The notes under the pieces: generated by a model
Database searches by the model: none
Seen by the model: the letters and a program-made list of their open reading frames with translations, nothing else
Told to the model about the DNA's origin: nothing
NCBI GenBank assembly: GCA_015686845.1
Contig: JADPRS010000001.1
Coordinates: 124,001-188,000 of the forward strand
Direction: 5' to 3'
DNA length: 64,000 bases
From: Lutibacter sp. B2
GTDB taxonomy: Bacteria; Bacillota; Clostridia; Peptostreptococcales; Thermotaleaceae
Position numbers and translations under genes: made by a program
In this document: in pieces, positions 1 to 64,000 of the stretch
Layout: every line of letters starts with the position of its first letter
How positions within the stretch are numbered: position 1 is the first letter of the stretch

Positions 1-537
1 TGCATCTACAGCAATGACCAAATCAGGCTGGGTTTTTTCAACGATTCCTTTTATAATATCCACCGTTTCTATCCCCGTTGTGCCCATTACACCTGGTGCT
101 ATAGCACTCACTTGACGCATGGTGGGATCTTCAATCTTGCCATACGCTTCAAAATAATGTCTTGTTACAAATACCTTAGATATGACTTGTGGACCTAGGG
201 CATCTGGCGTAATATCCCAATTTCCTAATCCTACTACAAGGGTTTTAAATTTTTTCTTTTTCGGAACCAACTGCACTAATTCTTCTGCTAAAAGCTTACT
301 CATTTTATCTTTTATATCTGAATCTGCTTGCTTTAGTGATTTTGATTCAATGGTAATATAAACACCTTTTGGTTTACCCATTATTTGACTTCCTTGTTCA
401 TCTAACACTTTTACATACGTAATAGTAGCTATATCTTTTTCGTACTTTTCAACTTCCACGCCAGGAATTTCTTGCTGTTTGTTTTCTTTGTACATTTCTC
501 TAGTTTCTAATGCTAAATCCGTTCTTATTTCAAACAT
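1..537 (-). CDS. gpr: GPR germination endopeptidase, C-terminus outside window
   Basis: Spore germination protease of family A25, which degrades the small acid-soluble spore proteins when a spore germinates. The first 179 codons are present; the reading frame stays open to base 1, so the C-terminus lies outside the window. The N-terminus MFEIRTDLALE matches the conserved start and pro-segment region of GPR, and the later stretches VVGLGNWDITPDALGP and IAPGVMGTTGIETVDII are family hallmarks. The ATG at 537 is preceded by GGGAGGTG. It is divergent from rpsT, as in many clostridia. In Bacillus the gene is forespore-specific (sigma F/G); I did not find a clear forespore promoter here. Confidence 0.95.
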   Translation of the reverse strand, partial: MFEIRTDLALETREMYKENKQQEIPGVEVEKYEKDIATITYVKVLDEQGSQIMGKPKGVYITIESKSLKQADSDIKDKMSKLLAEELVQLVPKKKKFKTLVVGLGNWDITPDALGPQVISKVFVTRHYFEAYGKIEDPTMRQVSAIAPGVMGTTGIETVDIIKGIVEKTQPDLVIAVDA

Positions 538-633
538 TATTCACACCTCCCATTCATATAGTATTAACTTTTTCATTTATTTTATGTATGAAAATAATTA
601 CTTATGTAAATTAAATAAAATAGTAGTTTTCCC

Positions 634-662
634 TTGCAATTTCAGAACAATCATGATAAAAT
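634..662 (+). promoter_or_regulatory. Sigma-A type promoter of rpsT
   Basis: TTGCAA at 634-639 and TAAAAT at 657-662 are separated by 17 bases. The site lies just upstream of the rpsT ribosome binding site, giving a short leader. Confidence 0.6.
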
Positions 663-699
663 GATTTTTGTTAACTTAACTATAAGGGGGGTGAACAGG

Positions 700-963
700 T
701 TGGCTAATATTAAATCTGCTAAGAAAAGAATCAAAGTTATTCAAACAAAAACAGCTATGAACAGAACTGTTAAATCAGCTGTTAAAACTGCTATCAAAAG
801 ATTTGAAGAAGCTTTAGCTACAGGTAACACGGAAGAAGCAACAAACAAATTCCGTTATACTGAAAAGAAAATTATGCAAGCTGCTGCTAAAGGAACTTTC
901 CATAAAAACGCTGCTTCAAGAAAAGTTGCTAGACTAGCTAAAAAGCTTAACCAAGCAATATAA
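700..963 (+). CDS. rpsT: 30S ribosomal protein S20
   Basis: Small-subunit protein S20, which binds 16S rRNA early in assembly. The product is 87 residues, the normal length, starting MANIKSAKKRIKVIQTK and rich in lysine, with the helical AVKTAIKRF region typical of S20. The start is a TTG at 700, chosen because the strong AAGGGGGGTG ribosome binding site at 684-693 sits directly before it; the longer upstream frame would run through the promoter. It is a single-gene unit closed by a terminator hairpin and is convergent with holA. Confidence 0.96.
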   Translation: MANIKSAKKRIKVIQTKTAMNRTVKSAVKTAIKRFEEALATGNTEEATNKFRYTEKKIMQAAAKGTFHKNAASRKVARLAKKLNQAI

Positions 964-997
964 TTTATTTTCAACCTTTATAAATTCCCCATAATTG

Positions 998-1024
998 AAA
1001 AGCGTACAAAGTACGCTTTTTTTG
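998..1024. terminator. Bidirectional terminator between rpsT and holA
   Basis: AAAAGCGTAC and GTACGCTTTT form a 10-bp stem around a 3-base loop, followed by T residues on the plus strand and by an A/T flank usable for the convergent holA transcript. Confidence 0.85.
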
Positions 1025-1029
1025 ATATC

Positions 1030-2070
1030 TTATATTGTTTTGGAGAACTTTCCAATAAGTAGTTCTATACCTAATCGAGGATTTATTTTCCCTTGTTTAA
1101 TGTTAGCATCTGTATAAAGGCATTCTTCTAAAACTTCTTTTAGTGCCTCTATATTAAAATGCTTTACCTGCCTTATATATTTCGTCACAACAAAGGGTTG
1201 TAATTTTAGCTTTGGCCCTATGCCTATATTCGTGTATCCTTGATTGATCATTAATTTTATTTGATATAGATGTCTAAATTGCCTTATAATCATATACAGT
1301 ATTTTCACTTCAGACTCTCCTTGAAGTAACATATCATTCAAAAGCAATAAGGCCTGATCTGTCTTATTTTCTCCAATAGATTCTACCAATGTAAATATAT
1401 TATTTTCCAAAGATTTAGGTGAAATAGTTTCTATATCCTGACAAGTAATATAATCTCTTTCTCCCACATAACTTGATAGCTTTTCAATCTCATTTTCTAA
1501 ATCCTTCAAAGTTTTAATGGAATTTCTGTCTTCATATCCCACAACTTCTATTAATAAAGACCCTTCTTTATTTGAAATACTTTTATTTCTTTTCTTAAAC
1601 ATTTTAACAATCCATTTATGAAGTTCTGTTCCTGATAATTTATTAAACTCTATAATACGACCACATTTTTTGATGCTCTTAAATAGTTTTTTTCTCTTAT
1701 CAATTTCTTCCGTCACTAAAAAAAACAAATATGTACTCTTGGGCATTTCACTTAAGTACTCAGCAATTTTTTTTTCTCCATCTTCATTTATATTCTTTCT
1801 TTTACTAAAAAAACATTCAAAATTCTTTATTATAACAACTCTCTTTTCTCTCATAAATGGCAGCGTCTCACATGCATTCAATATAAAGTCCACACTGGTA
1901 TTTTGCCCATCTATCAATTGATAATTTAATGCTTGAAAATCTTTGTCCACCAAATCATCTTTAATCGTGCTTATCGTCTTTTCAATCAAATAATATTCTT
2001 TGCCACAAAATAAGTATAATTGTTCTAACTTATCTTCTTTTAAAGATTTAAGTAACTCTATATAATTCAT
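1030..2070 (-). CDS. holA: DNA polymerase III delta subunit
   Basis: Delta subunit of the clamp loader, which opens the beta sliding clamp during replication. The 346-residue product has the usual length and the family layout: an N-terminal AAA-like domain beginning NYIELLKSLKEDKLEQLYLFCGKEYYLIEK, a middle domain, and a C-terminal helical collar (LLLLNDMLLQGESEVKILYMIIRQFRHLYQI). It has no Walker A motif, as expected for delta. It lies 29 bases behind comEC on the same strand and is probably co-transcribed with it. A TTGGAGG ribosome binding site precedes the ATG. Confidence 0.93.
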   Translation of the reverse strand: MNYIELLKSLKEDKLEQLYLFCGKEYYLIEKTISTIKDDLVDKDFQALNYQLIDGQNTSVDFILNACETLPFMREKRVVIIKNFECFFSKRKNINEDGEKKIAEYLSEMPKSTYLFFLVTEEIDKRKKLFKSIKKCGRIIEFNKLSGTELHKWIVKMFKKRNKSISNKEGSLLIEVVGYEDRNSIKTLKDLENEIEKLSSYVGERDYITCQDIETISPKSLENNIFTLVESIGENKTDQALLLLNDMLLQGESEVKILYMIIRQFRHLYQIKLMINQGYTNIGIGPKLKLQPFVVTKYIRQVKHFNIEALKEVLEECLYTDANIKQGKINPRLGIELLIGKFSKTI

Positions 2071-2099
2071 ATCCTAAGCCTCCAAAATTCCCTTATAAT

Positions 2100-4424
2100 T
2101 TAATCTTTAATCATTGTCCTTACATAAATTTTTTCTCCATCTAAGGTTACTATAACTGCCCCTTGCAAATCATTTCTAAAAACGGTACTCCCTATTTGTT
2201 TATATCTACTCAGTGTTTCTTTACTTGGATGTCCAAATGTATTTTTACCTACCTGTATAACAGCCACTTTAGGATTTATACATTTTAAAAATGTCTTTGT
2301 ACTAGCACCACCACTTCCATGATGTGGCACTTTTAGAATATCAATATTTTCGCATAAATCTATAATTTGTTGTTCTCCTTCAATTTCTATATCACCCGTA
2401 AACAATATTTTTTGATTTTTATATTTCATCGTACAAACAAGAGAATTATTATTAAGATCATCTTGTGTTTTATACAATAATTTTTTCTTTGGATGTAGTA
2501 TATCTATACTTACATCTTTTTCAATTTTTATATGATCACCTTTTTTTACTTTGTAAATGTTTGTATTGTTTTTAATACATATACTTAAAATTTCATCTAA
2601 TTCTTTCGAAGGGTACTCCTCCGTTCCAATCATAATAGCACCCAGTTTCCATTTTTTTGCTACCTCAACCAATCCTCCAATATGATCATCATGTACATGT
2701 GATAATATGATTAAATCAATACTTCGAATTCTATTCTTCAATAAATATGTTACTAATTTTTCTTTATATATTTTTGTTTTCCCTCTTTTTTTATCAACTG
2801 GACCACCATCTATTAAAATATTTTTTCCCCTAGGGGTTTCAATCAATATACAATCTCCTTGTCCTACATCAATAAAGGTAATTTTCATACAATGAAAAAA
2901 CACATTACTCATAACCGCAAATAGTAAATATGAAAAAACAATTATACCTATTACAATTTTTTTATTAAAATAATTTTTAAAATCTTCATCCCTATTTTTT
3001 ACAGCTAAAATACCTACTATTATATAATAACAAGCGATCAAAAATAAGTTTGGAGAAACAACCTCCATACTGGAAAAAGGAATTCTTTTAGCTACATAAC
3101 TTATACCTATCATTGCTTTCAATCCAACTAACACAATAGGGCTTACTAAAAATCCCAACTTAAAATAAATAGTACATAATATGATCATAATCATCGCGAC
3201 AGGTACAATATATCCTACAATTAATACAATAGGAATATTTATCATAAAACTAATCCCTGAAATTTGATTATAATGATAAGCAACAATAGGTATAATACCC
3301 ATTTGTGCTGAAATTGTAATAGCTACTAATTGGGCTAAACATTCTGGTAACTTATATAATTTTTCTAGGATCATTTTATAAAATAAAATAATAAATAACA
3401 CAGCTGTAAACGAAAGTTGAAATCCTATATCTAAAAGAACCATTGGATTCACAATCAAAAAATACAATACTAATACAGAAATACAAGATAATGAATCATA
3501 TCTCCTATTCACAAAGGTCGCAAGATTACATATAGCGACCATCAACGTAGCTCTAACTATAGATACTGCATATCCAGTAGTCATCACATAAATATATAAA
3601 ACAATTAATATTATCACATTTTTTATAATTTGTCTCTGCCTTTTTAGCATCTTATTCAAAAACATATATACAATCCCCACATGTAAACCAGATACAGCTA
3701 ATACATGTGCAATACCCACTTGCCTAAATAGTAAATATAGATCTTCATCAATCGATTCTTTATCTCCAAAAAAAATACTACAAAGTAGTGTTCCTTCCTT
3801 CTGTGGTAAAATCCTCAATATATTTCTCTGAATATTTTTTTTTATATTATGTGAACTTCTTAATAAAACATGTTTCCCATCTCCAATGATCATGGGTTTT
3901 TTCATATCTGAATATAAAATACTATAAATCTTTTTCGTCTTTAAATATTTTTCATAGTCAAACATATTAGGATTTCTTCTCGTCTGTGGCATTTTTATAA
4001 TTCCGTGTACTTTTATTTTTCTCCCTACAATATTTTCTGATTTAATGAATTCTTTATTAAATTTAACCAATATTTTTTCATTCATCTTATATTTTTTATT
4101 ATTCATTAGTACATTTTCTGTTTCTACTATAAGTTTAGAATTTCCTAAATCATTTATAACCTCTCCTACTAATTCTACACTTTCATTTTTAAATACAAAG
4201 ATTTTTCCACGATCATTATTGGATACTTCATAATTTAAAATGCCCATCATGAAGATACAAACTATTAAAAATACTATTTTTATATCTTTTCTTAAAATAA
4301 AAACACCTACAAATACCATAGTAAAAATCATCATTGACACAAATATACAAGTCATACAAAATATATGTTGTACTATAATACCTAAAATATAGGCAAACCC
4401 TATTCCTACTATAGGTCTTCGCAT
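2100..4424 (-). CDS. comEC: ComEC/Rec2 DNA uptake channel protein
   Basis: Membrane channel thought to pass single-stranded DNA into the cytoplasm during transformation. The 774 residues hold three parts: N-terminal membrane segments with the DUF4131/OB-like region (about 1-190), the central multi-helix Competence domain (about 200-490, with HVLAVSGLHVGIVY), and a C-terminal metallo-beta-lactamase-like domain (from about 510) with the metal motif LSHVHDDHIGG and later VPHHGSGG. The length is normal and the frame intact, so the gene looks functional. It sits directly upstream of holA, a common clostridial pairing. Whether this organism is naturally competent cannot be judged from this gene alone. 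Confidence 0.93.
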   Translation of the reverse strand: MRRPIVGIGFAYILGIIVQHIFCMTCIFVSMMIFTMVFVGVFILRKDIKIVFLIVCIFMMGILNYEVSNNDRGKIFVFKNESVELVGEVINDLGNSKLIVETENVLMNNKKYKMNEKILVKFNKEFIKSENIVGRKIKVHGIIKMPQTRRNPNMFDYEKYLKTKKIYSILYSDMKKPMIIGDGKHVLLRSSHNIKKNIQRNILRILPQKEGTLLCSIFFGDKESIDEDLYLLFRQVGIAHVLAVSGLHVGIVYMFLNKMLKRQRQIIKNVIILIVLYIYVMTTGYAVSIVRATLMVAICNLATFVNRRYDSLSCISVLVLYFLIVNPMVLLDIGFQLSFTAVLFIILFYKMILEKLYKLPECLAQLVAITISAQMGIIPIVAYHYNQISGISFMINIPIVLIVGYIVPVAMIMIILCTIYFKLGFLVSPIVLVGLKAMIGISYVAKRIPFSSMEVVSPNLFLIACYYIIVGILAVKNRDEDFKNYFNKKIVIGIIVFSYLLFAVMSNVFFHCMKITFIDVGQGDCILIETPRGKNILIDGGPVDKKRGKTKIYKEKLVTYLLKNRIRSIDLIILSHVHDDHIGGLVEVAKKWKLGAIMIGTEEYPSKELDEILSICIKNNTNIYKVKKGDHIKIEKDVSIDILHPKKKLLYKTQDDLNNNSLVCTMKYKNQKILFTGDIEIEGEQQIIDLCENIDILKVPHHGSGGASTKTFLKCINPKVAVIQVGKNTFGHPSKETLSRYKQIGSTVFRNDLQGAVIVTLDGEKIYVRTMIKD

Positions 4425-4479
4425 AATTGTTTACTACTCCTTTTTTTGTATTTCCTGTATTCTATCCTATTTTTTCTAT

Positions 4480-4523
4480 AAAAAAACAAAGACTTCCATA
4501 TATTTTGGAAGTCTTTGTTTTTT
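4480..4523 (-). terminator. Terminator after the ECF S-component gene
   Basis: On the minus strand AAAAACAAAGACTTCC pairs with GGAAGTCTTTGTTTTT around a short AT loop. The hairpin overlaps the stop codon of the 4522-5058 gene, and its symmetric T tracts could also serve the opposite strand. Confidence 0.8.
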
Positions 4524-5058
4524 ATCTAAAATTTTCTTTGAATTTATTAAACACATTCGCTTTCTCTAGCCCTAGCATTAATGGTACAGCTAATATGCCT
4601 CCACCAACAGCCTGTGTAATATTACCTACTACACCTAATACTGCTGTTGCAAATCCATATAGCATAGTTTCATATGCAAGATATCCTCCTACCATAATGA
4701 ATCCACCAAATAAAACAGCTATAGAAAAAACTGCGATCTTCTTACCTAATAATGCATCTTCATTTATAAGTTTATGATAAATATATCCTACAATCAACGC
4801 ATCTAACCCTTTGATTACAAAAGTGGCTGGTGCATAAACGCCATAGCCTGCTATCATATCTGCTAAAAATGACCCTAATGCAGCGGCTAAACTTCCAACT
4901 ACTGGTCCTAATAAAATACCACAAAGATATACCATACTATCTCCTATATGAATATAACCTTTCGTAGGCGTAGGAACCTGTATCAACATAGTCCCTACCA
5001 GAACCAAAGCTGCCATCATTCCTGCCATTGTAAGTTGTTTAATATTAAGTTTTAACAT
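4522..5058 (-). CDS. ECF transporter S component (PF07155-like)
   Basis: Small integral membrane protein of 178 residues with about five or six hydrophobic helices, matching the substrate-binding S component of energy-coupling-factor vitamin transporters. The start MLKLNIKQLTMAGMMAALVLVGTMLIQVPTP with the alanine-rich first helix, and GYIHIGDSMVYLCGILLGP, are typical of the DUF1393/PF07155 group. No energizing ATPases or T component are nearby, so it probably shares a genomic ECF module encoded elsewhere. No vitamin riboswitch is visible in the 5059-5268 leader, so the substrate is not assigned. Its own promoter lies at 5106-5134. Confidence 0.85.
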   Translation of the reverse strand: MLKLNIKQLTMAGMMAALVLVGTMLIQVPTPTKGYIHIGDSMVYLCGILLGPVVGSLAAALGSFLADMIAGYGVYAPATFVIKGLDALIVGYIYHKLINEDALLGKKIAVFSIAVLFGGFIMVGGYLAYETMLYGFATAVLGVVGNITQAVGGGILAVPLMLGLEKANVFNKFKENFR

Positions 5059-5105
5059 TGTATCGTTCCCCCTAAAATAATATATACAGTAATAATTACA
5101 ATTAA

Positions 5106-5134
5106 ATTATAACCCCTAATTGTATCTATGTAAA
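5106..5134 (-). promoter_or_regulatory. Sigma-A promoter of the ECF S-component gene
   Basis: On the minus strand TTTACA (5129-5134) and TATAAT (5106-5111) are exactly 17 bases apart, about 50 bases before the ATG at 5058. Confidence 0.7.
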
Positions 5135-5213
5135 GTGTAATTTTAGGGCAAAAAAGTTTTATTGTATCGATATGTTTTTCATTAAGAAGATTGCTTATGC
5201 GCATTTTACTAAT

Positions 5214-5236
5214 AAATTCTTGTAAACAAGAATTTT
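5214..5236 (-). terminator. Weak hairpin after the amidase gene
   Basis: AAATTCTTGT and ACAAGAATTT form a perfect 10-bp stem with a 2-base loop just downstream of the 5269-6051 gene. There is no good T run beyond the stem, so termination is uncertain. Confidence 0.4.
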
Positions 5237-5268
5237 CTCAACTAATTCGCATATAGTTCCCATCTAAG

Positions 5269-6051
5269 TTATAATTTATAAACTTCTGGACTACGATCTA
5301 AAAAGCAAGTTATTTTTTTACGAACACGCTCAACTAGCCCAAGATCTATATCTACTGTCATAACAGTTTCATCACCATTAGCCTGTTTTACAATGTTCCC
5401 CCAGGGATCTACTACAAGACTTTTCCCAGGAAAAGTAGCTTTATATTCTTTTCCTATTCGATTTACGCCTACAACGTACATTTGATTTTCTAAAGCTCTT
5501 GCACAAGCAAGCACTTCCCAATGATTTAGTCTAGTTTCAAACCACTGTGCGGGAACAAATAAAATTTTAGCCCCTTGTAATGCCATTGTTCTAACGAGCT
5601 CAGGAAATCTAAAATCATAACATAAAACGATTCCACATTTTACCCCATCTATTTCAAAAACTGTAGCATTTTCTCCTCTTTTCATATACGTATTTTCTTT
5701 TGCATGTCTTACCAAATGAACCTTATCATAATATGCCTTTATATTTCCTTTTCTATCTATTACATAAGCTCTATTATAGATATCCTCTCCATGTTTATCC
5801 GCAATAGAACCTGCAATAATATTCACATTATGTTTTACACACAAATCTCTCATTATAGTTTTTGTAGGCTCTCCATATTCATCTGCAATATCATTAATAT
5901 TTTCAAAGCTAAAGCTTGTATTCCACATCTCAGGTAAAACGATCACATCTGGTTTTTCTTTCGCTGCTTTTTCAATCATTTCAATCGCTTTTTCTCTATT
6001 TTTTTCTGGATTAGAAAATTCTATGTCCATTTGTACAATTGATATTCTCAT
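5269..6051 (-). CDS. Carbon-nitrogen hydrolase, omega-amidase-like
   Basis: Nitrilase-superfamily amidase of 260 residues. The Glu-Lys-Cys catalytic triad is visible: E in VLPEMWN, K in YDKVHLV and C in GIVLCYDFRFPE. The close fit to the YafV/MtnU branch, including the RFPE run after the catalytic cysteine, suggests deamidation of alpha-keto acid amides such as ketoglutaramate or the methionine-salvage analogue. That substrate is family knowledge, not shown here. The start was set to ATG 6051 (MRISIVQMD), which has GGGAGTGAG in front; the frame extends 14 codons further upstream without a good ribosome binding site. No methionine-salvage genes are adjacent. Confidence 0.88.
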   Translation of the reverse strand: MRISIVQMDIEFSNPEKNREKAIEMIEKAAKEKPDVIVLPEMWNTSFSFENINDIADEYGEPTKTIMRDLCVKHNVNIIAGSIADKHGEDIYNRAYVIDRKGNIKAYYDKVHLVRHAKENTYMKRGENATVFEIDGVKCGIVLCYDFRFPELVRTMALQGAKILFVPAQWFETRLNHWEVLACARALENQMYVVGVNRIGKEYKATFPGKSLVVDPWGNIVKQANGDETVMTVDIDLGLVERVRKKITCFLDRSPEVYKL

Positions 6052-6105
6052 TATTCTCACTCCCTTAATACACATGATAACCTTTATAATCATTTTCTAA
6101 CTGTA

Positions 6106-6141
6106 TTTGAAAAAATAACGCATAATATGCGTTATTTTTTT
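6106..6141. terminator. Terminator after the 6132-6560 gene
   Basis: AAAAAATAACGCAT and ATGCGTTATTTTTT form a long perfect stem with A/T runs on both sides. It overlaps the stop codon of the minus-strand gene that ends at 6132. Confidence 0.8.
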
Positions 6142-6560
6142 AAATACATTCCATCTCCAACTTTTTTTACACCATCAATTTGTAAAATTAATTTATCTAC
6201 AATTAAATCCATATCTCTATAATGAAGGGATATCTCTTTTTTCTTTAGATATTTCATAATTGTAATTAATCTTATAGGATAATCACATGGATTTTTAAAA
6301 TAAGGGTGTTTTTTTATATAATATAAAATGCGTTTTTCATCAATACCAAAAATATTAATCACTTTTTGATAATCTGTATTTCCTTCTAATTCACTAATCA
6401 AATACTCAACCTGACTTGTAGGCTTATTATATTTTTCTAGAACTTTCTTCAACTCTTTAAGAAATTCCAAATTTTCTCCTTTATCTTTCTTATAAGTATC
6501 TAATTCCAGATATATTTCTTCGCTACACGAATCAACCAGGTCTGACAATGATATTTGCAT
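6132..6560 (-). CDS. Uncharacterised 142-residue protein
   Basis: Not recognised. The product is 142 residues, charged and mostly helical by composition, with no signal peptide, membrane segment or cysteine metal site. The C-terminal half holds YIKKHPYFKNPCDYPIRLITIMKYLKKKEISLHYRDMD, which reads like a small winged or helical domain but cannot be named. A ribosome binding site (AAAAGGGGGAAA) stands upstream of the ATG at 6560. It has its own terminator and is separated from the next gene by a 12-bp inverted repeat (6593-6645). It belongs to a run of three uncharacterised minus-strand genes. Confidence 0.7.
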   Translation of the reverse strand: MQISLSDLVDSCSEEIYLELDTYKKDKGENLEFLKELKKVLEKYNKPTSQVEYLISELEGNTDYQKVINIFGIDEKRILYYIKKHPYFKNPCDYPIRLITIMKYLKKKEISLHYRDMDLIVDKLILQIDGVKKVGDGMYLKK

Positions 6561-6592
6561 AAAAATCTGTTTCCCCCTTTTAAATTTTCCCT

Positions 6593-6645
6593 CTAAAAAC
6601 TATATTTTTTCATATGATACATTATGGATATTCTATAGTTTTTAG
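6593..6645. repeat. Inverted repeat with 12-bp arms
   Basis: CTAAAAACTATA at 6593-6604 is exactly inverted at 6634-6645, with a 29-base spacer. It lies between two minus-strand genes and has no following T run, so it could be an operator, an RNA stem in the leader of the 6132-6560 gene, or a poor terminator of the 6683-7615 gene. Confidence 0.6.
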
Positions 6646-6682
6646 ATCTTACTGTCAATTCCCTAAATCACTCTTTTTTATT

Positions 6683-7615
6683 CTAAATAAGATCTTCAAA
6701 TTTTATAGTTTCATCTTTATAATGATGAATTAACTCACCTAATTTTTTTTCTATCTTTTCTTTCACTTCTGTTCTCATTTCTTTTGAATCACATTCTATT
6801 TCCAATCTATTATCGTCTACTACAATATTAGCTAAAAGCTCTTCATCCTCAAATAAATTAAAACAGCTCATCTTATTTTCTTTAAACTCCAACAAGATAT
6901 TTTTTTCTTTTTCAAAGATATCTTTGATTTTATTCATATCTTTGATTAAATATACGCTTTGCCATACATCGTATTCCTCTTCATCTTCCACTTCTCTATT
7001 TATTAAATCTCCAATAATAGCTACATATTTGTATAGAAGAAAACTATTTTCTCTCAAAAAATCTTTCCAACTTACAAATTTATATTTTTCTTTATTCTCT
7101 TGATATTTAACAACCACATTTCTCTCTATGGTCTTTTTTAACATCTCAGGTATGTACGTAATTTCTCCAATGGCTTTGTATTCCTCGGATATAGATATGA
7201 TTCTAGAGAAAATCAAATCATGTTCTTTCATTTGCTCGAAATCTGATGATTTTAGTCTAACTTCATTTTTCATAAAAATATCCTCAAATATTCCAAAATC
7301 TCCTTGTAATTCTTTTAATTCATATATACTCAAATAGGATTGACACTTTTCCTTTATAAACAATTTTTCTGAATCAGATAATTCATTATTCTTCATATCA
7401 AAAAACTTTTGGATAAATGTTTTTTCATCTGCCATTTTGTAATCGTATATTAACCAATCATTAAAATCAACCATCATAACATCACTTATATTTAACTGAT
7501 CCATTTCCTTATAAAATAATTGTTTTGCAACATTCATTTCATTTTTAATGGAATCTTGGAAAACAAATCTTAATATCTTTTCTTCTGTACCTATTTCTAA
7601 TTTATCTAAATCCAT
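6683..7615 (-). CDS. Uncharacterised protein resembling SEC-C-associated proteins
   Basis: 310-residue acidic, soluble protein with no signal or membrane segment. The middle pattern DFNDWLIYDYKMADEKTFIQKF, then YLSIYELKEL, then FEDIFMKNEVRLKSSD, then DLIFSRIISI, follows the order I know from bacterial proteins that usually end in a SEC-C zinc motif. Here the Cys/His cluster is absent and the C-terminus is instead a helical region ending LGELIHHYKDETIKFEDLI. The resemblance is by eye and the function is unknown. The ATG at 7615 follows an AAAGGGAG ribosome binding site. Confidence 0.72.
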   Translation of the reverse strand: MDLDKLEIGTEEKILRFVFQDSIKNEMNVAKQLFYKEMDQLNISDVMMVDFNDWLIYDYKMADEKTFIQKFFDMKNNELSDSEKLFIKEKCQSYLSIYELKELQGDFGIFEDIFMKNEVRLKSSDFEQMKEHDLIFSRIISISEEYKAIGEITYIPEMLKKTIERNVVVKYQENKEKYKFVSWKDFLRENSFLLYKYVAIIGDLINREVEDEEEYDVWQSVYLIKDMNKIKDIFEKEKNILLEFKENKMSCFNLFEDEELLANIVVDDNRLEIECDSKEMRTEVKEKIEKKLGELIHHYKDETIKFEDLI

Positions 7616-7682
7616 AAATTTCGCTCCCTTTATAATTACTATTTTTATATTAACTTATCATTATTATATACTATAAATAACA

Positions 7683-7713
7683 AGTATAAAACCAGATATA
7701 CCTGATTTTATAC
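7683..7713 (-). terminator. Hairpin over the stop codon of the 7708-8304 gene
   Basis: AGTATAAAACCAG (7683-7695) and CTGATTTTATACT (7701-7713) pair along 13 bases with one wobble. The T tract after it on the minus strand is interrupted, so the terminator role is likely but not certain. Confidence 0.5.
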
Positions 7714-8304
7714 TATACTTTCTTGGTTGTCTAAACTCAGTAAATGTGAAAAAACAGGCGCTACCTTGTAAAACTTATCTAATCTCATTTCTTCTCTTTC
7801 TTCTAGCGAATATATTCTTTCAAATATTTTTACTAAATCATTTTTACTAAAATTAGAAAAATCTAAATGTAAAAATTTCTCATATAAAACATTTGCTAAT
7901 TCATCATCAATTTTAAATAAGTCATAGTCACTATACTTAAAAATTTTTCTAATCTGCTCATTTTCATCTTTTTGTAAATCCAGTATAGCAATCTCATACA
8001 AAATACTAATTTTTCCAGATATATTCTTTACTAGTTCTTTCCATTTACAAACTCCTTTTTCATTCATTTTCCCATAACATAATTTGCTATCCTCAATGTA
8101 TCTTAACAAAATAAATTTAGCACAATGATTGTAACATGATTTATATAAAAACAATTCACTCCATTTTTCATTATCTAATTTCATGTTTAAGCGATGATCA
8201 ATTCTCAATTTCTTTAAAATACCTCTATTTTCATATTTATATTTAATTATAAAAATATTTATAAATTTCATCAGCCCATCATATAGTGGATCTATTGAAT
8301 CCAT
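7708..8304 (-). CDS. Stand-alone N-terminal domain like type IIG/PglX methyltransferases
   Basis: 198-residue helical protein. Its order of motifs matches the N-terminal helical region of large N6-adenine methyltransferases of the type IIG/Eco57I and BREX PglX kind: WSELFLYKSCYNHCAKFILLRYIEDSK (usual form: helix ending LLxRxxED), then a hydrophobic helix pair, then LHLDFSNFSKNDLVKIFERIYSLEERE (usual form: DFSxxxxDxLGxIYExLLxxEER). It ends just after LDKFYKV, where the family normally reads LGxFYTP and the catalytic domain begins. No SAM-binding or NPPY motif follows in any nearby frame. It is therefore probably a truncated remnant or a repurposed domain. The assignment is inference by pattern. 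Confidence 0.6.
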   Translation of the reverse strand: MDSIDPLYDGLMKFINIFIIKYKYENRGILKKLRIDHRLNMKLDNEKWSELFLYKSCYNHCAKFILLRYIEDSKLCYGKMNEKGVCKWKELVKNISGKISILYEIAILDLQKDENEQIRKIFKYSDYDLFKIDDELANVLYEKFLHLDFSNFSKNDLVKIFERIYSLEEREEMRLDKFYKVAPVFSHLLSLDNQESIV

Positions 8305-8447
8305 TAAAATGCTCCTCCTTTAAACTACCAGTCTTACTCCATATTATTCTGCCTGTCTGAATTTGTGTTCCATAGACCACAAAAAATTTATAAATATCTA
8401 GTTCAAATATACTACTTTCTTTCATATATTTCTATGAGGTGATAATA

Positions 8448-9404
8448 ATGATAAAAAAAACATGTATTATTCTTATGATTTTCATTCTTTTATTTGCAGC
8501 TTATCTATTTAATATATTTTCTAATCACAATCAATATATATCTACATTTAAATCTTATGTCATTACACAAAAAAAAATTTCACAAGAGCTTTTAACTGAT
8601 TATTATAGTACCCATAAAAACATTCAGCAAAAGGCTAAACATTCAATTATATCTACCACTTTAAAAAATCTAGAATATGAGAAGTGGCTCCCCTACATGG
8701 ATTACATCGATATACTTGTTTATTTTTCAGATGTTCTACCAGGCAATGATCAAGAATTAATTGTAGCTCTAAATCTATCAAAAGACGTATCAGTAATTGC
8801 TATCTATACTAAAATCAATAACGAGTATATCTTTACTAATAAAATTGAGAACCTTTTGCCAATACAAAATATCACTTTTATTAAAATGCCTGAATTAAAT
8901 TATAATTCTTTAATTACTGACCAACTTTTAGATGAACGATTGGGGGCTTTTTATATAGAAGAATTTATAGAAATTTTCACTTATGTTGATACAGATTTTA
9001 AAAGTACTTGGAAAAAAACAAAATACTCTGATGAAATTTTTAATCTTGAATGGATAGACGCTGATGCCTCTCCTAAAGACTGGCTCAAAATAGTTAGTAA
9101 AAGTGATATTACCTTCAACGAAAAAGTTCCATTGACGATAGACGTTTCTACTCATATAACAAAATTTAAAGCAATCAGTACTAAATTTCCTTCACTAGAA
9201 GAATTCAAGATTATTGACCAAAAAAATGAGCAGGAAAAATTTTATTGGGATTCTAAAGATCAGAATTTCCTACCTATAAAAAACACTCAATCTTCCAATA
9301 TTGCACAAGATACAAATAACTTAATCCAAACTTTTCTTGGTTTAAAATCTAATACTTATCCTGTCCTTCCATACGAAAATCAATTTCAATCGAGTAGGAG
9401 GTAG
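8448..9404 (+). CDS. Uncharacterised membrane-anchored protein, 3' end altered by intron
   Basis: Protein of 318 residues with an N-terminal hydrophobic anchor (IKKTCIILMIFILLFAAYLFNIF) and a long extracytoplasmic part; family not recognised. The start is ATG 8448, with GAGGTGA at 8436-8442; the longer GTG-started frame is less likely. The last codons (from about 9390, reading SSRR then stop) are contributed by the 3' end of the group IIC intron inserted antisense at 9389. Joining the two flanks across the intron (9388 to 11305) keeps the frame open for Q-K-K-E-E-V-L-K-T-P-L-L-F-L-P and a stop at 11348-11350, so the pre-insertion product would have had a different tail and run through the terminator stem. 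Confidence 0.7.
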   Translation: MIKKTCIILMIFILLFAAYLFNIFSNHNQYISTFKSYVITQKKISQELLTDYYSTHKNIQQKAKHSIISTTLKNLEYEKWLPYMDYIDILVYFSDVLPGNDQELIVALNLSKDVSVIAIYTKINNEYIFTNKIENLLPIQNITFIKMPELNYNSLITDQLLDERLGAFYIEEFIEIFTYVDTDFKSTWKKTKYSDEIFNLEWIDADASPKDWLKIVSKSDITFNEKVPLTIDVSTHITKFKAISTKFPSLEEFKIIDQKNEQEKFYWDSKDQNFLPIKNTQSSNIAQDTNNLIQTFLGLKSNTYPVLPYENQFQSSRR

Positions 9405-9465
9405 ATGATTAATTCATCTACCGACCTCTCACACCACCAAGCATACCGTTCGGTACTTGGCGGTT
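9398..9465 (-). ncRNA. Group II intron domains V and VI
   Basis: Catalytic domain V (9433-9465) is a two-part stem-loop with a GAAC tetraloop. Domain VI (9398-9421) is a 9-bp stem that should carry the branch-point adenosine. They follow the end of the reverse-transcriptase gene in the expected order and spacing. Confidence 0.8.
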
Positions 9466-9467
9466 CA

Positions 9468-10883
9468 TTAAGACAATCTAATTTTCTTGTACTGTGAGGA
9501 TAAACTCTTAAAACCATGGTTAATCAATCTTTGATTAGTTATGGTTTTATTTAATATTGGACTATTGGATATTCTCCAATATCCTTTTTTTGTATTTGCA
9601 TATTCCCAGGCTTTCTGTTTTGGTACCCCTAATTTCTTTAGGTTTTTAAATCGTGTTTTGGTTTTCTTCCACGTTTTCCATATACAAGCTCTAAGGCGTC
9701 TGCGCATCCACTTATCAATTTCTTCTAGTTTATTCCCCATATCTGCTAATTTATAATAGTTCACCCAACCAGTTGTAATTTCTTTTAGTTTCTTAAGTCT
9801 AGAGTTAAAATTCATACTCACATTTCTATTTGTGATCTTTCTAATCTTTTCTTTAAGACGTTCATAACTTTTTTTATGCACTCTAAACCTAATACCACCT
9901 TTAGTGTAGTAAAAGCTATACCCTAGGAATTTTCTTTTTATAATAGATGACACTTCACTTTTTTCAGTATTTACCTTTAATCTCAACTTTTTCTTTAGAA
10001 ATTTTGTAATACTTGCAAGAACTCTCATTCCACTTCTTTTGCTTTTGACATAAATATTACTATCATCTGCATAGCGACAGAATTTATGTCCTCGATTTTC
10101 TAGTTCTTTGTCAAGTTCATCCAGTAAGATATTGCTCAACAATGGACTAAGTGGTCCACCTTGTGGTGTTCCATCTTCTGATTTTACAATCACACCATTT
10201 ATCATTATTCCTGAGTTGAGATATTTTCGTATTAGTTTTAATACTCTTGTATCTTTTATTTTTCGTGCTAGAAGTGCAATTAGTATATCGTGGTTAACAG
10301 TGTCAAAGGATTTTTCTAAATCCATGTCCACAACATATCTGTTTCCTTCATTAATATATTTCTGTGCTTGTTTTAACGCCATATGTGCACTTCTTTTCGG
10401 TCTAAATCCATAACTACTTTCAGAAAATTCATTGTCAAATATTTCATTTAATATTTGTGCTATAGCTTGTTGAATTAATCGGTCTACTACTGTTGGTATT
10501 CCTAGTAATCTTACTCCACTATTTGATTTTGGTATTTCTACTCGTCTAACGGGTTGTGGTTTGTATTTTCCACTTAACAGATTTGAAATCAAAGAAGAAA
10601 CATTTCCTTGTAGGTAAGTCAGAAGTTCATCTACTCTCATTCCATCAACTCCATGACTCCCCTTATTTTTCTTTACTCGTTTATATGCTTCGTAAAGATT
10701 TCTCTTACTTACAATTCTTTCGAGTAATTTTTCAGTACCTATTTCAGATTTGGCTTTCAGATTTGATAACGCCAATAAATCACTATACACTTCCTGTTTA
10801 TCTTGAGTTTCCAACTCTACTTCCACAGAATAGCCTTCTTCTGAAGTTTTCTGTATTCTATTCATGTTTATTGAGTGTACCAA
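9468..10883 (-). CDS. ltrA: Group II intron reverse transcriptase/maturase
   Basis: Intron-encoded protein of 471 residues that helps the intron splice and copies it into new sites. Reverse-transcriptase blocks are in order: NKGSHGVDGM, YKPQPVRRVEIPK, LGIPTVVDRLIQQAI, SSYGFRPKRSAHMAL, YVVDMDLEKSFDTVNHD, GTPQGGPLSPLLSNI and the catalytic FCRYADDSNIYV. A maturase X domain follows (GWVNYYKLADM). No HNH endonuclease domain is present, as in class C introns, and the sequence pattern is that of the GsI-IIC type enzymes. A TTG at 10883 is the likely start (GGGAG 10 bases upstream); ATG 10865 is an alternative. Confidence 0.95.
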   Translation of the reverse strand: MVHSINMNRIQKTSEEGYSVEVELETQDKQEVYSDLLALSNLKAKSEIGTEKLLERIVSKRNLYEAYKRVKKNKGSHGVDGMRVDELLTYLQGNVSSLISNLLSGKYKPQPVRRVEIPKSNSGVRLLGIPTVVDRLIQQAIAQILNEIFDNEFSESSYGFRPKRSAHMALKQAQKYINEGNRYVVDMDLEKSFDTVNHDILIALLARKIKDTRVLKLIRKYLNSGIMINGVIVKSEDGTPQGGPLSPLLSNILLDELDKELENRGHKFCRYADDSNIYVKSKRSGMRVLASITKFLKKKLRLKVNTEKSEVSSIIKRKFLGYSFYYTKGGIRFRVHKKSYERLKEKIRKITNRNVSMNFNSRLKKLKEITTGWVNYYKLADMGNKLEEIDKWMRRRLRACIWKTWKKTKTRFKNLKKLGVPKQKAWEYANTKKGYWRISNSPILNKTITNQRLINHGFKSLSSQYKKIRLS

Positions 10884-11304
10884 TCTTACTCATCTCCCTA
10901 ATGTTCAGTCCTTCCCATTTATTCTATAGTTTTAAATGGTACTATGACCTCTGCTGACTTCTGATAGTTCAACTATGCATTACTGCATAGGTTATCATTT
11001 AGATATATTATCTTTTGATGATGTATCTATCAGATCTCCCCAGGTAAGAACGTAATCTTTCATTCCATCTATCTGCCACATTTACTGCTATAGCTTTCGG
11101 GTGATACGGACTTTGTTTTGTTATGCAAACTCATCCAACTATACTCAGCCTCTTATGTGATTCGTGTTCCTCAGACCAGAATTTTGCCCTCCGACTTCCT
11201 TCAGATTCCACCTCACAGTGGACACCCTTGTCATTGGCTAACGTCTATATCACCTTCGACGCTCGGGACTTTCACCCTATAGATTACGCCCATGCTGAGC
11301 GCAC

Positions 11305-11340
11305 AAAAAAAGAAGAGGTGTTAAAAACACCTCTCCTTTT
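11305..11340 (-). terminator. Terminator hairpin used as group IIC intron target
   Basis: On the minus strand GAGAGGTGTTTTTAACACCTC forms a stem followed by TTCTTTTTTT and then immediately the intron 5' end. It is about 125 bases downstream of the 11465-12550 gene and probably terminates it. Confidence 0.8.
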
Positions 11341-11464
11341 TCTACCCTAATATACTCTTGGAAAATCACTTTACTAACCAATAGTAATTATAACTAAATA
11401 TCTAACATACTTCAATAGTAATTTTTTCCTTCCACTATATATTTTATTCATTTTTAAAAATATT

Positions 11465-12550
11465 TTATTGATCATATGATACTATAATTTTAATAATTTC
11501 TTCTCTTAAATGATCCGCCTTGTCAAAATTAATATTAGGAATATAAAAGCTTTCAAGAATGTCATGTTCTTTTTTAGCTCTGGATATATTCTTAACACCA
11601 GACTCTATTAATAAATTTACTAACTTTTCATCTTCTAGTAACGCTTCTTTATATTCTTTTAATAAGTCCCCATCCATCAAACCATTAAAATCTACTTTTT
11701 TATAATTCTTATCCTCATATTTTTTACTCGTAGTAAATGTAATATTCAAACTTGGAATTACTATTGTTTCAATATTCTTCTCATCTAAAGGTTCATAATA
11801 TACCTCTACATCAAAACCTTTCTTAACGGATTCACTAACAATTCCATTCATCAAATTTGAAATTCCAGTTACATAAGTTCCATCAACATAATATACTTCA
11901 CTACTACTGCCAATGATACTCTCATAATAATCCGTTAATCCATTTGGCGTCAATGCACTTCCAAATAAATGTCTAACCTTACCTTCTTTTTTGATTTCAT
12001 TATGGTTATTGAATATCTCTCTCTTTAATCCTTCTACCATTGTGTTAAATTTTTGTTTATCTAGTGCTTCCTCATATACAACCTCCATATCATCTCTCAG
12101 CGATTTTGCTGCTGCAAAAAAGCGATAAGCCCTTTTAAAAAGTTTTCCTATTTTTGTAGTAGATGTAATAATCTCATCTTTATTTTTTTCCATAGCATCT
12201 CTATCCCAAAACGCTCCAAAATTAAGTATCTCATCAACTGCTCCTGGATATTTAGGATCTACTATATGTGGCGATGTTCCATCCATCATGGCTATTTTTA
12301 ATTTAGGAATAACCACTCCATCTAAAGAATTATTGTCCGATGAACATTGATGAAACTCAACATCATATCCTAACTCTGCCATTTTATATCCTATTTTTTT
12401 CATAAAATAAGATTTACCTACTCCTGGTCCGCCCTTAATCACAAATATGCGATTGGCCTCTGCCCCTATAATATTATCATAATATGAAAAAAATCCTTTT
12501 GCTGTATTCCCTCCCGGAAAAACTTGCTTAATATATCCTTTTCTATTCAT
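11465..12550 (-). CDS. Duplicated P-loop protein (PRK06851-like)
   Basis: 361-residue predicted ATP- or GTP-binding protein found in endospore formers; role unknown. The N-terminal half starts with FPGGNTAKGFFSYYDNII, followed by the Walker A motif IKGGPGVGKSYFMKKI. The C-terminal half repeats the layout, with FGSALTPNGLTDYYESII followed by VYYVDGTYVTGISNLMNGI, so the protein is an internal duplication whose second nucleotide site has lost the GxxxxGKS residues. A strong AAAGGAG ribosome binding site precedes the ATG. It is a single-gene unit ending at the hairpin next to the group IIC intron. Confidence 0.8.
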   Translation of the reverse strand: MNRKGYIKQVFPGGNTAKGFFSYYDNIIGAEANRIFVIKGGPGVGKSYFMKKIGYKMAELGYDVEFHQCSSDNNSLDGVVIPKLKIAMMDGTSPHIVDPKYPGAVDEILNFGAFWDRDAMEKNKDEIITSTTKIGKLFKRAYRFFAAAKSLRDDMEVVYEEALDKQKFNTMVEGLKREIFNNHNEIKKEGKVRHLFGSALTPNGLTDYYESIIGSSSEVYYVDGTYVTGISNLMNGIVSESVKKGFDVEVYYEPLDEKNIETIVIPSLNITFTTSKKYEDKNYKKVDFNGLMDGDLLKEYKEALLEDEKLVNLLIESGVKNISRAKKEHDILESFYIPNINFDKADHLREEIIKIIVSYDQ

Positions 12551-12868
12551 TTTTATTTTCTGCTCCTTTCTAATTACTTTCTTCTATCCTTCCATATATA
12601 TGATTATTTATAGCATTTGTGCATGTCCTTTTCTTTTAAAATACACGCAATAGTCTTAGAAAAGCAAAAGTTATAAATTTAACAAAAGAAAACGATAACA
12701 AGTTTGAATTTTCAGATAAATGAATGATCGCCTCCTGCATTGCCTAAAATATTGAAAAATAAAAATCATTTTATTGTTTTTTTGTAGGTTTTTGATTTTT
12801 ATTGTATCATTATGTATATACTAAGTTTAACAATTTCAACAAAATAATTTAAACAGGAGGTAGTTTAT
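12551..12868. other. Intergenic region between divergent genes
   Basis: 318 AT-rich bases between the P-loop gene and gltS. I see only the ribosome binding sites at both edges and a candidate gltS promoter (12792-12820); no structured leader or small reading frame with a ribosome binding site. Confidence 0.5.
12792..12820 (+). promoter_or_regulatory. Candidate promoter of gltS
   Basis: TTGATT (12792-12797) and TATATA (12815-12820) with a 17-base spacer, about 50 bases before the gltS start. Confidence 0.45.
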
Positions 12869-14065
12869 ATGTTATTAGAATTAGACATGATTCAAGCCAT
12901 CGCTCTTGCTGTAGTAGTTTTATTAGTAGGACAAATGGTACGTAAGAAGGTAGATTTCTTAGAAAAATTTTGTATCCCAGCACCTGTTATCGGTGGACTT
13001 ATTTTCGCTATTCTTGCATTAATATTAAAAGTAACTGGTGTGTTAGAACTTAATATGGATGCAACTCTTAAAGGTGTATTAATGACAGCGTTCTTTACAA
13101 CAGTTGGATTTACAGCTAGTTTCAAATTATTAAAAAAAGGTGGAGCTCAAGTTTTTATGTTTCTTGGAATAGCTACAATATTAGTTATTCTTCAAAACGT
13201 TGTAGGATTTAGTCTTGCAAAAGTATTTGGGTTAAATGAACTTCTTGGTTTAGCAACAGGTTCTACACCTATGACTGGTGGTCACGGAACATCTGGTGCA
13301 TTTGCTCCTTTATTTGAGAAAGCTGGAGCTACTGGTGCTACAACTGTAGCAATGGCTTCTGCAACATTCGGTTTAATTTGTGGTAGTATGATAGGTGGTC
13401 CTATTGCAAAGAAATTAATTGACAAGCACAATCTTACAGCTAAAGATTCTTCAAAAGCAAATACTGGAAATGTAGAAGAATTAGAAGTAGAAACTTCTAA
13501 CGAACTTATTCCTACTAACTTCTCTGCAGCTGCAATGCAAATTATCATTGCAATGGGAATAGGTACACTTTTATCAAGCTTACTACAAAAAACAGGTATG
13601 ACTTTCCCAGCATACATCGGAGCAATGTTTGCCGCTGCGATTATGAGAAATATATCTGATGTATCTGACTCATTTACGATTGTTAATAAAGAAATCGATA
13701 TCTTAGGAAATATTTCTTTATCACTTTTCTTAGCAATGGCATTAATGGGACTAAAATTATGGCAATTAGCTGATTTAGCAGTTCCTATGATCGTAATGTT
13801 ATTTGCACAAACTGCACTAATGGCATGCTTTGCATACTTCGTAACATTCAACCTTATGGGTAGAGATTACACAGCTGCAGTTTTAGCTGGAGGTCACTGT
13901 GGATTCGGTATGGGTGCTACACCAAATGCAATCGCAAACATGGAAGCAATCGCAGGGAAATATGGTCCAGCACCAACTGCATTCTTCGTAATCCCTCTAG
14001 TAGGAAGTTTGTTCATAGATTTCTTCAACGCAGGAATCATTACATTCTTCATGAACTTAGTATAA
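12869..14065 (+). CDS. gltS: Sodium/glutamate symporter
   Basis: GltS-family carrier that takes up glutamate with sodium. The 398 residues form about ten to twelve membrane helices. Family marks include the start ELDMIQAIALAVVVLLVGQMVR, the loop GSTPMTGGHGTSGAFAPLFEKAGA and, in the second half, GGHCGFGMGATPNAIANM, the paired re-entrant glycine-rich motifs. The length is normal and the gene intact. AGGAGGTAG precedes the ATG at 12869. It is a monocistronic unit closed by a strong UUCG-loop terminator. Sodium coupling fits with the NSS transporter further right. Confidence 0.94.
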   Translation: MLLELDMIQAIALAVVVLLVGQMVRKKVDFLEKFCIPAPVIGGLIFAILALILKVTGVLELNMDATLKGVLMTAFFTTVGFTASFKLLKKGGAQVFMFLGIATILVILQNVVGFSLAKVFGLNELLGLATGSTPMTGGHGTSGAFAPLFEKAGATGATTVAMASATFGLICGSMIGGPIAKKLIDKHNLTAKDSSKANTGNVEELEVETSNELIPTNFSAAAMQIIIAMGIGTLLSSLLQKTGMTFPAYIGAMFAAAIMRNISDVSDSFTIVNKEIDILGNISLSLFLAMALMGLKLWQLADLAVPMIVMLFAQTALMACFAYFVTFNLMGRDYTAAVLAGGHCGFGMGATPNAIANMEAIAGKYGPAPTAFFVIPLVGSLFIDFFNAGIITFFMNLV

Positions 14066-14067
14066 AT

Positions 14068-14104
14068 AAAAAAAACACATACTTCGGTATGTGTTTTTTT
14101 TATT
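14068..14104 (+). terminator. Terminator after gltS
   Basis: AAAAACACATAC and GTATGTGTTTTT close a TTCG tetraloop, followed by a T run. Confidence 0.92.
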
Positions 14105-14174
14105 TATATAATCACTTTATTATTTACAGTATGCTTTAATCTTACTATGGAAATACTATTTTAGAGGTGATTAT

Positions 14175-15161
14175 ATGAAAATCATAAAAAAGACTATGAT
14201 TTTATTTATGATATTTTGTTTGCTTTTAAGTAGTGCCGGATGTACCAAATCTCAGAAAAAGCCGTCAAAAGAAGATGCAAACAGTAAAAAAGCTATGCCA
14301 GAGGTAATTAAATCTATCGAAAAAGATATACTTTTAGTTATGCAACAAGTTGACTTAACTCTTTATTTTAATAGATCTATTGAACAAAAAAAACAACTTG
14401 AAAAAGAAATGCTAGAAATGAAAAAAATATTAAAAGATGAGAAATCTAGTGGTGAAAAACCAAAAGAAGAAAGTAGCAATACAGGTGAAGATAAAGAATC
14501 CCAAAAGGAAGATGTATCAAAAAAGGAACCGAATCCTTTAATGTTTCCAGAAATGGTCCTACAAGATATCTTAAAAAACGAAAAAGTTTTACCAGAAGAT
14601 AACGAATCAACAAAAGCTCCTACAGATATAAATGAGACATGGAAAAAAATTAATACTACCATCATTTCAATTCACAATAAATTTAATATATTAGAGCCTC
14701 TGATTATTGAAAAGAATGCAGGTTCTTTAGCCATTACAAAATTCAAGGACACACTTGATCAATTAACAAACTATGTATTAGAAAAAAAATATTTTGAGAC
14801 CATTACACTGGCTAATCAGCTAACGTTATATTTACCTGAATTTATGGCTCACTTTGAAACGAAAATTCCACCTACAGCCTATACACTCAAATTTTATACA
14901 CGGGATATCGTTTTAAAATCCTCTAAAAATGACTACAAAAGTGCTAACAATAATATAAACGAGCTCATACAAAAAAGTAAGGTTCTAAAATCTTTTTTAA
15001 CAAACAAAAATTCCAAACCTATCATTGAGAAATTTGATGCAGCTTTAGTTAATTTTCAAAATGCAGTAAAAAAACATGATATTAATCTTATTAAAATAAA
15101 TGCAGCCATTGTTATGAAAAACATTGTAATCATTTCAAAAGAAATAGAAAGCAAAATATAA
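14175..15161 (+). CDS. Uncharacterised lipoprotein
   Basis: 328-residue secreted lipoprotein: a basic N-terminus (MKIIKKTMILFMIFCLLLSS) is followed by the lipobox SAGC, so cysteine at about residue 23 would be lipidated. Residues 85-125 are a low-complexity linker rich in E, K, S and N. The rest is helical and reads as a bundle (TLDQLTNYVLEKKYFETITLANQLTLYLPEFMAHF, then further helices), possibly a sensor or scaffold. Not recognised as a named family. A GAGGTGA ribosome binding site precedes the ATG, and a terminator follows. Confidence 0.8.
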   Translation: MKIIKKTMILFMIFCLLLSSAGCTKSQKKPSKEDANSKKAMPEVIKSIEKDILLVMQQVDLTLYFNRSIEQKKQLEKEMLEMKKILKDEKSSGEKPKEESSNTGEDKESQKEDVSKKEPNPLMFPEMVLQDILKNEKVLPEDNESTKAPTDINETWKKINTTIISIHNKFNILEPLIIEKNAGSLAITKFKDTLDQLTNYVLEKKYFETITLANQLTLYLPEFMAHFETKIPPTAYTLKFYTRDIVLKSSKNDYKSANNNINELIQKSKVLKSFLTNKNSKPIIEKFDAALVNFQNAVKKHDINLIKINAAIVMKNIVIISKEIESKI

Positions 15162-15190
15162 AAGCATCATACTTATGATGCTTTTATATT
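15160..15190. terminator. Bidirectional terminator, lipoprotein gene and nadE
   Basis: AAAAGCATCATA and TATGATGCTTTT pair perfectly around 2 bases, with T/A runs on both strands between the convergent genes. Confidence 0.85.
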
Positions 15191-15194
15191 TTGC

Positions 15195-15947
15195 TTATTT
15201 TTCTGGTTTTGGTGGCATATTTCTCTTGTGTTCAGATCTTTTATGTAAGCTTTCAATAATTTCTCTATCCCTTTGCGGAATGTCTTTTCCTTCTAATAAG
15301 TCATCTACCATGTCATAGGTTGTACCCATTTCTTTTTCATCTGTCTGTCCTTCCCAAAGTCCTGCTGATGGTGGACGATTTATTATACTTTGCGGTACCC
15401 CAAGGTATCTTGACCATTCATATACTTCCCTTTTTGTTAGATTTGCAATTGGTAAAATATCTACTCCACCATCTCCATATTTAGTATAATATCCTGTGTG
15501 AACCTCAGCTGCATTATCTGTCCCTACAACTAAATAATTTAATGTATTTGCAATGGTATAGATCGTACTCATTCTGAGCCTAGCTCTTAAATTGGCATCA
15601 CTCAATCTTGGAATGGAATCACCATCTACTAACTCTTTATCTTTCATTTTATCAATAACAGTTGTAAATAATTGATCATGAACATGGCTTAACTCCACTT
15701 CAACATATTCAATATTACATCCTTCAACTACTTTTAAAGCGTCTGCTTTATCTTCTTCATGACTCTTACAAGGTAAAATGACACCAGCAGAATTGCTTGG
15801 AAATGCTTCCTTAATAAGATAAGCAACCAATGCTGAATCTATTCCTCCTGAAATACCTACAACTAAGCCTTTCGTTTTAGACTCTTGCACTTTATTCCTT
15901 AGCCAACTTACTACTTCATTAATTTGTTCTCTTATGTTTTTATTCAT
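15195..15947 (-). CDS. nadE: NH3-dependent NAD+ synthetase
   Basis: Converts nicotinate adenine dinucleotide to NAD+ with ATP and ammonia. The 250-residue product is the short, ammonia-only form without a glutaminase domain. The PP-loop SGGIDSALVAYL lies near residue 35; GTDNAAEVHTGYYTKYGDGGVDILPIANLTK, typical of NadE, lies in the middle. It lies 32 bases behind cysK on the same strand and may share the cysK promoter. Confidence 0.94.
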   Translation of the reverse strand: MNKNIREQINEVVSWLRNKVQESKTKGLVVGISGGIDSALVAYLIKEAFPSNSAGVILPCKSHEEDKADALKVVEGCNIEYVEVELSHVHDQLFTTVIDKMKDKELVDGDSIPRLSDANLRARLRMSTIYTIANTLNYLVVGTDNAAEVHTGYYTKYGDGGVDILPIANLTKREVYEWSRYLGVPQSIINRPPSAGLWEGQTDEKEMGTTYDMVDDLLEGKDIPQRDREIIESLHKRSEHKRNMPPKPEK

Positions 15948-15979
15948 GCATATTCTTTCCCTTCTTAAAAAATTATATA

Positions 15980-16903
15980 TTATTTAAAGTCAAATAAAGA
16001 TGTACTTAAATATCTTTCTCCACAATCAGGGACAATCACAACAATTTCTTTTCCTTTTCCTAATTCTTTTGCTTTTTTTATAGCAGCATAAATTGCAGCT
16101 CCTGATGAAATACCTACAAGCACCCCTTCTTTTATTGCAACCTCACGTGCGATTTGCATTGCATCTTCATCTTCTACTTGTACGATTTCATCAATCACTT
16201 TTGTATTTAATATTTCAGGAATAAATCCTGCTCCAATTCCTTGAATACCATGAGCTCCTGCTGGCTTCCCTGAAAGTACAGCAGATTTTTTAGGTTCAAC
16301 TGCAACGACTTTTACATCTTCTATTTTATTTTTTAAAGTTTCACCAATACCAGTTATTGTACCACCCGTTCCTACTGCCGATATAACCATATCTATTTTT
16401 CCATTCATTTGGTCTAGTATTTCAATAGCAGTGGTATTTCTATGTGCTTGTGGATTTGCTAGATTTTCAAATTGCTGAGGCATAAAATAAACTGGATTTT
16501 CCTTGATCATTTGGGTAGCTTTATTTATGGCCCCCTTCATCCCTAATGCACCCTCAGTAAGCACGATCTCTGCACCAAAAGCTTTTACCAATTTTCTTCT
16601 CTCAATACTCATGGTTTCTGGCATAACTAATATTACTTTGTATCCCTTTGCAGCACCAATCATAGCAAGACCAATTCCAGTATTGCCGCTTGTTGGTTCA
16701 ACAATAACTGAACCTTTTTTTAAAATCCCTTGTTTTTCAGCTTCTTCAATCATGCTTAATGCAACTCTATCTTTAATACTGCTTCCAGGATTAAAAAATT
16801 CTAATTTCAAATATACATTCGCATCTTCTTCTGTTAAAAATTCATTCAACCTTACCATAGGTGTATTTCCAATTAATTCAACAATATTATTTGCTACCTT
16901 CAT
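15980..16903 (-). CDS. cysK: Cysteine synthase (O-acetylserine sulfhydrylase)
   Basis: Pyridoxal-phosphate enzyme making cysteine from O-acetylserine and sulfide. The 307 residues carry the PLP lysine in NPGSSIKDRVALSM, the substrate loop PTSGNTGIG, the phosphate-binding GTGGTITGIG and PDCGERYLST near the end. Length and order are normal for CysK. It lies upstream of nadE on the same strand, with a good promoter at 16949-16977. No T-box or other cysteine-responsive leader is visible in the short upstream region. Confidence 0.95.
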   Translation of the reverse strand: MKVANNIVELIGNTPMVRLNEFLTEEDANVYLKLEFFNPGSSIKDRVALSMIEEAEKQGILKKGSVIVEPTSGNTGIGLAMIGAAKGYKVILVMPETMSIERRKLVKAFGAEIVLTEGALGMKGAINKATQMIKENPVYFMPQQFENLANPQAHRNTTAIEILDQMNGKIDMVISAVGTGGTITGIGETLKNKIEDVKVVAVEPKKSAVLSGKPAGAHGIQGIGAGFIPEILNTKVIDEIVQVEDEDAMQIAREVAIKEGVLVGISSGAAIYAAIKKAKELGKGKEIVVIVPDCGERYLSTSLFDFK

Positions 16904-16948
16904 AGTTATCCCTCAATTCATAGTTTTCTTATCGGAATTCACGGGTTT

Positions 16949-16977
16949 ATTTTATTACATTTTTTTCAATATGTCAA
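16949..16977 (-). promoter_or_regulatory. Sigma-A promoter of cysK-nadE
   Basis: On the minus strand TTGACA (16972-16977) and TAAAAT (16949-16954) are 17 bases apart, directly downstream of the preceding gene and about 45 bases before the cysK start. Confidence 0.75.
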
Positions 16978-16984
16978 TAATTTT

Positions 16985-17641
16985 CTATTCTTTACCTGCT
17001 AGTAGTTTTCCATCTAATCGTTCTAAATATAACGTATCTAATATGGATATATCCGCTTTTCCACTGGTTATATTTTGAGTCATTGCCCTCAATTGATCAC
17101 TACGATCCACTTGCGAATAAGCATATATATTTACAGCATCATCAAATACAGTATCTTTTATAGTATATCCATTATTGAATAACTCATTTTGCATTTTACC
17201 TAACAAAGAATATTCAATGCGAATTTTTATAATATCATGTAATACTTTTTCAACAATTTTAGCCTCAGCTAAAGCCAATTTTGCAGTAGCCGTATATGCT
17301 CTAACCAATCCACCTGTGCCAAGCTTTATTCCTCCAAAATACCTAGTCACTACAATGGCAGTATATTTAATATCTTCTTTTTTAAGCATATCCAACACAG
17401 GCATCCCTGCTGTTCCTGCGGGTTCACCATCTTCACTATACTTTTGCACTTCAAAATTTTGACCTATTACATATACAGGTACATTATGTGTTGCATTTTT
17501 ATGTTTATTCTTTATACTTTCAATAAATTCAATCGCTTCGTTTTCATCACTTACGGGCTTCGCATAGCCAATAAATCTAGATTTTTGAATAGTATGTTCT
17601 ATCTCTGCATATTGAAATATAGTTTTATATTCTTTTATCAT
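16985..17641 (-). CDS. IMPACT/YigZ family protein
   Basis: 218-residue member of the UPF0029/IMPACT family. The conserved N-terminal domain shows KSRFIGYAKPV, SEDGEPAGTAGMPVLDML and VVTRYFGGIKLGTGGLVRAY, the diagnostic run of the family; the C-terminal DUF1949-like ferredoxin-fold part follows from about residue 140. The bacterial proteins are of uncertain function. The ATG at 17641 is preceded by GGAGGGATTTC. It is the last gene before the cysK promoter. Confidence 0.92.
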   Translation of the reverse strand: MIKEYKTIFQYAEIEHTIQKSRFIGYAKPVSDENEAIEFIESIKNKHKNATHNVPVYVIGQNFEVQKYSEDGEPAGTAGMPVLDMLKKEDIKYTAIVVTRYFGGIKLGTGGLVRAYTATAKLALAEAKIVEKVLHDIIKIRIEYSLLGKMQNELFNNGYTIKDTVFDDAVNIYAYSQVDRSDQLRAMTQNITSGKADISILDTLYLERLDGKLLAGKE

Positions 17642-17654
17642 GAAATCCCTCCAT

Positions 17655-17698
17655 ATAATGATAAAAGAGTAGAATTAACTACTCTTTTATCATTATAC
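17655..17698 (-). terminator. Terminator over the Nudix gene stop codon
   Basis: ATAATGATAAAAGAGTAG and CTACTCTTTTATCATTAT pair perfectly around six bases (18-bp stem). It overlaps the end of the 17693-18124 gene and lies before the ribosome binding site of the next one. Confidence 0.7.
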
Positions 17699-18124
17699 CA
17701 TTATTTCACTTAAAACTAAGTCTTTATATTTTTTATATGAAAGGTATACCAAAGATTTATCTTGACTATATGTGATCATGTTCATTGCCTCTGAAAGTTC
17801 AAAAAAACCTACTGCCTTAAACTCTAACGCTTCATTCAATTTGCAATCATCATCGAAAGCTCTCATTAAATACCATACAATTTCATTGCAAACTGGTTTT
17901 TGTCTTGTAATAGAAAAAAATTCGTAACACGTCTCTCCTATAGAAGATATTACCTCAGCCTCAATATTTGTTTCTTCCTTTACACGGCTAATAGCAATAT
18001 CCTTAGACAGATCTTTGTTACGAATTACTCCCTTTGGCAATATCCACTCATCTTTTTCATTTTTTAAAAGCAATACCTTATTTTCTAAAAACACAACTCC
18101 ACCTGCACAATTTCTAAAAAGCAT
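17693..18124 (-). CDS. Nudix-fold protein with degenerate Nudix box
   Basis: 143-residue protein with the Nudix fold: NCAGGVVFLENKVLLLKNEKDEWILPKG, the box region, and later YEFFSITRQKPVCNEIVWYLM. The canonical box GX5EX7REUXEEXGU is only partly kept. D replaces the first E, SR replaces RE and N replaces the second G, while the metal-binding EE pair remains (VKEETNI). It may hydrolyse a nucleoside diphosphate derivative with altered specificity, or bind without catalysis. ATG 18124 follows GAGGAGG. It is followed by the IMPACT-family gene. Confidence 0.85.
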   Translation of the reverse strand: MLFRNCAGGVVFLENKVLLLKNEKDEWILPKGVIRNKDLSKDIAISRVKEETNIEAEVISSIGETCYEFFSITRQKPVCNEIVWYLMRAFDDDCKLNEALEFKAVGFFELSEAMNMITYSQDKSLVYLSYKKYKDLVLSEIMV

Positions 18125-18252
18125 TTGGCATTCCTCCTCTTAATTGATATGATATTATTTAATTATATACCCATTATACCAAAGAATATTCTAAATATTT
18201 TAAAATATTTTCTCTTATTAAATATTATTTCTTTTTTTAGAAAAAAGATACA

Positions 18253-18308
18253 TAAAATGAAAAAACATCTATAGAAATTTTTATTTCCATAGATGTTTTT
18301 TCATTTTA
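18253..18308 (-). terminator. Terminator after hflX
   Basis: AAAATGAAAAAACATCTATGG and its complement form a stem of about 20 bp with one wobble. The hairpin overlaps the hflX stop codon and has T runs on both strands. Confidence 0.75.
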
Positions 18309-19607
18309 TTCTGATACGATGTATTCTGTATATTTATTATAATCAGCGATATCTAAACTAGTTTCAATCAAAACACCATCTTCTTTGTATTCAGAAGAGT
18401 CAAACTTAGTCTTTTCACATAAAACAGAAACAATATTTCCTTTATCATAAGGAATCAACAGAGTTACTTTTTTCACATTAGCAAATACTACATCTTTTAT
18501 TTTCTTTAATAGAATATCTATCCCTATTTCCTTTAAAACAGACATCGCTATGGTATGCTCATCACAATATATCCCATTTTCATCATCTGGTAACTGATCG
18601 ATCTTATTAAATGCAATAATTATAGTTTTTTCCTTTACCCCCAATTGTTCTAAAACATTATTCGTAACCTTCATTTGTCCCTCATAATCTTCATTTGTAG
18701 CATCTACTACATGTATTAATAAGTCAGCATCTTGTACTTCTTCTAATGTAGCTTTAAAAGCTTGTACTAATGCATGTGGTAACTTACCAACAAATCCTAC
18801 CGTATCAATTAATATAAATTCTTCTTTTGTAGGCAATGCCATTCTCCTATGGGATGTATCTAGTGTGGCAAATAGCATATCTTTTACAAAAACGTCTTTT
18901 TCATTGTCATAATCTAATCGTTCCATCAATTTATTCATCAACGAAGACTTTCCTGCATTTGTATACCCGACCAAAGCTACAATAGGTATTTCACTTTTTT
19001 TTCTTTGCTTTCTTTGGGTTTCCCTATTTTTCTTAACTTCGTTTATTTGTTTCCCAATATCACTAATTCTATCTAGAATACGTCTTCTATCTAATTCTAA
19101 CTTTGTCTCTCCTGGTCCTCTTGCGCCTATACCAGCACCTGTTCTTGATAAAGATCTTCCAAGCCCAACTAACCTTGGTAATCTATATCTTAACTGGGCT
19201 AGTTCTACTTGCAGTTTCCCTTCTCTCGACTGAGCTCTTTGAGCAAAAATATCTAAAATCAAAGCAGTTCTATCAATAACAGTAACATCTATCACTTCTT
19301 CTAAATTTCTAATTTGAGCGCCTGAAAGTTCATCATTAAAAATCACTAAATTAGCATCTAATTCTTCACATAAAATTCTTATTTCATCTACCTTTCCTTT
19401 TCCAATGTAATAGGTACTATCTATTTTGGGCTTGTTTTGGATAAGACTATGTAAAACTTTTGCGCCTGCTGCCTTTGCTAATTCTGCTAACTCTTTTAAA
19501 GAATTTTCAACACTTGTAATTTCATTTCTGCTACCAAGATCAATTGATACTAAAATTGCTCTTTGTTCTATAACCTCTATGATCTCATTGTTTTCATTAA
19601 ATTCCAT
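18306..19607 (-). CDS. hflX: GTPase HflX
   Basis: Ribosome-associated GTPase that splits stalled or stressed 70S ribosomes. The 433 residues contain the N-terminal HflX domain ([23 protein letters not shown]), the family signature [21 protein letters not shown], then the G domain: [14 protein letters not shown] (G1), [11 protein letters not shown] (G3) and FNKIDQL (G4). A C-terminal extension follows to residue 433. The gene is complete, starts at ATG 19607 and ends in a terminator. It appears monocistronic. Confidence 0.95.
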
Positions 19608-19698
19608 TTCGTCACCAACCTTAATTTGTATTTATACTATATTATAATCCAAAATGTATATATTTCAAAAGCATATCTGTATTTTATCCATTTTACAG

Positions 19699-19732
19699 AA
19701 AAAAAGTCAGGTACTAAAACCTAACTTTTAAA
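19699..19732 (-). terminator. Terminator after the NSS transporter gene
   Basis: On the minus strand AAGTTAGGT pairs with ACCTGACTT (one wobble) around a short loop, followed by TTTTTTT. Confidence 0.7.
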
Positions 19733-21080
19733 TAAATGAACGTATAAATACGATTAATATGGCTATTGGTCCAACATACTTTATAAGAACTCCCCACATG
19801 GGTGCTAAAGAAAACTTTAACGTTCCATTGTTTGTTGCTTCTTTAACGGCTTGATCAATTCCCCATATCCATCCTATAAATATACAAAGTAATAAGCCTC
19901 CTAATGGGAGTAAAATATTACTAGTAATATAATCATACGTATCAAAGAATCCTTTTCCCGGAAGAATCGTTATATGTGACCAAGGTCCCATTGACAAGGA
20001 AGCTGGCACACCCATAATGAATATAGCTAAACTAATTAAAATTGTTGTAAACTTACGATTCCATTTCCACTCATCTACTACATACGCTACACATACCTCT
20101 AGCATTGATATAGAAGATGTAAGTGCTGCAAACAATACCAATAAAAAAAACATAAAAGCAAATAATCCACCTAATGGCATTTGGGAAAAAACGGCAGGCA
20201 AAGTTACAAATATAAGCCCAGGACCAGCTTCAGGCTCAAAACCAAATGCAAAAACTGCTGGTAACACTGCAAGTCCTGCAAGTAAAGCAATACCTGTATC
20301 CACTAAAGGAATAATAGCTGCACTTTGAGGAATATTTGTATCCTTATTTAAATAACTTCCATACGTAATCATACATCCCATTCCTAAACTCAATGAAAAA
20401 AACACTTGCCCCAATGCATTAAGTATAACATCCATATTTATTTTAGAGAAATCTGGTACTAATAAATATTTAATTCCTTCCACGCCTCCAGGTAAAGTCA
20501 TTGAGCGAATAGCAATAATCACAATCATAATAAACAATGCTGGCATCATAATCTTGCTTGCTTTTTCAATACCTCCGCCAATTCCCCCAAGAACAATTAT
20601 AAAAGTTAGTACCATAAATATTGCATGATAAAATATAGGTGTCATAGTACTCGATACTAAATCATTAAATATATTTCCTAAAACCTTTGGGTCACTACTA
20701 TACAATCCTCCTGTTACAGATTTTATGATATAATTAATAACCCATCCACCAACAACACTATAAAAAGAAAGAATCAGAAATCCCGCTAAAACACCTAATC
20801 CACCAACCCATGCCCAATTTTTACGTATCTTTCTATACGCACCTATTGCATTCAATTGCGTATGTCTTCCTAAAACAATTTCTCCTAGCATCAACGTAAA
20901 ACCAACAAGAAATAAAATAATGAAATATACTAATACAAAGGCTCCACCACCATTTTTTCCTGCCATATAAGGAAATTTCCATAGGTTTCCCAATCCAACA
21001 GCTGAACCAGATGCTGCTAATATAAAACCGATCTTAGAGCCCCATTGTTCTCTTTCTGGCGTTTGATTTCTATTTTCCAT
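19728..21080 (-). CDS. Sodium-dependent transporter, NSS/SNF family
   Basis: 450-residue membrane protein of the neurotransmitter:sodium symporter family, likely importing an amino acid with sodium. The first helix carries the family signature GSAVGLGNLWKFPYMAGKNGGGAF, where sodium and substrate bind; about eleven or twelve helices follow, the usual bacterial number. GQVFFSLSLGMGCMITYGSY is helix 6, the partner of the binding site. Substrate is not predictable from sequence. AGGAGG precedes the ATG at 21080; single-gene unit. Confidence 0.93.
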   Translation of the reverse strand: MENRNQTPEREQWGSKIGFILAASGSAVGLGNLWKFPYMAGKNGGGAFVLVYFIILFLVGFTLMLGEIVLGRHTQLNAIGAYRKIRKNWAWVGGLGVLAGFLILSFYSVVGGWVINYIIKSVTGGLYSSDPKVLGNIFNDLVSSTMTPIFYHAIFMVLTFIIVLGGIGGGIEKASKIMMPALFIMIVIIAIRSMTLPGGVEGIKYLLVPDFSKINMDVILNALGQVFFSLSLGMGCMITYGSYLNKDTNIPQSAAIIPLVDTGIALLAGLAVLPAVFAFGFEPEAGPGLIFVTLPAVFSQMPLGGLFAFMFFLLVLFAALTSSISMLEVCVAYVVDEWKWNRKFTTILISLAIFIMGVPASLSMGPWSHITILPGKGFFDTYDYITSNILLPLGGLLLCIFIGWIWGIDQAVKEATNNGTLKFSLAPMWGVLIKYVGPIAILIVFIRSFI

Positions 21081-21215
21081 ATTTATCCTCCTATGTTTGA
21101 ATACTTATTATAAATAGTCTAATTTTTTTACTATCATTCTTATTAGGATATGGAATTTAAAAAATAATAATCATAAAATAAAATTCACAATATAGAAATA
21201 TCTGAGTTTATATTC

Positions 21216-21896
21216 CTAGAATTCATTAGGTATAACATTCGTAATTTCTTCTTTTGGTACAGAAATGTAATTTTGTGGAACTCTACCAACAATAACAGTT
21301 TCTGCAATAGGTACAGATGATGCCACACTTACTGCCTTTGATGAGAATGGTACAATTACTCTAACTTTTGTATTTACAACTAGATAAATTCTATGTCTTG
21401 TTTGGTTAATACCAGACTGTTCAAATTCTGTCTTAAAATCTACACTTACCATTCCAATAGGGGTAATATTAATATTTATTTTCGGACCATATTTTGCCAA
21501 TAATTGACTATCAAATACGGTTCCTATAGGCACCATTACTGTAGATACCTTTATTTTCTTTATATTATCTTGAATAGTTAATGCTACTTCTGATGCTAAT
21601 TTATTCATCATAACCGTATTCGCTTGCATCATAGTTATATTTCCTTCTGTATCTGTTCTTATAGAGATAAGATCTTCATACTTAATATTTTTTGAAAGTT
21701 TAGTATTTACAGCTTCATTAATTGCCCTAGTTGCAATTTCTCTTGCTTTAACTTCTGCTATAGCTATAAATGCAGGCTTTATTTTCTGGTCAACTACTAA
21801 AAATGCATAGATGACTACTAAAATAATAAGTATCATACAAATAAATACTTTAAAACTTCCTTTTGATTTTCTACGGCGGTATGGTTTATAACCCAA
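21216..21896 (-). CDS. yunB: Sporulation protein YunB
   Basis: 226-residue sporulation protein with a single N-terminal membrane helix (FKVFICMILIILVVIYAFLVV) after a basic stretch, then an extracytoplasmic domain. The pattern EVKAREIATRAINEAV, the repeated TxxxxMPIG-like run (TVMVPIGTVFDSQLLAKYGP) and the end region IAETVIVGRVPQNYISVP match YunB, which in Bacillus belongs to the mother-cell sigma-E regulon. The start is TTG at 21896, with GAAGGGGGTG in front. That ribosome binding site lies in the 3' arm of a hairpin that also looks like the terminator of the upstream gene. Confidence 0.9.
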   Translation of the reverse strand: MGYKPYRRRKSKGSFKVFICMILIILVVIYAFLVVDQKIKPAFIAIAEVKAREIATRAINEAVNTKLSKNIKYEDLISIRTDTEGNITMMQANTVMMNKLASEVALTIQDNIKKIKVSTVMVPIGTVFDSQLLAKYGPKININITPIGMVSVDFKTEFEQSGINQTRHRIYLVVNTKVRVIVPFSSKAVSVASSVPIAETVIVGRVPQNYISVPKEEITNVIPNEF

Positions 21897-21945
21897 AAAA
21901 ACACCCCCTTCATATATAAATATGCTTTAGGAGGTGTTTTAGTTA
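21895..21945 (-). terminator. Hairpin ending the upstream gene and covering the yunB RBS
   Basis: On the minus strand AAAACACCTCC pairs with GGGGGTGTTTT (one wobble) across a 21-base AT loop, followed directly by T residues. Its right arm contains the yunB ribosome binding site and its T run contains the yunB TTG start. Confidence 0.6.
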
Positions 21946-21976
21946 CAATTTTAAAATTGACATAGATCCAATATTT

Positions 21977-22549
21977 CTATTCCTTCAAATATGGCATAAA
22001 AAATTGACGATATTGTTGATCCTTCGCTTCATTAATATATTTTTTCGCAACATAATTACTTGTATCTGTGCTCATAAATTGTAGCATGGCAGCAACAGTA
22101 CCATAATCATTCGTTCTATCAACATAACTTTTTACAGTATCATCAATGCCTTTTATACTCATATATTGACGAATAGCATACATGTAATTAAAATCATTGG
22201 TCTTATCAATATAATCCTTAACAATTGCATCAACTTTATCTATACTCATATGAGGGATATAAACCATTATACTGTTCATATCACCTGTTTTTTCTATGGT
22301 TTCACTAGCCAAAGTATCATAATCTGATTGGTTTTTAAGTTGAGTAGAAACATTGTTAGTAAAATCATCTTTATTCATGATTTGTAACGCATTTTCGTCT
22401 AGTTCATTTTTGGTTGTATTATTACTCATTATATTTTGCGTTGAAGCTACTTTATCTGATTTTATTCCGCCTGCTGTAAATACAATTGTAATACTTATTA
22501 TTCCAATTAACAATCCACATATAAAACTTTTAACATTAAATTTTTTCAT
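21977..22549 (-). CDS. Secreted protein with three 30-residue helical repeats
   Basis: 190-residue protein with an N-terminal hydrophobic anchor or signal (VKSFICGLLIGIISITIVFTAG). The C-terminal half has three tandem units of about 30 residues: MSIDKVDAIVKDYIDKTNDFNY, MSIKGIDDTVKSYVDRTNDYGT and MSTDTSNYVAKKYINEAKDQQY. Each begins with MS and ends with a (T/A)(N/K)D turn, and their order suggests a helical solenoid. Family not recognised. The start was placed at ATG 22549 (MKKFNVKSF), with GGGAGG nine bases upstream, rather than 14 codons earlier. It lies next to yunB on the same strand, so a spore-related role is possible but unproven. Confidence 0.72.
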   Translation of the reverse strand: MKKFNVKSFICGLLIGIISITIVFTAGGIKSDKVASTQNIMSNNTTKNELDENALQIMNKDDFTNNVSTQLKNQSDYDTLASETIEKTGDMNSIMVYIPHMSIDKVDAIVKDYIDKTNDFNYMYAIRQYMSIKGIDDTVKSYVDRTNDYGTVAAMLQFMSTDTSNYVAKKYINEAKDQQYRQFFMPYLKE

Positions 22550-22940
22550 TTTTGACAACCTCCCGTATAAGTTTATACCATATTTTAGCATTTTTCAATT
22601 ATGTTTTTCTATTTAAAACAATCTAATTTATTGCTAATTGCATAAATCCATAAATATTTTATCTGCTTCAAAATAGATTTATCTATTTTAATTTCTTGCG
22701 TTATATCTCTTCTAGAAAAATGCTCATAAAGTATAAGATAGATTTTGTGAAATGTTGAATTTTTTCATAATTTAATTTTAGAAATATAATGGTATACTAT
22801 AACCGTGCGACAAACAATATATTTACCTATTTTATCAACTTTCTATGAATTTTAGTAATATCTTTACAAATTTAAAACATAGTTATGAACTATAAAATTA
22901 ATTCACTATTAAAAATTTCTTTATTATAGGAAGTGATCTT
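22550..22940. other. AT-rich intergenic region
   Basis: About 390 bases between divergent genes. A TATACT at 22793-22798 could be a -10 element for the plus-strand gene, but no convincing -35 is present. I see no hairpin, repeat or small gene. Confidence 0.45.
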
Positions 22941-23618
22941 ATGGAAAATGATAAATATTTCTTAAAAGTCATGACATACAATATCCATAGCGGAAAAAAC
23001 ATCCTTATGAGGCCTCAATTAGCTAAGATTATTGAATTTTTAAAAAAGGAGCAAGTACATATTATTGGAATGCAAGAAATAAATGAAAATAATAAACGAG
23101 GTTCTCAAGTTAGTACTATTAAAAATACTTTGCAAATGAATCATGCCTTCGCACCAAATGTAAAAATTGGTGATGGCTATTATGGCGTGAGTATTTTTAC
23201 TTCCTTTGAAATAATAGAAGTGAATCATATTCCTTTGCCTAGTAAAAAAGAACAACGCGGTCTTATACATACTGTTTTAAAAATAGGAAATAAAAACCTC
23301 AATGTACTAAACACACATTTAGGTTTAAATGCTACTACAAGAACGAAACAGTTTGAAAAAATCGAGAACTATCTCAAATCAATCCATTCACCTTTTATTT
23401 TAATGGGTGATTTTAACACTACCAATCCTCAATTTAATACTATTCCTATGATAGATACTGCAAAAAAAATGAACAAAACACATTTATCAACTTTTATGTG
23501 TTCCAATAAACGAATTGATTATATATTTACTTCTAAGTCTATACAACTGCTTAATTATAATGTTCTTCCTGTAAAAATGTCCGATCATTATCCTGTTATT
23601 GTAGAAATGTTAATTTAA
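22941..23618 (+). CDS. Endonuclease/exonuclease/phosphatase family protein
   Basis: 225-residue metal-dependent phosphodiesterase fold. The EEP motifs are all present in order: MTYNIHSGKN, GMQEINE (metal-binding Glu), NTHLGL, LMGDFNTT and the final IDYIFTS with MSDHYPVIVEM (catalytic His). No signal peptide is seen, so it is cytoplasmic. The substrate could be a nucleic acid or a phosphodiester metabolite; sequence does not decide. AGGAAGTGA precedes the ATG. It is followed by the EamA leader, which has its own promoter. Confidence 0.9.
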   Translation: MENDKYFLKVMTYNIHSGKNILMRPQLAKIIEFLKKEQVHIIGMQEINENNKRGSQVSTIKNTLQMNHAFAPNVKIGDGYYGVSIFTSFEIIEVNHIPLPSKKEQRGLIHTVLKIGNKNLNVLNTHLGLNATTRTKQFEKIENYLKSIHSPFILMGDFNTTNPQFNTIPMIDTAKKMNKTHLSTFMCSNKRIDYIFTSKSIQLLNYNVLPVKMSDHYPVIVEMLI

Positions 23619-23672
23619 TGTTTTGTGTAAATTCAATTCATAAAATTACTGAGTAATTTAAACATGTAAAAC

Positions 23673-23701
23673 TTGACAAATAACGTCATTTTTTATATAC
23701 T
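23673..23701 (+). promoter_or_regulatory. Sigma-A promoter of the EamA leader RNA
   Basis: TTGACA (23673-23678) and TATACT (23696-23701) with an exact 17-base spacer. The transcript would begin near 23708 and run about 145 bases to the attenuator terminator. Confidence 0.8.
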
Positions 23702-23734
23702 AATTTGTGATAATTACATATATCCATACATTTA

Positions 23735-23855
23735 ATTTCCGGCTTGCCACCGTTATAAGGTGAATGTGAATTCGTATTCACAGAAAAGGGTAATAACACG
23801 GAATTTGTTTCGTCCCTTAAATAAATTGATAATTTATTTAAGGGGCGTTTTTTTT
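23735..23855 (+). promoter_or_regulatory. Structured attenuator leader (possible riboswitch) before EamA gene
   Basis: The leader has two small hairpins: CACC/GGTG (23748-23762) with loop GTTATAA, and TGTGAAT/ATTCACA (23765-23782). The first loop's GTTAT is complementary to ATAAC at 23793-23797, giving a possible pseudoknot. AAGGG (23786-23790) can pair with CCCTT (23814-23818) as an antiterminator, competing with the terminator at 23811-23855. This is the design of a ligand-sensing on-switch. The exporter context and short two-hairpin form suggest the guanidine-IV (mepA) class, but I could not compare with the family alignment. Confidence 0.6.
23811..23855 (+). terminator. Attenuator terminator upstream of the EamA gene
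   Basis: CGTCCCTTAAATAAATT pairs with AATTTATTTAAGGGGCG (wobble included), a 17-bp stem with a 3-base loop, followed by eight T residues. It lies 30 bases before the start codon and so must be bypassed for expression. Confidence 0.9.
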
Positions 23856-23887
23856 ATAATCTAAAGAAAATTTTCAAGGAGGTTCTC

Positions 23888-24823
23888 ATGATGGATCACG
23901 CAAGAAAAACCAAAGAAGGATATTTATTAATTGCCATATGTGCAGCATGCTGGGGTATGATGGCTATATTAACACGAAAATTAAGTGAATTAGGCTTTGA
24001 TTCTATGTCAATAGCAACACTCAGACCCACTTTTGCAGTACTTTTTTATGTACTATTTAATTTAATTAAAAATCCAAAATGCTTTAAGACTGATTTAAAA
24101 GGTATTTTATTTTTTCTTATATATGGTATATTTGCATTAGATGGAATGTTTATCTCTTTTACATATGCAGTTAAATATACTAGTATTGCAACAGCCTCTG
24201 TTTTGTTATTTACAAACCCTATATTTGTAATGATTATGTCCTACTTTATATTTAAAGAAAAATTCACCTATAAAACAATCTTAGCGCTACTTTCATCAAT
24301 TTTAGGATGCTTTTTAATTTCTAGAGGCTATGATAGTGAAGCATTTAAAATAGATAATTTATTTGGAATAGGGATGGGTGTACTATCAGGCTTTACTGTT
24401 GCATTACAAAATGTGTTAGGTAAACTTGGTGCAAAAAAATATTCACCTAACACTCTTTTAGTTTATTCTTTTTTATTTGCTGCTATTTTTTTATGGTTCT
24501 TTAGATCACCAATATCACTTATACAACAAACAAACAGTACCACATCTTTATTTTATATTATTGCCATAGGTTTTGTAGCAACCGTTATACCCAATGGATT
24601 ATTTGTAAAAGCATTACAATATGTTGAAGCTGGTAAAGCTAGTATAATATGCAGTATAGAACCTATAATAGCGGCTATATTAGGTTATCTTATTTATAGT
24701 GAAACATTAGAAACTCCCCAAATTATAGGAATGGCTTTCATCTTATTTTCTGTAGTATTAATTCAATCAAAAAATACAGTAACTGCTAAAGCAAGAAATA
24801 AAAAAATACTTTCTTATCAATAA
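23888..24823 (+). CDS. EamA/DMT-family transporter
   Basis: 311-residue drug/metabolite transporter with ten predicted helices in two EamA repeats. The first (from about residue 10) shows GYLLIAICAACWGMMAILTRKLSELG and TSIATASVLLFTNPIFVMIMSYFIFKEK; the second (from about 155) shows FGIGMGVLSGFTVALQNVLGKLG and EAGKASIICSIEPIIAAILGYLIYSETL. Likely an exporter of an amino acid, nucleoside or toxic small molecule. Expression is governed by the attenuated leader before it, so its substrate is probably the leader's ligand or a relative. AAGGAGG precedes the ATG pair at 23888/23891. Confidence 0.9.
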   Translation: MMDHARKTKEGYLLIAICAACWGMMAILTRKLSELGFDSMSIATLRPTFAVLFYVLFNLIKNPKCFKTDLKGILFFLIYGIFALDGMFISFTYAVKYTSIATASVLLFTNPIFVMIMSYFIFKEKFTYKTILALLSSILGCFLISRGYDSEAFKIDNLFGIGMGVLSGFTVALQNVLGKLGAKKYSPNTLLVYSFLFAAIFLWFFRSPISLIQQTNSTTSLFYIIAIGFVATVIPNGLFVKALQYVEAGKASIICSIEPIIAAILGYLIYSETLETPQIIGMAFILFSVVLIQSKNTVTAKARNKKILSYQ

Positions 24824-24849
24824 TTTTAAATATACTAGCAAATATAAAA

Positions 24850-24874
24850 CGCACCCTTATAGGGTGCTTTATTG
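24850..24874. terminator. Terminator between EamA and ABC exporter genes
   Basis: GCACCCT and AGGGTGC pair around a TA-rich loop, followed by TTTATT on the plus strand; it stands between convergent genes. Confidence 0.65.
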
Positions 24875-24880
24875 TAATGT

Positions 24881-25600
24881 TCATTTCATCTTATATACAA
24901 ATCCTTTATAAACAACAATGTTTAATAAAATAATATAAATCAGCCCTATAAAATAATAGGCATTATATGTAAACATCAATATCCCTTCTCCATGAATCAA
25001 ACTGCTTATGGCTTTTGCAGACCAAAATCCTGGTGCAAATGAAAAGAACAATTCTTTTTTATCTATAAAAAACAATGCTATTATTGGAAAGATCAGAATA
25101 ATACCCGTTCCCTTCATTACTGCAAATCCTTCAATTTTATTCTTAGATAAAATATTTATAAATAATCCTGTCATTGGAGCAGCTAAGGAAGCTAAAAAAG
25201 AAATTGATAAGATATTATAGAATGTGAGATTTCCAATATCTGAAAACCACATTACATAAGCACATGCACAAAATGAGAGAATAAAAACAGTAATCAATCT
25301 AAATGACAAAAACTTATGAATACCAAGAGGTGTAACCTTTATAGCAGTAAGAATATGATCATCTCTATCATCTAAAATTGAAAAACCTATTAAAGCTCCA
25401 TAAATCTGGGGTGTCATTAATGTTAATATTACAAGGATTAAATCCGTAAACATATTTATGTTAAAACCGCTAGCATCAGCAATCCAAGGTATAATGAATC
25501 TTCCTATGATACCAAATAAAACTGGATAAAAAACCATAAAAGCCATCAAAGGATCTCGAGTCAATTTTTTAAATTCACTTGATAAAAAGCTTGCATACAT
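24881..25600 (-). CDS. ABC exporter permease
   Basis: About 240-residue membrane protein with six predicted helices of the ABC-2 type, the third gene of an ABC exporter operon. The N-terminal amphipathic FLSSEFKKLTRDPLMAFMVFYPVLFG and the central glycine/proline-rich helices are typical of these permeases. The start is taken at ATG 25600, just after the stop of the preceding gene; a GTG at 25612 would overlap it by 11 bases and is also possible. No substrate can be named; related systems are annotated as drug or fluoroquinolone exporters. Confidence 0.85.
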   Translation of the reverse strand: MYASFLSSEFKKLTRDPLMAFMVFYPVLFGIIGRFIIPWIADASGFNINMFTDLILVILTLMTPQIYGALIGFSILDDRDDHILTAIKVTPLGIHKFLSFRLITVFILSFCACAYVMWFSDIGNLTFYNILSISFLASLAAPMTGLFINILSKNKIEGFAVMKGTGIILIFPIIALFFIDKKELFFSFAPGFWSAKAISSLIHGEGILMFTYNAYYFIGLIYIILLNIVVYKGFVYKMK

Positions 25601-25601
25601 A

Positions 25602-26327
25602 TTAAACACCACTTTCTTTTATAGCAAATTCATCAAACTTTTTTAAAACAACAAAGTATAATAGGATTGATATTATAAGTAAATAAAAAACAGATAAATA
25701 TACTTCCCACGGTTTTATCCCCCCTGTGGAGGCATTTAATAATATCATAGAGGTTTTTGTGGGAATAACATAGAATATTTTTTTCATACCTTCATTTCTA
25801 ATCATACCCACCTGCTCCAATAATACAGGTGTCATAAATACAAAACTATATGTGATCATCCACATCAATAATCTAGTAAAGTCTTTAGAATAATAAGTAA
25901 ATACAAAACCAATAAGAGAATGAAAAAATGATACCAATACAACTGCACTGAATAACCCTACCATATTGATATTTATTTCTTTAAATAATTTTGCATATAC
26001 ATATAAAATGATTAGTGTCTCAATATTACTAATGCTATTTGCAAAAGTTTTTGCTAAAATATATTCTGCTTTACTAATAGGTGATACCATCAAGGTTTTA
26101 ATAATTCCCTCTTGTTTTTCAAAAAACATAGTCACGCCTATCAGCAATATGGACATAGAAGTAACATCTAAAAAAATAAATAGAGGGAAAATTTGGGTAA
26201 CATCATGTATCCCTGTAAAATGCATAATGCCAATCCAAATCAATGATATAAGTACACTTGCTGCAAGAATATTATATTTCTTCATTCGTTGAATTTCTCC
26301 TAATAATAAGACTAAGAAACTACCCAT
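25602..26327 (-). CDS. ABC exporter permease
   Basis: 241-residue membrane protein with six predicted helices, ABC-2 type, second gene of the exporter operon. LLLGEIQRMKKYNILAASVLISLIWIGIMHF forms the entry helix and FFEKQEGIIKTLMVSPISKAEYILAKT is the typical cytoplasmic coupling segment. It overlaps the ATPase gene by 8 bases and abuts the third gene, indicating translational coupling. It probably pairs with the 24881-25600 product to form a heterodimeric pore. Confidence 0.87.
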   Translation of the reverse strand: MGSFLVLLLGEIQRMKKYNILAASVLISLIWIGIMHFTGIHDVTQIFPLFIFLDVTSMSILLIGVTMFFEKQEGIIKTLMVSPISKAEYILAKTFANSISNIETLIILYVYAKLFKEININMVGLFSAVVLVSFFHSLIGFVFTYYSKDFTRLLMWMITYSFVFMTPVLLEQVGMIRNEGMKKIFYVIPTKTSMILLNASTGGIKPWEVYLSVFYLLIISILLYFVVLKKFDEFAIKESGV

Positions 26328-27174
26328 GCTTTTCCACTCCTGTCACTTTTATAAAAATATCATCAAGGCTTGTCTCTTTACTATGCATCGTAATAATTTC
26401 TTTCGTTTTTATAATCCTCAAAAATTTTTCATTCATGCCTAAATGATTTAAGTCAAAGGATTCTTTCTCTAAAGTTTCATGGTTTTTGTATTCTATATCA
26501 ACTTTTCTCTGTCCATACTTTACTTTCAAATTTTTCACCGTATCAATTTCTGCAATCTTTCCATCTGCCATAAAAGCCACACGATCACACAATTCATCTA
26601 CATCATTCATCAAATGGGTTGTTAATAAAACAGTCCCACCTTTTTGCTTAAATTCTTTTATTATATCTTTTACAATTCTCGCATTTTTAGGATCAAGTCC
26701 GTTGGTGGGTTCATCTAAAAAGAGAATTTTAGGATTATTAAGTAATGCTCTTACAAAGTTCAATCGTCCCTTCATCCCTTTAGAATAATCACTTACCTTT
26801 TTGTTTCTATCATCATAAAGTCCCACTCGTTTCAAAAGATAGTCCGTATTAGCATTTGCTTTGTATAATTTCTTAAAAAAGTTTAAATTTTCATTGGCTG
26901 TAAGCTTAGAAAAGTGCACAGGCATTTCAAAACCCACACCAATTTCTTGATAAAAATTTTTACCATATGATTTTATATCATCTCCCTTATATAGAACTTC
27001 TCCACTGTATTTATGTAAAAGCTTAATCAATATCTTTTGTGTTGTACTTTTCCCTACACCACTAGGACCTAAAAGTCCAAATACTTCTCCTTCTTTAATT
27101 TTAAAGGTTACCCCGTTGATGGTATTTTGTTTATTTTTAGGATACTTAAAAGTTAGATTTTTTACTCCAAACAT
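26320..27174 (-). CDS. ABC exporter ATP-binding protein
   Basis: 284-residue ATPase of the ABC-2 exporter class, first gene of the operon. Walker A GLLGPSGVGKSTTQ lies near residue 38, the signature is YSKGMKGRLNF instead of LSGGQ (common in this exporter class), Walker B is KILFLDEPTNGLDP, and the H-loop is LLTTHLM. A C-terminal domain of about 70 residues follows. The gene is complete, and its 3' end overlaps the first permease gene. Confidence 0.93.
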   Translation of the reverse strand: MFGVKNLTFKYPKNKQNTINGVTFKIKEGEVFGLLGPSGVGKSTTQKILIKLLHKYSGEVLYKGDDIKSYGKNFYQEIGVGFEMPVHFSKLTANENLNFFKKLYKANANTDYLLKRVGLYDDRNKKVSDYSKGMKGRLNFVRALLNNPKILFLDEPTNGLDPKNARIVKDIIKEFKQKGGTVLLTTHLMNDVDELCDRVAFMADGKIAEIDTVKNLKVKYGQRKVDIEYKNHETLEKESFDLNHLGMNEKFLRIIKTKEIITMHSKETSLDDIFIKVTGVEKHG

Positions 27175-27236
27175 TTCTATTCCTCTCTCTATTGTTTTTT
27201 ATTTATAATGCCCATTTCTTAGTATATAGATGCATT

Positions 27237-27268
27237 TAATAATACTTACCTTATAGGTACATACTATA
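27237..27268 (+). promoter_or_regulatory. Candidate forespore (sigma-G type) promoter of splB
   Basis: TAATA (27237-27241) and CATACTATA (27260-27268) with an 18-base spacer resemble the sigma-G elements GNATR and CATNHTA. This fits forespore expression of splB known from Bacillus. It is a pattern match only. Confidence 0.4.
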
Positions 27269-27285
27269 GTATAGAGGTGAAAAAA

Positions 27286-28296
27286 ATGAAATTATTTATA
27301 CCAGACATTGCCTATATAAATCCTAAAAGTTTGAATTATGAAGCAGGAAAAGCTGCTAAAGAATATTTAGAAAAGCAAAATGTTCCTATCGTTCATTCTA
27401 GAAGTGTCTCAATAGAAGGAAACTCCCCTTCTGAAAATTATGTTAAAGCAAAGAAAACTATTTTCATTACTATAAATGCTCAAAAAAAATTAAGAAATTG
27501 TAAACCCTCTGCCGATTATCAATTTTCTCTATCTAGTTCATGCCCAGGTCACTGCGAGTATTGCTATCTACAAACAACACAAGGTGAAAAGCCTTTTATG
27601 AAAGTATTTGTTAATATTGGTGATATACTTGCTGTTATTCAAGAACATATAAATAATAATTTACCTAATATTACTACTTTTGAATGTGGAAGTATCACCG
27701 ATCCAATTGCTCTTGAACATTTAACAGGAAACCTTAAAAAATGTATAGAGTTTTTTGGCAATAGCACAAATGGTAGCCTTAGAATTATTACTAAATATAA
27801 TAATGTAGATTCTTTTTTAAACATAAAGCACAATAGACATACAAAGTTTAGATTTAGTATAAATACTAGATATATAATAGATAAATTTGAACATAACACA
27901 TCTAGTTTTGAAGAGAGAATAGAAGCTGCAAGAAAAATTGCTAGTGCAAACTATCCAATAGGATTTATTATTGCTCCTATTATGATCTATGATAATTGGA
28001 AAAGTGAATATGAAGAATTACTTAATAAATTAAAATCTCAATTAGGAGATTATAATGATCAAATCACCTTCGAACTCATACAGCATAGATTTACAGCTAC
28101 TGCAAAGGAATTGATACTTACTAGATTTCCTAAAACACAACTTGATATGAACGAAGAAAGTAGACAATTAAAATGGGGGCCCTATGGAAAATTTAAATAC
28201 ATTTATCCAAAAGAAAAAAGCAATGAAATGAAAGATTATATTTCACAGCTTATAGGTAAAAACTTCAAAAACGCTAAAATTGAGTATTTCACATAA
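27286..28296 (+). CDS. splB: Spore photoproduct lyase
   Basis: Radical-SAM enzyme that reverses the spore photoproduct thymine dimer in DNA during germination. The product is 336 residues. The iron-sulfur cysteines occur as SSSCPGHCEYCYLQ (CxxxCxxC) near residue 90, and the start KLFIPDIAYINPKSLNYEAGK is typical of SPL. The start is set at ATG 27286, with GAGGTG 7 bases before; the GTG nine bases earlier belongs to that ribosome binding site. It stands alone, divergent from the ABC operon, with a candidate sigma-G promoter. Confidence 0.93.
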   Translation: MKLFIPDIAYINPKSLNYEAGKAAKEYLEKQNVPIVHSRSVSIEGNSPSENYVKAKKTIFITINAQKKLRNCKPSADYQFSLSSSCPGHCEYCYLQTTQGEKPFMKVFVNIGDILAVIQEHINNNLPNITTFECGSITDPIALEHLTGNLKKCIEFFGNSTNGSLRIITKYNNVDSFLNIKHNRHTKFRFSINTRYIIDKFEHNTSSFEERIEAARKIASANYPIGFIIAPIMIYDNWKSEYEELLNKLKSQLGDYNDQITFELIQHRFTATAKELILTRFPKTQLDMNEESRQLKWGPYGKFKYIYPKEKSNEMKDYISQLIGKNFKNAKIEYFT

Positions 28297-28319
28297 AAGG
28301 GGAATAACTATTAAAAGAA

Positions 28320-28352
28320 AAAAATTAAAGGTTAATTTATATGTAAATTAGC
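28320..28352 (-). terminator. Terminator after the SIMPL gene
   Basis: On the minus strand AAAGGCTAATTTA pairs with TAAATTAACCTTT (one mismatch pair) around four bases, followed by AATTTTTTT. It overlaps the stop of the 28348-29046 gene. Confidence 0.7.
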
Positions 28353-29046
28353 CTTTATAAGCAAACACTGCTTTTATATTTGCAATGATTTCAACTTTTC
28401 CTGCTTTAATTGGTGTAGTAGTATCTGGAGATCCTAATGATGGACGTTTATATAAAGGGATATGATCATACCTTTCTTCTGATATTCTAGTAGGCGTTTT
28501 ATTAACTATAACTTGTAATTTGTTCTCGATCACTTCAGCTTTTTCTATAGCATCTTGAATTGCAAGTGTTAATGCTTGACGATAGTATATTGAAGGATTG
28601 GATAAGGTAAAATAAATGTTTTTTACTACATTAGCACCATTTGAAACGGCTGTATCGATTATTTTTCCGGTTTTTTCCAAGTCCCTTATTGTAATTTTAA
28701 AATTGTGTGTAACTTTATAACCTCTAAAAATTTTTTGTCCTTCTATATAGTCATATTGCAAATCAATAGAATAAGCTTCCGTTTCTATATCATCTTCTTT
28801 AATACCCATTTTTTTTAATGAATCAAGCATTCTTGTAGAATCTTTAGCATTCTCTTCTTGAGCAATCTTTAATTCTTTATTTTCTGTTACAACACCTAAA
28901 GTAACAATCGCTATATCTGGTTGAACTTTTATACTTCCTCGTCCTTCTAGCTCCATACTGTATCCACATATATTCGTAGTCCCATGGACATATGGATTAT
29001 AAGGAGGATATTGATTTTGAGATTTGAATGATACCATATTATACAT
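28348..29046 (-). CDS. SIMPL domain (DUF541) protein
   Basis: 232-residue member of the SIMPL/DUF541 family, whose role is unknown although oxidative and envelope stress links are reported for relatives. The family opening GRGSIKVQPDIAIVTLGVVTENKE is clear, as are the later helices (YYRQALTLAIQDAIEKAEVIE) and the C-terminal strand KAGKVEIIANIKAVFAYKG. No signal peptide is seen; the 30-residue N-terminus is rich in Y, P and N. Related proteins usually are exported, so a cytoplasmic or non-classical location is odd. AAAGGAAG precedes the ATG at 29046. Confidence 0.9.
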   Translation of the reverse strand: MYNMVSFKSQNQYPPYNPYVHGTTNICGYSMELEGRGSIKVQPDIAIVTLGVVTENKELKIAQEENAKDSTRMLDSLKKMGIKEDDIETEAYSIDLQYDYIEGQKIFRGYKVTHNFKITIRDLEKTGKIIDTAVSNGANVVKNIYFTLSNPSIYYRQALTLAIQDAIEKAEVIENKLQVIVNKTPTRISEERYDHIPLYKRPSLGSPDTTTPIKAGKVEIIANIKAVFAYKG

Positions 29047-29263
29047 AGTTTTAGCTTCCTTTCTTTTAAAAAAATTCTACCATTCTACATAACAGCCCAT
29101 TTTCAGGAATGATATCTTGTATTTGATAAATTGGAACTGAAAAGTACGGAAAACCCCATGGACGTGGTCCAATATCATATTGTTTATAATAAATGATTAG
29201 ATTCTTATATGCTATATATTATATTCTGCAATCAACATATTGTTACATCACACAATGTAATAC

Positions 29264-29306
29264 ACAAAAAAATATGACAGAGAATCATTCCCCATCATAT
29301 TTTTTA
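29264..29306 (-). terminator. Terminator after the terD-like gene
   Basis: On the minus strand AAAAAATATGA pairs with TCATATTTTTT, with GGGAA/TTCTC extending the stem inside; a strong T run follows. It is 20 bases downstream of the terD-like stop. Confidence 0.85.
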
Positions 29307-29322
29307 TAAAAGCCTACCATTC

Positions 29323-30102
29323 TTACTTTGTTTCTATTCCATAATGATCACAAAGGGCTTTAAGTCCACCGTTAAATCCATTTGCGATAAAATTAATCTT
29401 CCATTCTCCTTTGTACCTATATATTTCAGCAATAACTAAAGAATTTTGTTGAACCAGGTTTTCTGTAAAATTACACCTTATTAATTCTTTTTTATTAGTG
29501 CTGTCTAACATTTTCAAAAAACCATTCGTTACTTGACCAAAATTTCGATTTCTTGATTCTGCTTCATCAATGGTTGCTGTAACAGCTATTTTTTGAATAT
29601 TTGAAGGTATCTTTCCTAAATTAAGCTGTATGATCTCATCAAATGCATTACAAAGTCCTGTATTATGATCAGATTTAAGAACTACACATTCAGAACTGCT
29701 TTTTAAATTATTGTAAAATATAAAATCTTCTTCTTTTGTCTTATTATTTTCATCTACCATAAATAGTGAAATATCTATATCAAACGGAACATTGGATTGT
29801 TGCTCCCACTCTACGCCTATTAATAAATTATTGATATGAGACGTTATTTGATTTAATGAAATTTTCTGTCCCTTAGAAACTTTAAGTACATTACTTGAAT
29901 CAATCTTATTTTGTAATTGTCTATTCTTCTTTTTACTATTGTTTGGCTCTATAGTCTGATTACCATTTTGAATATAATTACTTTTTTTCCCTGTTTCTAT
30001 AGCAATATTAAAATTTTGATAGTTACTCTTTCTACCTGTATCTATGCTAATATTATTATTCGCCTTATTTGTTCTTACCATTGGTTCTATTGTTAAACTC
30101 AA
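29323..30102 (-). CDS. TerD-family protein with repeat-bearing N-terminus
   Basis: 259-residue protein. The C-terminal domain from about residue 75 is TerD-like: VSKGQKISLNQ, LLIGVEWEQQ, FDIDISLFMVDEN, FNEIIQLNLGKIP-like (here FDEIIQLNLGKIP), VTATIDEAESRNRNFGQV and IAEIYRYKGEWKINFIANGFNGGL. TerD proteins bind calcium and take part in tellurite, phage and stress responses. The extra N-terminal part carries two copies of a short unit (SIDTGRKSNYQNFNI and AIETGKKSNYIQNGN), unusual for the family. It is 25 bases behind the AIM24 gene and is probably co-transcribed. No other ter genes are in the window. Confidence 0.85.
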   Translation of the reverse strand: MSLTIEPMVRTNKANNNISIDTGRKSNYQNFNIAIETGKKSNYIQNGNQTIEPNNSKKKNRQLQNKIDSSNVLKVSKGQKISLNQITSHINNLLIGVEWEQQSNVPFDIDISLFMVDENNKTKEEDFIFYNNLKSSSECVVLKSDHNTGLCNAFDEIIQLNLGKIPSNIQKIAVTATIDEAESRNRNFGQVTNGFLKMLDSTNKKELIRCNFTENLVQQNSLVIAEIYRYKGEWKINFIANGFNGGLKALCDHYGIETK

Positions 30103-30127
30103 AACATCACCCTCTTTCTTAATTTTT

Positions 30128-30787
30128 CTAGTCTACAGAAACACCTACGCCACCAATTCTTTCTGCTGGTTGCACAATAACTGTTTCTCCTTTACTATGA
30201 AATTTAAGAAAATAAGATTCTCCTGATGTTTGCCCAATCAAAGTCTTCCAACTTACATCTGCTTCAACAGATGGATCTGTTCCAGTCCAACAAACAACAG
30301 CATCAGGATCAACGACACATGGAGTATCTAAAATAATTGGATTTCCATTACTCATTATTGCAACTTGTGCTCCATCACTCTCACCTGTAAGTGTAGAAGT
30401 GAACATCCCTTTTTGAGATAATACGCCTGCGCCTATAAAACGAATTCCGTATTTAACATTCTCTGTATAAGCAAGTAAATTTTCACTCTCCACCCCTATG
30501 CTTTGCCCTGCTCTTAGGGTTATTACTGTAACATGTTGTGCATTATCTGCAAGATATAATGCGCCTGATCCCACGACTTTCATAATAGGTATATTCTCAC
30601 CTGTTAGTTTTCTTGCAGCAAGCCTTCCTAATGATTGTAATAATCCTTGGTTTTTATTTGTATCTAAAAGAACTTTTTCAAATTTAAACTCGCCTTTATA
30701 AGCTACCATTGCACCTTTCCTTGCATACATTACGCCATTGCCTTCACATACACACGTTAATTCATCTTGGCTTCTTAATTTATACAT
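30128..30787 (-). CDS. AIM24 family protein
   Basis: 219-residue member of the AIM24 (DUF124) family, a tryptophan-RNA-binding-attenuator-like beta fold of unclear function in bacteria. Hallmarks are ARKGAMVAYKGEFKFE, GSGALYLADNAQHVTVITL and GIRFIGAGVLSQKGMFTSTLTGES. The start is put at ATG 30787 (MYKLRSQ), with GGGGGAT in front; seven more upstream codons are possible but lack a ribosome binding site. First gene of a two-gene unit with the TerD-like protein. Confidence 0.88.
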   Translation of the reverse strand: MYKLRSQDELTCVCEGNGVMYARKGAMVAYKGEFKFEKVLLDTNKNQGLLQSLGRLAARKLTGENIPIMKVVGSGALYLADNAQHVTVITLRAGQSIGVESENLLAYTENVKYGIRFIGAGVLSQKGMFTSTLTGESDGAQVAIMSNGNPIILDTPCVVDPDAVVCWTGTDPSVEADVSWKTLIGQTSGESYFLKFHSKGETVIVQPAERIGGVGVSVD

Positions 30788-30919
30788 AAAATATATCCCC
30801 CTTTTCATATGTCTTATTTCATATCATACAAAATCATATACAATTTCAATCATTGCATTTATTTTCTATTCTACACTATTTTCTTATTCTCCTTCTATAA
30901 ATCCATATACTTTACAATA

Positions 30920-31858
30920 CTATTTCAATGCTTTATCAATTAACTTACTATAATTTTTTATTGCAGTATCCTCAGAAGTCAATCCATCATTCCATAATTT
31001 TCCAATTTCTGGCTTATTTGAAAAATAGAGTGCCTTTAAAAGGATCTCCGGTCTATATTCAAAATGTAGAATATCAAAATGACCCCATTTTCCACCCCAG
31101 ACAAAATTATTTTTTTCAAAAATTTGTACAATTTCTCTTGGATAAGACCGTAGTCTCTTGTTACCTTCCTCTCTTGAGGTCCATTTCCAATAATCACTAT
31201 TTGCTCTTTTAAGATCGATTGCTGTACCAAAAGAATGAGGACTTAACCTATTTGTCCCTGCAATAAGACGATAATTAAAAGTACCACTAGTTGGAAATAC
31301 AAAAGAATACGTAGTCTTCATATTTTGTGTCATGGGCACAAGTTCTTTCATAACTACCTGTAAAGCATCTGCTGCTTTATTGTTATGATTAAATGAACAA
31401 TTCTGATATCCAATTTTTACATTTTCAAGATTTAACTTAATCTGTTCCTTAGAACCTCCATAAACCTCTTTTAATAATGAATATACTCTAATACGCCCAG
31501 GATCAAAATCTTTTTCCATTAATTGATGTATATCCGAAATAGGATATATCTGCTCCATCATATCTTGCAGGTCTGGGTTTCCTAATTTTTCTTGAAAGCT
31601 CTTTACTTTTTTGTCATCGTAAAGAATTTGTTTTCCTGATTTCATTACCACATATACCCTACCATCTGTCTTTCTTTCTACATTTTTAATATACTCAGGA
31701 TAAGCCATCATCAAGCATAAAAGATCCCGCTTCATGGTACTATCATAAATCATAGCATCAGGGTTTTTAGAAACCCTATTTTGTAAAGATTCTTTTTCCA
31801 CACATCCACTAATGAGACATATGCTTATAATCATTGTAGAAATAATTAGCTTTTTCAT
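30920..31858 (-). CDS. M15-family peptidase lipoprotein
   Basis: 312-residue secreted lipoprotein with a zinc peptidase domain, probably cleaving peptidoglycan side chains. The signal MKKLIISTMIISICLISGC ends in a lipobox (LISGC). The M15 zinc site is visible as LSPHSFGTAIDL (SxHxxGxAxD) near residue 208 and as GHFDILHFEYRPE near the end. The mid-region is a helical linker. It is usually annotated as a D-alanyl-D-alanine carboxypeptidase or L-Ala-D-Glu endopeptidase; sequence does not decide. Its own unit: AIM24 and uraA are separated by over 100 bases on each side. Confidence 0.9.
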   Translation of the reverse strand: MKKLIISTMIISICLISGCVEKESLQNRVSKNPDAMIYDSTMKRDLLCLMMAYPEYIKNVERKTDGRVYVVMKSGKQILYDDKKVKSFQEKLGNPDLQDMMEQIYPISDIHQLMEKDFDPGRIRVYSLLKEVYGGSKEQIKLNLENVKIGYQNCSFNHNNKAADALQVVMKELVPMTQNMKTTYSFVFPTSGTFNYRLIAGTNRLSPHSFGTAIDLKRANSDYWKWTSREEGNKRLRSYPREIVQIFEKNNFVWGGKWGHFDILHFEYRPEILLKALYFSNKPEIGKLWNDGLTSEDTAIKNYSKLIDKALK

Positions 31859-31928
31859 ATTCTATGCCATCCCTTTATAAAAGTTTTATAAAACAAATTA
31901 TTTTCCCAGGAAATACTCTGTTTTAAAT

Positions 31929-31977
31929 AGTAAAGTTAAAGTTTAAGTTTTGCATTAACTTTAACTTTAACTTTACT
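31929..31977. repeat. Inverted repeat built of AACTTT/AAAGTT hexamers
   Basis: AGTAAAGTTAAAGTT (31929-31943) is exactly inverted as AACTTTAACTTTACT (31963-31977), and each arm consists of tandem AAAGTT or AACTTT hexamers. It lies between the M15 gene's ribosome binding site region and the uraA terminator. No T run follows, so an operator or recombination product is more likely than a terminator. Confidence 0.7.
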
Positions 31978-31984
31978 GTTTTAT

Positions 31985-32026
31985 CAAAAAACCACTTCTT
32001 ATTTATGATTAGAAGTGGTTTTTTGA
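31985..32026 (-). terminator. Terminator after uraA
   Basis: AAAAAACCACTTCT and AGAAGTGGTTTTTT form a 14-bp stem with a 12-base loop just downstream of uraA; T runs are present on both strands. Confidence 0.85.
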
Positions 32027-32034
32027 TATATTTA

Positions 32035-33291
32035 TTATTCTTCATTTTCCCTTATCATATGCAATTTATCAAAAGCTTGAAAAATAAAGCTTAATAAAAT
32101 TGCAATGATTGTAGCTAATGCCATTCCTTTCAGCTCTACTGTACCTATATTAACATGAATTCCACTAATACCAATAATCAAAACGACGGAAGTCAATACT
32201 AAGTTTTTAGAATTACTATAGTCTACTTTTTCTTCTACTAGCATTCTAATACCTGATGATGCAATCACACCAAAGAGCAATAAAGATACGCCTCCCATAA
32301 CGGGCGTTGGAATTGTTTGAATTAAAGCCATTAATTTCCCCACAAAAGACAATAGTATAGATAATATTGCAGCTCCACCAATAACCCAAACACTATACAC
32401 GCCCGTAATAGCCATAACACCAATATTTTCTCCATATGTTGTTACGGGTACTGAACCAAAACATCCTGAAACAATGGTAGATATACCATCTCCCAACAAA
32501 GAACGATGTAGTCCTGGTTTTCTCATTAAATCCTTTTGTACAATATTCCCCGTAACGATAAGATGCCCTATATGTTCTGATATGACCACAAGTGTTGCAG
32601 GTAAAATCACCATAATTGCATCTAATCTAAATTCTGGTTTGTAAAATTTAGGCAGTGCAAACCATGGTGCTTCTATAATCTGCGTAAAATCTACAATATC
32701 AAGACAAATAGATAATATATACCCTGAAATAATCCCAATCAATATAGGAATAACCCCAAAAAATCCTCTAAAAACTACAGACCCAATGGTTACAATTGCA
32801 AATGTGGCCATTGAAACGATGATTGTTTTCGTTTGGAGAATATCAGCTGTAAATCCAGCCATATCTGCTGCAACTGGAGCCAGTTCTAATCCAATCACTG
32901 CAACAATTGCGCCTATGGCAGCTGGTGGAAATACTACATCAATCCAATCTATTCCAACCATACGAATGATTAATGCTACTACTGAAAAAATCACACCAGC
33001 AGCAATAAATCCTCCTAAAACTGTATTGTATCCATATTTTGATAGAACCATTAAACCTGGCGATATAAATGCAAAACTAGACCCTAAAAATGATGGGATC
33101 TTTCCCTTAGTAATCAGTATAAATAACAAAGTTCCTATCCCATTAAATAGTAATACAATAGCTGGATTAATGTTAAATATAGTGGGTACTAGTACCGATG
33201 CACCAAACATTGCAAAAAGATGCTGTACACTTAAAGGGATCGTTTCTAAAATGGGTAATTTTTCTTCTACGTCTACTTTCCTTTTCTTCAT
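32035..33291 (-). CDS. uraA: Uracil permease, NCS2 family
   Basis: 418-residue nucleobase:cation symporter. The N-terminus PLSVQHLFAMFGASVLVPTIF is the family signature of uracil/xanthine permeases, and LVVISEHIGHLIVTGNIV with GSVPVTTYGENIGVMAITGVYSVWV carries the substrate-binding Glu residues seen in UraA. About 14 helices, normal length. Uracil is the likeliest substrate from the QxxQ-free uraA-type motif order, but xanthine is not excluded. AAGGAGCGA precedes the ATG. No PyrR-binding leader could be recognised in the 80 bases upstream. Confidence 0.9.
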   Translation of the reverse strand: MKKRKVDVEEKLPILETIPLSVQHLFAMFGASVLVPTIFNINPAIVLLFNGIGTLLFILITKGKIPSFLGSSFAFISPGLMVLSKYGYNTVLGGFIAAGVIFSVVALIIRMVGIDWIDVVFPPAAIGAIVAVIGLELAPVAADMAGFTADILQTKTIIVSMATFAIVTIGSVVFRGFFGVIPILIGIISGYILSICLDIVDFTQIIEAPWFALPKFYKPEFRLDAIMVILPATLVVISEHIGHLIVTGNIVQKDLMRKPGLHRSLLGDGISTIVSGCFGSVPVTTYGENIGVMAITGVYSVWVIGGAAILSILLSFVGKLMALIQTIPTPVMGGVSLLLFGVIASSGIRMLVEEKVDYSNSKNLVLTSVVLIIGISGIHVNIGTVELKGMALATIIAILLSFIFQAFDKLHMIRENEE

Positions 33292-33327
33292 CCTATCGCT
33301 CCTTTAATTTTGTCTTTCGTTTATTTC

Positions 33328-33362
33328 ACTGAGAAACCCCATCATTCTACAATGGGGTTTTT
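33328..33362. terminator. Hairpin after the clpE-like gene
   Basis: AAACCCCAT and ATGGGGTTT form a stem with a loop of about 8 bases just past the clpE-like stop; the T run is better on the plus strand than on the minus strand. Confidence 0.5.
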
Positions 33363-33368
33363 AAATGT

Positions 33369-35648
33369 TTATACTAGAACTATTTTTCCATCTTCTACAT
33401 TCACTTTGATATGATTACCTTCTTTAAATCTATTTTGAAGATATGCTTCCGCAATTTCGTCTTCAATATATCGTTGAATCGTTCTTCTTAAAGGTCTAGC
33501 ACCATATTTATCATCATATCCCTTTTCTAATATAAATTCATTTACTTCCTCTGAAATTTCTATGGTCATATCTTTTTCCTTTACTTCATCCATTACTTCT
33601 TTCATCATTAAATCTATAATTTGACGAAGCTGTCCTTTCGTAAGACTAGTAAATACTATGGTTTCATCTATTCTATTTAAAAATTCTGGTCTAAATATTT
33701 TTCTTAATGCCTCTTTCATTTCATTTTCCAAATCACTATAAGTATCCTTACCAAAACCTATTTGACTTGATTTAAAATTAGTTCCTGCATTGGATGTCAT
33801 AATAATTACAGTATTTTCAAAAGAAACAACTCTACCTTGACTATCTGTCAATCTTCCATCTTCAAGAATCTGCAAAAGCATATTAAACACATCTACATGT
33901 GCTTTTTCAATTTCATCTAAGAGAATAACAGAATAAGGCTTTCTTCTTACCTTTTCAGTAAGTTGCCCGCCTTGATCATATCCTACATATCCTGGAGGTG
34001 CTCCAATCAACTTCGAAACCGTATGTTTCTCCATATATTCAGACATATCAACCCTGATCATAGCTTCTTCGCTTCCAAAAAGCTCATACGCAAGTGCTTT
34101 TACTACTTCTGTTTTTCCAACGCCTGTAGGTCCTACGAAAATAAATGAAGCAGGCTTTTTCTTTTTTCTAAATCCTGCACGATTACGTCTTATTGTTTTA
34201 GATAAACTTATAATGGCTTCATCTTGCCCTATAATTCTTGTATGTAATCGTTCTTCCAAAGTTAATAACTTCTCAGCTTCCTCTTCCGTAATCTTTTGTA
34301 CTGGAATTTTAGTCCAAGCCTCGATTACAAAGGCAACATCTTCTATCGTAATTTCTACATTACTAGATTTTTCTTGAATTTCATTCATTTTTTCATTAAT
34401 TTTAAATTCACTCATTTTACATTGAGCAATTTTTTCATAATTATTATCCATTGCTGCAGTTTCTTTCTCTTCTTGAATTTTTTTCAACTCTTCTTTTAAT
34501 GCTTCCAACTCTATAAGCCCTTCATTTTTTAAATTTGCTCTGGAACCAGCTTCATCAATTACATCTATTGCTTTATCTGGTAAAAATCTTTCTGTTATAT
34601 ACCTTTCCGATAAATGAACAGTGGCTTTTATTACTTCATCAGATATTTTTACTTCATGATACTCTTCATAATAGTTTTTTATACCATTTAAGATTTCTAT
34701 GGTTTCTTCAATAGTAGGTTCTTCAACGAGTACAGGTTGAAATCTTCTTTCTAGTGCTCCATCTTTTTCTATATGCTTTCTATATTCTTCAATCGTCGTT
34801 GCACCAATTACTTGTATTTCACCCTTAGCAAGCGCAGGCTTTAAAATATTAGCAGCATTCATAACGCCTCCATGAACCTCTCCTGCGCCCATAATGTTGT
34901 GAACCTCGTCAATAACTAAGATAATATTGCCACATTCTGTAGCTTCTTTTATGATGGATTTCATACGCCCTTCAAACTGTCCTCTAAATTGTGTTCCTGC
35001 CACAACAGCTGTTAAATCCAAAAGATACACTTCTGCATCAAACAATTTAGTCGGTACCTGTTTTTCAACAATTCTTACAGCCAAACCTTCCGCTATTGCT
35101 GTTTTTCCAACACCAGGTTCACCAATTAATATAGGGTTATTTTTCGTTCTTCTGTTTAAAATTTGTACTGCCCTATCGATTTCTCTATTCCTTCCAATAA
35201 TCTTATCAACTTCCTTATTCTTAGCCTTTTCTGTTAAATTCACACCATATGTATCTAAATGTTTTTTCTTGTTTTTAAACTTTTCATTTTTTTTCTTATC
35301 CTTTACATCTTCATTTGTATTTGAAAAATGGTCTTCTTCGTCTATTTGGTCCTCTTCATAATCCGTATCTTTCATTTTGGGAAATGCACCCTTTAAAAAG
35401 TTCGTAAACATATTGTCTTTACCTAATTCGTCCTTATCTATATCTTGAAACACATCACCCATTTGTTCTGTTAAATTCTCAATATCTTCTATACTCATAC
35501 CCGCTTGCTTCATCAATTGATCTACTACTGGGATCCCTATTTTCTTTGCACATTCCATGCAATAGCCTTTAATCTCCGATTTTTCACTCTCTCCTTGTGA
35601 CGTAAATACGATTGCTAAGTTTTTCTTACAAATAGAACACATCTGCAT
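33369..35648 (-). CDS. clpE: ClpE-like Clp protease ATPase
   Basis: 759-residue AAA+ unfoldase. The N-terminus has a zinc-ribbon pair, CSIC and CMEC, instead of Clp_N repeats, which is the ClpE layout. An acidic/basic linker (about 60-135) follows, then AAA-1 (GEPGVGKT, ILVIDEVHNIMG), a UVR-like coiled-coil (EELKKIQEEKETAAMDNNYEK) and AAA-2 (GPTGVGKTE, VILLDEIEKAH). The IGF tripeptide (SSQIGFGKD) that docks to ClpP is present, so it should work with ClpP encoded elsewhere. The start is ATG 35648 (MQMCSICK), with TTGGAGATG before it. A CtsR box was not found. Confidence 0.9.
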   Translation of the reverse strand: MQMCSICKKNLAIVFTSQGESEKSEIKGYCMECAKKIGIPVVDQLMKQAGMSIEDIENLTEQMGDVFQDIDKDELGKDNMFTNFLKGAFPKMKDTDYEEDQIDEEDHFSNTNEDVKDKKKNEKFKNKKKHLDTYGVNLTEKAKNKEVDKIIGRNREIDRAVQILNRRTKNNPILIGEPGVGKTAIAEGLAVRIVEKQVPTKLFDAEVYLLDLTAVVAGTQFRGQFEGRMKSIIKEATECGNIILVIDEVHNIMGAGEVHGGVMNAANILKPALAKGEIQVIGATTIEEYRKHIEKDGALERRFQPVLVEEPTIEETIEILNGIKNYYEEYHEVKISDEVIKATVHLSERYITERFLPDKAIDVIDEAGSRANLKNEGLIELEALKEELKKIQEEKETAAMDNNYEKIAQCKMSEFKINEKMNEIQEKSSNVEITIEDVAFVIEAWTKIPVQKITEEEAEKLLTLEERLHTRIIGQDEAIISLSKTIRRNRAGFRKKKKPASFIFVGPTGVGKTEVVKALAYELFGSEEAMIRVDMSEYMEKHTVSKLIGAPPGYVGYDQGGQLTEKVRRKPYSVILLDEIEKAHVDVFNMLLQILEDGRLTDSQGRVVSFENTVIIMTSNAGTNFKSSQIGFGKDTYSDLENEMKEALRKIFRPEFLNRIDETIVFTSLTKGQLRQIIDLMMKEVMDEVKEKDMTIEISEEVNEFILEKGYDDKYGARPLRRTIQRYIEDEIAEAYLQNRFKEGNHIKVNVEDGKIVLV

Positions 35649-35696
35649 ATATATCATCTCCAAACTCTCATGTTTAAATAAAATTATTTTTATTAC

Positions 35697-35705
35697 AGTA
35701 TAACA
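35697..35705 (-). promoter_or_regulatory. Candidate extended -10 promoter of clpE
   Basis: On the minus strand TGTTATACT matches an extended -10 element (TGnTATACT) about 50 bases before the clpE start; no strong -35 is seen. Confidence 0.4.
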
Positions 35706-35867
35706 TATTTGTATATATATTGAGAAAAAAGTCCTCTATACTATTTTTCCATACTTGTTTTTTTATATGTATATATTGTTCACGAAATATAACAGCTATA
35801 TTTTTTAATAAGGTTCGTGTTTATATAAATAATATTACTAATATTCATATAAAAATTCGTCTAAGTA

Positions 35868-35896
35868 TTGACTCTGAGGTATAAATACATTACTAT
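35868..35896 (+). promoter_or_regulatory. Sigma-A promoter of the guanine-riboswitch transcript
   Basis: TTGACT (35868-35873) and TACTAT (35891-35896), 17 bases apart, about 20 bases before the riboswitch. Confidence 0.7.
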
Positions 35897-35925
35897 TGTA
35901 TAGGCGAACAAACTAAATATAAACT

Positions 35926-35992
35926 TCCATATAATTCGTGTAATAAGGTCACGAAGTTTCTACCAGCTAACCGTAAATTGCCTGACTATGGA
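35926..35992 (+). promoter_or_regulatory. Guanine-class purine riboswitch
   Basis: The aptamer shows the conserved core: P1 CCATA/TATGG, J1/2 TATAAT, P2 TTCGTG/CACGAA with loop GG, J2/3 TTTCTACC, the L3 loop CCGTAAA, and J3/1 GACTATG. The C in GACTATG (position 74 in the usual numbering) marks guanine/hypoxanthine specificity; adenine switches have T there. P3 has one C-C mismatch and a U-G pair. No terminator with a T run follows; a GACTAA/TTAGTC stem just before the AGGGAGG site may hide the ribosome binding site, suggesting translational control. Confidence 0.93.
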
Positions 35993-36035
35993 CTAAAAAA
36001 CGATAGTAAGTCTATTAGTCAAGGGAGGACATCCA

Positions 36036-37394
36036 ATGGAATTAACAAAACAAAAGAACAACACTTCAACTTTAGACCGCATGTTTAAATTAACGGAGAA
36101 CGGTACAAATGTAAAAACAGAAATTATTGCAGGCATTACAACTTTTATGACAATGGCATACATTCTCATTGTTAATCCAAGTATTTTATCATCTACGGGT
36201 ATGGACTTTGGCGCATTATTTACAGCAACAGCATTATCCGCAGTAGTTGCTACATTAGTAATGGCTCTTTATGCAAATCTTCCATTTGCATTAGCACCTG
36301 CCATGGGCCCTAACGCATTCTTTGCTTTTACAGTGGTGAAAAGCATGGGCTATTCCTGGGAGTTAGCTTTAACTGCAGTCTTTTTAGAAGGTATTATATT
36401 CATTCTTCTTACTTTTGTAAATGTCAGAGAAGCCATCATAAATGCCATTCCGTTGGTTCTTAAAAAAGCTGTTTCTGTTGGTATAGGACTTTTCATAGCA
36501 TTTTTAGGTCTTTTTAATGCTGGCATCGTAGTAACAGGTATGTTTCATATGGGTGATGGTAAATTAGATGGTGTTCCCGTAGCACTTGGCCATATTACTT
36601 CTGGTCCAGCTCTATTGGCAGTCATCGGATTAATTATTACAAGTTGCCTACTTGCAAAGAACGTTAAGGGTGCATTACTATTAGGAATACTATCTACAAC
36701 GATCATTGGTATACCTATGGGTGTTACACAATTACCAGAAGGATTAAACTTTATAAGTGCGCCACCATCCTTAACACCTATATTTTTCAAATTTGATTTT
36801 TCAGATATATTTTCTTTGAAAATGCTTACAGTATTGTTTACATTCTTATTCGTTGATATGTTTGATACGGTTGGTACACTTGTTGGTGTTGCCACAAAAG
36901 CAAATATGCTAGATGAAGAAGGAAAAGTGCCTAGAGCAAAAGAGGCATTATTCGCAGATGCAGTTGGAACTACCTTCGGTGCAATTTTAGGTACAAGTAC
37001 TGTAACAACTTTTGTAGAAAGTGCTTCTGGTGTTGCTGATGGAGGTAGAACTGGACTTACCGCACTGTCTACAGCATGTATGTTTGCTTTAGCATTATTT
37101 TTATCTCCATTATTTATAATGATTCCACAAGCCGCTACCGCACCCGCACTAATTTTGGTGGGATTATTTATGATGTCACCTATAAAAGAGATCAATTTTG
37201 ACGACTTTACTGAATCCATTCCAGTTTTTTTAACAATCATAATGATGCCACTTACTTATAGCATTTCAGAAGGTATCATATTTGGTATATTAAGCTTTGT
37301 TATATTAAAACTTGCAACTGGAAAACAAAAAGAATTATCTCCTTTAATGTATGTAATTTCGTTACTATTTATAATAAAAATGATTGTTGGTTAA
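36036..37394 (+). CDS. pbuG: Guanine/hypoxanthine permease, NCS2 AzgA type
   Basis: 452-residue purine transporter with 13-14 helices. Family marks: TEIIAGITTFMTMAYILIVNPSIL, ALAPAMGPNAFFAFTVVKSMGYSWE, FLFVDMFDTVGTLVGVATKAN and GTSTVTTFVESASGVADGGRTGLTAL, the substrate-site region of the AzgA/PbuG group. Guanine or hypoxanthine as substrate agrees with the guanine riboswitch directly upstream, which should lower expression when guanine is plentiful. AAGGGAGG lies 8 bases before the ATG. A terminator follows. Confidence 0.94.
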   Translation: MELTKQKNNTSTLDRMFKLTENGTNVKTEIIAGITTFMTMAYILIVNPSILSSTGMDFGALFTATALSAVVATLVMALYANLPFALAPAMGPNAFFAFTVVKSMGYSWELALTAVFLEGIIFILLTFVNVREAIINAIPLVLKKAVSVGIGLFIAFLGLFNAGIVVTGMFHMGDGKLDGVPVALGHITSGPALLAVIGLIITSCLLAKNVKGALLLGILSTTIIGIPMGVTQLPEGLNFISAPPSLTPIFFKFDFSDIFSLKMLTVLFTFLFVDMFDTVGTLVGVATKANMLDEEGKVPRAKEALFADAVGTTFGAILGTSTVTTFVESASGVADGGRTGLTALSTACMFALALFLSPLFIMIPQAATAPALILVGLFMMSPIKEINFDDFTESIPVFLTIIMMPLTYSISEGIIFGILSFVILKLATGKQKELSPLMYVISLLFIIKMIVG

Positions 37395-37429
37395 AATATA
37401 TTTTCAAAATAAAATACACTTTTAGAATA

Positions 37430-37457
37430 GAAAAACCCTTCTTTAGGGTTTTTTTAA
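37430..37457 (+). terminator. Terminator after pbuG
   Basis: AAAAACCCT and AGGGTTTTT form a stem with a 5-base loop and T run; it also lies at the end of the convergent regulator gene. Confidence 0.85.
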
Positions 37458-37462
37458 TTCTT

Positions 37463-38359
37463 TTACATTTTTAATTCTACAATAATTCCTTCAATAAATT
37501 TTTTCACATTGATTTTTCCACCACAGGATGATTTTCCTCTAGCATAATCCATTTGTTTTCTTACTTCTTTAAAATTAAATAAAACACTGCTATATTTTAC
37601 AAATATTTCATTGCTATAATCTTCTATCCCCAGGTTCGCCAGATTACTTAGTGCTTTGTTCATAGCCCTACGTATCCTTTGCTCTATGGTTCTTGTATTT
37701 AATGACATATCATACACTTCACTATATCTTTCACTTAGCAATACATACAACTGAGACATTTTTTGGTGTAATAAATTATTTCTAGCAATATTGTCTTCCT
37801 CTAACAATATTACGATCATTTCAATAATATCATTGCTTCCTGCCTCTCCATTAACACCTAATTGAGAAAGTATTTTCTTTAGTCTATCCTTGTCAGTAAT
37901 AATACTATTATCTTTTACCCCTGTATATTTTTGAAATTCACTAATACTAGAAAATGCCTTCTCGAAAGATTTGATTACTTGTTGCATTTTTAATCTTTCT
38001 TTTACTTTATCAATTACGGCTCTTACCTCGATCACATTGATGGGCTTATTGATAAAAAACTCAATGCTTTTTGTATATGCTTTTGATATCATTTCTTTAG
38101 AAGTAACTTGAGAAATCATAATAAAGTGTGTATTCATATTACATTCTCTTATTTTAGATACAATTGTTATTCCATCTATTCCAGGCAATAGTAAATCGAT
38201 CAATACAATATCTGGATTTAATTTTTTGATATCTTCAATGGCATCTATTCCATTATCTGCGTCTCCAACTACATCTCCTAAATTAAATTGACATATAATA
38301 TTTTGCAAAACCTTCCTTATACTTTTATCATCATCTACAATATAAAAATTTAAGTCCAT
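37463..38359 (-). CDS. GlnL/YcbB-type response regulator
   Basis: 298-residue response regulator. The receiver domain (about 1-120) shows VDDDKS, the phospho-acceptor D in PDIVLIDLLLPG, and INKPINV with the conserved K. The rest matches the YcbB domain of GlnL: RIRRAMNKALSNLANLGIEDYSNEIFVKYSSVLFNFKEVRKQMDYARG. In Bacillus GlnK-GlnL senses glutamine and controls glutamine uptake and glutaminase genes. The start is ATG 38359, using GGAAGTGA that overlaps the stop of the kinase gene, so the two are translationally coupled. Confidence 0.87.
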   Translation of the reverse strand: MDLNFYIVDDDKSIRKVLQNIICQFNLGDVVGDADNGIDAIEDIKKLNPDIVLIDLLLPGIDGITIVSKIRECNMNTHFIMISQVTSKEMISKAYTKSIEFFINKPINVIEVRAVIDKVKERLKMQQVIKSFEKAFSSISEFQKYTGVKDNSIITDKDRLKKILSQLGVNGEAGSNDIIEMIVILLEEDNIARNNLLHQKMSQLYVLLSERYSEVYDMSLNTRTIEQRIRRAMNKALSNLANLGIEDYSNEIFVKYSSVLFNFKEVRKQMDYARGKSSCGGKINVKKFIEGIIVELKM

Positions 38360-38363
38360 CAAA

Positions 38364-39632
38364 TCACTTCCTTTGCATAATTGAAAATTTAGGAATCCTT
38401 ATGGTAAAAATAGTATTTATATCTTTTCTTGAACACACAATAATACTTCCATTAAAGTGTTTTTCGATTAACTGTTTTACATGGGTTAGTCCAATACCTG
38501 TTGACATTTCACCCGTAAATGCATTAAATTTTGTTGAAAATCCTGGTTCAAAAATCAAATCTACATCTTCTTGTTCTATCCCACTTCCATCATCTATAAC
38601 ATTAAATATACAATCCTCACCTTCTATCACTTGGGTAACCATAATATGGCCATCTTGGTTCATAGCTTCGATTGCATTGATAATAAGATTATTTAAAATA
38701 GATATGAGTGGATAAAATTCCTGGGTTGTAAGATTATTTTCATGTTGAAACTTTAACACAATTTTCTTTTCTGTTATATCCAGTACTTTTTGTGTATTAT
38801 CTCTAATAATTCCAAAGATCTCTTTTATACCCATACAAGAGCTTTTATTTTCTTCTGAAATGGTTTTTTCTATTCCTGTGGCAACTCTCATGTAATCTTT
38901 TTTTATCTCATGAATGTCTTTTGCTACAGACAAAGCATCCTCTTTTAATTCATCCTCTCTTAACTTTTCATACAAAGCATAACTTTTGCTCATTGCATCT
39001 TCAATATCAATGGTTGATTTCCTTAGAAAAAATAACTCTGTTTTTAAATTTGCAATAAACATGACTAACTCCCTATATTTTTTTTCACTTTGCTCCCTAT
39101 TATATCTATTCCTATAGTAAATAATTACATAATAAATATTTACCGTAACCAACGTTCTTAAAATACCTATCATTATAATATATAAAATTTCATTTTCAAA
39201 TGCATAATTTATATTTTCTCTATTTATTGATATTTCCACAACATTTGGAATGGTTTCACAAAACCAAAGAAACAATATACCCAACTGTGGTACTTTTATC
39301 TTTTCTCGAATATCAAATAGTTCAAACATAATTCCAAAAAACATATAAAATATGGCTACCTGATAATACATTCCCAGTACTTGTCCTAGTGTAACTTGTG
39401 GATTACTAATCATATACACAAAACATCTAAACACAAGAACAAATCCACCTACCATATTTGTACCTAATAGAATGGGAATATCTTTAAAATATAAAAGCAT
39501 AAGGGCAAGAACCGTTACACTAAGGGAAAATCTAAAATTGGAATTAAATGGAGTGAAATAAAATTGTCCTGTAAAAGTTGTAAATATACACATAGCCAAA
39601 ATATTTTCCACTTTTTTTCTATCCAAGTTCAA
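38364..39632 (-). CDS. GlnK/YcbA-like sensor histidine kinase
   Basis: 422-residue membrane kinase. About six helices fill residues 1-190; then a coiled segment carries the likely phospho-accepting His in DIHEIKKDYMRVATGIE (about residue 245); the GHKL ATPase domain follows, with ILNNLIINAIEAMNQDG (N box), VIDDGSGIEQ (G1) and STGIGLTHVKQLIEKHF (G2). It is paired and nearly overlapping with the GlnL-type regulator, so a glutamine-responsive role is inferred; the signal itself is not proven. Target genes in the window might be the nearby arginase or glutamate transporter, which is speculation. Confidence 0.88.
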   Translation of the reverse strand: MNLDRKKVENILAMCIFTTFTGQFYFTPFNSNFRFSLSVTVLALMLLYFKDIPILLGTNMVGGFVLVFRCFVYMISNPQVTLGQVLGMYYQVAIFYMFFGIMFELFDIREKIKVPQLGILFLWFCETIPNVVEISINRENINYAFENEILYIIMIGILRTLVTVNIYYVIIYYRNRYNREQSEKKYRELVMFIANLKTELFFLRKSTIDIEDAMSKSYALYEKLREDELKEDALSVAKDIHEIKKDYMRVATGIEKTISEENKSSCMGIKEIFGIIRDNTQKVLDITEKKIVLKFQHENNLTTQEFYPLISILNNLIINAIEAMNQDGHIMVTQVIEGEDCIFNVIDDGSGIEQEDVDLIFEPGFSTKFNAFTGEMSTGIGLTHVKQLIEKHFNGSIIVCSRKDINTIFTIRIPKFSIMQRK

Positions 39633-39737
39633 CAGCTCTCCTCTTTAATAATTACTATTTTTTATATTTTCTTGATATTATATCATTAAATTGGCAAATA
39701 CGGGATAATTTTATCTCCACCTTATAAAATAAATACC

Positions 39738-40076
39738 TCATCCCATATAAAGTCCATCATCGATTTCATAACATATAGCTTTAGAGTTTGTTTCTTTTTT
39801 TACCCACAGTGCTAAATTGATCAATATATTTTTCATTCTTTCCATGTCGTTGAAATAACACATGATCAATTTGGTATCTGTTGTATTTATACTATTTTTT
39901 TCATCCTTCCAATATCCAATACCATCGATCATCGTAGCTCCGCCACTTAAATCAATGAGTGTTCTCAGTACATGATTTAATATTTCATCCATATCAGATT
40001 TAGGAATTTCTTTATTTTTTCCATCTCTTAATGGAATATAAATAATAAATTTATGTGTGAATTTTAATTTAATCAT
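39738..40076 (-). CDS. Uncharacterised 112-residue protein
   Basis: Small soluble protein with an alternating strand-helix pattern: FIIYIPLRDGKNKEIPKSDMDEILNHVLRTLIDLSGGATMIDGIGYWKDE, then a C-terminal helix LINLALWVKKETNSKAICYEID. The TxIxGxGYWxD-like run is shared with small proteins of unknown function in many bacteria. No known domain can be named. AGGGAGT precedes the ATG at 40076. It stands alone between the kinase and the arginase genes. Confidence 0.75.
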   Translation of the reverse strand: MIKLKFTHKFIIYIPLRDGKNKEIPKSDMDEILNHVLRTLIDLSGGATMIDGIGYWKDEKNSINTTDTKLIMCYFNDMERMKNILINLALWVKKETNSKAICYEIDDGLYMG

Positions 40077-40226
40077 AATCTCATACTCCCTCTACTATCA
40101 TTTATATAGATATTATGTACATATATAGTAAGAATATGTTTTTCAAAATTTAAATAAAGACTTTATTTATAAGTTCTATCAGTTTTGTAAAAGATAAACT
40201 TGATTCACCAAATAATAGATTGAATA

Positions 40227-40256
40227 TTTACAAAACATTGAATCATGTGTTAAAAT
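40227..40256 (+). promoter_or_regulatory. Promoter of the arginase gene
   Basis: TTTACA (40227-40232) and TAAAAT (40251-40256) with an 18-base spacer, and TGT directly before the -10 (extended -10). Confidence 0.55.
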
Positions 40257-40296
40257 TATCATATACAAAAATTTCATGAAAATAGAGGTTTTGAAT

Positions 40297-41193
40297 ATGA
40301 ATATTAATCTAATTGGCGTACCACTTTTTTATGGGGCAGATAAAAGAGGCAATGAATATGCTCCACAAAAACTAAGAGAAAAAAATATCATCAATCTTTT
40401 AACAAAACATGGTCATACTGTATATGACTGTGGAAATGTCAACGTTCCACATATTAAAGAAGATAATAAATTTTCTCATCACCCTAAAATGAAATACTTA
40501 AAAACAATCGTAGAAGTAAATACTAATCTTGCTCACTTAGTCGCTTCCTCTTTACACTTTAATTGTTTTCCTCTGATTATTGGAGGGGATCATTCAGTAG
40601 GTCTTGGTAGTATATCGGGTGCCAGTAAAATATACAATAACCTAGCAGTTATATGGTTTGATGCCCATGGTGATTTAAATACCTATGATACTACTTTTTC
40701 AGGAAATGTTCATGGAATGCCTTTATCTTCTGCTATGGGCTTAGGTCATGAGGATTTAGCGAATGTTTATTTTAAAGGAAAAAAAGTCAAACCAGAAAAT
40801 ATTTTTATAATAGGTGCTAGAGATTTAGATTCAGGTGAAAATATGATTATAGAAAATGAAAAAATCAATGTATATTCACCAGAATATATTCGTGAAAAAG
40901 GTATAGAAAATATTTCAAATGATATTATGCAAAAACTCCATAACCGTAATATAGAGGCAATTCACTTAAGCTTTGATTTAGATTTTTTAGATTCTACATT
41001 AGTAGCTGGTACTGGCACACCTGTAAAGGACGGTATGAGTATTAGGGAAGCAAAAACATTTTTCAAAACATTAGCCCAAACAAAACTTATAAAATCTATG
41101 GATTTTGTTGAATTTAATACTTTATTAGATGTAAATGATGCAACTGCTGATATTTCAATAGATTTACTTAATTATATTTTTAAATATCTATAA
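40297..41193 (+). CDS. rocF: Arginase
   Basis: Manganese enzyme that splits arginine into ornithine and urea. The 298 residues contain all ureohydrolase metal motifs: GGDHSVGLG, WFDAHGDLNT and LSFDLDFLD. The run SGNVHGMPLS after DAHGD is the arginase substrate loop, which separates it from agmatinases. The start is ATG 40297, with AGAGG before it, rather than an ATG seven codons earlier. It stands in a nitrogen-related setting with a GlnK/GlnL-like system to its left; no other arginine-degradation genes are in the window. Confidence 0.92.
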   Translation: MNINLIGVPLFYGADKRGNEYAPQKLREKNIINLLTKHGHTVYDCGNVNVPHIKEDNKFSHHPKMKYLKTIVEVNTNLAHLVASSLHFNCFPLIIGGDHSVGLGSISGASKIYNNLAVIWFDAHGDLNTYDTTFSGNVHGMPLSSAMGLGHEDLANVYFKGKKVKPENIFIIGARDLDSGENMIIENEKINVYSPEYIREKGIENISNDIMQKLHNRNIEAIHLSFDLDFLDSTLVAGTGTPVKDGMSIREAKTFFKTLAQTKLIKSMDFVEFNTLLDVNDATADISIDLLNYIFKYL

Positions 41194-41219
41194 AGGCAAG
41201 GGATTGATCCCTCGCCTTA
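41193..41219. terminator. Hairpin between arginase and amidohydrolase genes
   Basis: AAGGCAAGGGAT and ATCCCTCGCCTT pair with one mismatch around two bases. The T run is weak on both strands; the position between convergent genes supports termination. Confidence 0.6.
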
Positions 41220-42830
41220 TTAATTTCCACCAACGATTGTTTTTTCTACTCTTATATCTTTTATACAATCCTTATTAATTTTATATAAATCATCAGAGAG
41301 TACTACAAAATCTGCATACTTACCCACTTCTATACTTCCCTTTAACGCTTCTTCATGAGAAAGATAAGCAGCATTTATAGTAAACATATCAATAGCTTCT
41401 TTGATCTCTACCTTTTCCTCTGGCATCCATCCACTTTTTGGCATTCCCTTCAAGTCTTTTCTAACAACAGCTGTATAAATACCATAGAGAGGATTAAAGC
41501 TTTCGATGGGTGCATCAGAGCTTCCAACACATAGGATTCCTGTATCTATATATTTTTTCCAACAGTAGCTATACTTTAATCGTTCTTTTCCTATTCTATT
41601 TTGTGCAATATCCCAATCTGTATTTAAAAATATAGGCTGAATGTTTGCTATTATATCTAACTTCTTAAACTTATCTAAAATTTCTTTTGTTCCAATCTGA
41701 CAATGAATGATAGATGGTCTAAATCCCTTATTTCTATACATATCATAATGTCTTTCATAGGTTTCTAATATTATTCTCATCGCTCTATCTCCAATAGCGT
41801 GAATGGACATATCAAAATCATTTGTAAAACTTTCATATACCAATTTGTCTAACTCATTTTCTGTCATAAGCATTAACCCTTTGTTCTCTTGATCATCCTC
41901 ATATGGATGATCTAATGCTGCAGTTCTAGAACCAAGAGAACCATCAGAAATAATCTTAATAGGACCAATCCTCAAATTATTAATATTATACCCAGATTTC
42001 ATACCCATTTTATTATATGCATAAATATCCTCTACCCTTGCAACTCTAAGTTGAAGAACAACTCTAATTGGTAGCTTCTTATTCGTAGCTAAATCCTTAA
42101 ATACATGCCACAAAACCTCTTTATCTTCAACAAATGGAAAATCGTCTGTATGGACGGTAGTAATACCTACCTTATCTAAATCCTGACACCCCTTGATAAT
42201 TAGCTCTTTCATTTTATCTTTTTCCTTAATTCCAGGCATTATTTCTGTAACTAAGTCCATGGCATTTTCTCTAAGTATCCCTGTAGGAACACCCTTTTCA
42301 TCTTGATCTATTCTTCCACCCTCAGGAGAAATTGTATTTTCATCAATCTTTGCAATTGCTAAAGCCTTACTATTTACCACACAGATATGGTAACAAGCTC
42401 TAATAAAGTGAATAGGATGCACTGTTGAAATTTCATCTAATAAATATCTATCAGGAAATTTTTTATCATCAAATTTATCTTGATTCCATCCTGAACCAAT
42501 TACCCAGTCTCCTGCTTTAATATTTTTCTCCTTTATAAAATTTCTTACTCTTGTTACTAATTGTTCTCTTGAGGTTACATCATCTAACATAACTTCATAT
42601 AATTTTTTTTGACTATACGCGATTAAATGCATATGGGCATCTGTAAATCCTGGATAAACTGCTTTTCCTTTTAAATCTACAATTTCATCTGCATCATTAT
42701 AATACGGATCAATTTCCTTTGAATTACCGCATTTTATAATTTTTCCATCTTTCACTCCAACAAAATTAATTTCTTCATTTTCATGAAAGAAACTACCGTT
42801 TACAAATAGTTTATCAAATCTTTTTTTCAC
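41220..42830 (-). CDS. Amidohydrolase, YtcJ-like
   Basis: 536-residue metal-dependent hydrolase of the amidohydrolase superfamily. The first metal site is VYPGFTDAHMHL (HxH), the later metal His is in MSIHAIGDRAM and IIHCQIG, and the last catalytic Asp is in CVGSSDAPIESF. The long insert domain and terminal strand (VEVGKYADFVVLS-like, here SIEVGKYADFVVLSDDLY) fit the YtcJ/LAF branch, whose members act on N-substituted formamides or similar amides. No signal peptide; cytoplasmic. Substrate not known. Single-gene unit. Confidence 0.9.
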   Translation of the reverse strand: MKKRFDKLFVNGSFFHENEEINFVGVKDGKIIKCGNSKEIDPYYNDADEIVDLKGKAVYPGFTDAHMHLIAYSQKKLYEVMLDDVTSREQLVTRVRNFIKEKNIKAGDWVIGSGWNQDKFDDKKFPDRYLLDEISTVHPIHFIRACYHICVVNSKALAIAKIDENTISPEGGRIDQDEKGVPTGILRENAMDLVTEIMPGIKEKDKMKELIIKGCQDLDKVGITTVHTDDFPFVEDKEVLWHVFKDLATNKKLPIRVVLQLRVARVEDIYAYNKMGMKSGYNINNLRIGPIKIISDGSLGSRTAALDHPYEDDQENKGLMLMTENELDKLVYESFTNDFDMSIHAIGDRAMRIILETYERHYDMYRNKGFRPSIIHCQIGTKEILDKFKKLDIIANIQPIFLNTDWDIAQNRIGKERLKYSYCWKKYIDTGILCVGSSDAPIESFNPLYGIYTAVVRKDLKGMPKSGWMPEEKVEIKEAIDMFTINAAYLSHEEALKGSIEVGKYADFVVLSDDLYKINKDCIKDIRVEKTIVGGN

Positions 42831-42927
42831 TCCGTTCCCCCCTTTTCAACCACTATTTCTATCTCCTATAGATATTCTATATTTTCATATTGTTACCTCT
42901 TATTTTTTATGCTTTTAAGCACAAAAA

Positions 42928-42966
42928 GAAGCTCATAGTTTTTTAAAAAAATCCTATGAGCTTACA
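42928..42966 (-). terminator. Terminator after the GGDEF-EAL gene
   Basis: AAGCTCATAG pairs with CTATGAGCTT around an AT loop, followed on the minus strand by TTCTTTTTG. It overlaps the stop codon. Confidence 0.75.
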
Positions 42967-44540
42967 CTTTTATTATTTTTTATTATTATTTCAAATTCCT
43001 CTCTTGCTACAGGGGGGCTAAAAAGATAACCTTGCATCTTATCACATTTTTTTTCCTTTAAAAATTCTAACTGTTCAATTGTTTCCACACCTTCTGCCGT
43101 AACTTTAAGATTCAAATTATGTGCAAGGGATATAATAACATTTACAATATTCTCATTGTTTTTATTTAAAAGACAATCTTGAATAAATGATTTATCAATT
43201 TTAAGTTCATCTAGCGTCATATTTTTCAAATAATTCAAACTAGAATAGCCAGTTCCAAAATCATCCATAGCTATATATATTCCAAGTTTCTTTAACTCAT
43301 TTAGAATCTTTAAAGTATAATCCATATCAATTACAGCTGTACTCTCCGTAATTTCTAATTCTAAGTACTTAGGATCAAGCTTTATTTCATCTAATATATT
43401 TACAATCCTTTCAACTATATTTTTCTGTCTAAATTGACATGCCGAAAGGTTTACGGAAACTCTAATGGGTTCATATCCATCTTCTTGCCACTGTTTATTT
43501 TGAATACATGCAGTTTTTAATACCCACTCCCCTATAGGTATAATGAGTCCTGTTTCTTCTGCTATGGGTATAAACTTTACGGGAGATATCATGCCCAATT
43601 GTGGATGTTTCCAACGTATTAAGGCTTCCATGCCCATAACCTCATCTTTATTTATATCTACTTTTGGTTGGTAATAAACGACAAATTCTTCTCTTTCAAT
43701 TGCATATCTCAAATCTGTTGCAATTTTTAAATTCTCTAAGGAGTTTCTATTTAATTCTTTCGTATAAAACGCATAATTATTTCTACCTATATCTTTTACT
43801 CGATACATAGCCATATCTGCACATTTTATCAACGTTTCTAAATCATCTCCATCATATGGATAAATACTCACCCCGATGCTAGCAGTTATGTACAATTCAT
43901 ATCCTTCAAGTATAAATGACTTTTTAAAAGAGTTTATTATTTTCTTTGCAAATTCTTCCACATACTTTTCATCCTCTATTTGCGTTAACAGTATACCAAA
44001 CTCATCGCCACCGATACGACCAAATATATGCTTTTCTTCCATCATATCACTTATTCTCTTCGTAATTAATTTTATAACTTCATCACCCATTACATGTCCT
44101 AAAGTCTCATTGATTGCTTTAAATCTATCTATATCAAAGACTAGGATGGCAAGTTTTCTGTCATCTTTAGTATCTTTAAGTGCATTCGAAACATAGTTTG
44201 AAAACAACCCTCTATTTGGAAGACCCGTAATTGTATCATAATCCGAAAAATAGTTGGACTTATCTTCTACTAATTTACGTTGCCTATACAGTTGTCTTTT
44301 ATACGTATCTATTTTTGATAAATCACTTTTAATGATTATATATATCATACAAGCTGTTACAATTACATAAATCCATCCCTTAAATAATTGAATTCTATTT
44401 TGTAGCACTATATCTTTTACTAATCTATTTAATAATTCATCTGAAAATAATATCCACAAGCATCCTACAAATCCATAAATCAAAGAAATTTTTATAGGCA
44501 ATAAATTTTTTCTTGACAATTTAACATCTTCTAGTTCCAT
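42954..44540 (-). CDS. Membrane GGDEF-EAL cyclic-di-GMP protein
   Basis: 528-residue protein. Two membrane helices (about 15-35 and 52-70) precede a GGDEF domain with intact GRIGGDEFGIL near residue 175 and RFKAINETLGHVMGDE before it; a clear RxxD inhibitory site is missing. The EAL domain has MEALIRWKHP, VNLSACQF, LEITESTAV, DDFGTGYSSL, LKIDKSFI and VTAEGVET, all metal and catalytic residues present. So it could both make and degrade cyclic di-GMP; which dominates is not decided. No extracellular sensing domain is visible between the helices beyond about 15 residues. Confidence 0.93.
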   Translation of the reverse strand: MELEDVKLSRKNLLPIKISLIYGFVGCLWILFSDELLNRLVKDIVLQNRIQLFKGWIYVIVTACMIYIIIKSDLSKIDTYKRQLYRQRKLVEDKSNYFSDYDTITGLPNRGLFSNYVSNALKDTKDDRKLAILVFDIDRFKAINETLGHVMGDEVIKLITKRISDMMEEKHIFGRIGGDEFGILLTQIEDEKYVEEFAKKIINSFKKSFILEGYELYITASIGVSIYPYDGDDLETLIKCADMAMYRVKDIGRNNYAFYTKELNRNSLENLKIATDLRYAIEREEFVVYYQPKVDINKDEVMGMEALIRWKHPQLGMISPVKFIPIAEETGLIIPIGEWVLKTACIQNKQWQEDGYEPIRVSVNLSACQFRQKNIVERIVNILDEIKLDPKYLELEITESTAVIDMDYTLKILNELKKLGIYIAMDDFGTGYSSLNYLKNMTLDELKIDKSFIQDCLLNKNNENIVNVIISLAHNLNLKVTAEGVETIEQLEFLKEKKCDKMQGYLFSPPVAREEFEIIIKNNKSVSS

Positions 44541-44714
44541 TAAGAGACCCCCTATAGCGCAAGCAAAATATATGTCGTTTTTTATCTACTTACGAAACAT
44601 TATATCAAATATATTGATGTTTTCACACCTATAAAAATAAACTATTTATAAAATATTAAAATACCTCTTGAATAAAATGTGTAAATTTAAGGAAAATACA
44701 CTATTATTTTTACA

Positions 44715-44743
44715 TTGTATATAAAAAATAGCGATGATATAAT
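44715..44743 (+). promoter_or_regulatory. Promoter of the LysM/SleB gene
   Basis: TTGTAT (44715-44720) and TATAAT (44738-44743), 17 bases apart, with TGA before the -10 (extended -10). Confidence 0.7.
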
Positions 44744-44773
44744 TTAGTTAGTTATTTAAGGGGGAAATAAAAA

Positions 44774-45721
44774 ATGAAAAAATTTTTATCGACCATACTT
44801 TGCATTGGAATACTCTTTGGAAGTGCTCCTACTTATGCAGACTCATATGTTATGCATACAATTCAATCAGAAGATACATACTGGACAATCTCACAAAAGT
44901 ATAATAAAGATTTACAAACCCTTCAATCAATGAATAACTCCTCAGAACAAGAACTATACGAAGGAAATATAATAAAAATCCAACCTGTTAAAGCCGGGAA
45001 AACCATTTCTATACAAGTTGATGGAAAAGAAGTCTTGCCAGATCAAAACCCGTATTTAGAAAACGCTCGTACATTTGTGCCTATCCGTTCAATAGCCGAA
45101 GCGCTCAATATAAAAGAAATCAACTGGGATGATTCTACTCAAACAGCCATATTAGAAAATAATGGACAATCTATACGCTTACCCCTTGGTTCAAAAACCG
45201 CAACCATAAATGAAAAAAAGGTAGAACTTGATGCCCCTATTACTGTTTATAATGGACGAACATTCATACCTGTCCGTTTCGTTGCAGAAGCTTTTAATTG
45301 TAATGTTAACTGGGATGATGAGCAACTACTAGTTGATATAAAAACTAAAAATAACTATACGGAAGATATATATTGGCTATCTAAAATTGTAGAAGCGGAA
45401 GCACAGGGTGAACCTTATGAAGGAAAATTAGCCGTTGCTAATGTAATCATAAATCGAAAAAACAACGCTACATTCCCTAATACCATTAAGGATGTTATTT
45501 TCGATCGAGCATACGGATTTCAATTTACACCAGTACTTAATGGGGCCATCTATAACACGGCTTCTGAAGAAAGTATCCAAGTAGCCAAACAAGCACTAGA
45601 CGGATATAATAACGTAGGTGATTGCCTATATTTCTTAAACCCTCGTATTTCACAAAGTTTTTGGATTGTAAACAATAGAACAATTTATAAATCTATCAAT
45701 CAACACGATTTCTACTTATAA
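44774..45721 (+). CDS. Secreted LysM/copper-amine-oxidase-N/SleB wall hydrolase
   Basis: 315-residue exported cell-wall hydrolase with three parts. A signal peptide (MKKFLSTILCIGILFGSAPTYA) is followed by a LysM domain (HTIQSEDTYWTISQKYNKDLQTLQSMNN, about 28-70). Two copper-amine-oxidase N-like strands follow (ARTFVPIRSIAEALNIKEINWDD and GRTFIPVRFVAEAFNCNVNWDD), a wall-binding stalk common in Clostridia. Last is a SleB/Hydrolase_2 domain (about 200-315) with KIVEAEAQGEPYEGKLAVANVIINR, carrying the catalytic Glu. Likely a lytic enzyme for peptidoglycan in vegetative growth or spore cortex. GGGGGAAA precedes the ATG. Confidence 0.92.
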   Translation: MKKFLSTILCIGILFGSAPTYADSYVMHTIQSEDTYWTISQKYNKDLQTLQSMNNSSEQELYEGNIIKIQPVKAGKTISIQVDGKEVLPDQNPYLENARTFVPIRSIAEALNIKEINWDDSTQTAILENNGQSIRLPLGSKTATINEKKVELDAPITVYNGRTFIPVRFVAEAFNCNVNWDDEQLLVDIKTKNNYTEDIYWLSKIVEAEAQGEPYEGKLAVANVIINRKNNATFPNTIKDVIFDRAYGFQFTPVLNGAIYNTASEESIQVAKQALDGYNNVGDCLYFLNPRISQSFWIVNNRTIYKSINQHDFYL

Positions 45722-45757
45722 AAAAATACCGATTCTTTTGAATCGGTATTTTTTTAT
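45721..45757. terminator. Bidirectional terminator after the SleB gene
   Basis: AAAAATACCGATTC and GAATCGGTATTTTT pair perfectly around TTTT, with T runs on both strands between convergent genes. Confidence 0.9.
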
Positions 45758-45765
45758 ACTATTTT

Positions 45766-46260
45766 TCATCTTAAAACTTTTACTAAAAATACACCAATCA
45801 TAGTAATACCAATAGTTACATTGATTACAACACCAAGCATATATCCCAGCATAGTTCCAAAGCCAGATTTCATTGATAATTTTAACTCTTTTCCATAACA
45901 TAATTCTCCAATACATGTACCTAAAAACTGTCCTATTAATAACCCTGGTATGCTAAACAGCAATACCCCCGCTATACCCCCTAAAAATCCTCCAATAATA
46001 CCTGCTTTGGTAGCACCAAATTTTTTTGCACCTAATAAACTTGCAACATAATCAAATACAAATGCCAAAATCGTAATAACTGCAAAAAATACGATCCATG
46101 TCACACTAATTTTCTCAAACTTTGTAAACATGCCATAACCAAGGCTTGATAAAAAAATCAATCCATTTCCAGGTAATCCCGGTACAAAAATACCTATTAA
46201 TCCAATGACCATTAGAATCATTACGACAAATAACACAAAAACACGCCCTTTTACAATCAT
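45766..46260 (-). CDS. DUF456 membrane protein
   Basis: 164-residue integral membrane protein with about four hydrophobic segments. GLIGIFVPGLPGNGLIFLSSLGYG and DYVASLLGAKKFGATKAGIIGGFLGGIAG are the family signature of DUF456, whose role is unknown. Glycine-zipper-like helices (GGFLGGIAGVLLFSIPGLLIGQFLG) suggest tight helix packing. The ATG at 46260 has GTAGGATG upstream. It is divergent from the DUF5658 gene. Confidence 0.88.
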   Translation of the reverse strand: MIVKGRVFVLFVVMILMVIGLIGIFVPGLPGNGLIFLSSLGYGMFTKFEKISVTWIVFFAVITILAFVFDYVASLLGAKKFGATKAGIIGGFLGGIAGVLLFSIPGLLIGQFLGTCIGELCYGKELKLSMKSGFGTMLGYMLGVVINVTIGITMIGVFLVKVLR

Positions 46261-46400
46261 ATATTACATCCTACACCAATCTGACAGGATAAAATTCTGG
46301 ATAAACATTAGAATTTATAGATCTATTTCTAATTCTTTCATATGTGGAATATGTATAAGTAAAGAAAAATTATACAATCCTACATTAAAGGAGAATTATT

Positions 46401-46742
46401 ATGAGACATATATTAATACACAAAAAAATTTCTACAAGTATTATGCTACCTTTATTATTTATTCTAATGATTATAGATTACCCTTTAACTTACTATGGAA
46501 TGTATGTACTTAGAACGATTGAAGAAGCAAATCCCCTTATGCTAAAATTTATGGAAATGCCTTTTTATAAGGGTTTTCTAATAAGAGTACTCTATAGTTT
46601 GTTCTTTATTTCTCTATTAAAATATGTAGAACAATATAAATATCCTGTTGTATATAGAAAAATTTTATTTGTACCTTTATCTATCCAGATTATTCCTTAT
46701 ACAGCCCATGCTATGTGGATTTTTAACTATATGGTATCCTAG
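46401..46742 (+). CDS. DUF5658-like small membrane protein
   Basis: 113-residue protein with three predicted helices: IMLPLLFILMIIDYPLTYYGMYVL, FLIRVLYSLFFISLL and ILFVPLSIQIIPYTAHAMWIFNYM. The IDYPLTYYGMxxxxxxEEANPLM pattern resembles the DUF5658 family (D-x-x-x-T ... EANP). No function is known. AAAGGAG lies 7 bases before the ATG at 46401. Confidence 0.78.
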   Translation: MRHILIHKKISTSIMLPLLFILMIIDYPLTYYGMYVLRTIEEANPLMLKFMEMPFYKGFLIRVLYSLFFISLLKYVEQYKYPVVYRKILFVPLSIQIIPYTAHAMWIFNYMVS

Positions 46743-46762
46743 TGTTTTCAACCTATACATTT

Positions 46763-48202
46763 TTAAAAACTACGAAATCTTACTTTCTTAACAGTAAATA
46801 TCCTACCCTTAATTTTGGTACTCTGAAGTTCTTCATATACAAAATCACCTTTTTTACCAAAGATCTCTACATATGAACAAGTATCCTGTACATCAATGAT
46901 ACCGATATCCTTTGGAATAATTCCTTCCATATTACTAATTGCTCCAAGGATATCTCCTGGTCTCATTTTTTTCCTTTTTCCTGCATTTATACGTATTTTA
47001 GTAATTTCTCTATTGATCTTATCGCTTCTATCTCCTTTTGCTTTATGTGTAATCTGTTTTTCAAAAATCCTTTCGCCTTCTTGAATTGCTTCTTTTTCTC
47101 TTTTAGGTATTTCATGCTTTATATATTCCTCAATGTCATTTAGCATCTCCACATCACCCTGAGACACAAAAGTAATAGCGATCCCTCCATTACCCGCTCT
47201 TCCAGTTCTTCCAATTCTATGAACATAGCTTTCTTTTTCTACTGGAATATCATAATTTATAACATGGGTAACATCATCTATGTGTATTCCTCTAGCAGCC
47301 ACATCCGTTGCCACTAAAAAATCAAATTGTCCTCGCTTAAATCTTTGCATTGTATTTAATCGTTCTCCTTGTTCCATCCCTCCATGCAATCCTCTACATG
47401 AATATTTTTCATTTTTCATCTGTCTTATAATATTTTCAACCTTTTCTCTTGTATTACAAAATATAATGCAACGAGATGGTCTCTCTGTATAGATTATTTT
47501 ATTTATAAGATTAAATTTTCTATGCTCCTCCACTTCATAATAAGCTTGTTCAATTTTTTCTGTAGTAGAATCCTTTGAATCAACTTCAATTCGCTTAGGA
47601 TCAATCATATATTGATTACATATTTCTTCGATTTTTTCAGGCATTGTTGCAGAAAATAACATAGTTGCCCTATTCAGAGGTAAGGTTTTTATAATTGCTT
47701 CTACTTGATCTATAAAACCCATATTAAGCATTTCATCAGCTTCATCTATAATAAGATACTTTATTTCTTCTAAATTAACATTTTTTCTTTCCATATGATC
47801 TAAAATCCTACCTGGGGTAGCCACGATCACATGTACGCGCTGTCTTAGTTCTCTTTTTTGCATTTCTATAGGTTGTTTACCAAAAATTGCAGCACATCTT
47901 ATTTTTTTAAATCTCCCTATATAAGCAATATCTTCTTTTACTTGTACTGCTAATTCTCTAGTTGGCGTAAGCACTAGTACCTGTGAATTTCTTTGTTCTA
48001 ATTCTATTTTTTCACAAATAGGAATAGCAAAAGATGCAGTTTTTCCACTACCTGTTTTCGATTTGACGATTATATCTCTATTTTCAAGAACAAAAGGTAT
48101 AACTTGTTGTTGAACCGCTGTTGGCATTTCATATTCTAATTTTTCTAGTGCTTTTAATATTTCTTTATCCAAACCAAAATCTCTAAAATTCATTTTATGC
48201 AT
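46763..48202 (-). CDS. dbpA: DEAD-box RNA helicase, DbpA type
   Basis: 479-residue ATP-dependent RNA helicase. RecA-like domain 1: FRDFGLDKEILKALEKLEYEMPTAVQQQVIP (Q motif), KSKTGSGKTASF (motif I), VATPGRIL, IIDEADEML (DEAD) and LFSATMP (SAT). Domain 2: CRGLHGGMEQGER, VATDVAARGIHI and HRIGRTGRAG. The C-terminal domain from about residue 400 (INAGKRKKMRPGDILGAISN) matches the DbpA RNA-binding domain that recognises 23S rRNA hairpin 92, so a 50S assembly role is likely. It is followed downstream by no linked gene; the ydbC-like gene lies upstream. Confidence 0.93.
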   Translation of the reverse strand: MHKMNFRDFGLDKEILKALEKLEYEMPTAVQQQVIPFVLENRDIIVKSKTGSGKTASFAIPICEKIELEQRNSQVLVLTPTRELAVQVKEDIAYIGRFKKIRCAAIFGKQPIEMQKRELRQRVHVIVATPGRILDHMERKNVNLEEIKYLIIDEADEMLNMGFIDQVEAIIKTLPLNRATMLFSATMPEKIEEICNQYMIDPKRIEVDSKDSTTEKIEQAYYEVEEHRKFNLINKIIYTERPSRCIIFCNTREKVENIIRQMKNEKYSCRGLHGGMEQGERLNTMQRFKRGQFDFLVATDVAARGIHIDDVTHVINYDIPVEKESYVHRIGRTGRAGNGGIAITFVSQGDVEMLNDIEEYIKHEIPKREKEAIQEGERIFEKQITHKAKGDRSDKINREITKIRINAGKRKKMRPGDILGAISNMEGIIPKDIGIIDVQDTCSYVEIFGKKGDFVYEELQSTKIKGRIFTVKKVRFRSF

Positions 48203-48244
48203 TCTATTTTTCCCTCACATTTCATTCTTTAGCCGCTCTTTATA

Positions 48245-48475
48245 TTATAAACTCATTTCGTTTAATACATCCCTTAACTTTTTAAGTTCTTCTTTTGATA
48301 ACGTTATTCCTTTTCCCATCTTTTCGTGTTCAGGTGACCAGTCTCTCAAATCATATTTTGGTTCTCTATCATTCCAGCTAATAAGATTTAATTCTTTATT
48401 CCAACCTTTCGCTGATTCAGATATTACTGCAATCTCTTCTGTTATGTCATACTTAAATCCTGCCATATCACTCAT
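48245..48475 (-). CDS. YdbC/PC4-like single-stranded DNA-binding protein
   Basis: 76-residue protein of the bacterial PC4-like family (YdbC). The conserved sequence ELNLISWNDREPKYDLRDWSPEHEKMGKGITLSKEE is nearly diagnostic. Family members form dimers that bind single-stranded nucleic acid with a curved beta sheet. Function in the cell is unclear. AAAGGATGAG precedes the ATG at 48475. Confidence 0.93.
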   Translation of the reverse strand: MSDMAGFKYDITEEIAVISESAKGWNKELNLISWNDREPKYDLRDWSPEHEKMGKGITLSKEELKKLRDVLNEMSL

Positions 48476-48490
48476 CCTTTCTCACTTATA

Positions 48491-49147
48491 TTAAAGAGTT
48501 CCATCTATTTGGTAATTTTTTAGTAATTTAATTACATAACTCAATGTATAAAAATCTCTATCTAGTTGAACTTCAATGATATTTAATCCTTTGATTAACG
48601 TTGACTCATCAAAGTTATCTAATAAGATCATTAAGTTTAATATGTTTAAATCACCATCTTTTGTATCAAAAACTCTTGCCTTTTTTACATAGTCATTTTT
48701 CATTACATTTTTAACAGCCATTTCAAGTTCTTCGCTAATTTCTAATTGTGGCATTTCATGAAAAATTCTAATGTTTAAATCTTCTAAATTTAAATTTTTA
48801 GCTTTCTCTATATTACAGGATAAAAATATAGTGTTTTTGAATTGTGCATCTTTGAAATTAGCTCCCTCTAAATTTACGGAGTCAAATACAGTATTTTCAA
48901 ATGTAGCATTTGTAAAAACACTACTTTTTAAATTTGTTCCAATAAATTCTGTCCATCTAAAGGTACACCCAAAAAAAGTACATGCCTTAAAATGTGCGCC
49001 TCTAAAACTTGCATAATCAAAATTTGAATTTGAAAAATTGCTATTGTAGCACTTACTTCTCAGAAGATTTTTATACATAAAGTTCTTATTCTTTTTCTCT
49101 ATCTTATTATAATTAAAATTTCCAGGAACACTTTGATTTTTAGCCAT
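48491..49147 (-). CDS. Pentapeptide-repeat protein
   Basis: 218-residue soluble protein. Residues about 25-120 are pentapeptide repeats of the A(D/N)LXX type (SNFSNSNFDYASFRGAHF, FKDAQFKNTIF and so on), which fold as a right-handed beta helix. The C-terminal 100 residues are helical and not recognised; two acidic blocks lie there. The start is ATG 49147: GGAGG lies just before it and the longer frame would place that site inside the gene. Some relatives protect gyrase, but nothing here points to that. It lies 15 bases upstream of the YdbC-like gene. Confidence 0.85.
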   Translation of the reverse strand: MAKNQSVPGNFNYNKIEKKNKNFMYKNLLRSKCYNSNFSNSNFDYASFRGAHFKACTFFGCTFRWTEFIGTNLKSSVFTNATFENTVFDSVNLEGANFKDAQFKNTIFLSCNIEKAKNLNLEDLNIRIFHEMPQLEISEELEMAVKNVMKNDYVKKARVFDTKDGDLNILNLMILLDNFDESTLIKGLNIIEVQLDRDFYTLSYVIKLLKNYQIDGTL

Positions 49148-49219
49148 TTTTTCCTCCATTATAAATACGTTTATTTACTATTGCTTATTTTTATAAGCGT
49201 TAGATGTTCTTTATAATAT

Positions 49220-49414
49220 TTAATTCACAATTTCCTTAACTCTACCTACAATTCCACTCTCAAGCATGACTTTAATTCCGTGATGATGATTAGGTGAGTT
49301 TGTAAGAAGCTTTTGAACCACACCTTCTGTTAATTTTCCAGAACGCTGATCTTGTTTTTGTACAACTCTAACTTTTATACCTGGTTTTATATTTGCTCGT
49401 ATCGTTCCACTCAT
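49220..49414 (-). CDS. ywbE: YwbE family protein
   Basis: 64-residue protein fully matching the YwbE (DUF2196) family: IKPGIKVRVVQKQDQRSGKLTEGVVQ and TNSPNHHHGIKVMLE. Function unknown; the basic KOW-like core suggests RNA or ribosome contact, which is inference. AAAGGGGA precedes the ATG. It lies 17 bases behind rlmD and is probably co-transcribed with it. Confidence 0.93.
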   Translation of the reverse strand: MSGTIRANIKPGIKVRVVQKQDQRSGKLTEGVVQKLLTNSPNHHHGIKVMLESGIVGRVKEIVN

Positions 49415-49431
49415 ATTATTTTCCCCTTTCT

Positions 49432-50787
49432 TTACTTACGATATAGTCTAACAACTGTCTCCACATGTGGAGTGTGTGGGAACATATCCATGCACTTAAC
49501 CTTGTCCACTACATATCCATACTTTTGCATATCTGCTAAATTCTCTGCTAAACTCTTTGGATTACAAGAAACATAAACAATCTCTTTACACTTATATCTT
49601 AAAACCTTCTGTAAAGCTTTAGGATGAACGCCTACTCTTGGAGGATCTAAGATAATAATATCTGGCTTGTCCTTTAATTCATCAAGCTTTTTAAATACAT
49701 CTCCAGCTATGAAATGACAATTGTCCAGATCATTCATTTTTGCATTCTTGTTAGCTGCCTCGACTGCCTCTTCAATCAATTCTATCCCTAAAACCTTTTT
49801 TGCTTTTTTAGAAACAATTTGACCGATTGTACCCGTTCCACAGTATAAGTCAAATATAGTCTTATTATTGGCATCTCCTAAAAATTCAAGTGCCATGCTA
49901 TACAATCTTTCTGCTCCTAATGAATTGGTTTGGAAGAATGAATATGCAGATACCTTAAACTTAAGCCCTAATATTTCTTCATAAAAATAGTCTCTTCCAT
50001 ACAATACTTCCAATTTTTCATTGACTACTGCATCTGCTACATTATCATTGAACGTATGTAGAAATCCTACTAATTTTCCTTCAATAGGTAAGCTTTTAAT
50101 CATTTCTACTAATTCATTCATATCCCATACGATTTGAGTAGAAGTTATGATGTTTACTAATATTTCTTTCGTTGTTTTTGCTTTTCGTACGATTAAGTGT
50201 CTTAAATATCCTTCATGACTTCTATTATTATATAGTGGAATTTCTTTTTCTCTGCAATAGTCTAAAATACTTTTTAGAATCATATTGAAGTCTTCGTCTA
50301 CGATTTTACAATGATCTACCGTTACTACATCTGTAAATCTTCCTTTTTTGTGCATTCCTAGGTTAAGTTCTCCCCCCTTTGTCTCATTCCCGAAAGAATA
50401 CTCCATTTTATTTCTATATTCGTATACTTCTGGACTTCCTTCTATTCCTAAGAAATCATATCCTTTAACGCCTGCATCATCAATCAGCTTTTTAACTAGA
50501 TTCGCTTTTAGTTCCTTTTGCTTTTCGTAGGGTATTGTCTGATTTGCACATCCTCCACATAATCCAAAATGTTCACAGAATGAATCTATTTCTATATCAG
50601 CACGCTCAATTACTTCAAGTAACTTACCTTCTGCATGATCTTTTCGATTCTTTTTAATCATAACTTTTACCGTTTGTCCCGGAATACTATTCTTTACATA
50701 TACTTTTTTACCTTCAAGAGCTCCTATTCCCTTCGCTGGAAATTCTAAATCTTCAATTTTAACTTCTACTATATCATTTTTTTTCAT
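49432..50787 (-). CDS. rlmD: 23S rRNA (uracil-C5)-methyltransferase, RlmD/RumA family
   Basis: 451-residue RNA methyltransferase that makes 5-methyluridine. A TRAM domain fills residues 1-60; the iron-sulfur cysteines are in SFCEHFGLCGGCANQ (CxxxxxCxxC) with the fourth Cys downstream (DHCKIV). The catalytic domain shows QTNSLGAE, the SAM loop FDLYCGTGTIGQIV, ILDPPRVGVHPK and the nucleophile in IVYVSCNPKSLAENL. Gram-positive relatives may target U747 and U1939 (RlmCD), so the exact site is open. It leads a short unit with ywbE. Confidence 0.92.
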   Translation of the reverse strand: MKKNDIVEVKIEDLEFPAKGIGALEGKKVYVKNSIPGQTVKVMIKKNRKDHAEGKLLEVIERADIEIDSFCEHFGLCGGCANQTIPYEKQKELKANLVKKLIDDAGVKGYDFLGIEGSPEVYEYRNKMEYSFGNETKGGELNLGMHKKGRFTDVVTVDHCKIVDEDFNMILKSILDYCREKEIPLYNNRSHEGYLRHLIVRKAKTTKEILVNIITSTQIVWDMNELVEMIKSLPIEGKLVGFLHTFNDNVADAVVNEKLEVLYGRDYFYEEILGLKFKVSAYSFFQTNSLGAERLYSMALEFLGDANNKTIFDLYCGTGTIGQIVSKKAKKVLGIELIEEAVEAANKNAKMNDLDNCHFIAGDVFKKLDELKDKPDIIILDPPRVGVHPKALQKVLRYKCKEIVYVSCNPKSLAENLADMQKYGYVVDKVKCMDMFPHTPHVETVVRLYRK

Positions 50788-50837
50788 TATCTATTGCTCT
50801 CCTTAAAATTTACTTTATATTTTACTTACTATTTATC

Positions 50838-50871
50838 ATAAAAGCCGAGTGTTTCTTTAAACTCGGCTTAT
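50838..50871 (-). terminator. Terminator after the HAD phosphatase gene
   Basis: AAGCCGAGT and ACTCGGCTT form a 9-bp stem with a loop of about 12 bases overlapping the stop codon; followed by TT only, so moderate strength. Confidence 0.65.
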
Positions 50872-51524
50872 GCAATCTCTTGGTACTCTTCCAAATAGCA
50901 GTCTGCTACACTTATAATTTCATCTTTAAAAGGCAGTGATGCTTCATCTGCAATGGCATATACTTTCATTCCTGCTCTTTTTGCAGCTAACACGCCTGCA
51001 TAAGTGTCCTCAAATGCCAAACAACATAGAGGTTCTACACCTAAATCTTCTGCTGCTTTTAAATACACATCTGGATATGGCTTTCCTCTATCTACTTCGC
51101 ATGATGTTCTAATTCCATCAAAATAGTGTTCTATTTTATTGCTCTTTAGAACAGCCTCAACCAATTCTCTTGAATTACTAGTTGCAATTCCTATTTTTAT
51201 ATTTTTAGCTTTTAGCTTGTCTAATAATAGTTTTACTCCGTCTTTGAGTATTATTCTATTTGCATAAAAATCTCTAGCCATATCTAACCATTCGTTCTTT
51301 ATTTCATCTATAGAGTCTGCTATATTAAATCGTTTTTTAAAGTAATTTGCTGTTTCAGTAAAACTCTTTCCCTCAATTTCCTTTTGTAACTCTAAATGTG
51401 GTAGGCTTAAAAAATCAATATTTCTTTTCTCTAAGTATTCAATGTCTATTTGTTTCCAAATCCACATAGAATCTACTAACGTTCCATCTAAGTCAAAAAT
51501 CACTGCTTTTACTTGATCCAACAC
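50868..51524 (-). CDS. HAD-family phosphatase, beta-phosphoglucomutase-like
   Basis: 218-residue hydrolase of subfamily IA. Motif I is VIFDLDGTLVDSMWIW, the cap domain follows (about 17-95), motif II is IGIATSNSRELV, motif III is KPYPDVYLKAA, and motif IV is FEDTYAGVLAAKRAGM. Substrate unknown; the family covers sugar phosphates, pseudouridine-5'-phosphate and phosphoglycolate. ATG 51524 follows GGGGGATGAAAGG. Single gene ending in its own hairpin, between rlmD and the opp operon. Confidence 0.92.
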   Translation of the reverse strand: MLDQVKAVIFDLDGTLVDSMWIWKQIDIEYLEKRNIDFLSLPHLELQKEIEGKSFTETANYFKKRFNIADSIDEIKNEWLDMARDFYANRIILKDGVKLLLDKLKAKNIKIGIATSNSRELVEAVLKSNKIEHYFDGIRTSCEVDRGKPYPDVYLKAAEDLGVEPLCCLAFEDTYAGVLAAKRAGMKVYAIADEASLPFKDEIISVADCYLEEYQEIA

Positions 51525-51577
51525 CTTTCATCCCCCACTTTCTAAAAATACTATAGCTCTTCAAATTTATCCTTTTA

Positions 51578-52552
51578 TTATTTATTATATAAATGACATC
51601 TAACAAAGTGACCTTTTTCTACTTCTATATTTTGTGGAGAATTTTTACTACAAACATCCATGGCATAAGGACATCTTGGGTGAAATCTACATCCCGTTGG
51701 TGGACATACTGGATTTGGTGCATCGCCCTTTAATATGATTCTTTCACTATTAGTATTTGGTTCGATAGAAGGTATTGCAGAAAATAATGATTTTGTATAA
51801 GGATGATAAGCTCTTTCATAAATTTTCTCTACATGGGCCTTTTCGACTATTTCTCCCAAGTACATAACACCAACTCTATCACTCATGTAATGAATAACAT
51901 TTAAATCATGTGAAATAAATAAATAGGTTAAATTCAATTTTGATTGCAATCTTTTCATCAAATTTAAAATTTGAGCTTGTATCGAAACATCTAAAGCAGA
52001 TACGGGTTCATCTCCTATAATAAACTGAGGGTTTAACATCAATGCTCTAGCAATAGCAATACGTTGACGTTGTCCTCCACTCAATTCATGGGGATATCGA
52101 TTTGCAATACTTTCTTCTAATCCCACTAGTTCCATCATTTCATAGACTTTTTTCTGTCTTTCTTGTTTATTTCCTTCTCTATAAATCACTAACGGCTCTT
52201 CTAACGTCCATCCAATTTTTTTCTTTGGATTTAAAGATGCATAAGGGTCTTGAAAAACAATTTGCATATTTCTACGAATTTTATTGGAAAAATTTTTCCC
52301 ACTACCTGTAATTATATTTCGCTCAAAATAAATTTTTCCTTTTGATGGTGAAATTAATCCTCCGATCATCAATCCCATAGTAGATTTTCCACATCCACTT
52401 TCCCCTACTAATCCAAAGGTCTCTCCTCTGTAAATTTCAAAGGATACGCCATCTACAGCTTTTACATATCTTTCTCTTTCCCATATTCTTTGTTTTGGAA
52501 CTGAAAAATGTTTATGAAGAGACTCAACTTCTAATAACGGTTCATTTTTCAT
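51578..52552 (-). CDS. oppF: Oligopeptide ABC transporter ATPase OppF
   Basis: 324-residue ATPase, last gene of the opp operon. Walker A GLVGESGCGKSTMG near residue 45, Q-loop VFQDPYASLNPKKK, signature LSGGQRQRIAIARAL, Walker B FIIGDEPVSALD, and the C-terminal oligopeptide-transporter extension with GDAPNPVCPPTGCRFHPRCPYAMDVC, whose four cysteines hold an iron-sulfur or zinc site in this family. It lies 3 bases behind oppD. Confidence 0.93.
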   Translation of the reverse strand: MKNEPLLEVESLHKHFSVPKQRIWERERYVKAVDGVSFEIYRGETFGLVGESGCGKSTMGLMIGGLISPSKGKIYFERNIITGSGKNFSNKIRRNMQIVFQDPYASLNPKKKIGWTLEEPLVIYREGNKQERQKKVYEMMELVGLEESIANRYPHELSGGQRQRIAIARALMLNPQFIIGDEPVSALDVSIQAQILNLMKRLQSKLNLTYLFISHDLNVIHYMSDRVGVMYLGEIVEKAHVEKIYERAYHPYTKSLFSAIPSIEPNTNSERIILKGDAPNPVCPPTGCRFHPRCPYAMDVCSKNSPQNIEVEKGHFVRCHLYNK

Positions 52553-52555
52553 AGC

Positions 52556-53536
52556 CTAAGCTTCTCCTTCTTCCTGTGCTAAAAAGCATCTTACTTGATG
52601 CTTGTCTTTTATGCTATTTAACAAGGGCTTTTTTTCAGTACATTGTTTCACTGCTTTTTCACATCTTGATGCAAAACTACACCCTTTAGCTCTTTCTAGT
52701 AACGATGGGACTCTTCCCTTTATTGCCTTAAGAGGTGTTCCTCTTTTTTGGTGTGTTGGAATTGCCTCCATTAATCCTCTTGTATATGGATGTGCACCTC
52801 TTTTGATAATTTCATCTACCTTTGCTTGCTCTACTACTTGCCCTGCATACATGACTACAACTCGATCACAAGTTTGTGCAATAACACCAATGTCATGAGA
52901 GATAAAAATAATGGTTGTTTTCATTTCTCTATTGATTTTTTTCATTAATTCTAAAATTTGAGCTTGAATCGTTACATCTAATGCAGTGGTTGGTTCATCA
53001 GCAATCAATAGCTTAGGCTTACAAATGAGGGCCATTGCAATCATGATCCGTTGTCTCATTCCCCCAGAAAGTTCATGTGGATATGAATTAAAAATTTCCG
53101 TAGCTCTTGCTAGTCCAACTTCCTTCATCATATTTATCGTTCTTTCTTTTGCTTCTTTTTTAGAAATACCAAAATGTAGAATTAACCCTTCGATCATTTG
53201 ATGCCCAATTTTATATACAGGATTTAACGAGTTCATAGGTTCTTGAAAAATCATAGAGATCTCATTACCTCGCAATTTCTGCATATCTTCTTCTTTTAAG
53301 GAATTAATATTTTTATTTTCAAAGTATATATTACCACTTACAATCTCCGAATTTTGGGGCAATAACCCCATTAACGCTAATGAAGTAATACTTTTTCCAC
53401 ATCCAGATTCCCCTACAATTCCCAGTATTTCTCCCTCTTCAACCTCAAAAGATACGCCTTTAATAGCTGGAAGACTCCCCTTAGAAGTATGAAAGGCAAT
53501 GTGTAAATCTTCTACTTTTAGTAATATGTTATTCAT
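52556..53536 (-). CDS. oppD: Oligopeptide ABC transporter ATPase OppD
   Basis: 326-residue ATPase, fourth gene of the operon. Walker A GIVGESGCGKSITSLALMG, signature LSGGMRQRIMIAMAL, Walker B LLIADEPTTALDVTIQAQ, H-loop FISHDIGV, and a C-terminal extension with KGCSFASRCEKAVKQC carrying the family's cysteine cluster. It pairs with OppF as the ATPase heterodimer. It lies 9 bases behind oppC. Confidence 0.93.
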   Translation of the reverse strand: MNNILLKVEDLHIAFHTSKGSLPAIKGVSFEVEEGEILGIVGESGCGKSITSLALMGLLPQNSEIVSGNIYFENKNINSLKEEDMQKLRGNEISMIFQEPMNSLNPVYKIGHQMIEGLILHFGISKKEAKERTINMMKEVGLARATEIFNSYPHELSGGMRQRIMIAMALICKPKLLIADEPTTALDVTIQAQILELMKKINREMKTTIIFISHDIGVIAQTCDRVVVMYAGQVVEQAKVDEIIKRGAHPYTRGLMEAIPTHQKRGTPLKAIKGRVPSLLERAKGCSFASRCEKAVKQCTEKKPLLNSIKDKHQVRCFLAQEEGEA

Positions 53537-53545
53537 ATATTCCTC

Positions 53546-54364
53546 CTATTTTCGGGTATCACACATGTCACGTATCCCATCTCCTAATAAGTTAAAACCC
53601 AATACAGACATGGTAATCACAGTCCCAGGAGCAAAAGTATACCATGGCGCTTTCATTAAATAACCTTGGGCTTCGTTTAGCATTCTTCCCCAACTCGGAT
53701 GAGGTGGCTGAACACCCAATCCTAAGTAACTAAGTCCTGCCTCTGCCAATACAGCAGTTGCAAATCCCATGGATGCTGCAATAATAAGGGAGGACATTAC
53801 ATTTGGCAAAATGTGTATAAACATTATCCGAAAAGGCCCTGCCCCAATTGCTTTTGCAGCTTTAACAAATTCAAATTCTTTGTATTGAATAAATCCACTC
53901 CGGGCAATACGTGCAAATGTTGGGATGGAACGAATTCCAATAGCCAGCATCGTATTTTGTGTGGATACTCCAAAGACAGCAATAAACACTAACGCTAACA
54001 ATATACTAGGAAATGCCATTAACGCATCTATGATTCTCATAACCACTTCATCAACCCATCCACCCATATAACCTGCCAATGCACCAATAATAATTCCACC
54101 TATTAACGCAATCAATACAGATACGGTTCCTACATAAAAAGCAGTTTGTGATCCTTCCATGATTCTGCTTAGAATATCTCTACCAAAATTATCAGTGCCT
54201 AACCAATGCTTTATACTTGGCGCTTGAAATCTTTCCGCTATTACCATTTTATTTGCATCATAAGGTGTATAAAACAAACTTATAATCATAAGAAATAGTA
54301 ATATCGCTACAATACCTACCCCTATATATAAAGCTAAGTTTTTCTTTAACTTCATCTTCTTCAC
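53546..54364 (-). CDS. oppC: Oligopeptide ABC transporter permease OppC
   Basis: 272-residue permease with six helices. The N-terminal helix and HWLGTDNFGRDILSRIMEGSQTAFYVG are typical of DppC/OppC; the EAA coupling loop is FVKAAKAIGAGPFRIMFIHILPN, and AGLSYLGLGVQPPHPSWGRML follows. Forms the pore with OppB. The start codon lies one base after the oppB stop, so the two are translationally coupled. Confidence 0.93.
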   Translation of the reverse strand: MKKMKLKKNLALYIGVGIVAILLFLMIISLFYTPYDANKMVIAERFQAPSIKHWLGTDNFGRDILSRIMEGSQTAFYVGTVSVLIALIGGIIIGALAGYMGGWVDEVVMRIIDALMAFPSILLALVFIAVFGVSTQNTMLAIGIRSIPTFARIARSGFIQYKEFEFVKAAKAIGAGPFRIMFIHILPNVMSSLIIAASMGFATAVLAEAGLSYLGLGVQPPHPSWGRMLNEAQGYLMKAPWYTFAPGTVITMSVLGFNLLGDGIRDMCDTRK

Positions 54365-55306
54365 CTACTTTATTTGAATCCTAGGATCTAGTGATTTATA
54401 TAATATATCAATAATAAAATTAATACCTATTACTACACTTGCAATGTACATAACAATACCTTGAATGAGAAAAATATCTCTATATTTAATAGATGCTACT
54501 AATAACCTTCCTAGCCCTGGTAGAGCAAATACTTGCTCTATAACCAAGCTTCCACCAAGAACACTGGCTACCATCATTCCAATAACTGTTATTACTGGAA
54601 TTAGTGCATTTTTTAATACATGGCGATAGACGACCAATTTTTTACTAAATCCCTTACTATAGGCAGTTCTAACATAATCTAATTTCATTTGTTCTAACAA
54701 ACTCGTTCGTAAATACCTTATAATTACTGCTATAACTGGAATGGACATTGCTAAAGATGGAAATAATAATGATTTAAAAGCCCCTATCATACTTTCATTC
54801 CAAGGAATGTATCTACCTGGTATAAACCATCCAAGTTTTAATCCAAATATTAATATAAATATAATTCCTAGCCAAAATGAAGGAATTGCCATTCCCAATT
54901 GTGTAATAATAGAAATTAAATAGTCACTCCCTTTATTATGAGACCTAACCGCTAAAATACCAAGAGGGATCGCCACAATAATGGCAATCCCTATAGACAT
55001 GATGGCTAAGGATAAGGTAACTGGCAATCTACTATAAATCAAATCAACAACTGGCCTTGAGAATCGAATAGACGCACCAAAATCTCCTTTAAGCACATTT
55101 GACATCCAATGAATATATCTCATATGCATAGGTAACTCTAATCCCAATTGTGCATGCAATTCTTGAATTTGGCCTTCTTCTGCATCTAATCCTAAAATTG
55201 CAAGTGCTGGATCACCTGGTATAAGCTGAAAGAGAACAAAAGTTATCATTGAAACAAACAATAACGTAATAATTAACGTACATCCTCTCCTTAGCAAATA
55301 ATTCAT
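54365..55306 (-). CDS. oppB: Oligopeptide ABC transporter permease OppB
   Basis: 313-residue permease with six helices: YLLRRGCTLIITLLFVSMITFVLFQLIPGDPA is the canonical N-terminus; the EAA loop is YVRTAYSKGFSKKLVVYRHVLKNALIPVITVIG; and GSLVIEQVFALPGLGRLLV follows. Second gene of the operon, 23 bases behind oppA. It forms the translocation pore with OppC. Confidence 0.93.
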   Translation of the reverse strand: MNYLLRRGCTLIITLLFVSMITFVLFQLIPGDPALAILGLDAEEGQIQELHAQLGLELPMHMRYIHWMSNVLKGDFGASIRFSRPVVDLIYSRLPVTLSLAIMSIGIAIIVAIPLGILAVRSHNKGSDYLISIITQLGMAIPSFWLGIIFILIFGLKLGWFIPGRYIPWNESMIGAFKSLLFPSLAMSIPVIAVIIRYLRTSLLEQMKLDYVRTAYSKGFSKKLVVYRHVLKNALIPVITVIGMMVASVLGGSLVIEQVFALPGLGRLLVASIKYRDIFLIQGIVMYIASVVIGINFIIDILYKSLDPRIQIK

Positions 55307-55329
55307 AACCTATTCCCCTATCTATTTTT

Positions 55330-56871
55330 TTATTTCGTATAGTAAATAGATGACATATCTTGAATATAAATTGGATACATCTTATATCCACTGATATTTT
55401 TATTCATTGCTACTGTAAACTGTGGATCCATAATATATACAGCTGCTGCATCTTCTGTTAATTTCTTTTGTGCTTCTTTATATAGTAAAACACGTTTTTT
55501 ATCATCATTGGTTTTTATAGCAGTTTTTATAATTTCATCATATTCTTTATTATTATAATTCATAAAGTTTTTACTATAATCTGATTGATATCTTACAAGA
55601 ATATTATATGGATCTAGCTTTCCAGTTAAAGAAAGGATGGTCATGTCATAATCTCTATTATTATAAACACGTTCTAGCCATACACCCCACTCTACAAGTT
55701 CAATCTGTGCGTCAATTCCTACTTTCTTTAATTGTTCTACAATTACTTGTCCTGTATCTACATGAAATGGATAGTTTGATGGAATAGCAATCTTTGTTTT
55801 AAATCCATTTTCATATCCTGCTTCTTTTAATAACCCTTTTGCTTTCTCTATATTTACATCATATACGGATTCTAATCCTTCTTGATGGTACTTTGCCATA
55901 ACAGGGCTCATATTAGAACCTAATTTAGCGCCATACCCAAAAGCAACTGCATTTATGACTTCATCTACATCAACTGCATAGTTCATAGCCTTACGTACAC
56001 GAATATCATCAAAAGGTTTTCTTTTATTATTCATAGCCATAAGTTGAACCATATTTTGTTCTCCGTTAACAGTTGTAAACTGTCCGCCTAATTCTTCAAC
56101 CCGATCATTTGGCAAACGTGGAAAAATATCGATTTCCCCTGCTCTAAAACTAAGTAATGCGGCTTCTCTATCAGGAATAATACGAAACTCTACTTCATCT
56201 ACATGTGGAATTCCTTTTTTCCAATAATCTTTATACTTTTTGATAATAATATTTTGTTCTGGCGCATAAGATACAAATTCAAATGGGCCTGTTCCAATTG
56301 GTTGATCCTTAAAATGACCTTCATTTTTCTTTGGTAATATTGCTACCGTTAAATTTGTAAGTAATGAAGCATCTAATTCTTTCAACTTAATGATAATGGT
56401 TTTATCATCCGCTGTTTCAATTTTTTCTACTTTTTCAAATCCAGATTGTAGTGGTTTTCCTGTAGTTAGGCCCATTACTCGATCTAAAGAATATGTAATA
56501 TCTTCTACTGTCACGGCATCTCCATTATGGAATTTTATTCCTTTCCTTAATGTAAACGTATAAGTTCGTCCATCATCAGATATTTCATAACGCTCAGCTA
56601 CTGCTGGATAGAGTTCACCCTTTTCATCCGGCTTTACTAATCCTTCAAAAATATTAAACACTACTTCTTTTGTACCTGCGCTAGCAGCAATATGTGGATC
56701 TAATGAATCCATGTCTTGCTCAATCATCATTACAACATTGCCACCCTCTACAGGCGTTTTTTCTACGGTTTCCTGACTTTTACTTTCTGATGGATCTGAT
56801 GAACTACATCCAGTAGCAATCATCAAACTCATACAAGCAATCATACAATAAATAAAAATTTTATTCTTCAT
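55330..56871 (-). CDS. oppA: Oligopeptide/dipeptide ABC substrate-binding lipoprotein
   Basis: 513-residue lipoprotein that captures peptides outside the membrane, first gene of the opp operon. The signal MKNKIFIYCMIACMSLMIATGC ends in a lipobox with Cys at about residue 22. The SBP-family-5 fold is shown by EQDMDSLDPHIAASAGTKEVVFNIFEGLVK, YTFTLRKGIKFHNGDAVTVEDITYSLDRV and the central and C-terminal segments. Peptides are the likely substrate, but related proteins bind nickel or glutathione and the pocket cannot be read from sequence. AGAGGTGAG precedes the ATG. Confidence 0.92.
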   Translation of the reverse strand: MKNKIFIYCMIACMSLMIATGCSSSDPSESKSQETVEKTPVEGGNVVMMIEQDMDSLDPHIAASAGTKEVVFNIFEGLVKPDEKGELYPAVAERYEISDDGRTYTFTLRKGIKFHNGDAVTVEDITYSLDRVMGLTTGKPLQSGFEKVEKIETADDKTIIIKLKELDASLLTNLTVAILPKKNEGHFKDQPIGTGPFEFVSYAPEQNIIIKKYKDYWKKGIPHVDEVEFRIIPDREAALLSFRAGEIDIFPRLPNDRVEELGGQFTTVNGEQNMVQLMAMNNKRKPFDDIRVRKAMNYAVDVDEVINAVAFGYGAKLGSNMSPVMAKYHQEGLESVYDVNIEKAKGLLKEAGYENGFKTKIAIPSNYPFHVDTGQVIVEQLKKVGIDAQIELVEWGVWLERVYNNRDYDMTILSLTGKLDPYNILVRYQSDYSKNFMNYNNKEYDEIIKTAIKTNDDKKRVLLYKEAQKKLTEDAAAVYIMDPQFTVAMNKNISGYKMYPIYIQDMSSIYYTK

Positions 56872-56907
56872 GTGCTCACCTCTTTATATATGTAATTGTC
56901 CCTTATC

Positions 56908-56936
56908 ATTTTATACATTCAACCTATGTCCGTCAA
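56908..56936 (-). promoter_or_regulatory. Promoter of the opp operon
   Basis: On the minus strand TTGACG (56931-56936) and TAAAAT (56908-56913), 17 bases apart, directly downstream of prsW and about 35 bases before oppA. Confidence 0.7.
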
Positions 56937-56950
56937 TAATAAATCCTATA

Positions 56951-57664
56951 CTATTTATCAAAATCTTTTCTGTCTATTATACTTTTGTGTTTGTCTTTGG
57001 ATTCTCGTACGTACCTATTTAATTTTTTTAAATTTATAGCCCATAAATATAGTACAAAGGGAATGAATAAAACCATAAGCATAGGTATTTTTGACATAAG
57101 AATAAAATCAAAAATTCCATGTAATAGCATTGGGATTAACAATGCTTTTTTTAAATTTCTTCTGCGAATTTCTTCATCCATAGAAAATTTTGCTATTGAA
57201 AGATAGTATCCCATAGTAACACCAAACAACATATGTGCTGGCACAGATAATATGCCTCTGTATAATCCTATGTATGCATTTGCTGAAAATCGAAATACAA
57301 TATACATAATATTTTCTACGGTAGCAAATCCTAATGCGGAAAATACTGAATAGACAATTCCATCCAATTTTTCATCAAAGGCAGAGTGATTATATGCACT
57401 TCTTAATACAACACTTCTTTTAAAAAACTCCTCAGTAAAGCCTGCAACAATAAATGATACATAAACCACACCCAAAACGCCACTAAAAATATTAAACCTT
57501 ACTAATATACTTTCTATAACAGCAATTGGAATTACTGATAATGCACCCAATAAAAATACTTTTACTAATAATCCAATGGGTTCACGATCGTATCGATCCG
57601 TTAAGTATATCCCTAGTGCTAAAGCAATCCCTGGCGCAACAGCAATCATCCATAATCTTATCAT
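56951..57664 (-). CDS. prsW: PrsW-family intramembrane protease
   Basis: 237-residue membrane protein with about seven helices. The catalytic glutamates of PrsW are in GFTEEFFKRSVV and LGFATVENIMYI, with the conserved His in VPAHMLFGVTMG and LLHGIFDFILM. In Bacillus PrsW cleaves the anti-sigma factor RsiW in response to envelope stress; in clostridia it releases other sigma factors. No anti-sigma gene is adjacent. The start is set at ATG 57664 (MIRLWMIAVAPG); the ATG four codons earlier sits directly on the AAAGG ribosome binding site. Confidence 0.9.
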   Translation of the reverse strand: MIRLWMIAVAPGIALALGIYLTDRYDREPIGLLVKVFLLGALSVIPIAVIESILVRFNIFSGVLGVVYVSFIVAGFTEEFFKRSVVLRSAYNHSAFDEKLDGIVYSVFSALGFATVENIMYIVFRFSANAYIGLYRGILSVPAHMLFGVTMGYYLSIAKFSMDEEIRRRNLKKALLIPMLLHGIFDFILMSKIPMLMVLFIPFVLYLWAINLKKLNRYVRESKDKHKSIIDRKDFDK

Positions 57665-57738
57665 CACCACATACATCCTTTCATTACTAAATTAAGTTTA
57701 GTATTTGTATGTAGTGATGTTTTTAACTTAACTACTTT

Positions 57739-59640
57739 TTACAAATTTGTATTAATTTTTTCTGCAATTTCATTTAAATAAGCCCATCTCTGCATTTTTT
57801 CTTCTAATTCCTGTTCAGCCTTATTTTGCTGGTCTGTTAAAGATTGTAGTTTTTCAAAATCACTTGTACATTCATTTATTTTAGTTCCTAGTTCTTCTAA
57901 CTTATTTTCTAATTCTTCGATTTGACCATCAATCTGTTCATATTCTCGTTGTTCTTTAAATGTGAATTTCAACTTTTTTTCCTTGATTTTTTCTGGCTTT
58001 TTCTTTTCCTTCGGCATTTTTTCTTTTTGTGAAATTTCTTGTTCTGTTTTATAAATTGTATAGTAATCAGTATAATTTCCAACATAATATAAAATTTTTC
58101 CATTACCTTCATATACAAAAATCTTTTCCGCCATCTTATCTAGAAAATATCGATCATGAGAAACTACAATTACAGCCCCTTGGAATTCATCTATATATTC
58201 TTCTAGAATGGTTAACGTCGCAATATCTAAATCATTGGTTGGCTCATCTAAAAGAAGTACATTTGGAGAACTCATAAGAATTTTTAATAAGTATAGTCTT
58301 CTCTTTTCTCCCCCTGATAGCTTAGAAATGTAAGTCCACTGCATCGTTCCATCAAATAAAAATCGCTCTAACATTTGTGATGCAGTAATTTTTGTCCCAT
58401 CTGCGGTAGTTACATACTCAGCCTCATCTTTAATATACTGAATTACTCGAAGAGAATCATCTATATCCATATATTCTTGAGAAAAATATCCTAGTTTTAC
58501 TGTTTCTCCAATATCCACAGTCCCTTTATCAGGCTTTATTTTGCCTGCCATTATATTCAGTAGTGTAGACTTACCAGTACCATTTGGCCCTATAATTCCA
58601 ATACGATCTGCCTTTTGTATGATATAAGTAAAATCTTCAATACACTTTTTATCTCCAAAGTTTTTACTAATATTTGAAAACTCGACAATCTTTTTCCCCA
58701 ATCTACTACTTGCTACTGAAATTTCCATAGCTTGTGTTTTATCATTTGTAATAGAATCATCTAGTACTTCAAATCTTTGAATTCTAGCCTTTTGCTTTGT
58801 TGTTCGTGCTTTTGCCCCTCTTTTGATCCATGCAAGTTCTCTTCTATATAGATTTTGTTTTTTCTGTCCCTCTGCACGCTCAAGTTCTTCTCTTTCTGAT
58901 TTTTTTATTAAAAAGTCACTATAGTTTCCATCATATTTGTATAACTTTCCCTGATCTAATTCAATGGTTCTATTTACAACTCGATCTAAAAAATATCTAT
59001 CATGGGTAATCATTAAAAGAGCACCTTTTCGTGCATTTAGATATTCTTCTAACCATGAAATGGTTTTATCATCAATATGATTGGTTGGCTCATCTAAAAC
59101 CAATAAATCCGATGGTGCAATTAATGCACTCGCTAGAGCTACTCTCTTTTTTTGACCCCCTGATAATGTTTTAATCTTTGCGTCAAAGTTTGAAACCCCT
59201 AATTTTGTAAGAATTGTTTTTGCTTCGCTTTCTAATTGCCAAGCGCCTAAACCATCCATTTGTTGTTGTATGTTTATTAATCTTTGTTGTAATACAGAAT
59301 CATTTGGATTTTTTTCTAAAATCTCTATGACTTCTTCGTATTCTCTTAATACAAGCATAACAGGAGAAGTTCCTTTAAATACTTGTTCTAATACAGTAGC
59401 CTCTAAATCAAAAGCTGGATTTTGATTTAAATATTCAATACTTATACCATTTGTAATGGTTATTTTCCCAGTATCCGGTGTATCCATTCCAACTAATACC
59501 TTTAATAGAGTAGATTTTCCCGTTCCATTAATACCTATTACGCCTATTTTTTCTCCCTCTCCAATTCCAAAGGAGTCAATCTCAAATAATGTTTTTTCGC
59601 CATAACTTTTACTTAAATTTTCTACAGATAATAAATTCAT
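57739..59640 (-). CDS. ABC-F protein, Uup-like
   Basis: 633-residue cytoplasmic ABC-F ATPase without membrane domains. Two ATPase cassettes: the first has GINGTGKSTLLKVL, LSGGQKKR and LLVLDEPTNHID; the second has GPNGTGKSTLLNIM, LSGGEKRR and LLLDEPTNDLD. A linker between them and a C-terminal coiled coil (about 540-633, KKPEKIKEKKLKFTFKEQREYEQ then QIEELENKLEELG) match Uup/YfmR-type proteins, which act on ribosomes stalled in translation. It is not an obvious antibiotic-resistance type, although that cannot be excluded. Single gene with a terminator. Confidence 0.92.
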   Translation of the reverse strand: MNLLSVENLSKSYGEKTLFEIDSFGIGEGEKIGVIGINGTGKSTLLKVLVGMDTPDTGKITITNGISIEYLNQNPAFDLEATVLEQVFKGTSPVMLVLREYEEVIEILEKNPNDSVLQQRLINIQQQMDGLGAWQLESEAKTILTKLGVSNFDAKIKTLSGGQKKRVALASALIAPSDLLVLDEPTNHIDDKTISWLEEYLNARKGALLMITHDRYFLDRVVNRTIELDQGKLYKYDGNYSDFLIKKSEREELERAEGQKKQNLYRRELAWIKRGAKARTTKQKARIQRFEVLDDSITNDKTQAMEISVASSRLGKKIVEFSNISKNFGDKKCIEDFTYIIQKADRIGIIGPNGTGKSTLLNIMAGKIKPDKGTVDIGETVKLGYFSQEYMDIDDSLRVIQYIKDEAEYVTTADGTKITASQMLERFLFDGTMQWTYISKLSGGEKRRLYLLKILMSSPNVLLLDEPTNDLDIATLTILEEYIDEFQGAVIVVSHDRYFLDKMAEKIFVYEGNGKILYYVGNYTDYYTIYKTEQEISQKEKMPKEKKKPEKIKEKKLKFTFKEQREYEQIDGQIEELENKLEELGTKINECTSDFEKLQSLTDQQNKAEQELEEKMQRWAYLNEIAEKINTNL

Positions 59641-59705
59641 AAAAATCCCACCTTAAATCGTTTATGGATATCGTCTTATTATAACATATTTACTTTATTT
59701 CTTTA

Positions 59706-59752
59706 GTAAAGAAAAAGCCTAGAAATCCTAAAAGGATTTCTAGACTGCTTTT
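59706..59752 (-). terminator. Terminator after pflA
   Basis: CTAGAAATCC and GGATTTCTAG form a 10-bp stem with a 4-base loop, extended by flanking AG/CT pairs and followed by TTTTTC; it overlaps the pflA stop codon. Confidence 0.8.
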
Positions 59753-60495
59753 TTCTGATCTTCATCAAGAATTGGAAGCTTATATTTTAAAAATATCTCT
59801 TTTACACCTTTAAGATTTTCTATTGTAGGTGGCTTTACGTCTTTTAATGGATATTCTATTTTTAATTCTTCCCACTTCGAAACACCCATTTGATGATAAG
59901 GAAGAATTTCTACTTTCTCTACATTGTCTAATGTAACAAGAAATTCGCATAACTTTTCCACATCATTTTTATCATCTGAATATCCTGGTACTAGTACGTA
60001 TCGAATCCAAACAGGAATATTTTTTTCACTCAAATACTTTGCAAACTGGAGTGTTTTTTCATTACCTACACCTGTTAAATCCTTATGTTTTTCAGAATCA
60101 ATTTGTTTTATATCCAAAAGTACTAAATCTGTATAAGGTAAAAATTTCTCAGCTTTATCTATATCACAATATCCTGAAGTATCCAAACAAGTATGAATTC
60201 CTTCCTCTTTACAAGCTTTGAACATTTCTGTGACAAACTCATATTGTAGTGTAGGTTCTCCACCTGATAAGGTAATTCCACCCTTTGTAAAGGAGAAGTA
60301 GGGCTTATATTTTTTTACATCTACCAATATTTCATCCATCGTCATTTGTTTGTGCATATGATTTGCCCAAGTATCACAATTATGACAATATTTACACCTC
60401 AGTGGACATCCTGCCAAAAATAATATATATCTAATTCCTGGACCATCTACGGTTCCACAAGTTTCAATTGAATGTACACTAGCAGTTGTTTTCAT
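59740..60495 (-). CDS. pflA: Pyruvate formate-lyase activating enzyme
   Basis: 251-residue radical-SAM enzyme that installs the glycyl radical on PflB. The cluster motif AGCPLRCKYCHNCDTW (CxxxCxxC) lies near residue 30, with the GTVDGPGIRYILF start typical of activases; TLSGGEPTLQYEF is the SAM-binding GGE motif. Length and pattern are normal. It lies 32 bases downstream of pflB on the same strand, the standard order, with GGGGAGG before the ATG. Confidence 0.95.
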   Translation of the reverse strand: MKTTASVHSIETCGTVDGPGIRYILFLAGCPLRCKYCHNCDTWANHMHKQMTMDEILVDVKKYKPYFSFTKGGITLSGGEPTLQYEFVTEMFKACKEEGIHTCLDTSGYCDIDKAEKFLPYTDLVLLDIKQIDSEKHKDLTGVGNEKTLQFAKYLSEKNIPVWIRYVLVPGYSDDKNDVEKLCEFLVTLDNVEKVEILPYHQMGVSKWEELKIEYPLKDVKPPTIENLKGVKEIFLKYKLPILDEDQKKAV

Positions 60496-60527
60496 ATAAA
60501 TCCCCTCCCCAAATTACATAATTATAA

Positions 60528-62756
60528 TTACATACTCATATGGAATGTACGATTAATAATATCCATTTGTTGTTCTCTCGTTAATTTTATAAAGTTTACT
60601 GCATATCCTGATACACGAACTGTTAATTGTGGATATTTCTCTGGATGATCCATTGCATCTATTAATGTTTCACGATCAAATACATTTACATTCATATGGT
60701 GTCCATTTTGTATAAAGTAACCATCTAATAATCCTGCTAAATTATTTTTTTGGTCTTCTTTTGTCTTCCCTAATGCATTTGGAACGATTGAGAATGTATA
60801 AGAAATACCATCTTCACTATGTTTATAAGGTAGTTTTGCAACAGAGTTCATCGATGCAACAGCACCTTTCATATCTCTTTTGTGCATTGGATTTGCCCCT
60901 GGTGCAAAAGGTTCTCCAGCTTTTCTTCCGTCAGGCGTACTTCCTGTTTTCTTTCCATAAACAACATTTGAAGTAATTGTTAATATACTCATTGTTGGTA
61001 ATGAATTTCTATAAGTTGGGCACTTTCTAATCTTATTCATAAAAGTTTTCACTACATTTTTCGCTATATCATCTACACGGTCGTCATCGTTACCAAATGC
61101 AGGATATTCTCCTTCAATTTCAAACTCAGTAGCTATGCCGTTTTCATTTCTAACGACTTTTACTTTTGCATATTTGATTGCAGAAAGTGAATCTGCTACC
61201 ACTGATAAACCTGCTATGCCACAAGCCATGGTTCTTAAAACATCTTTATCATGTAATGCCATTTCTAATTTTTCGTAACTGTATTTATCATGCATATAAT
61301 GAATAACATTTAATGCATTTACATATAGCTTAGCTAACCAATCCATAAGTCTATCAAATTTTTCCATTACTTCATCATACTCTAGATATTCTGAAGTAAT
61401 TGGCTCAAATTTTGGTGCAACTTGAACCCCTAGTTTTTCATCTACACCACCATTGATTGCATATAATAATACTTTTGCTAAGTTTGCTCTTGCACCAAAG
61501 AATTGCATTTGCTTTCCGATTCTCATCGCAGATACGCAACAAGCAATACCATAGTCATCTCCCCAATAAGTTTTCATTAAATCATCATTTTCATATTGAA
61601 TAGAAGATGTATCTATAGAAACTTTTGCACAATATTTTTTAAAGGTTTCTGGTAAATCTTTTGACCATAATATGGTTAAATTTGGCTCTGGTGCAGATCC
61701 TAAATTGTATAGTGTATGAAGTATTCTATAAGAAGCTCTTGTTACAAGGGTTCTTCCATCTACACCCATACCGCCAATAACTTCTGTAACCCAGTTAGGA
61801 TCTCCACTAAATAATTCATTATAACCTGGTGTTCTTAAGAAACGAACCATTCTTAATTTCATAACAAAATGATCCATCATCTCTTGAAGTTCTTCTTCCG
61901 TATAAACACCATTTGCAAGGTCTCTTTCCATATAAATATCTAAGAAAGTAGTGACTCTACCAATACTCATGGCAGCACCATTTTGCTCTTTGACTGCTGC
62001 CAAATATCCCAAATATGTCCATTGAATGGCTTCTTTACTATCCTTAGCAGGTTTTGAAATATCAAATCCATAAATTTTACCCATTTCAATTAATTCATAT
62101 AATGATTTAATTTGTTCTCTTATTTCTTCTCTTAAACGAATGGTATCTTCAATCATCATATCTATTTCTAATGAAGTTGATTGTTCTTCTTTATCTTCAA
62201 TCAATCGATCTACACCATATAGAGCTACTCTTCTATAATCTCCAATGATACGACCTCTACCGTATGCATCTGGAAGACCTGTAATAACACCTGTTTTTCT
62301 AGCCAATCTTATTTGTGGCGTATATGCATCAAATACTCCTTGATTGTGGGTTTTTCTATATTTTGAAAAAGTCTCTTCTATCTCTTTATCTAATTCATAT
62401 CCATAAGCTTTACAAGAATCTTTCATCATCTTGATTCCACCAAATGGCATAATCGCTCTCTTTAAGGGGGCATCTGTTTGAAGCCCTACAATCTCTTCTA
62501 ATTCTTTATTTATGTATCCAGCTTTATGAGAAATAATCGTTGAAATGGTTTTAGGATCAATGTCTAATGTTCCATTTTTCTCTATTTCTTTTTTAAATAA
62601 ATCTGATACCTCTTTGAAAAGTTTTTTTGTTTTTTCTGTGGAAGATGATAAAAATGACTCATCTCCTTCATATGGAGTATAATTTTTTTGAATAAAATCT
62701 CTTACATTAATTTCTTCGTTCCAATCACCCTTAGTAAATCTGTTCCATGCCTCCAT
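60528..62756 (-). CDS. pflB: Pyruvate formate-lyase
   Basis: 742-residue glycyl radical enzyme converting pyruvate and CoA to acetyl-CoA and formate. The active-site cysteine pair occurs in [12 protein letters not shown] (about residue 405) and the radical glycine in [14 protein letters not shown] near the C-terminus. [20 protein letters not shown] and [25 protein letters not shown] are PFL core motifs. The enzyme works in strictly or facultatively anaerobic cells. GGGAGTGG precedes the ATG. It is under a ZTP riboswitch, a second promoter and a palindrome (see separate entries). Confidence 0.96.
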
Positions 62757-62815
62757 TTGCCCACTCCCTTTTCTATATTATGAAATATCATTATTTTTTA
62801 TTTTTTATAGCGTAC

Positions 62816-62827
62816 ATTGTATACAAT
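62816..62827. promoter_or_regulatory. Palindromic operator-like site before pflB
   Basis: ATTGTATACAAT is a perfect 12-base palindrome (extended 62813-62830 with one mismatch) resembling GntR-family operators (core TTGTATACAA). It lies between the internal promoter and the pflB start, where a bound repressor would block transcription. Confidence 0.5.
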
Positions 62828-62842
62828 ATACCTTTCATAAGT

Positions 62843-62871
62843 ATAATACGTTATTTCTTTAAATAATTCAA
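62843..62871 (-). promoter_or_regulatory. Candidate internal promoter downstream of the riboswitch
   Basis: On the minus strand TTGAAT (62866-62871) and TATTAT (62843-62848) are 17 bases apart. It lies after both attenuator hairpins, so transcription from it would bypass the ZTP riboswitch. Confidence 0.5.
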
Positions 62872-62919
62872 CCTTTTTTTGTTAATTATTTCATGAAGTT
62901 TCTCATCCCTATAGAAATA

Positions 62920-62966
62920 TAAAAAATCCCTCCTTGACTTGTAATTGTCAATTCCGGGATTTTTTT
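62920..62966 (-). terminator. Second, strong terminator in the pfl leader
   Basis: On the minus strand AAAAAATCCC pairs with GGGATTTTTT, with TTGAC/GTCAA as inner stem, followed by ATATTTC. It lies 13 bases after the riboswitch-linked hairpin and 160 bases before pflB. Confidence 0.75.
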
Positions 62967-62979
62967 CAAAAACAATATA

Positions 62980-63008
62980 GACCGCCCGGACTTGTAGCCC
63001 AGACGGTC
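62980..63008 (-). terminator. Riboswitch-linked hairpin of the pfl leader
   Basis: GACCGTCTGGGC and GTCCGGGCGGTC form a 12-bp stem (three wobbles) around a 5-base loop. Its left arm is the conserved 3' segment of the ZTP aptamer, so it competes with ligand binding. The T run after it (TATATTGTTTTT) is mixed. Confidence 0.75.
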
Positions 63009-63066
63009 GGCATATCTTCAAACACACTCCATGTGGTTCATTCCACTTCCGTCAGTCATGTGTTTT
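62997..63066 (-). promoter_or_regulatory. ZTP (pfl) riboswitch
   Basis: On the minus strand the aptamer has P1 AACACA/TGTGTT, the internal motif TGACTGACGG, a GTGG/CCAC hairpin, ATGGAG, and after a short linker the conserved GCCGACCGTCTGGGC that forms the pseudoknot and ZTP pocket. ZTP/ZMP signals folate and one-carbon shortage; binding breaks the terminator and turns the downstream gene on. The pfl motif was first named for exactly this position before pyruvate formate-lyase genes, which supply formate for one-carbon metabolism. Confidence 0.93.
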
Positions 63067-63097
63067 GTATTAGATAAATATTTTTTCTTTCTCTATC

Positions 63098-63125
63098 ATA
63101 ATAACATATATTGATTTTTTGTCAA
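63098..63125 (-). promoter_or_regulatory. Sigma-A promoter of the ZTP riboswitch transcript
   Basis: On the minus strand TTGACA (63120-63125) and TATTAT (63098-63103), 16-base spacer, with TGT directly before the -10 (extended). It lies about 30 bases before the aptamer. Confidence 0.8.
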
Positions 63126-63176
63126 TATTTTTTAAAAACGTTCGTATATTTATGTATCTTTTTTAAAAGAATGCTG

Positions 63177-63605
63177 TCAACGTTCGTTTTTATTCCGTTG
63201 TGTCATGTGCATTTTTGCATCTACATGTGTTGTCAATTGTGTTTTTGCCCATTCTAGTTCTTTTTTTATTTTTTCTCTACAGACAGGGCAATATTCATAA
63301 TGAGCTGAAAGTAACAAACAACCACATCTTTTACATTCCATGTTTAAATACTCATTTGGAATTTCAATAAGTCTACCTTCCCTCACAAAATTATTGATTA
63401 CGTGATAAGGAATCTTCGTCTCTTGTTCTATTTCGAATGCAGTTGCTCCAGGATATTCTTTTAGGTATGCATCAATTTTATCAAAAATTGCTTGTACTTT
63501 CTCAAAACATTCTGGACAGTAGTCACGAATAGATTGATCACTAATCTGCTTTTTACATTTCTTACAAGTTCGAACTAATATTCCATTAGAATATTTTTTT
63601 CTCAT
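63177..63605 (-). CDS. YvyF-like double zinc-ribbon protein
   Basis: 142-residue protein with two zinc ribbons, CKKC/CPEC (about 13-35) and CKRC/CPVC (about 90-110), and a helical middle (FDKIDAYLKEYPGATAFEIEQETKIPYHVINNFVREGRLIE). This pattern matches the flagellar-operon protein YvyF/TIGR03826 group. No flagellar genes are nearby, so the functional link is weak. The start is ATG 63605: an upstream GTG at 63614 is in frame, but GGGTGAAATGG lies just before the ATG. Confidence 0.82.
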   Translation of the reverse strand: MRKKYSNGILVRTCKKCKKQISDQSIRDYCPECFEKVQAIFDKIDAYLKEYPGATAFEIEQETKIPYHVINNFVREGRLIEIPNEYLNMECKRCGCLLLSAHYEYCPVCREKIKKELEWAKTQLTTHVDAKMHMTQRNKNER

Positions 63606-63623
63606 CCATTTCACCCAATTTTT

Positions 63624-64000
63624 CTATAAAATTTTAAGCGGTTTGAACTCTAAATAATCACTAGATGTCAAATAATACTCTACTCCATTGTATACTCCTT
63701 GTAATCCAACCTCAAAAGATTCTTTTCCATGTAAATGCCCATACACAACTTTTTTAATATTATATTTTTCATATATCTGCGTAAATCCAGATGGCTCCAA
63801 TTTATCATTTGTGGGCGGATAATGGCTCATTGCAATGATATTTTCACAATCCTTCTTAATGGCTGAATCTAATGATAATTCAAGTCTTTTTAACTCTCGC
63901 TCATACACTTTCTTGTCTTTTTCAGTAAACTTATTTTCATTTGGACAAAGCCATCCCCTCGTCCCACATATGGCAATGTTTTCATACATAAAAGAATCAT
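63624..64000 (-). CDS. Metallophosphoesterase, N-terminus outside window
   Basis: C-terminal 125 codons of a calcineurin-like phosphoesterase; the frame is open to the window edge. The metal-binding motifs MSHYPPTND and VYGHLHG are present, and NIAICGTRGW is typical of a UDP-2,3-diacylglucosamine/YkuE-like or generic metallophosphoesterase family of about 230 residues. The first metal motifs (DxH, GDxxD) would be beyond base 64000. It lies 18 bases upstream of the YvyF-like gene and is probably co-transcribed with it. Confidence 0.85.
   Translation of the reverse strand, partial: DSFMYENIAICGTRGWLCPNENKFTEKDKKVYERELKRLELSLDSAIKKDCENIIAMSHYPPTNDKLEPSGFTQIYEKYNIKKVVYGHLHGKESFEVGLQGVYNGVEYYLTSSDYLEFKPLKIL

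Follow-up and report, generated by a model that had tools for sequence, protein, structure and literature searches.

Clostridial ZTP–pflB leaders as possible three-strand relays, and a second stage that may have become a terminator ahead of an operator-bearing promoter

INTRODUCTION

The ZMP/ZTP (pfl) riboswitch, RF01750, occurs before pfl genes (PMC2864571, PMC7266159, PMC7337938, in their accessible text). The pflB leader studied here shares its aptamer, the competition of P3 and pseudoknot with a terminator, and the pfl target, but adds a second hairpin, a second promoter and an operator across 234 nt. The leaders of relatives add a putative relay to the Shine–Dalgarno sequence, which goes unmentioned in the accessible text of those three papers. 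Nor did we find a relay described in the open-licence literature on ZTP riboswitches, including the accessible parts of PMC13273304, PMC10085676, PMC10687018 and PMC7484762. Riboswitches acting on both transcription and translation are described, namely TPP with Rho, and lysC (PMC10907184, accessible part). The likeness lies in one ligand exerting control at two levels; the difference is that here the anti-anti-Shine–Dalgarno strand would be an arm set free from an intrinsic terminator.

For the operator motif we found no description in the open-licence literature. In E. coli, PdhR exerts FadR-type GntR control over pyruvate-consuming enzymes, and the logic proposed below is alike. However, our candidate regulator is not a PdhR orthologue by model test (78 of 330 bits, below the cut-off), and operator and targets differ. 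Operators of the FadR subfamily (the MdcY, PrpR and HypR class) have 2 nt between GT and AC and weaker half-sites at 7–12 nt (PMC4494728, accessible part), and the motif found here resembles them in its TTGT-AT-ACAA core and extra half-site. The table of that paper, as accessible, holds a single clostridial FadR-subfamily protein; the difference here is a candidate regulon of PFOR, Pfl, Pta, PduL, AdhE and FocA in Clostridia.

RESULTS

The pflB leader carries an intact ZTP aptamer

The window, by which we mean the whole 64-kb stretch of DNA analysed, contains the following genes and leader elements.

59740–60495, minus strand: pflA, pyruvate formate-lyase-activating enzyme (TIGR02493, 346 bits, cut-off 232)
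60528–62756, minus strand: pflB, formate C-acetyltransferase, 742 aa (TIGR01255, 1240 bits, cut-off 994)
62761–62771, minus strand: pflB ribosome-binding region (AAAGGGAGTGG), read from the sequence
62980–63008, minus strand: T1, terminator hairpin competing with aptamer P3/pseudoknot (terminator scan, folding)
62990–63069, minus strand: ZMP/ZTP riboswitch aptamer, RF01750 (covariance model)
63098–63125, minus strand: P1, predicted sigma-70-type promoter of the ZTP leader, TTGACA-16-TATTAT (consensus match only)

Along the minus strand the leader runs in the order P1, ZTP aptamer, T1, a second hairpin (T2), a second promoter (P2), a palindrome and the pflB start at 62756. The aptamer, which a preliminary description had recognised as a classical ZTP element, is real: the covariance model gives 59.5 bits against a gathering score of 39, and this is the only RF01750 match in the whole genome. 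Its J1/2–L3 pseudoknot strands pair fully, as GACGG/CCGUC; the Rfam consensus is GGCGG/CCGCC. That both strands differ without loss of pairing argues that the aptamer is not decaying. P1 matches the consensus at 11 of 12 positions, with TG preceding the second hexamer. T1 has 13 pairs and a predicted energy of −21.3 kcal/mol; its tail (TATATTGTTTTTG) has the poor T run already remarked upon, in that the run is delayed, yet the consensus terminator scan accepts it, and the form is that of an intrinsic terminator, a GC-rich hairpin followed by a T run. The 234 nt between aptamer and pflB hold the second hairpin, the second promoter and the operator.

Other RNA elements were noted in passing. Further ZTP aptamers of the window's family lie at L042, L043 and L044, before genes that we take to be fhs and purH. 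The window also contains a purine riboswitch aptamer at 35907–36008 (79.8 bits) and pieces of a group II intron at 10908–11222 on the minus strand.

Comparison with relatives raises the second promoter and the palindrome above chance

The second input would consist of two elements.

62843–62871, minus strand: P2, predicted second promoter, TTGAAT-17-TATTAT (9/12 consensus match)
62811–62833, minus strand: predicted operator, core ATTGTATACAAT at 62816–62827, with an extra half-site on either side (site model, comparison)

Taken by themselves both are at chance level, and we do not use them as evidence in that form. Promoter-like matches number 8 in the leader region and 5.7 ± 2.5 when it is shuffled, so that P2, although present where the preliminary description had placed it, does not exceed chance alone. 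A perfect 12-bp palindrome is found in 22% of shuffles of the region, and the 64-kb window holds 30 of them. The genome has 3 copies of the exact palindrome word and 2 of its reversed control, and the two copies outside this leader adjoin a LysM-type gene and a membrane-protein gene (from open reading frames only); the search for further copies thus lends no support alone, and the support comes from relatives.

Regions upstream of pflB were taken from 128 places in the order (48 loci and 80 regions), among at least 150 pflB places. The 22 places left unfetched are mostly below 64% identity or broken, several of them with ZTP; for one (G139:C35) the coordinates place a listed site 56 bp upstream, and ten were covered by a later leader set, with no further stacked case among these. 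TGTATACA occurs within 450 nt upstream in 74 of the 128 loci. With a weight matrix trained on 57 distinct sites, all from outside the window's family, 75 of the 128 pass the 1% shuffle threshold of 12.8 (the maximum of 384 shuffled upstreams being 19.3), which is conservation at orthologous promoters. This model ranks the window palindrome first in the 64 kb, with 20.3 and 18.9 on the two strands; the next independent site scores 12.2. By eye, other pflB loci of the window's family likewise have promoter-like hexamers immediately 5′ of the operator, and in relatives without ZTP the promoter-plus-operator module is found alone before pflB. Comparison thus raises P2 and the palindrome above chance. 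Judged in this way, the second input is a conserved predicted operator and the layered layout first proposed for this leader is real.

The form of the site agrees with the earlier suggestion of a GntR-like palindrome. TTGTATACAA is a palindrome of the FadR-subfamily type, GT-2 or 3 nt-AC with A/T-rich flanks, and one flank of the motif adds an ATAC half-site. Judged by eye, its position is downstream of the −10 box in the window's family, and upstream of −10 and over the −35 region in a larger, Peptostreptococcaceae-like family (f4); both positions fit within the RNA polymerase footprint, as for a repressor. As a separate observation by eye, CRP/FNR-like palindromes (such as TGTGATCCATATCACA) are present just downstream of the operator in five relatives (L005, L006, L007, L008, L009), and none was seen in the window leader.

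The operator motif suggests a pyruvate-dissimilation regulon

In 244 order genomes, 137 sites were listed for TTGTATACAANATAC, compared with 13 when the pattern was reversed; the former precede pflB, PFOR, pta, pduL, adhE, focA and three FadR-type GntR genes. When 50 site loci were read, 31 sites stood before plausible targets and 19 did not. The 31 comprise PFOR (12), pflB (5), pduL-type phosphotransacylase (3), acetate transporter (3), GntR (3) and one each of adhE, pta, focA, lrgAB and a NuoE-like subunit, the target names having been tested on representatives. In a broad named set of many phyla, TGTATACA lies upstream of pflB in only 5 of 80 loci, which confines the motif to this order's relatives. 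The motif therefore suggests a pyruvate-dissimilation regulon, with a candidate regulator, for the order. Searching the window's own genome with loose patterns was useless, the counts equalling those of reversed controls: with two mismatches, GTATATTGTATACA gave 54+59 against 57+48, and TTGTATACAANATAC gave 59+52 against 49+61. That genome has one exact regulon site before a gene, and the one-mismatch matches lay in coding sequence where inspected.

No regulator gene was seen beside pflB in the neighbourhoods read. The search of the genome for GntR regulators that had been proposed returned nine GntR-type HTH matches, and among the proteins read two are of the FCD type (P0001, P0002). P0002, encoded right after ispE, has FCD and GntR domains. 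A homologue is present in 20 of 20 fetched loci (37–100% identity), beside ispE in 18, and is the single FadR-type profile match at 1e-15 in several operator-bearing genomes (G123, G137, G140, G155, G170, G173). In the window genome an operator-like site scoring 18.5 lies 60 nt before ispE; 5 of 18 ispE loci score above 9.1, the 99% control value, and a score of 18.4 was reached in 0 of 360 shuffles. From this indirect evidence we infer that the ispE-linked FCD-type GntR protein is the best candidate regulator of the predicted pflB operator. The three GntR genes whose own promoters bear exact sites (L297, L311, L326) are only 24–33% identical to the window genome's two FCD-type proteins, so the regulator could be another FadR-type protein. 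A further protein, GntR2 (L131), was dropped in favour of the ispE-linked one, having one weak by-eye site that scores below 8 in the site model. We also note that at L311 and L326 the operator-bearing FadR-type GntR gene is divergent from a neighbour whose product is presumably an arginine deiminase or amidinotransferase.

Could the palindrome instead be bound by an activator, or by a regulator outside the GntR family? The f4 sites upstream of −10 would suit this, but it is improbable given the FadR-subfamily form of the site, including the extra half-site at 7–12 nt (PMC4494728, accessible part), the sites at the three FadR-type GntR genes and at ispE–gntR, and the position downstream of −10 in the window's own family.

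The two inputs rarely share one gene

Among the 128 pflB loci, 31 have ZTP, 75 have the operator and 3 have both, far fewer than independence predicts (Fisher p 1.3e-10, ignoring shared ancestry). The stacked cases are the window (G000), G005 and G009, all of the window's family and each with a single counted pflB. Their P3 cores lie 255, 249 and 307 nt, respectively, from the start codon, compared with 77–185 nt in the other 28 ZTP loci. Ten genomes have separate ZTP–pflB and operator–pflB genes. On the PflB tree the three stacked genes and six operator-only genes form a supported nine-row clade, within which the stacked genes are not themselves a clade (three changes), and a place for pflB beside a YvyF-like gene or its neighbours is common to six genomes of the family. 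The clade and the common syntenic place indicate that the stacking came about at this locus itself, through either gain or differential loss.

Pairs of pflB genes in one genome, one under the operator and one under ZTP, include L010/L266, L015/L273, L250/L269, L170/L207, L171/L208, L172/L209 and L173/L210. The two copies in one genus are close paralogues, as would be expected had a duplication been followed by a sharing-out of the inputs. A ZTP–pfl leader from another order (L493) has 233 nt from P3 core to start, with a TTGACA promoter between; its site-like word (score 15.6) coincides with a −10 box, and this ambiguous case was left out of the stacked count.

The second hairpin aligns with a Shine–Dalgarno-sequestering hairpin of relatives

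Two features define the region after T1.

62921–62965, minus strand: T2, hairpin with A6/U6 ends (folding, alignment to relatives' leaders)
62928–62935, minus strand: orphan Shine–Dalgarno sequence AAGGAGGG (alignment with relatives' leaders)

T2 had been proposed as a second, stronger terminator. The hairpin and the six T directly after it are there, and the T run is indeed stronger than that of T1; the stem is not, at −16.3 kcal/mol with the A6/U6 closing pairs and −10.7 kcal/mol without them, against −21.3 kcal/mol for T1. The simple terminator scan does not list T2, probably because its stem has internal loops. What does not hold is the idea of simply a second, independent terminator. In the short ZTP–pflB leaders of relatives, T1 is followed by CCUCUGGACUUG ... 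AAGUCAAGGAGGUAUUUUUAUG, a hairpin hiding the Shine–Dalgarno sequence, and T2 aligns with it, AAGGAGGG included. By this alignment T2 is homologous to the sequestering hairpin and is best read as the converted second stage of a ZTP switch, apparently the relic of a stage hitherto undescribed for this RNA switch. The relatives' ATG corresponds to ATA in the window (about 62920–62918), and the actual pflB start is ∼160 nt beyond this old position, so that in the window no Shine–Dalgarno hairpin stands directly before the controlled start codon. We considered whether the stretch between T2 and P2 is a remnant of a deleted old pflB C-terminus; it is too short to judge, and we make no such claim.

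A proposed three-strand relay in the leaders of relatives

The alternative pairing involves two strands besides the Shine–Dalgarno strand (C).

62985–62994, minus strand: relay strand A (CAAGUCCGGG), T1 loop and 3′ arm, a potential pairing partner of strand B (alignment, covariation, folding)
62949–62958, minus strand: relay strand B (CCCGGAAUUG), 5′ arm of T2, homologous to the relatives' anti-Shine–Dalgarno strand (alignment, covariation)

In relatives the 5′ strand of the Shine–Dalgarno hairpin (B) has an alternative partner in the T1 loop and 3′ arm (A). When the ligand-bound aptamer was mimicked in folds by deleting the 15-nt T1 5′ arm, B moved from C to A in 18 of 22 leaders, the exceptions being the window, G042, G114 and G117. 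In an alignment of 21 leaders picked by eye for showing the relay, 92.3% of cells in the A:B helix are paired, equalled by 0 of 500 shuffles, and sliding the helix out of register lowers pairing to at most 59.5%. Two-sided changes occur at three of its pairs, including columns 24–71 and 29–66. In the same alignment T1 has no two-sided change and a nearly constant 5′ arm, and B:C is weaker in one register (75% paired). The pattern is kept in leaders of little common sequence, for example L477, L198 and L203.

Some A:B pairing is to be expected freely, since A must match the constant P3 strand and B the Shine–Dalgarno sequence, and non-cognate A:B duplexes already average −14.5 kcal/mol. T1 and T2 might then be tandem intrinsic terminators with no relay, the A:B complementarity being a by-product of T1 and of Shine–Dalgarno sequestration. 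We regard this as rather unlikely, though it is the strongest of the alternatives. Cognate A:B duplexes are stronger, with a mean of −18.1 kcal/mol (permutation p about 5e-5; 14 representatives, to which 22 leaders were reduced after dropping G215 from 23), and the cognate effect is present for B:C but not for A:C (p 0.085). The changes at columns 24–71 and 29–66 are two-sided, and column 24 lies within the T1 loop. Finally, in a test on leaders that had not been picked, counting starts within 140 nt of the P3 core (L036 and L038, whose starts were mis-set, fall outside this set), z is below −3 in 13 of 52 pfl leaders and in 1 of the 24 that precede other genes; at any start distance the figures are 15/64 and 2/31. 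The relatives thus have an alternative helix predicted to free the Shine–Dalgarno sequence, backed by covariation, as in dual control of transcription and translation, and their leaders imply a three-strand relay from termination to translation.

In the window the predicted relay is weak

The window keeps 7 of 8 relay pairs. Its A:B helix is weak (−13.3 kcal/mol, rank 11 of 14), with z −2.6 against shuffled B and z −1.15 against the dinucleotide-shuffled leader, the unbiased test. At equilibrium T2 is predicted to win even with the T1 5′ arm removed. In folds of the growing transcript without that arm, A:B is dominant up to the synthesis of C, and T2 prevails when the U run has been transcribed; in this model T2 may be partly gated by ZTP. 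The weak helix and the favoured T2 mean that ZTP may no longer reach pflB past T2.

These results bear on the possibility that the whole ZTP leader is a vestige, with T2 (together with T1) ending all P1 transcripts and pflB expressed from P2 only. A vestige would be consistent with the loss of the old start codon, with the weakness of the window's relay, and with the prediction that T2 forms whether or not the T1 5′ arm is present. However, the aptamer is intact, its two-sided GACGG/CCGUC change being unexpected in a decaying element, and G005 and G009 have the same stacked layout with no T2-like hairpin after T1. On balance we consider a vestigial leader unlikely, and a little more so than tandem terminators lacking a relay.

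DISCUSSION

Our preferred reading, to which we give a reasonable though not high degree of belief, is that pflB has two inputs in series, a ZTP-gated P1 and an operator-bearing P2, with T2 descended from a Shine–Dalgarno hairpin. RNA from P1 would stop at T1 (and T2) unless ZMP/ZTP occupies the aptamer; bound ligand would shield P3 and the pseudoknot from invasion by the T1 3′ arm, and read-through RNA would then reach pflB. P2, lying 3′ of both hairpins, would start a short mRNA without the aptamer. The site TTGTATACAA spans roughly +9 to +20 relative to the predicted start, and a dimeric FadR-type GntR protein bound there would most likely repress P2. The terms repressor-gated and ZTP-independent, used for this transcript from the outset, follow from the positions of the sites, and we use them in that sense. 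In effect pflB would be an OR gate, answering to folate/purine stress or to derepression within a pyruvate-dissimilation regulon.

In relatives, ligand would free the T1 3′ arm, which would pair with the anti-Shine–Dalgarno strand and so expose the ribosome site. With the old start codon lost and the A6/U6 arms gained, T2 in the window would be a back-up terminator, at most partly relieved by ligand. The full proposition, that ZTP–pflB leaders of Clostridia are three-strand relays, and that the window's second stage is now a second terminator before a repressor-controlled promoter, stacking modules which relatives keep on separate pflB genes, seems to us evenly poised between right and wrong.

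If the relay is true, one ZTP binding event would first permit transcription and then open translation. In the ZTP model system, aptamer and terminator have been joined to a foreign ribosome site (PMC10085676, accessible part); such constructs would cut the native leader short, and the foreign ribosome site would hide a relay to the native Shine–Dalgarno sequence. Inputs that are split in ten genomes and stacked in three offer a natural experiment on the merging of regulatory inputs through gene loss, and the proposed pyruvate-dissimilation regulon would concern an order that includes gut bacteria.
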